In this document: positions 1 through 34,210 of the stretch, one piece after another
Layout: every line of letters starts with the position of its first letter
How positions within the stretch are numbered: the stretch's first letter is position 1
Source: Alphaproteobacteria bacterium
Lineage (GTDB): Bacteria; Pseudomonadota; Alphaproteobacteria; Rhizobiales; Xanthobacteraceae
Assembly: GCA_016869215.1 (NCBI GenBank)
Contig: VGEP01000047.1
Location: 1 to 34,210, forward strand
Length of the DNA: 34,210 nt
Direction: 5' to 3'
Program-made: the position numbers and the translations under genes
The notes under the pieces: generated by a model
The model's database searches: none
Seen by the model: the letters and a program-made list of their open reading frames with translations, nothing else
What the model was told of the DNA's origin: nothing

Positions 1-206
1 ATGGAGGGAGCGGGGGCAGGCGCCAGTGCGGGGGCGATGGTGGGCGCGGCTTCTGTCGGCGGCACGAGCGGCGGTGCCGGAACAAGCGCCGGGGCGGGGC
101 TTACCAGTGGGGGGGCCGAACCGGTGGTGGCGCGCTGCGCCGACGCAGGTCCGAGCACCAACAACGACGCCGACATGGCCAATGCCAACGCTACCGCACC
201 ACGCAT
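1..206 (-). CDS. Secreted Pro/Ala-rich protein, N-terminal part (3' end outside window)
   Basis: An open frame starts with ATG at 206 and runs off the left edge with no stop, giving 68 visible residues. A strong ribosome site, GGGGAGG, lies 5-6 nt upstream of the ATG. The first 23 residues form a clear Sec signal peptide: MR, a hydrophobic Ala/Leu/Val core, and a GPASA-Q cleavage site near residues 19-24. What follows is almost entirely Pro, Ala, Thr, Ser and Val, like a linker or cell-wall-spanning stretch. An overlapping plus-strand frame exists but has no ribosome site and looks like a shadow. No family can be named from this fragment. The signal peptide plus ribosome site make the start convincing. 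Confidence 0.7.
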   Translation of the reverse strand, partial: MRGAVALALAMSASLLVLGPASAQRATTGSAPPLVSPAPALVPAPPLVPPTEAAPTIAPALAPAPAPS

Positions 207-349
207 ACAATCCTCCCCGAAAACTGACGGAAAAGAGCCTCCTCACCGGCTCGATCTATGAAATGAAGCCAATCCCGATGCGAGTCAATCAAACCCCTGC
301 GGCGGCCCGGTGCGCAACCGCAATTAACCTTAGTCCGGCCGGGGAAGGC
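207..349. other. Intergenic spacer
   Basis: This stretch lies between the start of the secreted-protein gene (206, minus) and the end of the small membrane protein gene (350, minus). It should carry the promoter of the former. A TTGACT on the minus strand (283-288) could be a -35, but no -10 lies at proper spacing. I see no terminator with a U-run and no RNA gene. Confidence 0.4.
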
Positions 350-544
350 CTAGCTTTTCGGTGCGAGCAGGCGGTCCGCGACCCGCACCGCCAGAAACCA
401 GCTGACGACGAACTGGGCCATAAACAACCCAAGGAACACCAGCAGGCTCGCATGCGAGGAGTACTGCTCCACCACGCTGGCAATTCCCATCGAGATCGCG
501 ATGCCGGCGATCACGAAAGCGACGAAGATCAAGATGATGCCCAT
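350..544 (-). CDS. Small two-helix membrane protein
   Basis: This encodes 64 residues, starting at the ATG at 544 with GGGAG about 7 nt upstream. Longer upstream in-frame extensions have no ribosome site and unnatural composition. Residues 1-22 form one hydrophobic helix and residues 33-56 a second, separated by a short polar loop (VEQYSSH). The C-terminus RVADRLLAPKS is basic, so it probably faces the cytoplasm. It is likely an inner-membrane protein of unknown role. It sits downstream of the glutathione peroxidase gene on the same strand with a gap of 107 nt. I do not recognise a named family. Confidence 0.7.
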   Translation of the reverse strand: MGIILIFVAFVIAGIAISMGIASVVEQYSSHASLLVFLGLFMAQFVVSWFLAVRVADRLLAPKS

Positions 545-651
545 GGGGGGCTCCCGGTTTGGGTCCAGGCACCGACCCTGCGCGCCAAATGGGCAATAGG
601 CCACCGCGCGGATTGTCGCGGCGGCACGAAATGCGGCGGCTCGGGAGGCGT

Positions 652-1212
652 TTACTTCCGTAACTCGCGCTCGATGGCGGCGATCAGGCGCGGATCGGTG
701 GGCGAGGTCTGGGTCGAAAACGCGGCTGCGATATGGCCGTCGCGGCCGACCAGGTACTTGTGGAAGTTCCAGCGCGGCGCTTCGCCCGGCCGCTCCAGTG
801 CGGCCCACTTGTAGAACGGATGCGCCGACGGACCCTTCACGTCGACCTTGGCGGCAAGCGGGAAACTCACGTTGTACTGGCCGTGCGCGGTCTTCCCGAT
901 GTCATTCTCGTCGCCCGGTTCCTGGCCGCCGAAGTCGTTCGACGGCACGCCCACGATCATGAGGCCGCGCTCGCGATAGCGCGTCCACAACTCCTGCAGG
1001 CCCGCGTACTGCGGCGTGTATCCGCAGAGCGACGCCGTGTTGACCACCAGGATCGGTTTGCCGGAGTGCTCGACCAGCCGCAGCGTGCCGCCGTCGAGCG
1101 ACTTGAACGAGAACGCGTAGGCGGTCGGACGGCTCATGGCGGGCGCCTGTGCGAGCGCGGGGGAGACGATTGCGCATCCCAGCATCGGCAACAGCAGTCT
1201 GCGGTCAATCAT
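652..1212 (-). CDS. Periplasmic glutathione peroxidase-family protein
   Basis: This is a 186-residue thiol peroxidase of the glutathione peroxidase fold, expected to reduce hydroperoxides in the periplasm. The start at 1212 was chosen because AGGGAG precedes it and a signal peptide follows (residues 1-22, cleavage near PALA-QA); a longer frame upstream is non-coding. The peroxidatic Cys63 lies in NTASLCGYTPQ. The family's Gln (Q97 in NDFGGQEPG) and the Trp-Asn pair (W148-N149 in RWNFHKYL) are present. No second Cys exists in the mature protein, so the resolving Cys of thioredoxin-dependent members is missing. It lies 104 nt downstream of the dienelactone hydrolase gene, with a strong hairpin between them. 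Confidence 0.9.
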   Translation of the reverse strand: MIDRRLLLPMLGCAIVSPALAQAPAMSRPTAYAFSFKSLDGGTLRLVEHSGKPILVVNTASLCGYTPQYAGLQELWTRYRERGLMIVGVPSNDFGGQEPGDENDIGKTAHGQYNVSFPLAAKVDVKGPSAHPFYKWAALERPGEAPRWNFHKYLVGRDGHIAAAFSTQTSPTDPRLIAAIERELRK

Positions 1213-1277
1213 GCGCTTTCGCTCCCTGCTCCGGGCACCGGCCGACGGCGTGACAACGTCTGGGAGGGCCTGGAGTT

Positions 1278-1309
1278 GCGGTCCCCCTCCCGCGCGGAAG
1301 AGGGACCGC
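1278..1309 (-). other. Strong intercistronic hairpin
   Basis: Arms 1278-1291 and 1296-1309 pair over 14 bp, with two G-U wobbles when read as minus-strand RNA, closing a GCGC tetraloop. It sits between the stop of the dienelactone hydrolase gene (1317) and the start of the peroxidase gene (1212), both minus strand. No U-run follows, so it is not a classical terminator. An RNA stability or processing element is more likely. Confidence 0.6.
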
Positions 1310-1316
1310 AGCATCC

Positions 1317-2210
1317 TCACATCACCTTGTGCGTCTTGAGCCACGCCAGCATCTGCTTCCAGGCGTCCTCGGCCGCCTCCTTGCGATAGGTCGGCCGGTA
1401 GTCGGCGTGGAAGCCATACGGTGCGGCCGGGTAGAGCTTGATCTCGAACTTCTTCTTGGCCTTGGTCAGCGCCTGCTTCATGGTCTCGACCTGAGCGACC
1501 GGAATACCCTGGTCAGCCTCGCCGTAGAGGCCCAGCACCGGCGCCTTCATGTCGGGCGCGAGTTCGATCGGGCTCTTCGGCCAACGCTCCTTCTGCGCCG
1601 GCGGATCGACCAGCGAGCCGTAGAAAGCGACGCCCGCGCGCACGTTCTTGCGGTTCGCGCAATACACCCAGACGGTGCGGCCGCCGCGGCAGAAGCCGAT
1701 GATGCCGAGCCGCCGGACATTGCCGCCGAGCGATTTCGCCATCGCGACGGTGGCGTCGACGTCGGCCAGCAGCTCGGCGTCGGTCTTGGCGTTGACGATC
1801 GGCATCAGCTTCGGAATTTCCGCGATCTTCGTCAGATCCTGACCGGAGCGGAAATACATGTCGGGCGCAATCGCCAGCACGCCTGCCTTGGCGAGCCGTC
1901 GCACGACATCCTTGATGTACGCGTGCAATCCGAAGATTTCCATCGCGACCACGACCACGGGCCAGTTCTTGCCCTTTTCCGGCCGCGCGAAATAGACCGG
2001 CATCTGGCCGCCCGGAACGTTCACGAGCACCTCGGCGGCGACGATGTCCTTGGTGTCGGTGGTGATCGCCTGCGCGCGCACGGGACCGGCGGCGAGCGTA
2101 TAGCCCGCAGCGGCCGCGGCGGACGCGCTCATGAAGAAGGTGCGGCGGGACAACGGCGTCGCCGTGGTCAGGCCGAGAATGTCAGATGGAATTGTGGCAT
2201 GGACGTTCAT
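1317..2210 (-). CDS. Dienelactone hydrolase-family protein, Tat-exported
   Basis: This is a 297-residue alpha/beta hydrolase of the dienelactone hydrolase family, which opens lactone or ester substrates with a Cys nucleophile. The N-terminus carries a Tat-type signal: SRRTFF at residues 21-26, then an Ala-rich core ending near VRAQA (residue 48). The catalytic triad is visible: Cys174 in GFCRGG, Asp233 in GEADQG and His268 in GFHAD. Glu91 in MEIFGLH matches the family's helper Glu. The start at 2210 gives the complete Tat signal. It lies divergently from the tautomerase gene at 2376 and upstream of the peroxidase gene on the same strand. The substrate cannot be told from sequence. Confidence 0.92.
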   Translation of the reverse strand: MNVHATIPSDILGLTTATPLSRRTFFMSASAAAAAGYTLAAGPVRAQAITTDTKDIVAAEVLVNVPGGQMPVYFARPEKGKNWPVVVVAMEIFGLHAYIKDVVRRLAKAGVLAIAPDMYFRSGQDLTKIAEIPKLMPIVNAKTDAELLADVDATVAMAKSLGGNVRRLGIIGFCRGGRTVWVYCANRKNVRAGVAFYGSLVDPPAQKERWPKSPIELAPDMKAPVLGLYGEADQGIPVAQVETMKQALTKAKKKFEIKLYPAAPYGFHADYRPTYRKEAAEDAWKQMLAWLKTHKVM

Positions 2211-2312
2211 CGTCGCCTCCTCGTGTCCGCTGGCGCGGCATTGTCGAATCGAACACCCGGGAACGGGGAATTATTGCAGAAAGAGCGGTTCATTTCGATT
2301 GGGTGGTCCGGC

Positions 2313-2341
2313 TTGCCGGTTGGACGGGCGCCCGCGCTATA
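2313..2341 (+). promoter_or_regulatory. Probable sigma-70 promoter of the tautomerase gene
   Basis: A -35 TTGCCG (2313-2318) and a -10 GCTATA (2336-2341) are 17 nt apart and end 34 nt before the ATG at 2376. The GCTATAG-type -10 is common in alphaproteobacterial housekeeping promoters. It lies in the divergent spacer between the hydrolase and tautomerase genes. Confidence 0.5.
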
Positions 2342-2375
2342 GTGCGCCGCACAGGCATCGACAGGAGGAAAAGAC

Positions 2376-2567
2376 ATGCCGGAAATCGTCGTGTATTCGG
2401 CCGGAAGCCGCCCGGACGACCAGAAGAAGGCGCTTTGCAAGGACATCACCGACGCGGTGGTGAAGAACTACAAGGTCCCGGCCGAAGCCGTGGTCATCAC
2501 CCTGGTCGAGACGCCGCGGACCGACAAGGCCAAGGGCGGCGTGATGTTCAGTGAGATGACGCGTTAG
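2376..2567 (+). CDS. 4-oxalocrotonate tautomerase-family protein
   Basis: This encodes 63 residues, the normal length of the small tautomerase family. Its catalytic base is the amino-terminal Pro exposed after Met removal, and the protein starts Met-Pro as required. Arg12 in the segment SAGSRPDDQ matches the family's substrate-binding Arg. AGGAGG lies about 9 nt upstream of the ATG. The remaining sequence shows the beta-alpha-beta pattern, with a helix at about residues 13-31. Such enzymes act on enol/keto isomers in aromatic catabolism, but the exact substrate is unknown here. It converges on the carboxymuconolactone decarboxylase-like gene, suggesting a local aromatic-acid theme that remains inference. 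Confidence 0.85.
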   Translation: MPEIVVYSAGSRPDDQKKALCKDITDAVVKNYKVPAEAVVITLVETPRTDKAKGGVMFSEMTR

Positions 2568-2620
2568 GCGCACCCGTCCCATTGCCGGATGCGGTCGTTG
2601 TGGCCGGGCGCGACCCGGCC

Positions 2621-2680
2621 ATTTCGATTCCGGGGATTTCGATTCAGGCGATTTCGATTTAGGCGATTTCGATTCCTGCG
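2621..2680. repeat. Four-copy 15-bp tandem repeat with GANTC sites
   Basis: The core ATTTCGATTC recurs at 2621, 2636, 2651 (as ATTTCGATTT) and 2666, an exact 15-bp period. Spacer bases vary slightly. Three copies contain GATTC, a GANTC methylation site (2626, 2641, 2671). The array lies in the spacer between two convergent genes (stops at 2567 and 2684), so it is not coding on either strand. Confidence 0.85.
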
Positions 2681-2683
2681 CCG

Positions 2684-3265
2684 TCATTTCTGCTGGAATT
2701 CGATCCGTTTGTCGGGCCGCTCCAGGTCGACGTGCAGCGCCTCGCAGAGCCGGTTGGAGTAGTTCCACATGCCGCAGAACACGGTCAGCTCCACGATCTG
2801 CTTTTCGCTGAAGTGCCGCTTCATCGCTGCGAAGGCCTCGTCGTCGTCGCGCGCAGTCATTTTCGTGACCGCTTCGGCCCAGCGCACCGCCGCCTTCTGC
2901 CGGTCGTCGAGATCGGGCGAGGCCATGTAGGCGTCGCCTTGCGCGGCCGCGATCTGTGCTTCGGTGAGGCCGATCTTCTTGCCGAGCGGGACGTTGTGCG
3001 ACATGCAATAGGCGCTGCGGTTCAGCGCCGACGTCTTGATGATGACGAGCTGCTGGATTTTCACGTACTCCGGATCGGCCTTCACGTTGACGAGCCGGAT
3101 AGCGTCGTTGGGCATCGCCCAGCCGGCGAGCGCCGCAGGCTGGTGTGCGAGCACCTGGGAGAAATTGCTGATCCTCCCCCATTGCTTGAGCACGTGGTCG
3201 TAGACCTCGCGCACCCCGGTGTCGGTGCTGTCGGGGGCAATCATGGTGACGCGAGCCACGGGCAT
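2684..3265 (-). CDS. Carboxymuconolactone decarboxylase-family (AhpD-like) protein
   Basis: This is a 193-residue all-helical protein of the carboxymuconolactone decarboxylase/AhpD family. The AhpD-like signature is seen as a Cys-x-x-His at residues 87-90 (AYCMSHN), which carries peroxidase or proton-transfer chemistry in relatives. I chose the ATG at 3265 (MPVARV), preceded by GGAAGGGAG; a GTG nine codons upstream (3292) would add an unconvincing leader. The C-terminal half (VFCGMWNYSNRLCEAL) is typical of the family's second repeat. Whether it is a decarboxylase or a peroxidase-type protein cannot be decided. It converges on the tautomerase gene and diverges from the cytochrome c gene. Confidence 0.85.
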   Translation of the reverse strand: MPVARVTMIAPDSTDTGVREVYDHVLKQWGRISNFSQVLAHQPAALAGWAMPNDAIRLVNVKADPEYVKIQQLVIIKTSALNRSAYCMSHNVPLGKKIGLTEAQIAAAQGDAYMASPDLDDRQKAAVRWAEAVTKMTARDDDEAFAAMKRHFSEKQIVELTVFCGMWNYSNRLCEALHVDLERPDKRIEFQQK

Positions 3266-3421
3266 TCTCCCTTCCGCTGTCTGTCGATGCACATCATACC
3301 GGCCGGTCCCGGGCGGGGCGAGCGCCGGGGCGTTTTCCGCCGGCCGTCTGCGGCTTGCGCCAGATCAATGTGCCGCATGGGCGTCGGGGCGATCCTGCGC
3401 GGCCAAGTCACGGAGAAGACC

Positions 3422-3748
3422 ATGCGAAGCGTCTGGCGGCTCGGTCTGCGAATCGTGTCGGTCGCCGCTGTGCTGGCGTCCTTGCCCGTCGCTGCGCAGG
3501 AGCGCGGCGACGCCGATCGCGGCGCGCGGCTGGCGCGGCAAGTTTGCATCGCCTGCCACGGCATCCGTCCGGGCGAGTCGTCGGTCAATCCGTCGGCGCC
3601 GCCGTTCGACGCGATCGCCGCAACACGCGGCATGTCGGAGATGGCGCTCAACGTGGCGCTGCTGTCGCCGCACCGCGAGATGCCCAATATCGTCCTCGAC
3701 GCGCGCGAACGCGCCGATATCGCGGCTTACATTCTCGGCATGAAATAG
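3422..3748 (+). CDS. Small periplasmic cytochrome c
   Basis: This is a 108-residue class I cytochrome c. A signal peptide covers residues 1-25 (cleavage near PVAAQ-ER). The heme-binding motif is CIACH at residues 42-46, and Met87 in HREMPN is the likely distal ligand. The ATG at 3422 is preceded by ACGGAGAAG at good spacing; a long upstream extension of the frame overlaps the opposite gene and is not real. It would carry electrons in the periplasm, but its partner is not visible nearby. The gene stands alone, divergent from the decarboxylase-like gene. Confidence 0.92.
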   Translation: MRSVWRLGLRIVSVAAVLASLPVAAQERGDADRGARLARQVCIACHGIRPGESSVNPSAPPFDAIAATRGMSEMALNVALLSPHREMPNIVLDARERADIAAYILGMK

Positions 3749-3884
3749 TCCGGCCCGGCTCCGTTCGAACCGCGCCGGGGTCGGGTTCCGCCTGAGGCGG
3801 ACGCCGCGCGACACCGTGTCCGCCGCCATTCGTCCCGCCATGGAGTAGATTGCAGCGTGCCCGCAACGGCCAAGGGGACATGCC

Positions 3885-4205
3885 ATGGCCAAGATCATTG
3901 CCAGCACGCCGCAGCGTCTGGCGCTGCAGTCAGGCTCGACGACGCTGATCCTCGACAAAGACGCCGGCACCGCCGTGCTCCGGCGCAAGCTCCTGTTCTG
4001 GCCGCTCAAGCCGGTGGAGGCTCAGCTTTCGCAGGTCACAGGCGTCACCGTCGACGCGGCGGTCGACCGCGCGTCCGGCGTCGAGGTCTGCAACACCATG
4101 CTGGTGCAGTCGTCGGGCGCCGCATGGGCGCTGGCGGCGCGCGACAAGGCGGAGGCGGAATCGGCCGCCGCCGCCATGCGCGGGTTTTTGGGTCTCGGCG
4201 GCTGA
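3885..4205 (+). CDS. Conserved-type hypothetical protein, 106 aa
   Basis: This encodes 106 residues with AAGGGG about 7 nt before the ATG. There is no signal peptide or membrane helix. The pattern is of short beta strands (LALQSGSTTLILD, TAVLRRKLLFWPLKPVEAQL) followed by an Ala-rich C-terminal helix (residues 83-102), which resembles a small PH-like or beta-sandwich fold. That fold guess is weak. It ends 10 nt from the convergent Bug receptor gene. I do not recognise the family. Confidence 0.65.
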   Translation: MAKIIASTPQRLALQSGSTTLILDKDAGTAVLRRKLLFWPLKPVEAQLSQVTGVTVDAAVDRASGVEVCNTMLVQSSGAAWALAARDKAEAESAAAAMRGFLGLGG

Positions 4206-4215
4206 GCGCGCCGGC

Positions 4216-5178
4216 CTACTTCGCCTTGATGCCGGCCTGCTGAATGATGCGCTCGTAGTCGGCGACGCTGCCCTTCAGGAACTCGCCGAAGGGCGCGCCG
4301 CAGCGGCCCACCGGGAACATGCCGCCCTGCGCAATCTTAGCTTGCACGTCGGACACCTTGAGCGCCTCGGTGAGCCAGCCGGACCACTGCTTGATCGCGG
4401 CGTCCGGCGTCTTCGCCGGCGCCATGATGCCGTAGTAGATCTCCGCCTCGTATTTGGCGATTCCGGTCTCGGTCAGCGTGGGCACATCCGGCATGGTCGG
4501 GACGCGCTTCGGCGACGTGGTGACGAGCGCGCGCAAGGTGCCGGCCTTGATCTGCGACACGACCGTCGGGTAGTCCGCCCACACCGCCTGGACATGGCCG
4601 CCCAAAAGCGCGTTGATCGACGGCGCGGTGCCGCCGTAGGGCACGTAGTTGATGTCGATCTTGGTCGCGAGCCTCAGCACCTCGATCGCCACGTGCAGCG
4701 CGGAGGCCGGACCGCCGCTCGCGAACGTGAACTTGCCGGGATTGGCCTTCGCGTAGGCCACCACGTCCTGCACCGTCTTCCACGGCGACGACGCCTGCAC
4801 CACCAGCGGCATCGGTGTCGAGGCGAGGTAGCAGACGGGTTCGAAGCTCGCGAGCGTGTAGTTGCCGCGCTTGAGCGCCGGATTGACGGTGAACGAGTTG
4901 CCGACCAGCAGCACCGTATTGCCGTCGGGCGGGGAATTCATCGCCACCATGGTGCCGATCACCGTGCCGCCGCCCGGGCGGTTCTCCACCACCACGGTGT
5001 TTCCGGTGGTGCGACCGATGTGGTCGCCCAGAAGCCGCGAGATGATGTCGGGACCGCTGCCCGGCGTATAAGGCACGACGATCTTCACCGACTTGGATTG
5101 CGACACGGCGCTGCCGCCGGACAACGAGAACAGCGCGATTGCGGCGCAGGCCGCGCCGAGCACTTTCAGCCACTTCAT
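4216..5178 (-). CDS. TctC/Bug-family solute-binding receptor (1 of 3)
   Basis: This is a 320-residue periplasmic binding protein of the tripartite tricarboxylate transporter receptor family (Bug/TctC), which binds carboxylates or similar small acids. The ATG at 5178 has GGGGAGC upstream and opens a signal peptide ending near SAVSQS (residue 28). Family hallmarks are present: IVVPYTPGSGPDIISR near the N-terminus, VVVENRPGGG, PDGNTVLL and the later VPYGG segment. No TctA or TctB membrane subunit lies nearby, so it is an orphan receptor. The lone internal Cys pair is not a known feature. The ligand cannot be inferred from sequence. Confidence 0.93.
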   Translation of the reverse strand: MKWLKVLGAACAAIALFSLSGGSAVSQSKSVKIVVPYTPGSGPDIISRLLGDHIGRTTGNTVVVENRPGGGTVIGTMVAMNSPPDGNTVLLVGNSFTVNPALKRGNYTLASFEPVCYLASTPMPLVVQASSPWKTVQDVVAYAKANPGKFTFASGGPASALHVAIEVLRLATKIDINYVPYGGTAPSINALLGGHVQAVWADYPTVVSQIKAGTLRALVTTSPKRVPTMPDVPTLTETGIAKYEAEIYYGIMAPAKTPDAAIKQWSGWLTEALKVSDVQAKIAQGGMFPVGRCGAPFGEFLKGSVADYERIIQQAGIKAK

Positions 5179-5342
5179 CGGACGCTCCCCGAAAATTCTT
5201 GTTGGACGGCGGTAGCGTGCGGGGTTTCCGGCGACGCCGCAAGCTGGAATTGGGCGGCCGGGCGCGCGTCTCTGTCGCATGGGGCGCATGGCGCAAGTCC
5301 GGGAGCCGCAAGTCCGGGCGTTGCGCCGCGGCGCAAACGAAA

Positions 5343-5364
5343 GCGGGCCCCGTGAGGGGCCCGC
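5343..5364 (-). terminator. Rho-independent terminator after the Cys-rich protein gene
   Basis: A perfect 9-bp stem (5343-5351 with 5356-5364; GCGGGCCCC/GGGGCCCGC) closes a 4-nt loop. Read on the minus strand it is followed by a U-rich tail, TTTCGTTTG. It begins 27 nt after the stop codon at 5391, as expected for terminating the minus-strand gene. Confidence 0.8.
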
Positions 5365-5390
5365 ACGACGATGTCCGGCCAATGCGCCTG

Positions 5391-5651
5391 TCAGTCGCGC
5401 ACGCAGCGCCCGCGGCGCTCGCTCCAGCGCATGCCACGGCCGCAGCGCGGCGGACGGCGGATTTCCGGCACGCAGCGTCCGCGCACGCGGTGATAGCCGC
5501 GGCCGCAGCCGTCGCGGATTTCCAGGATGTTGCTTTGTATGCGCTCCGCGGCCTTGCCCAGCGACAGCGGCATGGCGTTCGCCTGCGCGACCAGCGTCGC
5601 GGACACGAAACCGGCGGCAAGAGCAACAGTGAGTGCGATATTCCTCAGCAT
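5391..5651 (-). CDS. Small secreted Cys/Arg-rich protein
   Basis: This encodes 86 residues. The ATG at 5651 has an excellent AAAGGAGG upstream, favouring it over an ATG 15 codons earlier. A signal peptide covers about residues 1-26 (cleavage near AQANA-MP). The mature part has a basic C-terminal region with four Cys spaced in two similar halves: GCGRGYHRVRGRC and RCGRGMRWSERRGRC. This pattern recurs in small secreted proteins of Hyphomicrobiales, but I know no function. It probably forms disulfides in the periplasm. A terminator follows at 5343-5364. Confidence 0.8.
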   Translation of the reverse strand: MLRNIALTVALAAGFVSATLVAQANAMPLSLGKAAERIQSNILEIRDGCGRGYHRVRGRCVPEIRRPPRCGRGMRWSERRGRCVRD

Positions 5652-5816
5652 GGTCGCAGCCTCCTTTTTCAAACGAAAAGATGCAGAGCGCCGCATGTTC
5701 GGAGGCGCGCGCGAATCGACCTTAGCAGACGGGGGTGCGGCGGCGTAGCGGCTTGTGCCGCCAAAGGCCGCGTGTGCGGCTCGACGATTCGCGCTGAGGC
5801 GGTAACTTGCGGCCGC

Positions 5817-5975
5817 TCAACCGATGCGGATGCCGAACCAAAAGATGCGGCTCGGCACGCGATCCTGCGGTGCGTGCGGCTTCAGGCTGAGCCCGCGCCA
5901 GAAGCCGACCAGCAGCGCGAGGCAGAACAGGCCGCCGAGCGCGGCGGGCATGGCGTTAAGAACGGTGGCCAGCAT
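5817..5975 (-). CDS. 52-residue single-pass membrane protein
   Basis: This short gene starts with ATG at 5975, preceded by AAGGAG at 6-nt spacing, and ends at a TGA at 5817-5819. The 52 residues hold one clear hydrophobic helix (about residues 10-26), then a basic tail with HAPQDRVPSR and an aromatic patch (IFWFGIRIG). The helix, ribosome site and complete frame support a real small protein. It is divergent from the 113-aa membrane protein gene at 6094, with a 66-bp palindrome between them. The function is unknown. Confidence 0.6.
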   Translation of the reverse strand: MLATVLNAMPAALGGLFCLALLVGFWRGLSLKPHAPQDRVPSRIFWFGIRIG

Positions 5976-6002
5976 TCGCGGCTCCTTGCGCACGGCTTAA
6001 CC

Positions 6003-6068
6003 ATTGGTCGCGCGGCCGGAGGACCGGGTTCAGGCGCTTGAACCGGGCCCGGTCGGGCGGCGACCAAT
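6003..6068. repeat. 66-bp imperfect palindrome in a divergent promoter region
   Basis: The outer arms ATTGGTCGC (6003-6011) and GCGACCAAT (6060-6068) are perfect complements. The inner arms GGTTCA (6027-6032) and TGAACC (6039-6044) close a 6-nt loop, and intermediate bases pair partly. It lies between divergent small membrane protein genes starting at 5975 and 6094. It could be a REP-like repeat, an operator or a cruciform-forming site. Confidence 0.7.
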
Positions 6069-6093
6069 CGGGGAAGGCAACCGGGAGCGTGCC

Positions 6094-6435
6094 ATGAGCG
6101 ACAGCCAATCCCATCCGCAGATTCCGCCGCCTCCGGCGCGTCCGCGCCGCCGGATCGCGGGTTTCATTTTCCTGATGACGCTCGCGGGCTTCGGGCTTGG
6201 CGGCTATTTCCTCTGGCTGAAGCTGGAGCAGATCTCCACCATGATCGCAGGACCGGTGGCGATCGTGACCGTCGCCGGCGGCGCGGTCGCGGCGTTCGTC
6301 CTGCAGCTTCGCAACATGAGCGCGGGCGAAATCTTCGACGTGATCGGGGAAGCGTTCTACCTGGTGTTCGCCGCGATCGGCGCGGTGTTCCGCGGCATCT
6401 GGAATTGGTTCCTCGGCCTGATCGGTCTGGATTGA
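6094..6435 (+). CDS. Two-helix membrane protein, 113 aa
   Basis: This encodes 113 residues. The ATG at 6094 follows GGGAG at 7-nt spacing; an upstream GTG-type extension runs through the palindrome and is not credible. A Pro-rich, basic N-terminal tail (residues 8-20) precedes two membrane helices at about residues 20-41 and 48-71. A third amphipathic, aromatic C-terminal segment (IFDVIGEAFYLVFAAIGAVF) may lie on or in the membrane. The last codons overlap a GAATC methylation site at 6434. The family is not recognised. It is followed 66 nt later by clpS on the same strand. Confidence 0.75.
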   Translation: MSDSQSHPQIPPPPARPRRRIAGFIFLMTLAGFGLGGYFLWLKLEQISTMIAGPVAIVTVAGGAVAAFVLQLRNMSAGEIFDVIGEAFYLVFAAIGAVFRGIWNWFLGLIGLD

Positions 6436-6457
6436 ATCGTCGTGCCGCCGCTATACT
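6434..6457 (+). promoter_or_regulatory. Candidate clpS promoter with GANTC site
   Basis: A TATACT hexamer (6452-6457) lies 44 nt before the clpS ATG and resembles a -10. A GAATC site (6434-6438) lies 13 nt upstream of it, where GcrA/CcrM-type promoters carry a methylation site. No good -35 is visible at 17 nt. The assignment is tentative. Confidence 0.3.
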
Positions 6458-6501
6458 GAGCCCGCCGGGGCGCCGAGCGCACGGCACGCGAGGCGGGCGC
6501 C

Positions 6502-6807
6502 ATGGCCAACACCGTCGTGAAGCCGAGAACGCAAACCAAAACCAAGACGGCGCGCCCGCCGCTCTACAAAGTCATCCTGCTCAATGACGACTACACGCCG
6601 CGCGAATTCGTCGTGCTGGTGCTGAAAGCGGTGTTCCGCATGAACGCCGATCATGCCTATCGCGTGATGATGACCGCGCACCGCCGCGGCGCCTGCGTGA
6701 TCGCAGTCTATGCGCGCGACGTCGCCGAGACCAAGGCCAAGGAAGCGACCGAGCTCGGCAAGCAGAAGGGCTATCCCTTGTTCTTCACCACCGAGCCGGA
6801 GCAGTAG
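6502..6807 (+). CDS. clpS: ATP-dependent Clp protease adaptor ClpS
   Basis: This 101-residue adaptor binds proteins with bulky hydrophobic N-terminal residues and hands them to ClpAP for degradation. The core signature is LLNDDYTPREFVV (residues 26-38), which forms the N-degron pocket with the conserved Asn/Asp pair. The TAHRRG segment at 58-63 supplies the pocket His, and the DVAETKA helix contacts ClpA. A Lys/Thr-rich disordered tail covers residues 1-18. GAGGCGGG precedes the ATG. No clpA lies beside it, which fits the stand-alone ClpS paralogue (ClpS2) known in Rhizobiales, though that is inference. aat, the enzyme that makes such N-degrons, lies about 9 kb away. Confidence 0.95.
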   Translation: MANTVVKPRTQTKTKTARPPLYKVILLNDDYTPREFVVLVLKAVFRMNADHAYRVMMTAHRRGACVIAVYARDVAETKAKEATELGKQKGYPLFFTTEPEQ

Positions 6808-6813
6808 CGGCGC

Positions 6814-7020
6814 TCACAGCGACGTTTGCTTTTGCCCGCATTCCTTGCAGGCGAACGGCACGCGGGTCTGCCCCGGCGCCGCCTTGACGCGGTTGGGCGC
6901 GCCGCACTTGCCGCACTTGGCCTCGATCCGGGTCTCGCCCTGCTTGACGGTGACGCCCTTGCGCTCCATCGCCTCCCGGACCAGCCGCTCGGCTTCCTCG
7001 CGCATCGATTGCTTCGACAT
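6814..7020 (-). CDS. Small zinc-ribbon protein
   Basis: This encodes 68 residues from the ATG at 7020 (MSKQSM). An ATG ten codons upstream at 7050 is possible but has only AAGAG directly abutting it. The N-terminal 25 residues form a charged helix (REEAERLVREAMERKG). The C-terminal half holds two Cys pairs, CGKCG and CKECG, spaced like a four-Cys zinc ribbon, with a basic stretch between them. It is probably a zinc-binding nucleic-acid or protein-interaction module. It converges on clpS with 6 nt between stop codons. No specific function can be given. Confidence 0.75.
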   Translation of the reverse strand: MSKQSMREEAERLVREAMERKGVTVKQGETRIEAKCGKCGAPNRVKAAPGQTRVPFACKECGQKQTSL

Positions 7021-7128
7021 GTCGTGCCTGTCCGGGTTCGAGCGGGGCATCTCTTAGCATCTTTTCGCGTCGGGTGGATGATGGTCCGCCGGCGGACGGC
7101 CGCGGCCGCCGGGGCGCGAACCGGCGCA

Positions 7129-7206
7129 TCACAGCCGCGCGCAGAGGCAGGCCACGTTGACCAGGCAGGCCATCAGAAGCGTCAGGACCACCACCTTGTC
7201 GGCCAC
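7129..7206 (-). CDS. Possible 25-residue hydrophobic peptide
   Basis: A GTG at 7206 is preceded by GGGGAG at ideal 6-nt spacing and opens a 25-codon frame ending in TGA at 7129-7131. The peptide has Asp3 and Lys4, then one continuous hydrophobic segment with three Cys (residues 14, 20 and 22) and a basic end (CARL). It would be a single-pass membrane peptide. A -10-like TACGAT lies just upstream, and seven GANTC sites occupy the upstream spacer. The length is far below usual gene callers, so only comparative or ribosome-profiling data would settle it. Confidence 0.4.
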   Translation of the reverse strand: MADKVVVLTLLMACLVNVACLCARL

Positions 7207-7222
7207 GGCAGGCTCCCCGGAA

Positions 7223-7241
7223 ATCGTACAGGATGGGAATC
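7223..7241 (-). promoter_or_regulatory. Candidate GANTC-type promoter for the 25-aa peptide
   Basis: On the minus strand a TACGAT (7223-7228) could be a -10; a start about 7 nt downstream would give a leader of roughly 12 nt carrying the GGGGAG site. A GATTC site (7237-7241) lies 8 nt upstream of the -10, inside the expected spacer. There is no convincing -35, as is often true of activator-dependent promoters. Confidence 0.3.
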
Positions 7242-7358
7242 GGACGCGGAGGATGAGGCGAGTCGGGGGTGGGAGTCCCAGGGAATGTTTTTTGCGGGAT
7301 TCACGTCTCGTTTACGCGGCGGAGTCCGGTCGGGGGCGATTCCTTCAGGCCGCGACTC
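7237..7358. promoter_or_regulatory. Cluster of seven GANTC methylation sites
   Basis: GANTC sites start at 7237, 7260, 7273, 7298, 7322, 7338 and 7354: seven in 122 bp. By hand I count about 60 in the whole 34-kb window, so this spot is strongly enriched. The sequence is non-coding (the 193-bp spacer 7207-7399) between the 25-aa peptide frame and the 69-aa membrane protein gene. GANTC is the target of the cell-cycle methylase CcrM and is read by GcrA in alphaproteobacteria. I see no other gene or RNA in the spacer. Confidence 0.75.
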
Positions 7359-7399
7359 GGCTGCCGCCGGAGGCAGGCCCGCTCGCGCCGGTGCCCGGC

Positions 7400-7609
7400 T
7401 CAACCCCACCACAGCCAGGCCATGCGCGCCGCGGTGATCGCGCCGACCACGCCGATCGCCGCGATGAACATCCAGATCAGGATGTCGAACTGGCGCTTGA
7501 ACTGCTGGACGTTCTGGCTCATGCGCGTCGGCCGCCGGAACAGGACGGAGCGCGCGAACAGCAGGACGGGGATGACGGCGACGGCGAGGGCGAGGAGTTT
7601 CAGGAGCAT
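7400..7609 (-). CDS. Small two-helix membrane protein, 69 aa
   Basis: This encodes 69 residues from the ATG at 7609. Two membrane helices are clear, at residues 2-22 and 44-64, joined by a basic/polar loop (RRPTRMSQNVQQFKRQFD). It ends in WLWWG. The positive-inside rule places the loop in the cytoplasm. The ribosome site is weak (GGAT at 8-9 nt). Proteins of this shape are common as conserved hypotheticals in Hyphomicrobiales. No function is known to me. The palindromic repeat at 7709 lies 100 nt upstream. Confidence 0.65.
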   Translation of the reverse strand: MLLKLLALAVAVIPVLLFARSVLFRRPTRMSQNVQQFKRQFDILIWMFIAAIGVVGAITAARMAWLWWG

Positions 7610-7708
7610 GGGGCGGGGATCCTGCGCGCATCATAAAGCAGGCCCGGGCGGAATAATCACGTGCGCGTGAGGAGGCCGGAATTGGCGGCCCGGATTCTCC
7701 TGTTATTT

Positions 7709-7757
7709 GGGCATGATCTTGTCCGAAAACCGGTTCCCACTTTTCGGGATCATGCCC
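7709..7757. repeat. 49-bp palindromic REP-like repeat
   Basis: Perfect outer arms GGGCATGATC (7709-7718) and GATCATGCCC (7748-7757) enclose inner arms CCGAAAA (7723-7729) and TTTTCGG (7741-7747) around a loop with CCGGTTCCCAC. I recall this element as a common dispersed intergenic repeat of Bradyrhizobium-type genomes. The element at 29264 shares the 13-mer CCGGTTCCCACTT at its centre. Confidence 0.8.
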
Positions 7758-7815
7758 TCGTTATCGGGATGTTTACCCGCCCCTCCCATGACACGCGGGC
7801 CGGATGGGGTGTCCC

Positions 7816-8073
7816 GTGTCGATATCCGTCGTTCAGGGGTTTGTCTGCTTCAACAGCTGCGACGAGGCGAAAGCCCGTCAGGGCAAGAACCCGCATCCGA
7901 AGCCCGGCGAAAGCGAATTCTCACGACCCGGTGTCGGCGGCGCGAGCGATCCGTCGCGGAGCGGCGAGGGCGGCACGGAGACCGCGGCGGCTGTCGCGCC
8001 GGTGGACGGCAGTGGTGAGGTGGCCGCGCTGATGAACGGCGCGACCGGACGGGTGGTTGATATTCTGGTGTAG
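7816..8073 (+). CDS. Hypothetical protein, 85 aa
   Basis: This frame starts at GTG 7816 (VSISVVQGFVCFNSCDEAK), with GGGGTG 5 nt upstream; an ATG at 7804 is the alternative. A Cys-containing N-terminal segment (FVCFNSCDEAKARQGKNPHP) is followed by a low-complexity Gly/Ser/Pro region (about residues 33-62), then an Ala/Val-rich helical end (EVAALMNGATGRVVDILV). I have seen the N-terminal pattern in Hyphomicrobiales hypotheticals but cannot name a family. There is no signal peptide. It converges on higA with 22 nt between them. Confidence 0.45.
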   Translation: MSISVVQGFVCFNSCDEAKARQGKNPHPKPGESEFSRPGVGGASDPSRSGEGGTETAAAVAPVDGSGEVAALMNGATGRVVDILV

Positions 8074-8095
8074 GGGCCGGCAGGCGTCGTGGCGG

Positions 8096-8521
8096 CTATT
8101 CCGCCGCAACGCGAGGCGCACGCGCCCGCTTGGTGCCGCGCGGCCGGATCAAAGCCTCGGCCGGAATGCCCCAGTCGCGGTGCAGCTTCCAGGCCATCTG
8201 CATGGTGAGCCGCCGCCTGCGCCGGAGAATGTCGGAGGCGCGCTGGCGCGAGCCGAGAAGCCGGCCGAGTTCGACCTGCGTGAAGTTGCCGGTCTCCATG
8301 CGATAGCGGATCGCGTCGATGGGATCGGGGGGCTCGACCGGCCAGCGCTTCTTTTCGTAATCCTCGATCACCAGCGCCAGCAGGTCGAAGCGGTCGGCCT
8401 CGAGCGTGCCGGGTTTCGGCTCGTTGTCGAAATAGGTTTCGATGGCGTCGAGCGCGGCCTCGTAGTCGGCCTCGCTGCGGAGCGGGCGGACGGGCTTGGT
8501 CTTCTTCGTCATCCTCGCCAT
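8096..8521 (-). CDS. higA: HigA-type antitoxin / transcriptional repressor
   Basis: This 141-residue antitoxin of the HigA family should bind and neutralise the HigB toxin and repress the operon. The N-terminal half is acidic and helical (EADYEAALDAIETYFDNEP). A helix-turn-helix lies at about residues 80-125 (FTQVELGRLLGSRQRASDIL, then a basic RRRRR segment). The ATG at 8521 was preferred because GAGG lies 6-7 nt upstream; an ATG at 8512 is possible. It starts 1 nt after the higB stop, so translation is probably coupled. A 14-bp tandem duplication (8508-8535) spans the junction and supplies both the start and the ribosome site. Confidence 0.9.
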   Translation of the reverse strand: MARMTKKTKPVRPLRSEADYEAALDAIETYFDNEPKPGTLEADRFDLLALVIEDYEKKRWPVEPPDPIDAIRYRMETGNFTQVELGRLLGSRQRASDILRRRRRLTMQMAWKLHRDWGIPAEALIRPRGTKRARAPRVAAE

Positions 8522-8535
8522 GTCATCCTCGCCAT
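8508..8535. repeat. 14-bp tandem duplication at the higB-higA junction
   Basis: Two perfect copies of GTCATCCTCGCCAT (plus strand), at 8508-8521 and 8522-8535. On the mRNA each copy reads ATGGCGAGGATGAC. The duplication covers the last higB codons and the higA start, producing four ATGs, of which only those at 8521 and 8512 are in the higA frame. Confidence 0.9.
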
Positions 8536-8831
8536 GTGACAGTCTCCGGATCGATGCGGTCGTACTCCGCATGCGTGCCTATGAATTTCACCAGCATCCG
8601 ACCGAATGCGTAGGACACATGCACGACCAGCCGGTACTTGTTGCCGCCGAGGTCGAAGATCAGGCGATTGTCGCCGACGAAATCGACGGTTGTTCCGAAG
8701 TGCTGCTTGACGTCGGCCGGACCGCGCCAGCGCGCCTTGCTCACGACCGCGAACCAGGCGCGGATCGGCCGCTCGGCCTGCGGGTGGCGCTCCCAGAACC
8801 GGCGCAGCGTCCTGCGGGCGATCACCTGCAT
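8523..8831 (-). CDS. higB: HigB-type toxin (mRNA interferase)
   Basis: This 102-residue toxin of the HigB family cleaves mRNA, usually on translating ribosomes, when the antitoxin is lost. It begins MQVIARRTLRRFWERHPQAE and shows the family pattern: a basic helical N-terminus with W21-type aromatic residues, then SKARWRGPADVKQHF, a beta sheet with FDLGGNKYRLVVHV and the C-terminal FIGTHAEYDRID. The ATG at 8831 has no ribosome site, but a promoter ends only 6 nt upstream, suggesting a leaderless message. Order toxin-then-antitoxin is normal for higBA. The longer frame upstream includes the operator and is not real. Confidence 0.92.
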   Translation of the reverse strand: MQVIARRTLRRFWERHPQAERPIRAWFAVVSKARWRGPADVKQHFGTTVDFVGDNRLIFDLGGNKYRLVVHVSYAFGRMLVKFIGTHAEYDRIDPETVTWRG

Positions 8832-8837
8832 CAAGCC

Positions 8838-8867
8838 AAGATAGCTTGTAACCAGTTTGGTTACAAG
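8838..8867 (-). promoter_or_regulatory. higBA promoter and palindromic operator
   Basis: On the minus strand a -35 TTGTAA (8861-8866) and a -10 TATCTT (8838-8843) are exactly 17 nt apart. A perfect palindrome, CTTGTAACCA-GTT-TGGTTACAAG (8845-8867, plus strand), covers the -35 and the whole spacer. The -10 ends 6 nt before the higB ATG, so transcription should begin at or next to the A of the start codon. The palindrome is the obvious binding site for the HigA dimer, giving autorepression. Confidence 0.8.
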
Positions 8868-8958
8868 AGGCGCCGGCGCGACGACGATCGCGGAAGAGCA
8901 GAAGGCCGGAGCCCGCATTAAGCGGCGCGAATTGCGGGAGAACACTGAGAACGGCGGT

Positions 8959-8989
8959 CCCGGATTTTGCTTCGCTCAATCCGGGCTAC
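8959..8989 (-). repeat. REP-like hairpin overlapping the NUDIX stop codon
   Basis: Arms CCCGGATT (8959-8966) and AATCCGGG (8978-8985) are perfect and enclose an 11-nt loop. Read on the minus strand it starts GTAGCCCGGATTGAGCG, a dispersed repeat form I recall from many proteobacterial genomes. Its TAG (8986-8988) is the stop codon of the NUDIX gene. No U-run follows the stem. Confidence 0.75.
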
Positions 8990-9411
8990 GCTCGCTGCGC
9001 CCCCGAAAGTACCCGCGCGATGGGCAGCAGATGATCCCGCGTCAGCGGCGCGAGCGGAAGCGTGTCGTCGCCCGGCGCGATCCAAACGATCTCCTCGATT
9101 TCTCTTGCTGGGGACACCGCCAAATCCGCGCGGATACAAAATGCCTCGGCATTGACGATGTGATCGGCCTCGTTCGCGGCCTGCGCCGTGAACACACCGA
9201 GATATTCCATCGCTTGCGGCTCGATGCGGACGCCAAGCTCTTCCTCCAGTTCTCGCACCAGCGCGTCGGCCGGGCTTTCATGGGGCTCGATCTTGCCGCC
9301 GGCTTGCATGAACGTCTGCGTGCCGCGTTTGCGCACCAGGAGCGTGCGTCCCTCGCTGTCGACGATCAGGGCCGCCGCGATGCGGATGGAGCGCCGGTCG
9401 GCTTCGGTCAT
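8986..9411 (-). CDS. NUDIX hydrolase
   Basis: This 141-residue enzyme hydrolyses a nucleoside diphosphate linked to another moiety. The full NUDIX box is present at residues 39-61: Gly39, Glu45, then RELEEELGV at 53-61, giving the metal-binding Glu residues. The start at 9411 forms an ATGA overlap with the LOG stop codon, so the two genes are translationally coupled; a start 7 codons earlier would lie inside LOG. The last residues (GAQRA) and the stop codon lie in a sequence that continues into a dispersed hairpin repeat. The substrate is not predictable, but the LOG neighbour suggests nucleotide clean-up. Confidence 0.92.
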   Translation of the reverse strand: MTEADRRSIRIAAALIVDSEGRTLLVRKRGTQTFMQAGGKIEPHESPADALVRELEEELGVRIEPQAMEYLGVFTAQAANEADHIVNAEAFCIRADLAVSPAREIEEIVWIAPGDDTLPLAPLTRDHLLPIARVLSGAQRA

Positions 9412-9986
9412 GGCTTTCCGCTGTCCGTCCATTTGCGCTGAGGCGGTTGATAGTCCGCGAAGCGCGCGAGCAGGTCAGCGAGATCGGGACTGAAGATCAG
9501 CATATTGGCGTAGCTACTCTGCATGAACCCCTCGGTCACCATACGCATCGTCATCGCCTCCAGCGGATCGAAATAGCCGTTCACGTTCAGAAAACCACAT
9601 GGCTTTTCGTGGATACCGAGCTGTGCCCACGTCCATTGCTCGAACATTTCCTCCAGCGTTCCGGCGGCGCCCGGCAACGCGACGAATCCGGAGGCCAATT
9701 CAGCCATTTTGGATTTGCGTTCGTGCAGGTTTTCCACGACGTGAAGCATGCTGAGGCCCGTATGCGCGATTTCGCGCTCCACAAGCCAGCGCGGAATGAC
9801 GCCGGTGACGCGGCCTCCGGCGGCGAGCGCTGCGTCGGCGATGGCGCCCATGAGACCGACGCGGCCGCCGCCGTAGACGATTTCGATGCCGCGCCGCGCC
9901 AGGTCGCGGCCGACGGCGCGCGCAGCGTCGATGTAGGCCGTACCGTTGCCTGGGCTCGATCCGCAGAATACGCCCAATGCCGTCAT
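9408..9986 (-). CDS. LOG-family protein (nucleoside 5'-monophosphate phosphoribohydrolase)
   Basis: This 192-residue protein belongs to the LOG family (TIGR00730 type), which releases the base from nucleoside monophosphates, including cytokinin ribotides. The nucleotide-binding N-terminus is visible (VFCGSSPGNG, VYGGGRVGLMG). Arg90-Lys91 (HERKSKM) and Glu113 match catalytic and binding residues. The usual PGGxGTxxE motif reads PGAAGTLEE (105-113), with Ala replacing the second Gly. TGGAG precedes the ATG at 9986. The start lies only 30 nt after the T-tract of the nrdJ terminator, so its own promoter must overlap that structure or expression relies on readthrough. Confidence 0.93.
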   Translation of the reverse strand: MTALGVFCGSSPGNGTAYIDAARAVGRDLARRGIEIVYGGGRVGLMGAIADAALAAGGRVTGVIPRWLVEREIAHTGLSMLHVVENLHERKSKMAELASGFVALPGAAGTLEEMFEQWTWAQLGIHEKPCGFLNVNGYFDPLEAMTMRMVTEGFMQSSYANMLIFSPDLADLLARFADYQPPQRKWTDSGKP

Positions 9987-10016
9987 CGCGCTTCTCCAGC
10001 CGCGAGCGTGGCGGTG

Positions 10017-10044
10017 AAAAAAGGGACGGCATACGTGCCGCCCC
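10017..10044 (-). terminator. Rho-independent terminator of nrdJ
   Basis: A 9-bp stem (10036-10044 with 10023-10031, one G-U pair on the transcript) closes a 4-nt loop. On the minus strand it is followed by six U (10017-10022). It begins 33 nt after the nrdJ stop. This is the clearest terminator in the window. Confidence 0.9.
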
Positions 10045-10077
10045 TGACTTCGCGACCAGCCTTGAGGCGTTAGAGCG

Positions 10078-13842
<3,765 letters not shown>

Positions 13843-14540
13843 CGTTCTTGCCCCTTCCTTGCGCGCCGGGCGCCCGGAGGCCCCGGCATTTTATCCCCGG
13901 ATGGGGGGTGTCCCCAGCCGATTTCAGTGTTCTTGACGCAACCCTTACGTGGTCACGGGAGCCGGATTCGGCACCCGTCGGCCCCTGGATTGGGGCTCTT
14001 TCCGGCAATTTCGGCGACGAAATCCCTGTCCCCGCCTGGCTCGATTTCCGGGCGGAAGGCTGTCGCCGATCTGCAAGATTGGGCGCGGCCAGGTGACGAG
14101 AAACGGACCCAGACCGCACGAGGGAAACGCTATGCCAGACTCGCCGCACGCGTCAAGCTATAGACACCGAGTCTGAATCAAATACTAAGTCTTGTGCCTC
14201 AGGTGTTAACTCTGGGGATTTCCCAGGGCGACTCACCCCGCACCCGAAGTATCGGACAAGTCGGGCGGATTCCGAAAGCCCCCTGCGTCATCGAGCTGTG
14301 ATCTGCCTGTCACAAAGTCACAGTCAAGGGCGCAAAGGCTGAAAAGCGGGGATGGTTGTCCCGCCGTCCACCGCTTGATTGCGGACCGCAAAAAAGTGCG
14401 GCCGGGCAGGCAGGGGCGGCAGGCCGCAGGAGCGCGCGGCGACAGTGTCCACCGCAAGCTTCGCAGACGGTACGGCTTGCCTCGACATCGCTCCGCGGCG
14501 GTGGCATGAACGGCGTGCCCACAACGCGATTGCCTCGCCG
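13843..14540. other. Long divergent intergenic region between nrdJ and the NDUFA12 gene
   Basis: About 700 bp carries no credible gene. It holds a candidate nrdJ promoter (14129-14156) about 290 nt upstream of the nrdJ ATG, so the leader would be long. Within the leader a 9-bp stem with one T-T mismatch (around 13960-13981) and further G/C-rich hairpins near 13870-13920 are visible. Five GANTC sites lie at 14138, 14169, 14175, 14230 and 14268. I looked for a cobalamin riboswitch (B12 box GCCACTG and its partner motif) and an NrdR box, and found neither. A short frame ending in ATGA at 14541-14544 overlaps the NDUFA12 start. Confidence 0.5.
14129..14156 (-). promoter_or_regulatory. Candidate nrdJ promoter with GANTC in the spacer
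   Basis: On the minus strand a TTGACG (14151-14156) and a CATAGC (14129-14134) are 16 nt apart. A GAGTC site (14138-14142) lies in the spacer 3 nt before the -10, and two more sites (14169, 14175) lie just upstream of the -35. This is the arrangement seen at GcrA/CcrM-controlled promoters. The -10 is a weak match, so the call is tentative. Confidence 0.35.
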
Positions 14541-14951
14541 ATGAAGACTTTCCTGCTGCGATTCTTTACCTGGTGGAACGGCCAGACGTTCGGCACGCAG
14601 CTGTGGACCTGGCTCTACGGCGAGTTGGTCGGTCAGGACGAGTTCGGCAATCGCTACTACCGCACGCGCGGCGGCAAGATCGATCCCACGCTCCTCATGG
14701 AGCGGCGCTGGGTCGTCTACAACGGCTACGCCGAAGCCTCGGCCGTTCCGCCGTCGTGGCACGGCTGGCTGCATCACACCGTCGACGTGCCGCCGACGCA
14801 GGAACAATACCGGCCGCGCGCCTGGCAGAAGCCGCACCGTCCGAATCTCACCGGCACGCCTGGCGCGCAGCGACCGAGCGGTTCGACGCTGGCGCAAGGC
14901 CGCAGGCCCAAGGCGACCGGCGACTACAAGGCCTGGACGCCCGGCCGCTGA
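14541..14951 (+). CDS. NADH:ubiquinone oxidoreductase subunit NDUFA12 family
   Basis: This 136-residue protein is the alphaproteobacterial homologue of the mitochondrial complex I accessory subunit NDUFA12 (B17.2), which docks on the hydrophilic arm. Hallmarks are WWNGQTFGTQLWTW at residues 11-24, DEFGNRYYR, ERRWVVYNG and PPSWHGWLHH. The C-terminal 50 residues are Pro/Arg/Gly-rich and probably disordered. The ATG at 14541 has no clear ribosome site. An upstream short frame starting near 14505 ends in an ATGA overlap with it, so translational coupling is possible. It is the first of two plus-strand genes, followed 126 nt later by the DUF2155 gene. Confidence 0.93.
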   Translation: MKTFLLRFFTWWNGQTFGTQLWTWLYGELVGQDEFGNRYYRTRGGKIDPTLLMERRWVVYNGYAEASAVPPSWHGWLHHTVDVPPTQEQYRPRAWQKPHRPNLTGTPGAQRPSGSTLAQGRRPKATGDYKAWTPGR

Positions 14952-15077
14952 CGTTGCGGCCGTCCGGAAACGGCCCGGCAACGCCCTTCCGCCGCCGTAT
15001 TCCCCGTGTTAACCGGGCTTGCCGCGGCGATTGCAGCCGTCCGCGCAAAATCTGCCGAGGCTGACCATATTGTGCCG

Positions 15078-15872
15078 ATGGTCCGACGAATCCTGATCGC
15101 GCTGACGTTGACGGCCGGCTTGACGGCGGCTGCGCCCGCCGTTGCGCAATGGGGCACGATCTTCGGCACCGATCCGCCGCCGCGCCCGCCGGGCAACGTG
15201 CCGATTCGCCCGCCGTGGGAGCGGGAGCCTGATCGCGATCCGCGCGGCGGTCTGCCGCCCGGCCCGCCGCCGGGCAGCCGCATCCAGACCCAGCCGCTGC
15301 CGCCGCCGCCCGGCGTCACCGCAGCCCCGCCGCAGCAGCGCCCGCAAACGGGCCAGCCGCCCACGCAGCAGCGCCAGCCGCTGCGCGGCACGCAGCAGGC
15401 TGCGATTCCGCCGCAGCCGCAGGACGACGGCACGATCGTGACGCCGTCGGCCAACCGGATCGGCAATCCGACGGCGGTGTTTTCGGGGCTCGACAAGATC
15501 ACCGGCCGGATCATTACGTTCGACGTCGCGATAGACGAGACCGTGCGCTTCGGCGCGCTCGAAGTCACGCCGCGCGCCTGCTACACGCGCCCGCCCACGG
15601 AAGCGCCCTACACCGACGGTTTCGTCGAGGTCGACGAGTTGACCTTGCAGGGCGAGCTGCGACGGCTGTTCACCGGCTGGATGTTTGCGGCGAGCCCCGG
15701 CCTCAACGCGGTCGAGCATCCGATCTACGACGTCTGGCTCGCCGACTGCAAAGGCGGCAAATCGCCTGCCGTGACCGTGGAAGCCAAGCCCGAGCCGCCG
15801 CCGGCGCCACCGCGCCCGCCGCAGCGGCGCGCGCAACCGCCGCGTCAGCAGCTTCCGCCGCCGCCGCGTTGA
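15078..15872 (+). CDS. DUF2155-domain secreted protein
   Basis: This 264-residue protein starts at the ATG at 15078 with a signal peptide (residues 1-23, cleavage near AVAQ-WG). Residues 25-120 are Pro/Gln/Arg-rich low complexity. The DUF2155 domain covers about residues 130-235: TAVFSGLDKITGRI, two Cys (ACYTRPPTE, LADCKGG) that likely form a disulfide, and FTGWMFAASPGLNAVEHPIYDVWL. The C-terminus is again Pro-rich. DUF2155 is of unknown function, and is typically encoded beside aat and the NDUFA12 gene in alphaproteobacteria, as here. It ends 1 nt from the convergent aat stop. Confidence 0.92.
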   Translation: MVRRILIALTLTAGLTAAAPAVAQWGTIFGTDPPPRPPGNVPIRPPWEREPDRDPRGGLPPGPPPGSRIQTQPLPPPPGVTAAPPQQRPQTGQPPTQQRQPLRGTQQAAIPPQPQDDGTIVTPSANRIGNPTAVFSGLDKITGRIITFDVAIDETVRFGALEVTPRACYTRPPTEAPYTDGFVEVDELTLQGELRRLFTGWMFAASPGLNAVEHPIYDVWLADCKGGKSPAVTVEAKPEPPPAPPRPPQRRAQPPRQQLPPPPR

Positions 15873-15873
15873 C

Positions 15874-16545
15874 CTATCCCTGCGCGAGCCGCAACGCGTC
15901 CTCGCCGGAAACCGGCCGGTCGAACGGCAGCGCCGCGAAGTCGGCTTCGCCCACCAGCGCGTCTTCCAGCAGCTTGTGATACTGCCGCCGCGGCACCTCG
16001 ATCGCGCCGAACGTCATCAGATGGGCGGTGACGAACTGCGTGTCGAGCAGTGCGAAGCCACCGGCCTTCAGGCGCGCCACCAGATGCACCAGCGCGACCT
16101 TCGATGCGTCGCGCGCGCGGTGGAACATGCTTTCGCCGAAGAACGCGCGGCCGAGGCTGACGCCATAAAGCCCGCCGGCGAGCGCGCCGTCCTCGTAGGC
16201 CTCGACGCTGTGGCAATGGCCGATCTCGTAGAGCTTGCCGTAGAGCGTGCGGATGCGGACGTTGATCCAGGTCCGCGCGCGGCCCGCCTGCGGCGCGGCG
16301 CAGCCGTCCAGAACGCCCGCGAAGTCGCAATTCACCCGCACTTCGAATTGGCCGGAGCGCACGGTGCGCGCCAGCCGCGAGGGCACATGGAACCCGTCCA
16401 GCGGAATGACGCCGCGTAGCGGCGGCTCGATCCAGTGCAGGCCCGGATCGTCCGCGCTTTCCGCCATCGGGAAGATGCCGCAGGCATAGGCCTTGAGCAG
16501 CACTTCGGGCGTGATCTCGATGAATGCGGTGTCGCGGCTGGCCAT
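15874..16545 (-). CDS. aat: Leucyl/phenylalanyl-tRNA--protein transferase
   Basis: This 223-residue enzyme attaches Leu or Phe from aminoacyl-tRNA to proteins with N-terminal Arg or Lys, creating N-degrons that ClpS recognises. Signatures are [10 protein letters not shown] near the N-terminus, [26 protein letters not shown] (in two parts), the catalytic-core stretch [19 protein letters not shown], and [16 protein letters not shown]. The ATG at 16545 (MASRDTAF) fits the family length; an upstream start adds 18 odd residues. It is divergent from the copper module at 16621 and convergent with the DUF2155 gene. Together with clpS at 6502 it completes the bacterial N-end-rule pathway's recognition branch. 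Confidence 0.96.
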
Positions 16546-16620
16546 GGTGATGCAATGTAGCGCGTGGCGGCTTGGCTGCAAAATTTCTCGGCTTGCCACG
16601 GTTCGTGGTATTGTTCCGTC

Positions 16621-17004
16621 GTGCTTCGCCGCTCAACTCGCCCTTCGCTGCGCCGCGCGCTGGCCGTGGCCGCAGCCTACGTCCTGGTCCTGCAAGCCAT
16701 GCTGGCCGGGTTCGCGACCGCGCTTGCCGTTGCGAAGGCGGCCGGCGGCGACCTGAGCGTTGCCATCTGCCATGGTGTGCAGGACGCCGGGCAGGCTCAG
16801 GGCGGAAGCAATCCGGCCGATGGCGTGCCGTGCGCGCACTGCGCGCTTTCGGCGTCGGCGCACGCGGTTCTGCCCGAGCCGCCCACGGCCTACGCGGCGC
16901 TGCCCGAAGCGGCTGGCGCTGTTGCGGCGGTAGAAGCGCAGGCGGCCAGGGCGCCGTTTGCGCCACGCGACGGGCCGGCGCGCGCGCCGCCGGATATTGC
17001 CTGA
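16621..17004 (+). CDS. DUF2946-type protein of a copper module
   Basis: The frame gives 127 residues from a GTG at 16621 ([15 protein letters not shown]). No ribosome site is clear, so the start is uncertain. A basic N-terminus and a hydrophobic segment (residues 12-40) look like a signal anchor. Then come AICHG and [11 protein letters not shown], whose Cys/His residues resemble the metal-binding motif of DUF2946 proteins, and an Ala/Pro-rich tail. DUF2946 genes commonly accompany CopC/YcnI genes, and here YcnI follows 75 nt later. A short inverted repeat CCACG-GTT-CGTGG (16596-16608) lies just upstream and could be an operator. Confidence 0.7.
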
Positions 17005-17079
17005 ACGATCCGACTGCCGATGCGTGGCGCTTCTTGCGCGCCGCGCGCTCCGTTCATGCAAAATCGAAAGAGCTATCCC

Positions 17080-17607
17080 ATGATCCGTCTTGTTTCTGCC
17101 GTCGCCATTGCGGTCGCGGCGATGTCGTCCGCCAACGCCCATGTCACGCTTGAGCGCCAGGAAGCCCACGTCGGTGCGCCATACAAGGGCGTGCTGCGGG
17201 TGCCGCACGGCTGCGAGGGAACGGCGACTGTCACGCTCCGGGTGCGGATTCCGTCCGGCGTGATCGGCGTCAAGCCGATGCCGAAGCCCGGCTGGACGCT
17301 GACCACGGTCACTTCGAAGTACTCCAAGACCTACAAGCTCTATCACCGCGACGTGTCCGAAGGCGTCACCGAGATCAACTGGTCCGGCGGCAAGCTCGCC
17401 GATGCCTGGTACGACGAGTTCACGTTCATTGCGGTGCTCGCCTCCGACCTCGAAGCCGGCAAGACCATTCATTTTCCGGTGGTGCAGGAATGCGAGAAGG
17501 GCGTGCACCGCTGGATCGAGATTCCCGCGGCGGGCAAGTCGCGTTCGGATTATCCGGAGCCCGCGCCGGAGCTTCGGCTGCTGCCGGCCGCTGCACCCCG
17601 GCATTGA
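17080..17607 (+). CDS. YcnI-family (DUF1775) periplasmic copper-binding protein
   Basis: This 175-residue protein starts at the ATG at 17080, although an ATG at 17056 is possible. The signal peptide ends at SANA (residue 20), leaving His21 as the mature N-terminus. YcnI proteins use that N-terminal His, with a conserved Glu and Trp, to bind Cu(II) in a mono-histidine brace; HVTLERQEAHVGAPYKG and the later INWSGG fit this. The domain continues through LRVRIPSGVIGVKPMPKPGW and HFPVVQECEKG. It lies upstream of the CopC-CopD fusion with a 7-nt gap, the same pairing as ycnI-ycnJ in Bacillus. It likely passes copper to the CopD partner. Confidence 0.93.
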   Translation: MIRLVSAVAIAVAAMSSANAHVTLERQEAHVGAPYKGVLRVPHGCEGTATVTLRVRIPSGVIGVKPMPKPGWTLTTVTSKYSKTYKLYHRDVSEGVTEINWSGGKLADAWYDEFTFIAVLASDLEAGKTIHFPVVQECEKGVHRWIEIPAAGKSRSDYPEPAPELRLLPAAAPRH

Positions 17608-17614
17608 TCGCGCA

Positions 17615-19183
17615 ATGCGCGCGATCGCGATCCTGATCGCAATCGCCGCCGCGCTCGCCAACGCGGGCGCGGCGATGGCGCATGCCTCGCTCACCGGCAG
17701 CGAGCCGGCCCACCGCGCCGTGGTGCCGGAGCCGCCCCGCGCGGTCACGCTGACGTTCAATGAGCCGGTGTCGCCCTTGACGCTGCGCCTGGTGCGGCCG
17801 GGCGGGGAGGCGGGCGACCTGAAGGACATCGCGCTGCGCGGCAACGGCCTCGTCGTCGCGCTGCCGGCGGCGCTCGGCGAGGGCACGCATCTTGTGAGCT
17901 GGCGCGTCGTCTCGGCCGACGGCCATCCGGTCGGCGGCACGCTCTTGTTCTCGGTCGGCCAGCCGAGCGCGCAGGAGCCGGAAGGAGGCGCTGCGCCGGA
18001 CAACAGGTTGCGCGGCGCGATCTGGCTTGCGCGGCTCGCGATCTATCTCGGGCTGTTCGGCGGCGTCGGCGGCGCGTTCTACGCCGGCTGGATCGCTGCC
18101 GGTTCGCTCGCCGGAGGCGCGCGCCGTGCTGTCGCCGCCATGCTGGAATGCGGGATCGTCGCGGCCCTGCTGTCGGTCGGGTTGCAGGGCGCGGATGCGT
18201 TGGGGCTCGGCCTGTCCGGGATCAAGGATACGCGGACCTGGGCCACCGGTTTCGGAACGTCGTACGGGGTCACCGCACTGGCCTCGGCGGCAGCAATGCT
18301 CGCGGCGCGCCTCACGCTCGATTCGCCGAGCCGCCGCTGGTTTTCCGCGGTGGCGCTCGCCGGAACGGGCGTTGCGCTCGCCGCAAGCGGGCATGCCAGT
18401 GCGGGGTCCCCGCAGTGGCTGATGCGGCCCGCCGTGTTCGTCCATGCTGTGTCGGTGGCGTTCTGGACCGGCGCGCTGCTGCCGCTGGCGTCTGCGCTCC
18501 ATGCACACCGGTTGGACGAACTGCGGCGCTTTTCGCGCGCGATTCCCTTGCCGCTTGCGGCGCTCATTGTGAGCGGCGCAATTCTGGCCGCCGTGCAGTT
18601 GCGTGAGTTCGGTGCACTATGGACGACGGACTACGGCGTGATACTCGCAGCAAAGCTTATCGCGGTCGCAGCGCTCCTCGTGCTCGCGGCGTTCAACCGC
18701 CGCGCAACCGCGGGCGTGCTGACGGGTGACGAAGGCGCAAGCCGCCGTATCGCCACAGTGGCGCGCACGGAAGCAGTCATCGTCATGGTCGTGCTGATGC
18801 TTGTGGCGTCGTGGCGCTTCACGCCGCCGCCGCGGTCCCTGATCGACGCGGCGCACGCGCCGCTGCAGGTCCACCTCCACGGCGGCACGGCGATGGCGGA
18901 CGTCAAGATCGAGCGCAACCGCGACGGCAGCCGGCGCGTGACCGTGGTCGTGCTCGATGGCCAGTACGGGCCGCTCGCATCCAAGGAAGTGACCGTGATT
19001 CTTGCCAGGCCGGATGCCGGGATCGAGCCGCTGCGGCTGCGCGCGCGCCACGTCGAGGCCACCGTCTGGTCGGTCGACGGAGTCGACATCCCGCTGCCGG
19101 GCCGCTGGAACCTGCGGGTCGATATTCTGATCGACGACTTCGAAAAGGTGGCCATCGAGGACGCAGTGGAGCTAGCTCGTTGA
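17615..19183 (+). CDS. CopC-CopD copper-resistance/uptake fusion with YtkA-like C-terminus
   Basis: This 522-residue membrane protein resembles YcnJ. A signal peptide ends at AMA (residue 22), giving mature N-terminal His23. With Asp102 and His104 in SADGHPV this makes the Cu(II)-only site of CopC. After a short linker (residues 116-130) there are about eight membrane helices (about 131-420), the CopD domain. The remaining ~100 residues (LQVHLHGGTAMADVKI through WNLRVDILIDDFEKV) look like a YtkA-like periplasmic beta domain. The start at 17615 was chosen for the signal peptide. It probably imports copper supplied by YcnI. It converges on the slipin gene with 12 nt between stops. Confidence 0.92.
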   Translation: MRAIAILIAIAAALANAGAAMAHASLTGSEPAHRAVVPEPPRAVTLTFNEPVSPLTLRLVRPGGEAGDLKDIALRGNGLVVALPAALGEGTHLVSWRVVSADGHPVGGTLLFSVGQPSAQEPEGGAAPDNRLRGAIWLARLAIYLGLFGGVGGAFYAGWIAAGSLAGGARRAVAAMLECGIVAALLSVGLQGADALGLGLSGIKDTRTWATGFGTSYGVTALASAAAMLAARLTLDSPSRRWFSAVALAGTGVALAASGHASAGSPQWLMRPAVFVHAVSVAFWTGALLPLASALHAHRLDELRRFSRAIPLPLAALIVSGAILAAVQLREFGALWTTDYGVILAAKLIAVAALLVLAAFNRRATAGVLTGDEGASRRIATVARTEAVIVMVVLMLVASWRFTPPPRSLIDAAHAPLQVHLHGGTAMADVKIERNRDGSRRVTVVVLDGQYGPLASKEVTVILARPDAGIEPLRLRARHVEATVWSVDGVDIPLPGRWNLRVDILIDDFEKVAIEDAVELAR

Positions 19184-19195
19184 AGTTAAGCCCAC

Positions 19196-19954
19196 TCAGG
19201 CCTTGGTCAGCTTCTCCATCAAATTCATCGGCAGCGGGAACACGATGGTGTTCGAGCGCTCGCCGGCGATGCTCTGCAGCGCCGTCAGGTAGCGGAGTTG
19301 CATGGCCTCCGGGCGGGCGGCGAGGATTTCGCCTGCCTGGGCGAGCCGTTCGGCGGCCTGGAACTCGCCCTCGGCGTCGATCACCTTGGCGCGGCGGATG
19401 CGCTCCGCTTCGGCCTGCCGGGCGATGGCGCGCACCATGGTTTCGTTGATGTCGACGTGCTTGAGTTCGACGATCGATACCTTGATGCCCCAGATGTCGG
19501 TCTGCTCGTCGAGGATGCGCCGGATGTCGTTGTTGAGCTTCTCGCGTTCCGCCAGCATCTGGTCGAGATCGTGCTGGCCCAGCACCGAGCGCAGCGTGGT
19601 CTGCGCGAGCTGGCTCGTGGCCTCGTCGAAGTGCTCGACCTGGATAATCGCCTTCTCGGGATCGAGCACGCGGTAATAGACCACGGCGTTGACGCGGACC
19701 GAGACATTGTCCTTGGAGATCACGTCCTGCGGCGGCACGTCGAACACCCGCGTGCGCAGGTCGACGCGCACCATCTGCTGGATGAACGGGACGATGATGA
19801 CGAGGCCGGGACCCTTCACCTTCCACAGCCGGCCGAGCAGGAACACCACCGCGCGCTCGTATTCGCGCAGGATGCGGATCGAATAGCCAAGCAGGAGCAG
19901 CACCGCGACGATCGGAATGGCGACGCCGAACCAGTTCGCGAAATCGGACCACAT
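19196..19954 (-). CDS. Slipin / SPFH-domain membrane protein
   Basis: This 252-residue protein of the stomatin-like (slipin) branch of the SPFH family has an N-terminal membrane helix (residues 9-30). The SPFH domain follows: [44 protein letters not shown], then [22 protein letters not shown] coiled-coil-like segment with [17 protein letters not shown] follows at about 180-205. It would form membrane-microdomain oligomers. The gene starts 37 nt after the end of the NfeD gene on the same strand, the standard slipin-NfeD pairing. The terminal NLMEKLTKA is typical. Confidence 0.95.
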
Positions 19955-19991
19955 GCTGACCTCCTCAATGGCGTGCGGACGCTGCCGCCCG

Positions 19992-21377
19992 TCACGCCTC
20001 GACGTAAAGCGTGAGCCCGTCGCGGCGCACGATCCGCACGGTAGAGCCGGCCTTCAGCGGCGCCTCGCTGCGCGCCGCCCAGATCTCGCCTTCCGTCCGA
20101 ACGTGGCCGCTGTCGCCCTGCCAGTCGACGACCTGGCCGGTCTCGCCTATCAGCCGCTCGCCGCCCATGACCGGCGGCCGTCGCCGCGCCTGCAGGGCGG
20201 CTGCGACCACGCCGAAGACCAGCAGGGCGGTGGTGAGCGTCGTTCCAACGACCAGCGGCAGCGAAACTGCGACCTCGATGTCGCTGCCCGCGCCTTCGAA
20301 CAGGAAGTAGGCGCCGGCCGCGAACGCCAGCACGCCGCCGATGCCGAGCACGCCGATCCCCGGCGTGAACGCCTCGCCGACCATCAGGCCGATGCCGAGC
20401 AGCAGCAGGCCGAGCGCGCCGTAGTTCACCGGCAGCGCCGACAGCGCAATCAGCGCCAGGATCAAGCTGATGCCGCCGACCGTGCCCGCGACCAGCGATC
20501 CGGGGTTCCAGAACTCGAGAATGATGCCGTAGATGCCGACCATCAGCAGGATGAAGGCGACGTTCGGGTTGGAGATCACCGAAAGCAGCCGCGTACGGAA
20601 ATCCGGCGTCAGCGTCACGATTTCCGCGCCCTTCACCGTCAGCGTCTGCTCGCCGCCCGCGACCGCGACCTTGCGGCCGTCGATCCTGGCGAGCAGGTCT
20701 TGAAGGCTCACAGCGGTGGTGTCGACCACGCCTTGCTTCGCCGCTTCGTCTGCGGTGAGCGTCGCCGCCTCGCGTACCGCCTTTTCGGCGAACTCGACGT
20801 TGCGCCCGCGCAATTGCGCGAGGCTGCGAAGGAGCGCGACCACGTCGTTGATCGCCTTGGTCTGGGCGGTGGTCTGCTGCGGCTGCGCCGGCTTGTCGTC
20901 CTTGCCGGGCTGGCGCTGCGGCTGCGGCAGGCCGGGCAGGCCGCCGATCTCGATCGGCGTCGCCGCGCCGAGATTGGTGCCGGGCGCCATCGCCGCGACA
21001 TGTGCCGCATAGACGATGAAGGTGCCCGCGGATGCGGCCTGCGCGCCGCTTGGCCCGACATAGACCACGATCGGGACCGGCGATGCGACCATCTGCTTGA
21101 TCAGGTCGCGCGTCGCGCTGACGAGACCGCCCGGCGTGTCGAGGCGCACGATCAGCGCCGCGGCCTGGTCGGAGCGCGCCATCGCGATGGCCAGTTCGAG
21201 CTGACGCACGGTGGACACGCCGATGGCGCCGGAGACTTCGGTAACATACACGCGGGCCTTGCCCTGGCCGGGCGCCGGCGCAGCCAGGGTCAGCGCGAGG
21301 ATTGCCGCCGCGAACGCTGCAAACGCCGACAAGACCCAAACCCGGGCGCGCGGCGGAGGGGCTGTGGTTCGAACCAT
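19992..21377 (-). CDS. NfeD-family membrane serine protease (ClpP class)
   Basis: This is a 461-residue long-form NfeD. The ATG at 21377 (MVRTTAPPP) follows GCGGGGA. After a signal anchor (residues 12-34), the ClpP-like protease domain contains TPGG (81-84), the nucleophile Ser116 in AASAGTF, and [12 protein letters not shown]. Lys174 in KAINDVV is the probable catalytic base; a Gln/Pro/Lys-rich insertion (about 145-172) lies before it. Four to five membrane helices (about 270-405) and a C-terminal OB-fold NfeD domain (GETGQVVDW through [13 protein letters not shown]) follow. Relatives cleave stomatin C-termini; its partner slipin is encoded next. Confidence 0.94.
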
Positions 21378-21503
21378 GCGTCCCCGCAAGATGCCGGAAT
21401 GCGCGACGCGCCCGCCATCAGGCCGGCCGCATCCGCGCTGCAAGTCATTAAATAGGAACTGTTGCGGCGGCGTCCAGCGCCCAGGCGCGTGCCGCGGCGG
21501 TCT

Positions 21504-22856
21504 TCAGCGGTCCATGCCGCCTTCGGCGAGGAAGCGTTCGAGCCAGTGGATGTGATAGTTGCCGTCGATGATGTCCTGCGTGCGCACCAAACGCTGGAAC
21601 AGCGGCAGCGTGGTCTCGATGCCGTCGACCACAAATTCGTCCAGCGCGCGCTTGAGCCGCATCAGGCATTCGGTGCGGGTCTTGCCGTGCACGATCAGCT
21701 TGCCGACCAGCGAGTCGTAGAACGGCGGGATCGCGTAGCCCTGATAGACCGCCGAATCCACGCGCACGCCGAGGCCGCCCGGCGGATGGTAGGACGCGAT
21801 CCGACCCGGCGACGGCAGGAAGGTCCGCGGGTTTTCGGCGTTGATCCGGCATTCGATGGCGTGGCCGCGGAATTCGACCTCGCTCTGGGCCGCGGGCAGG
21901 TTGCCGCCGGCGGCGACGCGGATCTGTTCGAGCACGAGGTCGATGCCGGTGATCATTTCGGTCACCGGGTGTTCGACCTGGATGCGCGTGTTCATCTCGA
22001 TGAAGTAGAAGCGCCCGTCCTCGAACAGGAATTCGACGGTGCCGGCGCCGACGTACTGCAATTCGCGCATCGCCTTCGCCACCGTCTCGCCGATGACGTC
22101 GCGGGCCGCGGTGTTGAGCGCGGGCGAGGGGCTTTCCTCCAGCACCTTCTGGTGCCGCCGCTGCAGCGAACAGTCGCGCTCGCCGAGATGGATGGCGCCG
22201 CCGCGGCCGTCGCCGAACACCTGGATTTCGATGTGCCGCGGCCTCTGCAGATACTTTTCGAGATAGACCGCGTCGTCGCCGAACGCCGCCTTGGCCTCGG
22301 CGCGGGCGGTGGCGAGCGCCATCGCAAGCTCGTCCTCGTGGTGGGCGACCTTCATGCCGCGGCCGCCGCCGCCGGCGGCGGCCTTCACCAGCACGGGAAA
22401 GCCGATGTCGCGGGCGATGGCGAGCGCGTCGGAGTCGGTCGTCACGCCGCCGTCGGAGCCGGGCACCACCGGGATGCCGAGGCGTTTGGCGGTGCGCTTG
22501 GCCTCGATCTTGTCGCCCATCAGCCGGATGTGCTCGGCCTTGGGGCCGATGAAGTGGATGCCGTGCTCGGCCAGGATTTCGGCGAAGCGCGCGTTCTCGG
22601 ACAGAAAACCGTAGCCGGGATGGACTGCGTCGGCTCCGGTGATCTCGCAGGCCGCGAGCAGGGCCGGGATGTTGAGATAGCTGTCGCGCGCGGGCGGCGG
22701 GCCGATGCAGACGCTCTCGTCGGCGAGCCGCACGTGCATGGCGTCGGCGTCGGCGGTGGAATGCACCGCGACGCTCGGAATGCCGAGTTCCTGGCAGGCG
22801 CGCAGCACCCGCAGCGCGATCTCGCCGCGATTGGCGATCAGGATCTTGTCGAACAT
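21504..22856 (-). CDS. accC: Acetyl-CoA carboxylase, biotin carboxylase subunit
   Basis: This 450-residue enzyme carboxylates the biotin on AccB with bicarbonate and ATP, the first step of malonyl-CoA synthesis. It is full length: [19 protein letters not shown] at the start, the ATP-grasp glycine loop GGGGRGMK, the [14 protein letters not shown] active-site segment and ECRINAENP. The C-terminal [12 protein letters not shown] is intact. It starts 31 nt after the accB stop, in an aroQ-accB-accC order on the minus strand. The NfeD gene follows 126 nt downstream on the same strand but is probably a separate unit. Confidence 0.98.
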
Positions 22857-22887
22857 GGCATCTCGCCGCGGCGCGTCCGGGGCATGC

Positions 22888-23340
22888 TCATTCGATGATC
22901 ATCAGCGGCTCGCCGAATTCCACCGGCTGGCCGTCCTCGACCAGGATTTTCGTCACCGTGCCGGAGCGCGGCGCAGGAATCTGGTTCATCGTCTTCATCG
23001 CCTCGACGATCAGCAGCGTGTCGCCCGCGACCACCTTGCTGCCCTCGTCGACGAACGGCATCGCGCCCGGCGAGGGGCCGCGGTAGGCGGTGCCGACCAT
23101 CGGCGACGTGACGGCGCCCGGATGCTTGGCGGGATCGCCTGCAGCGGGCTTCGCGGCTCCGGCGGATGCGGCCGCCGCCGCCGCTGGGGCCGCTGCGACC
23201 GATACCGCCGTTGCGCCGCGCCCGACGCGCACGCGGAAACCGTCGCGCTCGATTTCGATCTCGGTGAGGCCGGTTTCTTCCAGCAGCTTCGCCAGTTCGC
23301 GGATCAGGTCGCGGTCGATGGCGGGCTTATCGTCGGACAT
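22888..23340 (-). CDS. accB: Acetyl-CoA carboxylase, biotin carboxyl carrier protein
   Basis: This 150-residue carrier has an N-terminal helical domain (residues 1-42), an Ala/Pro-rich linker (43-72) and a biotinyl domain (75-150). The biotinylated residue is Lys116 in EAMKTMN; Thr follows instead of the textbook Met, a variant I recall from other alphaproteobacteria. The family thumb region ([12 protein letters not shown]) is present. The ATG at 23340 gives the usual MSDDKPAID start. It lies 16 nt after the aroQ stop and 31 nt before accC, so all three are probably one operon. Confidence 0.97.
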
Positions 23341-23356
23341 GATGCCTGGTCCGCAC

Positions 23357-23824
23357 TCAGCGCTTGCGCGGCGCGGCCGTCGCGGCGAGGCCGTCGATGG
23401 CGAGCGCATAGCCGTCGATGCCGAAGCCGCAGATCACCGCCTTGGCGGCGAGCGACACATAGGAATGGTGCCGCCACGGTTCGCGCGCGTGAATGTTGGT
23501 GATGTGGCACTCGACGGTCGGCACGCCGACAGCCTTGATGGCGTCGTGCACGGACACCGACGTGTGGGTGAGGCCGGCGGGGTTGATCACGATGCCCGCG
23601 GCCTTGTTCGCGCCGGCCTCGTGAATCCAGTCGACGATCTCGCCCTCGTGGTTCGACTGCCGGAACTCGACGGCGAAGCCGTGGGCGGCGGCGGCCTTGC
23701 GGCACAGCTTCTCGACGTCCTTCAACGTCGCGCGGCCGTAGATCTGCGGCTCGCGCGTGCCGAGCAGGTTCAGGTTCGGGCCGTTCAGCACGTAGACGGT
23801 CTTGTTCCGGGTCGATTTGGCCAT
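23357..23824 (-). CDS. aroQ: 3-dehydroquinate dehydratase, type II
   Basis: This 155-residue enzyme converts 3-dehydroquinate to 3-dehydroshikimate in the shikimate pathway. The catalytic loop [18 protein letters not shown] carries Tyr29. [30 protein letters not shown] and [18 protein letters not shown] hold the substrate-binding Asn and His/Arg residues. It is the first gene of the aroQ-accB-accC cluster. The N-terminal MAKSTRNK is a short basic extension. The promoter should lie in 23825-23966. Confidence 0.97.
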
Positions 23825-23966
23825 GTCGATTTACGCCACGTCCGGCGCCTGCGAAGGATCGCCCCGGCGCGGCCGAATCCGCCGCCGCGCCAACGCGTTA
23901 CAAGACTTATAGGCACCTGCCCCGGAAAGGGGAAGCCCAAGGCCCGGCGGGCGCGGGGCGGGCCGC

Positions 23967-24956
23967 TCAGTTCGTGGCGGCCTTGATGCCGAGCACCTTG
24001 GCGATTTCCGCAACGGTCGCGCGCTGTTTGTCGATCGAGGCCGCGAATTCGGCCGCCGAGCCCGGGATCACCACCTGGCCGGTGGCCTGCAGGCGCGACA
24101 CGATGACGGGATCCGACAGCACCTCTTTCACGTCGCTTGCGATGCGCTCGCGCAACGCCGCGGGCATGTCGCGCGTGCCGAAGATGCCGACCAGGCCATC
24201 GAACGTGAGCTGCGGGAAACCGGCCTGCGCCACGGTCGGCACCCCCGGGATGACCGCCGTAGGCTCGCTGGCGGTGATGGCGAGCCCCTTGATGCGGCCG
24301 GCCTGGATCGCGCCGCGGACGATGGCGTGGGCCGCCCAGTAGAGATGCAACCGCCCTTCGAACACGTCGTTGATCGCCTGCACCGTGTCGCGATAGGGGA
24401 TCTTCGCCATGCTGAGGCCGGAGCTCTTCAGGAACGCCGCGAGCACGAGGTCGGTTGCGCCGGTCACGGTCGCCCAGTTGTATTTGCCCGGCTCCTTGCG
24501 GACGCGGTCGAACAGTTCCTTCAGCGAACCGACGTTCATCGACGGCGGCACGCCGATCGAGATCAGCGTCGCGCTGACGCGGGCGACCGGCGACAGGTCG
24601 CGCGGGTCGTAAGGCAGCTTGGCGTGCAGATAGGGATGGGCCGTGAACGACGACGCCGGCCCGAACAGCAGCGTGTGGTCGTCGCGCGCGCCGGCGAAGG
24701 CGTTGATCGCGACAAAGCCGTCGCCGCCGGGGCGGTTCTCGACCACCACCGACTGGCCCCATTTCGCGGTGAGCTTTTCGGAGATCAGGCGCGCGCCGAT
24801 GTCGGCGCCGGAGCCCGGGCCGAGCGTCAGAATGAATTTCACCGTGCGCTGCGGCCAAGCCGGTGCCTGAGCCTGAGCCGCGGCCGGACCGGACTGCGGC
24901 ATGAACCCGAACGATGCCAGGACGATGGCGCCCATCAGGGCTTTCACGATCTGCAT
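23967..24956 (-). CDS. TctC/Bug-family solute-binding receptor (2 of 3)
   Basis: This 329-residue periplasmic receptor starts at the ATG at 24956 with an excellent GGGGAGGA. The signal peptide ends near PAAAQA (about residue 30). Family segments are FILTLGPGSGADIGARL, VVVENRPGGDGFVAINA, a central IPYRDTVQAINDVFEG and the TVAQAG motif. It is quite different in sequence from the other two Bug proteins here, so it likely binds another ligand. No membrane subunits of a tripartite transporter are nearby. A double hairpin repeat lies upstream (25094-25264). Confidence 0.92.
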   Translation of the reverse strand: MQIVKALMGAIVLASFGFMPQSGPAAAQAQAPAWPQRTVKFILTLGPGSGADIGARLISEKLTAKWGQSVVVENRPGGDGFVAINAFAGARDDHTLLFGPASSFTAHPYLHAKLPYDPRDLSPVARVSATLISIGVPPSMNVGSLKELFDRVRKEPGKYNWATVTGATDLVLAAFLKSSGLSMAKIPYRDTVQAINDVFEGRLHLYWAAHAIVRGAIQAGRIKGLAITASEPTAVIPGVPTVAQAGFPQLTFDGLVGIFGTRDMPAALRERIASDVKEVLSDPVIVSRLQATGQVVIPGSAAEFAASIDKQRATVAEIAKVLGIKAATN

Positions 24957-25093
24957 GGCTGTTCCTCCCCGGAGTGTTCGCGTCGCGCTTGGTTCGCGTG
25001 TTTGGTCCAATGGTCGATGATCGAGGCACGGCTGTAAAGGCGCGTGCGACGTTCTGCGCCGCGCAGCATTCCGCCGGTCGAAATGAATGGGAC

Positions 25094-25174
25094 GCTAGTG
25101 GAGCGGATTTGACATTCGCTACCCACCTTGCCGCGAAGTCGAGAAGCGAATGTCAAATCCAAAGCTCCACTAGC
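25094..25174. repeat. Hairpin repeat A of an inverted pair
   Basis: The left arm (25094-25120) and right arm (25145-25174) are perfect reverse complements apart from a 3-nt AAA insertion in the right arm (about 25161-25163), with a 24-nt loop. The ends read GCTAGTGGAGC and GCTCCACTAGC. It is non-coding. The overall design matches repeat B in opposite orientation. I recall CTAGTGG-ended palindromes as dispersed repeats of Bradyrhizobium relatives. Confidence 0.85.
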
Positions 25175-25184
25175 AAGCATAAGT

Positions 25185-25264
25185 TGCTAGTGGTCCTTTG
25201 ATTCCAACATTCGCAAACAAGCCTGCCGAAACGGGATGCGAATGTTGGAATCGGACCACTAGCA
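25185..25264. repeat. Hairpin repeat B, ending in the dsbA-like stop codon
   Basis: The left arm (25185-25215) and right arm (25237-25264) are reverse complements apart from a 3-nt TTT insertion in the left arm (about 25197-25199), with a 21-nt loop. The ends read TGCTAGTGGTCC and GGACCACTAGCA. The terminal CTA (25259-25261) is the complement of the TAG stop of the DsbA-like gene, and the next codon (TGC, last Cys) is also within the arm. It is homologous to repeat A with paired base changes. Confidence 0.85.
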
Positions 25265-26023
25265 GACCGACTTGCCGCAGCGGGATTCGTTGATTTTGCC
25301 CCTGAGCGCTTCGAGCCCGACGGCGCCGACCACCACGTTCTGGCCGATTACATAGCTCGGCGTGCCGTTGAGCCCGAGCTTCTCGGCAAGGCTCATGCTT
25401 TCCTCAAGGCTGGTGCGGGCTTCCTCGCTCGCCATGTCGCGCTCGATGCGCGCGACGTCGAGCCCGACTTCGCGTGCGGCAGCGAGCGCGCGGGCGCGGT
25501 CGACCTGGCCGCGTCCGGTGAGCAGCTTCTGGTGGAACTCGAGATACTTCTTGCCGGTCTTGTCCTGCATCCGCACGGCGACGCCGACGCGCGCGGCGTC
25601 GACCGAGGCCGGGCCGAGCACCGGGAATTCCTTGAGCACGACCCGCAGCTTCGGGTCGGCCTTCATCAGCACCATCATGTCTTCGAGCGCGCGCTTGCAG
25701 TAGCCGCAGTTGTAGTCGAAGAACTCGACGAAATTGACATCGCCCTGCGGGTTGCCGACCACGACGTGGCGCGGCGAGTTGAACAGCAGCTGGGCGTTGT
25801 CCTTGACGGCGGCCTTGTGCTTTTCGGCCTCCGCAGCCGCCTGTCGCTTCTCAAGCTCGGCGATCGCCTCCTGCAGCACCTCCGGGTTCTTGAGCAGATA
25901 TTCGCGGACGATGCGCTCGATCTCGCCGCGCTGCGCTCCGCTGATGGTCTGGGCGTCGGCCGCGAACGCGCCGACGGCGAGCGGCAGGCAGGCGGCGAAG
26001 GCGATACGGGGAAAGAGGCGCAT
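25259..26023 (-). CDS. DsbA-family (ScsC-like) thiol oxidoreductase
   Basis: This 254-residue periplasmic protein has a signal peptide (residues 1-24), an N-terminal charged helical segment (residues 28-75) as in trimerising ScsC/Com1-type proteins, and a thioredoxin-like DsbA domain. The active site is CGYC (Cys106, Cys109) within FFDYNCGYCKRAL. The cis-Pro loop is NGTPSYVIG. Two more Cys lie at the extreme C-terminus (SRCGKSVC). It follows the M48 protease gene by 18 nt, so the two are probably cotranscribed. AAGGAC precedes the ATG. The stop codon lies in hairpin repeat B. Confidence 0.94.
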   Translation of the reverse strand: MRLFPRIAFAACLPLAVGAFAADAQTISGAQRGEIERIVREYLLKNPEVLQEAIAELEKRQAAAEAEKHKAAVKDNAQLLFNSPRHVVVGNPQGDVNFVEFFDYNCGYCKRALEDMMVLMKADPKLRVVLKEFPVLGPASVDAARVGVAVRMQDKTGKKYLEFHQKLLTGRGQVDRARALAAAREVGLDVARIERDMASEEARTSLEESMSLAEKLGLNGTPSYVIGQNVVVGAVGLEALRGKINESRCGKSVC

Positions 26024-26041
26024 GGATTGTCCTTTTCGGAA

Positions 26042-27445
26042 TCAGCGTGGACCGGAGCCCAGATTCGGCGGCTTATAGGTGGCTAAATCGTCGGCCTTGA
26101 CCCAGCCGGGCGAACCGACGGGAAAGCGGGTCTTGGCGCGAGAGGCGATGTCACGCGCCGTCTTATGGTCGCCGCGGAAAAACGCCGCCTGGGCTGCGGC
26201 GAGGTCGGCTTCCGCCAGGTTCCCGGTGCGGCTGTAGGCCATGGCGAGCTGCGCGTAGCCCTGGGACGCTTCGGGCTCGCGCATCAGCGCCGAGCGCAGC
26301 AGCTTGACGGCCTCGCCCGCCAGTTTGGGATCGTTGGTGGCGTTGAGCGCCTGGCCCAGCATGACCTGGATCAGCGCCGGACTCGGCGCCAGCTGCGCCG
26401 CCCGCCGCAGCGGGGCGATGGCTTCGGCGGGCTTGCCGCCTTCGAGCAGCGCCTGGCCCTTCAACTCGTGGAAGTAGGGGTTCCCGGGCTGGGCCTGGAT
26501 CAGGGCGTCGATCTGTCCGACTGCGCCGCGCAGCGCGCCATGCCGGTAGGTGGCGATGGCGCGGGCGTAGCGCGCCGGCAGGCTGTTGTCGCTGAACGGA
26601 TAGCGGCGCGCCACGGTGTCGCCGCGGTCGAGGAAACCGATCAGCTTGGCGCGCATCATGTCGTGGCGCAGCTGCAGTTCGGGCGAGTCCTTCTTGTCCC
26701 AATGCGGGCTGGTCCTGGCGAGCGCGCCGAGCGACGACACGCGTTCCGCCGGAAGCGGATGGGTCGACAGGTAGGGGTCCGCATTGTGCGCCACGAACAG
26801 GACCTGGTCGGCGAGGCGCTTGAAGGTTTCGTACATGCCCTTTGGCGACTGGCCGGTGTCGTTGAGGAACTTTACCGCGGCACGGTCGGCCTGCTCCTCC
26901 TGCGAGCGGATGTACGACAATAGCGAGCGGCGGATCGACTCCTGCGGCCCCATAATTGCGGCGGCCGGGTTTCCGCCCACGCCGCCGCGGGACGCGGCGA
27001 TCATGGCGCCCGCGCCGAGCAGAACGGCAATGATCGACTGCGTCTGCGCCATCGCCAGTTGCTGGCGCAGCCGCGACAAGTGCCCGCCCGCGATATGTCC
27101 GGTTTCGTGGGCGAGCACGCCGATCACTTCGTTCGGCGTCTTGGCGTCCATCAGCAGGCCGGCATTCATGAAGATGCGGCGGCCGTCCATGACGAAGGCG
27201 TTGAACGAGCGGTCGTTGATCAGGACGATCTGGATGTTCTGCTTGGCGAGGCCCGCGGCGCGCAGGATCGGCTGCGTGTACTCGCGAAGCAGTTGCTCGA
27301 TCTCGGCGTCGCGGATCAGCGGGATGCCGCCTTGCGCGCTTGCTGCAGTCGGCGACGCCAGCAACGAGACGGCCGTCAACAGCGCCACCGCGCGCGCGGC
27401 TGGCGCCGCGCGTCGGGCCCTGATAGGTCTTTCACCTTCGATCAT
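26042..27445 (-). CDS. M48-family metalloprotease with TPR repeats (BepA-like)
   Basis: This 467-residue periplasmic zinc protease is likely involved in outer-membrane protein quality control. A basic N-terminus and hydrophobic core (residues 18-37) form the signal peptide (ASAQG). The zinc site is HETGH (113-117) with the third ligand Glu183 in EEQAD. A loop with THPLPAERVSSL (about residue 230) fits BepA's regulatory region. The C-terminal 200 residues are TPR-like helical pairs (NPYFHELKGQALLEGGKPAEA and on). It heads the pair with the DsbA-like gene and is divergent from the aminotransferase gene. No ribosome site is clear at 27445. Confidence 0.94.
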   Translation of the reverse strand: MIEGERPIRARRAAPAARAVALLTAVSLLASPTAASAQGGIPLIRDAEIEQLLREYTQPILRAAGLAKQNIQIVLINDRSFNAFVMDGRRIFMNAGLLMDAKTPNEVIGVLAHETGHIAGGHLSRLRQQLAMAQTQSIIAVLLGAGAMIAASRGGVGGNPAAAIMGPQESIRRSLLSYIRSQEEQADRAAVKFLNDTGQSPKGMYETFKRLADQVLFVAHNADPYLSTHPLPAERVSSLGALARTSPHWDKKDSPELQLRHDMMRAKLIGFLDRGDTVARRYPFSDNSLPARYARAIATYRHGALRGAVGQIDALIQAQPGNPYFHELKGQALLEGGKPAEAIAPLRRAAQLAPSPALIQVMLGQALNATNDPKLAGEAVKLLRSALMREPEASQGYAQLAMAYSRTGNLAEADLAAAQAAFFRGDHKTARDIASRAKTRFPVGSPGWVKADDLATYKPPNLGSGPR

Positions 27446-27601
27446 GTGCGTCTGAAGCGAGGCGTCCCGGTTCGGCCAACCTAGAGACGCGTTCCGGCAG
27501 GGTCAACGCGGGCGCCGATCACGTCTGGTTGCGGCCGTAAGCCGGGACTTAAGGAGCGTCGGAATGCGGCAGCAGCGGGGCGGAACCGCGGAGGGCGCGC
27601 T

Positions 27602-28783
27602 GTGACGCTCGACGCCGCGCGGCGGCTGGTTGCGCCTTCGGCGCGCAGCGACGTTCCGCCGTTCATGGTCATGGACGTGATGGCCGCAGCCGCCCGGATC
27701 GAAGCGTCGGGCGGCCGCGTCATCCATATGGAAGTGGGGCAGCCGGCCGCGGCTGCGCCGTCGCCAGCCATCGAGGCCGCGCGCCGGGCGCTCGGCTCGG
27801 GACCGCTCGGCTACACCGAGTCGCTCGGCATCGGTTCGCTGCGGCGGCGGATCGCGCGGCACTACGCGGATTCCTACGGCCTTGAGATCGATCCGCAACG
27901 CGTGATCGTGACCACCGGCTCGTCGGCGGGCTTCATCCTGGCGTTTTTGTCGATGTTCGATCCCGGCGACCGGGTGGCGATCGCCAATCCCGGCTATCCG
28001 CCGTACCGTCACATCCTGACCGCGCTCGGCTGCGAGCCGGTATTGATCGAGACCTCGGCGGACACGCGCTGGGCGATCACCGGCGAAAGCCTGCGCGCCG
28101 CGCACGCACGCGCGCCGCTGGCCGGACTGCTGGTCGCGAGTCCCGCCAATCCCACCGGCACGATGATGACGCCGCAGGCGCTCGGCGAGCTGATCGCGAC
28201 GGCGGAGAGCCTCGGCATCCGCGTCATCTCCGACGAAATCTACCATGGCCTCGACTACGCGGTGCCGAAGGAGACCGCGGCGCAGCTGTCGGACAGCGCG
28301 CTGGTCATCAATTCGTTCTCGAAATACTTCTGCATGACCGGCTGGCGCATCGGCTGGATGATCGCGCCGGAACCGCTGGTGCGGCCGATCGATCGCCTGC
28401 AGGGCAACCTCGCAATCTCGGTTCCGACATTGTCGCAGATCGCGGCGGAGGCCGCGTTCGAAGGCCGCACCGAGCTCGAAGCGATCAAGCACGGCTACGA
28501 GGACAACCGAAAGATTCTGATCGAGGGTCTGCCCGGGGCGGGGCTCGACAAATTCCTACCCGTCGACGGCGCGTTCTATCTCTACGCCGACGTGTCGAAG
28601 TTCTCCAACGACAGCTTCGACTTCGCCAAGCGACTGTTGGCCGACGCACACGTGGCGGCAACGCCGGGCGTCGACTTCGATCCAATCAACGGCAACAGGT
28701 TCGTGCGTTTCTGCTACGCCCGTTCGTCCGCCGACATGCGCGAGGCGGTGGAGCGGATCGGCGGCTGGCTGCGCAGGTTATGA
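27602..28783 (+). CDS. Class I/II pyridoxal-phosphate aminotransferase
   Basis: This 393-residue aminotransferase of fold type I starts at a GTG (27602) preceded by GGAGG. The PLP lysine is Lys241 in SFSKYFCMTGWRIGW. Asn183 (SPANPTG), Asp211 and Tyr214 (SDEIYHG) contact the cofactor. The early segment VGQPAAAAP and LGYTESLG fit the aspartate/alanine aminotransferase group. The C-terminal RFCYARS provides the carboxylate-binding Arg. The amino-acid substrate is unclear. It is followed 27 nt later by a small unknown gene, probably in the same transcript. Confidence 0.94.
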   Translation: MTLDAARRLVAPSARSDVPPFMVMDVMAAAARIEASGGRVIHMEVGQPAAAAPSPAIEAARRALGSGPLGYTESLGIGSLRRRIARHYADSYGLEIDPQRVIVTTGSSAGFILAFLSMFDPGDRVAIANPGYPPYRHILTALGCEPVLIETSADTRWAITGESLRAAHARAPLAGLLVASPANPTGTMMTPQALGELIATAESLGIRVISDEIYHGLDYAVPKETAAQLSDSALVINSFSKYFCMTGWRIGWMIAPEPLVRPIDRLQGNLAISVPTLSQIAAEAAFEGRTELEAIKHGYEDNRKILIEGLPGAGLDKFLPVDGAFYLYADVSKFSNDSFDFAKRLLADAHVAATPGVDFDPINGNRFVRFCYARSSADMREAVERIGGWLRRL

Positions 28784-28810
28784 TGGCGCGCTGCGAGGCA
28801 TAAGACGCGA

Positions 28811-29221
28811 ATGGTCAGACGCCGCCCTTCGCTCGGACTGTTCGGCATCTTCGGCCGCGCGCCGGAGCTGCGGCAGCTCGATCAGACCTTCCGCGCGCTG
28901 GACGTGCATCCACGGCTGGTGCCGGAAGCCGTGAAGCTCACCATCATCAGCCTGCTGCAGGACCACGCCGAGAACGGCAAGCCCACGCCGCAGGCCTATC
29001 GCGCCGCGGCCGAGATCGTGGGCTACTGCATCATGGGTCCGGTTGCTTTCGCCACGCTCGACGACGACGCCTCGCTGGTGACGGCCATCGAGGAGCGTAT
29101 CGAGCGGGCGCTGGAGTTCACCTCGACGCTCGACGCCAAGCTCGTGCTGCTGGCGCTGCATGCCGGCGTGATCCAGAAGAGCGTTGTCGAGCACTTTCAA
29201 CTTGAGTCCGAGAACGAGTGA
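28811..29221 (+). CDS. Hypothetical helical protein, 136 aa
   Basis: This encodes 136 residues with no signal peptide or membrane helix. The sequence is helical throughout: LRQLDQTFRALDVHPRLVPEAVKLTII, then AYRAAAEIVGYCIMGP and two long helices to the acidic end (ESENE). The ribosome site is weak. It directly follows the aminotransferase gene on the same strand. I do not recognise a characterised family, though the composition and coding quality look genuine. Confidence 0.75.
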   Translation: MVRRRPSLGLFGIFGRAPELRQLDQTFRALDVHPRLVPEAVKLTIISLLQDHAENGKPTPQAYRAAAEIVGYCIMGPVAFATLDDDASLVTAIEERIERALEFTSTLDAKLVLLALHAGVIQKSVVEHFQLESENE

Positions 29222-29263
29222 CGCCGCGATTGTCTCGTGTGCGGGCGGTGGCCCATCGGCTTG

Positions 29264-29309
29264 AGCGTTTTCTTCCCGCGAGCCGGTTCCCACTTCGCTT
29301 CAAAACGCT
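29264..29309. repeat. 46-bp palindromic REP-like repeat
   Basis: Perfect outer arms AGCGTTTT (29264-29271) and AAAACGCT (29302-29309) enclose a partly paired centre with CCGGTTCCCACTT. I recall closely similar elements, dispersed between genes, in Bradyrhizobium and relatives. The right end runs into CGCTATAGG, a possible -10 for the Bug gene at 29361. It shares its 13-bp centre with the element at 7709. Confidence 0.8.
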
Positions 29310-29360
29310 ATAGGCTCGCCGCAACCGGCCGATGTCAGGCCGGACTTTGGGAGAGCGCCG

Positions 29361-30350
29361 ATGGTTCGCAAATTCACCTCGTTCATGACGTTGTTTGCAG
29401 CCGCGATCGCGGTCGCGGCCACCGCGCCGCCCGCGCAAGCGCAAAGCGGCTTTCCCAACAAGCCGATCCGGCTGATCGTGCCGCAGGCACCGGGCAGCGC
29501 GACCGATACCATCGCGCGCCTCGTTGCGGCGGAGATGGGGCCCGTACTCAAGCAGCAGATCGTGATCGAGAACCGGCCGGGCGCGGCCTTCACCATCGGC
29601 CTCGATATCGTCGCCAAGGCGCAGCCCGACGGCTACACCATCGCCATCGGCCCGGTCGGCGCGCTCGCCATCAGCCCGAACATGGTGCCGAAGCTGCCCT
29701 ACAGCATCCTGAATGACTTCCAGCCGATCGCGATGATCAGCCGCGGCCATCTGCTGCTGGCGGTGGCGCCGGAGTCGGACGTGAAGTCGGTCAAGGAACT
29801 GATCGACAAGGGCAAGAAGAACCCCGGCAAGCTCACCAATGCGTCTTCGGCGAACGGCTCGCCCGGTCATGTCGGCGGAGAATTGTTCAAGACCATGGCC
29901 GGCATCGAAGCCGTGCACGTGCCGTACCGCGGCGGGGCCGCGGCGCTGAACGACCTGATCGCGGGCCGCGTCGACTTCATGTTCGAGAGCCTGAATTCGA
30001 TCTCGCCGCACGCCAAGTCCGGCAAGGTGCGCGCGCTCGCGGTCAGCGGCGACCGCCGCTCGCCGGCGTTCCCCGATCTGCCGACGGTCGCTCAGGCCGG
30101 CGTGGCGGGCTACAGCGCGCCGACCTGGAGCGGCATCGTGGGCCCGGCGAAGCTGCCGCCCGACGTGCTGAAGACGCTGAACGAGGCGGTCAACAAGGCG
30201 GTGTCGACCCAGGCGTTCAAGGAGCGGTTCGGCGCGATCGGCGACGAGCCGGCCGGCGGCACGCCGGAGGAGTTCGCCAACGTCATCCGCGTCGAACTCG
30301 CCAAATGGGCCGAGGTCGTGAAGCGTTCGGGCGCGAAGATGCAGCAATAG
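29361..30350 (+). CDS. TctC/Bug-family solute-binding receptor (3 of 3)
   Basis: This 329-residue periplasmic receptor has a signal peptide (residues 1-28, PAQAQ) and GGGAGAG before the ATG. Family segments are IRLIVPQAPGSATDTIARL, VIENRPGAAFTIG, QPDGYTIAI, VHVPYRGGAAALNDLIAGRVD and FPDLPTVAQAG. It is the most canonical of the three Bug proteins here. No transporter membrane subunits are nearby. Its promoter may overlap the right end of the palindromic repeat at 29264-29309. It converges on the CmcJ-like gene. Confidence 0.95.
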   Translation: MVRKFTSFMTLFAAAIAVAATAPPAQAQSGFPNKPIRLIVPQAPGSATDTIARLVAAEMGPVLKQQIVIENRPGAAFTIGLDIVAKAQPDGYTIAIGPVGALAISPNMVPKLPYSILNDFQPIAMISRGHLLLAVAPESDVKSVKELIDKGKKNPGKLTNASSANGSPGHVGGELFKTMAGIEAVHVPYRGGAAALNDLIAGRVDFMFESLNSISPHAKSGKVRALAVSGDRRSPAFPDLPTVAQAGVAGYSAPTWSGIVGPAKLPPDVLKTLNEAVNKAVSTQAFKERFGAIGDEPAGGTPEEFANVIRVELAKWAEVVKRSGAKMQQ

Positions 30351-30442
30351 CCACGACGCCGGCGGAAGATCGCGCCGGCGCGGGCAGCGACGATCTGATC
30401 CGGCTGCTCAGCGCGGAGCGTGTCCGGCGGGACGGCGGAGAT

Positions 30443-31273
30443 TCAGAAAAGCGCCAGCGTCCTGATCTCGATGCTCTCGCGCGGGCGCGCGTCCGGCGGC
30501 GAGGTCGGGTCGTCGAACGCGGTGTGCGCGGTCCAGCGCGCGCGGCCGTCCTTCGCCGAGTCGTAGACCTTGAACACCAGTGCCTCGTCTCGCGCCATGC
30601 GCGGCAACCAGTACCACTTGTGCGCGGGGTTGTAGGCGATGGCGTAGGTCTGGCCGACGCGGTTCGGATAGCGCCGCTCCGAAAGCACGAAGTCCTCCGG
30701 CGACACGGTGCGCGCGTCGGCGATGGCGAGCGGATGGTTCTCCACCGGATAGCGGATCGGCCGCCACACCTGGACGATGGCGAAGCGCCGCTTGAGCAAC
30801 TCGTCCGCCTCGTCCGGCAGGATGTCGCGCAGCCGCTGCGGGCCGGACCATTCGGTATAATCGTTGTGAGCGCGTTGCACGGTCTCGCGCAGCTTGTGCT
30901 GCTCGCGGAACGCCTTGTCGGCGGTGCGGATGGTGTGATCGAACACCACGACGCGCTTCGCGCCGCTCTCGGCTTTGATCAGCGCCTCCATCTCCGGGTA
31001 GTAGACGCGCTTGATCTCGTCGGCGGCGAAGAAGTCTTTCATCTGTGTGTCGTGGCGCACGAAGCGGAAGCCGTCGGCGTCGAGCTTGAAGCGGTCGATG
31101 AGCGGCCGCGCGTTGTGCATCGTGACCTTGCGCGGGTCGGGATTGCCGCCGCTTCGGACCTCGGTCGAGCCGGGACCGCCGGTGTAGGTGAACACCTCGG
31201 CGCCGTCGTTGACGATGTAGTTGACGATGGGCTCGATGGTGGAGGGCGCGTCGAGCGTGGCGAGATCGGACAT
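30443..31273 (-). CDS. CmcJ/NvfI-family oxidoreductase
   Basis: This 276-residue protein matches the CmcJ/NvfI (GA4 desaturase-like) family, relatives of Fe(II)/2-oxoglutarate enzymes known from cephamycin and fungal meroterpenoid pathways. Seen features: VFDHTIR (about residue 110), FAIVQVWRPIRYPVENHPLAIAD (in two parts), and the C-terminal AHTAFDDPTSPPDARPRESIEIR, whose His and Arg are family hallmarks. GGGAG precedes the ATG at 31273. The substrate is unknown, and no secondary-metabolism genes surround it. It lies between a convergent Bug receptor gene and the bifunctional aldolase gene on the same strand. Confidence 0.85.
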   Translation of the reverse strand: MSDLATLDAPSTIEPIVNYIVNDGAEVFTYTGGPGSTEVRSGGNPDPRKVTMHNARPLIDRFKLDADGFRFVRHDTQMKDFFAADEIKRVYYPEMEALIKAESGAKRVVVFDHTIRTADKAFREQHKLRETVQRAHNDYTEWSGPQRLRDILPDEADELLKRRFAIVQVWRPIRYPVENHPLAIADARTVSPEDFVLSERRYPNRVGQTYAIAYNPAHKWYWLPRMARDEALVFKVYDSAKDGRARWTAHTAFDDPTSPPDARPRESIEIRTLALF

Positions 31274-31399
31274 GGCGTGCTCCCGGCTGGCGTGTCGGGA
31301 AATCTAGGGAAGGGCGTGACGTTCGCCAACCGCCGTATGCGCAAACGCATGGCAGCAAGGATTTGTCCCGGCTGACGGTCGCCGCAGCATGAACGTCCT

Positions 31400-33460
31400 T
31401 TACCGGAGCGCCGCGGCGATATTTCCGCCGTCGACAGTCGTGATGTCGCCGGTGGTTTTCAATTCCAGCGCCTGGTGCAGGAACGCCTGCGCCACGTCGT
31501 CGGCGGTGACCTCGCGGCCGAGCAGATTGCCGCTCATGTAGTCCTTCTCGGACACGCCGCGGGCCATCGCCCGCTCGCGGATGAAGTTGCCGGTGAGCAG
31601 CCCGGAACGGATGCGGTCGGCGTTGACCCCGTTGGAGCGGATGCCGTCCGACCCGTAGTCGACGGCATATTGGCGGACGAGCAGCAGCGTCGCCGCCTTC
31701 GGAAGTCCATACGGCCCGAAGTTCGGCCCCGGGTTCACCGCCTGCTTGGAGATGTTGAACAGGAGGCACCCGCCGGTGCCCTGCGCCAGCATGATCTTCA
31801 CCGCCGCCTGTGCCGCGCGCTGGTGACCGTAGAAGTTCAGCTCGAAGCTTTGCCGCAGCACCGCTTCGTCGACCTCGCCGATGCGTCCCTGCCAGGCCGC
31901 GCCGGCATTCGACACCAGGACATCCACGCCACCGAAGGCCGCGACGACCTTGGCGAAGGCGTCGCGCACCGAATTTCCGTCGGTCACGTCGCAACGCACG
32001 GCGAGCGCCGCGCCGCCGATGGCCTTGGCAGCGGCAACCGCAGCAGCCTCGTTCACATCGAGCAAGGCGACTTCTGCGCCGGCGGCGGCAAACGCACGCG
32101 CTGTCGCCGCTCCGATCGCGCCGCCCGCGCCGGTGACGACCGCGATCTGGCCCGCCAGCGGCAGGGGCTTCGCGGCGCCGAGCTTGGCCTGCTCCAGCGA
32201 CCAGTATTCGACGTCGAACATGTCGTCTTCCGAGATCGACTTAAAGCGGCCGAGCGCCTCGGCGTCGGAGATGCATTCGACGAAGGCCTCGGCGAGGTCG
32301 GCCGAGATCATCGCGTCCTTCCGGGTGCGGCCGAGCCCGAACAGGCCGAGGCCCGGCACCAGCACGACGCGCGGCGCCGGATCGAGCATCTTGCGATTGC
32401 CCCCGACGCGCGCGTTCTGGCGCTCGAAATAGGCTTTGTAGTCCGACATGAACGCCTGCGCCGCCTGGCGCGCGGCCTGGGCGAACGCCTCGATGTTGTT
32501 CGCGGCCGGAGCTGGCAGCAGCAGCGGCGCATTCTTGATCCGGATCGTGGTGTCGGGCGTGATGACGCCTTCTTGGCTGTAGCGCGCCACATCCTTGCCG
32601 TTGACGAAGTTGAGGACGGCCTCGCTGCTGCGGAACTCCGTGACGAGCCGCTGCCACGCGCCCTCGATCTTGCCGTCCTTCACCGCGCATGCGCCGCGAA
32701 TAATCGGTGCGACGGCCTCCGCGCCCGCCACTTGTAGCGGAACCGGCGCGCTCGCGAACACCGTCTTGCGGTTCTTCGCGAGCCGCGTTTCCGCAAGCGT
32801 CACCGCCTCGATCATGCGCTCGTAGGCTTCGCGCGCGGTCTCGCCGAAGGTGAAGATGCCGTGCTTGTCGAGAATGAAGCCTTCGACCTTCGGGTCGCGC
32901 GTGAACGCTTCGCTCGCGACCTTCGCGAGCCGGAAGCCCGGCATCACGTAGGGCACGAAGCCCATGCGGCGGCCGTACACCTCACGGCACAATTCCTCGC
33001 TGTCGGGCTGATCGACCAGGCTGACGATGGCGTTGGCGTGGGTGTGGTCGACGAACTTGTGCGGCAGGAAGGCGTGCAGCAGCGTCTCGACCGAGGGATT
33101 GGGCGCCATCGGGTCGAGCAGGTTGGCGCGCTGCACCCGCACCATATCCTCGTCGGAGACCTCGTCGCGGGCGAGCAGCTTGTGCAGCGCCTTAAGCCGC
33201 ACCGCGGGCAGGCCGGGTGGCTCGATTGTGCCCATATCCCAGCCCGAGCCCTTGACGCAGAGCACGTCGGCGTCCTCGCCGGCGAGATCGCGCATGCGCA
33301 GCTTCACCGAGGTGTTGCCGCCGCCGTGCAGAACGAGCTTGGGATCCTCGCCGAGCAGCCGTGTGGTGTAGACGCGGAGCGCGAGGTCGCGGCCGATGCC
33401 GGACGCGGCATAGCGGTCGACCGCGGCATCGGCGTCGCGATCGACCCAGCGGCTGCGCAT
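31400..33460 (-). CDS. Bifunctional class II aldolase / short-chain dehydrogenase
   Basis: This 686-residue fusion joins an N-terminal class II aldolase (AraD/FucA type, about residues 1-420) to a C-terminal SDR domain (about 435-686). Aldolase: LHGGGNTSVK (44-53) binds phosphate, and His139 and His141 in DHTHANAI plus the DKHGIFTFG His are zinc ligands. SDR: TGAGGAIG binds NAD(P), SNAG follows, and the catalytic Ser and YGLPK (YxxxK) are present. Homologues act as rhamnulose-1-phosphate aldolase/lactaldehyde dehydrogenase, but no rha genes are nearby, so the substrate is open. It starts 4 nt after the stop of the upstream RNase E-like gene, suggesting readthrough. Confidence 0.92.
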   Translation of the reverse strand: MRSRWVDRDADAAVDRYAASGIGRDLALRVYTTRLLGEDPKLVLHGGGNTSVKLRMRDLAGEDADVLCVKGSGWDMGTIEPPGLPAVRLKALHKLLARDEVSDEDMVRVQRANLLDPMAPNPSVETLLHAFLPHKFVDHTHANAIVSLVDQPDSEELCREVYGRRMGFVPYVMPGFRLAKVASEAFTRDPKVEGFILDKHGIFTFGETAREAYERMIEAVTLAETRLAKNRKTVFASAPVPLQVAGAEAVAPIIRGACAVKDGKIEGAWQRLVTEFRSSEAVLNFVNGKDVARYSQEGVITPDTTIRIKNAPLLLPAPAANNIEAFAQAARQAAQAFMSDYKAYFERQNARVGGNRKMLDPAPRVVLVPGLGLFGLGRTRKDAMISADLAEAFVECISDAEALGRFKSISEDDMFDVEYWSLEQAKLGAAKPLPLAGQIAVVTGAGGAIGAATARAFAAAGAEVALLDVNEAAAVAAAKAIGGAALAVRCDVTDGNSVRDAFAKVVAAFGGVDVLVSNAGAAWQGRIGEVDEAVLRQSFELNFYGHQRAAQAAVKIMLAQGTGGCLLFNISKQAVNPGPNFGPYGLPKAATLLLVRQYAVDYGSDGIRSNGVNADRIRSGLLTGNFIRERAMARGVSEKDYMSGNLLGREVTADDVAQAFLHQALELKTTGDITTVDGGNIAAALR

Positions 33461-33464
33461 AAAC

Positions 33465-34210
33465 CTAGCCTTTGTCGCCGCCCATCATGCGCCGCGCCCA
33501 CCAGCCGGTGCGCCGCGGTTTGCCCGCGTCGTCGGCCGCTTGTTCCGAAGCTGCGGGCGACGGCGGCGCAGGTTGCGGCGAGGGCATCGGGGTCACCGCC
33601 GGCTCGCCCGTGACGAACAATGGCGCGGGCTCGCGCACGGTGGAGCGTCGCCGCGCCGGTTCGGGCGCCGGCGGCGGCACGACAGGCGCGCTTGCGGCCG
33701 CTGCGGCAGGCGGTTCGATGCGCGGCGGCATTTCGGCCTGCGCGATGTCCGGAACGGGCGCCGGTTCGGACCAGCGGGGCTGACTGTCCGCGGCCTCGCG
33801 CCACGGCGCGCGCTGCGTATCGTCCGGATGCGCCGCATGCGTCTCGCGGTCCTGCTGGCCCGGTCCGGCTGCGAACTCGCCGGGCGCCTGGTCGTCGCGA
33901 TCGCGGCGGTTGCGGCGGCCGCCGCGCCGCCCGTGCCGGCGGCGGCGGCGTTCGCTGTCGCCGTTGCCGTCGCCGTCGGCATGCACGTCGGAACCGTTCT
34001 GATGACCGGGCGCGAACGGCTCGCCGTATTCCGCGCCGCCGGCCGCCGGCCGGTCGTCGCCGCCCGGCTGAGGCATTCCGCCCATGGAGTCCGGCGCGAA
34101 TTCGGTGTGCCGGGGGCCGCCGTTGTCGTGATGCGCCGGCTGGCCCGGATCGCGGCCCAAGTCGCGGCCCAAGTCGCGGCCCGAGTCGCGGCCCTCGCCG
34201 CCGCGTCCGC
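33465..34210 (-). CDS. rne: Probable ribonuclease E, C-terminal part (5' end outside window)
   Basis: The frame is open from the stop at 33465 to the right edge, so the N-terminal catalytic part is missing. The visible ~248 residues are disordered: a GRD-repeat region, acidic/Gly-rich stretches, an Arg-rich block (RRRRRHGRRGGRRNRRDRD) that would bind RNA, a Pro/Ala-rich segment, and an end reading RTGWWARRMMGG. That layout, and the aromatic-basic terminus, match the C-terminal scaffold of Hyphomicrobiales RNase E as I recall it. Low-complexity Arg-rich tails occur in other proteins, so the name is moderate confidence. Confidence 0.6.
   Translation of the reverse strand, partial: GRGGEGRDSGRDLGRDLGRDPGQPAHHDNGGPRHTEFAPDSMGGMPQPGGDDRPAAGGAEYGEPFAPGHQNGSDVHADGDGNGDSERRRRRHGRRGGRRNRRDRDDQAPGEFAAGPGQQDRETHAAHPDDTQRAPWREAADSQPRWSEPAPVPDIAQAEMPPRIEPPAAAAASAPVVPPPAPEPARRRSTVREPAPLFVTGEPAVTPMPSPQPAPPSPAASEQAADDAGKPRRTGWWARRMMGGDKG
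34150..34197. repeat. 12-bp tandem repeat coding for GRD units
   Basis: Four units of about TCGCGGCCCAAG (34150, 34162, 34174, 34186) have an exact 12-bp period, with changes confined to the last 3 bases. On the minus strand they encode Gly-Arg-Asp plus one variable residue, four times, inside the RNase E-like tail. Copy number may vary between strains. Confidence 0.8.

Follow-up and report, generated by a model that had tools for sequence, protein, structure and literature searches.

Sequence comparisons place the seven GANTC sites at positions 7237 to 7358 of the window, the 34,210-nucleotide stretch of an Xanthobacteraceae genome analysed here, within a unit that recurs in 14 genera of one family and consists of a GANTC cluster, a CtrA-like box, an A-tract, a GGGACTC motif (together, the element) and a small open reading frame (ORF). 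We consider it probable that the cluster is a promoter timed by the cell cycle, which CcrM would mark and GcrA and CtrA would read, and which would drive a 25-aa membrane microprotein with a single predicted helix (7129 to 7206, minus strand). The best-supported part of this reading is the conserved unit of putative promoter and microprotein. The sequence-only reading had offered a cell-cycle-gated promoter, a hemimethylation timer or a protein-binding locus; comparison supports a promoter for the peptide, the cluster being upstream of an ORF of the same family in 62 of 62 elements, and cell-cycle timing, methylation and binding are carried forward as predictions. Control by CcrM, GcrA and CtrA is proposed from the motifs, from the regulators encoded in the genome and from the known reading of methylated GANTC by GcrA.

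The GANTC sites of the cluster, a feature without strand, start at 7237, 7260, 7273, 7298, 7322, 7338 and 7354, and our count reproduced exactly the interval reported for them. For the window as a whole, an earlier count by hand of about 60 sites became 65, where dinucleotide shuffles lead to an expectation of 154. GANTC is avoided in the window, which makes a cluster of seven all the more striking. When 65 sites were placed at random, seven never fell within 122 bp in 5000 trials (maximum six, once), shuffling of the 122-bp spot itself gave no seven GANTC sites in 5000 trials (maximum six, twice), and 3000 shuffles of positions 7048 to 7640 gave at most five in 122 bp. Among 15 other palindromic motifs of the form XYNY'X', only CGNCG (1001 sites) and GCNGC (859 sites), whose numbers are driven by base composition, attain seven in 122 bp. 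A look for similar clusters elsewhere in the genome, in a sample of 40 stretches of 20 kb each (800 kb, from 5.15 Mb), found none of seven: the 1516 GANTC sites of the sample amount to one per 528 bp, and the densest spot has five in 122 bp, once.

This densest spot (L252, position 4707, contig 19 of G000) lies upstream of a 787-aa PAS/histidine-kinase ORF that by eye is PleC- or PdhS-like, and it contains GTTAAC, AAAAATA and GGACTC ordered as in the element. Upstream of gcrA, which is outside the 800-kb sample, there are five GANTC sites in 82 bp. Within the window, positions 14138 to 14272 hold five sites in 135 bp (14138, 14169, 14175, 14230 and 14268), some 300 to 430 bp upstream of a 1254-aa ORF (10078 to 13842, minus strand) with the look, by eye, of a B12-dependent ribonucleotide reductase, and the 50 bp from 2626 to 2675 hold three GATTC sites.

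A DNA search of 61 genomes gave matches in nine, the own genome included, of which only G006 and G033 match at the cluster core; both loci carry a GANTC cluster and a short hydrophobic ORF. A sequence model made from three cores, one of them the window's (model R1), gave 66 matches in 63 of 198 genomes of the family, about 135 of the 198 being without an R1 match at E 0.05 under strict filters. We kept 62 of these matches, from 59 genomes and 14 genera including Bradyrhizobium, Afipia and Rhodopseudomonas, and dropped four (L074 to L077) in which the box or GGGACTC is missing. The orthologous spacers of relatives had been proposed as a place to look for the sites, and a GANTC cluster is indeed present in the 62 kept elements. 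Furthermore, a pattern scan of named genomes returned at least 119 stretches; the 80 matches listed are mostly from Bradyrhizobium and also include Afipia, Rhodopseudomonas, one Tardiphaga, and MAGs that are unplaced or assigned to Xanthobacteraceae. The pattern also occurs in a record titled Frankia sp. RB7 (L146), perhaps a mislabelled or contaminated assembly.

A larger model, R2, applied to 397 genomes of the order under strict filters gave 16 matches at E 0.001, the own genome included, all of them in the family and none outside it. Among 38 hand-picked genomes (27 from the family, 11 from other families) there were 15 model matches at E up to 1, of which two, at E 0.096 and 0.64, are outside the family. 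A search of the own genome for a second copy at E up to 10 returned none, bar one partial match at E 0.81.

Read on the minus strand, the parts of the element follow one another in the order upstream GANTC, G-T(A/T)AAC-GA, CtrA-like box, A-tract, GGGACTC, often a further GANTC, and A....T. The conserved core (7271 to 7327, minus strand), GGACTCC..GTAAACGAG..TGAATCC..AAAAAA..GGGACTCCC, was delimited by the R1 match, the window sequence itself being part of R1, and by an alignment of 45 of the 62 elements (A3). The CtrA-like box, TAAA-N7-TGAA (7300 to 7314, minus strand), overlaps the GANTC at 7298 to 7302. Its half-site spacing is equal in all 62 kept elements, which the anchor pattern partly imposes, and its letters are TAAA-N7-TGAA in 40, TTAA-N7-TGAA in 10, TTAA-N7-TAAA in 7 and others in 5; in 51 of the 62 the second half-site overlaps an intact GANTC. 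The A-tract, AAAAAA (7288 to 7293, minus strand), corresponds to conserved A columns in A3. The GACTC of GGGACTC (7273 to 7277, minus strand) is the element's most fixed GANTC, intact in 60/62, GGGACTC having also served to locate the end of the element, and the GANTC 8 bp downstream of it (7260 to 7264, minus strand) is intact at the exact offset in 40/62. Measured from the box to where GGGACTC ends, the distance takes two main values, 42 bp in 44 elements and 53 bp in 15; single elements have 40, 41 and 52 bp. The two main spacings thus lie 11 bp apart, about one helical turn, as expected of a factor that must face the polymerase.

The site TACGAT (7223 to 7228) had been put forward as a -10, a proposal that we abandon because, among the 15 elements whose leader has a ribosome site, only that of the window has TACGAT (L014 has TGCGAT). 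The better candidate, chosen post hoc, is CATCCT (7250 to 7255, minus strand): an A....T at +18 to +23 after GGGACTC (plus or minus 1) is found in 61/62 elements, compared with 0 to 36 of 62 at offsets beyond the two neighbours. No clear -35 is seen in the element. We rejected AAAAATA as a box-linked -10, because the insert of about 11 bp lies between the two. In the window, a ribosome-binding site, GGGGAG (7213 to 7218, minus strand), precedes the 25-aa ORF, in agreement with the earlier description of both. The window's genus and a few others have a GGAG-type site after A....T; in g24, g25, g26 and g52 the A....T stands about 6 to 9 nt before the ATG with no obvious ribosome site, and the mRNA may be leaderless in lineages such as these. 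Among weak model matches in relatives (L259, L260, L265, L272 and L277), a sequence like GTTAACGA-N4-TTAAT or TAAAT recurs and may represent the family's plain CtrA site; the TGAATC of the element differs from it by letters that create a GANTC.

Elements contain on average 4.9 GANTC sites per 122 bp against 0.24 in their flanks (233 kb), a density biased upward, partly by construction, because the search model itself contains GANTC. The upstream side is less biased as evidence. There, 61/62 elements have at least one GANTC within 45 bp, spread over 17 positions, of which the commonest (-6, -10 and -11) are each common to related genera, and the middle letter is A, C, G or T. Thus, where the site lies changes from lineage to lineage, its type is retained, and the idea that the sites would persist while the sequence around them diverges is largely borne out.

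The core behaves differently from these outer sites, which bears on a reading that shares the promoter for the microprotein and takes GANTC mainly as the binding sequence of one or more transcription factors, with methylation incidental. At the two best-conserved sites the middle letter hardly varies: GAATC accounts for 50 of 51 intact copies at one and GACTC for 60 of 60 at the other, a constancy equally compatible with protein binding and with methylation. GANTC is lost at the TGAATC position in 11/62, at the +8 position in 22/62 and at the preceding GAGTC position in 30/62, and that the last is intact only in 32/62 also speaks for binding. However, the intact copies at this position vary (GAGTC 27, GACTC 3, GATTC 2), the sites outside the core change position and middle letter yet remain GANTC, and GANTC is avoided elsewhere in the window. 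We regard a mainly binding role as unlikely, if the strongest of the alternatives.

In all 19 single-contig genomes among those kept, the element is in the half of the chromosome far from dnaA, at a distance of 0.295 to 0.486 of the genome length. That seven genus means should all lie so far out has a chance of about 3e-4 under uniform positions, an approximate value obtained with kinship disregarded and dnaA taken as the origin. This origin-distal position, together with the single copy found in most carrier genomes, would suit a structural mark of replication or of the terminus, read by a methylation-sensitive protein and with the small ORF as a mere neighbour. We hold such a mark to be very improbable, given that an ORF of the same family follows in the same orientation within about 100 nt or less in 62/62 elements, that A....T is conserved at a promoter-like position and that three genomes carry two copies. 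These pairs of copies, with diverged peptides, are L040 and L043 (G137), L030 and L054 (G007), and L014 and L078 (G006).

Conservation through one common gene neighbourhood was likewise rejected, because neighbours differ between genus groups. Among the neighbourhoods listed, inspection by eye found a porin-like ORF upstream in g24, g26, g52, g6 and g70, an ORF resembling ClpS close to the g17 copy and to three of the seven from g1, and, in Afipia and g67, a downstream ORF resembling SHMT.

The microprotein of the window, MADKVVVLTLLMACLVNVACLCARL, has a GTG start and, as in all members of the family, a hydrophobic segment. Automatic picking supplied 60 of the 62 ORFs, that of L045 having begun at an inner codon, and two ORFs of g67 are longer (97 and 89 aa) with the motif retained. 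In an alignment of 40 peptides (A4), the sole invariant residue is an Asn (40/40), in an A-C-x-x-N-like motif inside the hydrophobic segment; it is found in 59 of the 60 automatic picks, the exception being a wrong pick. A lipoprotein was discarded as an interpretation, since the C of the motif is S, T or N in several members. The pN/pS ratio is 0.10 to 0.43 in eight testable genera (pairs below 30% divergence only, one g3 and one g25 sequence dropped, single-member genera excluded), a range that points to a translated ORF under purifying selection in these genera; in g3 and g6, variation does not peak at the third position of the codon.

The window peptide matches the profile of its own family at E 1.5e-6, being itself included in the profile. 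In 249 genomes of the order the profile gave 10 matches, seven in the family and three outside it that have no GANTC cluster nearby. As a simple peptide pattern had missed G002 and G025, the profile was used for an out-of-sample check on 22 later R2 matches and the four dropped loci, where these two genomes alone match (G002, model E 2e-8 and peptide E 8e-8; G025, model E 0.002 and peptide E 0.004). They also have the most GANTC sites nearby among the 22 later matches, 4 and 6 respectively, dropped loci being uncounted. In Pfam and NCBIfam, eight members gave no match over the cut-off, those below it being MtrF for one member (E 0.0097 and 0.0034) and DUF5957 for another (E 0.073); PHROGs, searched with 40 members, gave weak matches to three families with one member each (best E 0.009), and a profile search of the PDB gave none. 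Our guess is that a protein with an Asn in its hydrophobic segment would act by pairing with a second protein of the membrane, for instance a kinase or a division protein.

By size and hydrophobicity the peptide could also be the product of a type I toxin-like gene with unusual regulation, which we think less probable still than a terminus mark: there is one copy in most carrier genomes, the gene is spread over 14 genera, an Rfam scan of positions 6900 to 7700 found no family match, and the eight members lack a Pfam or NCBIfam match over the cut-off. A chance cluster in intergenic DNA can practically be set aside, its sole support being the mild GANTC enrichment of alphaproteobacterial intergenic DNA described in an excerpt of PMC3973325, while random placements, shuffles and the 800-kb sample all failed to yield seven sites and the element is kept in relatives with its GANTC density and upstream sites.

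For the promoter reading, the regulators had to be sought, and a genome without ccrM had been named as grounds for doubt. The genome encodes a CcrM-like methyltransferase of 385 aa with a RAMA domain, GcrA (Pfam GcrA model) and a CtrA-like protein with 92% identity to a Caulobacter CtrA sequence. All three, CcrM, GcrA and CtrA, are parts of the alphaproteobacterial cell-cycle clock. GcrA was found in 21/21 element-bearing genomes tested, by a model of imperfect specificity that also matches Sulfolobus, one of 14 control genomes. The CtrA box is TTAA-N7-TTAA, from which the element's box is one or two letters off, and the own ctrA upstream region has a TTAA-N7-TTTA box and six GANTC sites in 420 bp. 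In the own genome, no TTAA-N7-TTAA box is found upstream of ccrM or gcrA at one mismatch, nor before the PAS-kinase gene at two, so these genes leave the element's box uncalibrated.

In the mechanism that we propose, CcrM would methylate the GANTC sites of the cluster, GcrA, which reads methylated GANTC according to an excerpt of PMC3667746, would read methylated sites near the -10 and help RNA polymerase, and CtrA would bind the upstream box. In most members one half-site of the box contains a GANTC, so CtrA occupancy and the state of methylation could affect each other. When this origin-distal locus is copied, late in S phase, the fully methylated array would become hemimethylated, and this late hemimethylation may time a pulse or a pause in microprotein production; chromosomal position does matter for ctrA P1, according to an excerpt of PMC8116508. 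More specifically, and tentatively, since we rate this as possible but rather doubtful, the unit might be a reporter of replication progress, in which hemimethylation near the terminus leads to a CtrA/GcrA-gated burst or pause of the microprotein.

The promoter logic is of a known kind. In the CcrM/GcrA promoters of Caulobacter and Brevundimonas (for example ctrA P1, mipZ and podJ), GANTC lies in the promoter region, as in the promoter predicted here, and CcrM-like and GcrA genes are likewise present in this genome; the target here, however, is an uncatalogued microprotein. Two of the seven window sites, 7260 and 7354, fit by eye YGAKTCK, which an excerpt of PMC7987155 gives as the extended GcrA motif of an activated subset in Caulobacter and as not found in Brevundimonas. 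Upstream of ctrA homologues of Sphingomonadales and Caulobacterales there are up to five or six GANTC sites in 300 bp, according to an excerpt of PMC8116508, whereas here there are seven in 122 bp. As in CtrA promoters, two half-sites 7 bp apart occupy one fixed place, but in the element they usually read TAAA and TGAA, a GANTC overlaps the second of them in most members, and the spacing from the box to the downstream part shifts by about one helical turn between lineages. MgrB is a small single-helix membrane regulator. The microprotein resembles such regulators in being very short with one hydrophobic segment of about 20 residues, and differs in its constant Asn and in passing no Pfam or NCBIfam cut-off. 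Neither the element nor the microprotein was found reported, by title or abstract start, in the literature searched. As far as these searches show, the density of the sites, the overlap of half-site and GANTC, the origin-distal location in varied neighbourhoods and the uncatalogued target are new.

The conservation of this patch in front of a membrane microprotein suggests an on-off switch tied to the copying of the chromosome. Even closely related bacteria differ in their CcrM and GcrA targets, as stated in an excerpt of PMC7987155, and the element provides a candidate CcrM/GcrA/CtrA target common to 14 genera, nodule symbionts among them, ahead of a gene that annotation easily misses on account of its shortness. 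The unit could serve as a compact natural reporter for relating array density, methylation state and chromosome position to timing, and the microprotein family is now named for deletion and tagging. If it does report replication progress, its microprotein would signal to the machinery of division or polarity that copying of the chromosome is almost complete.
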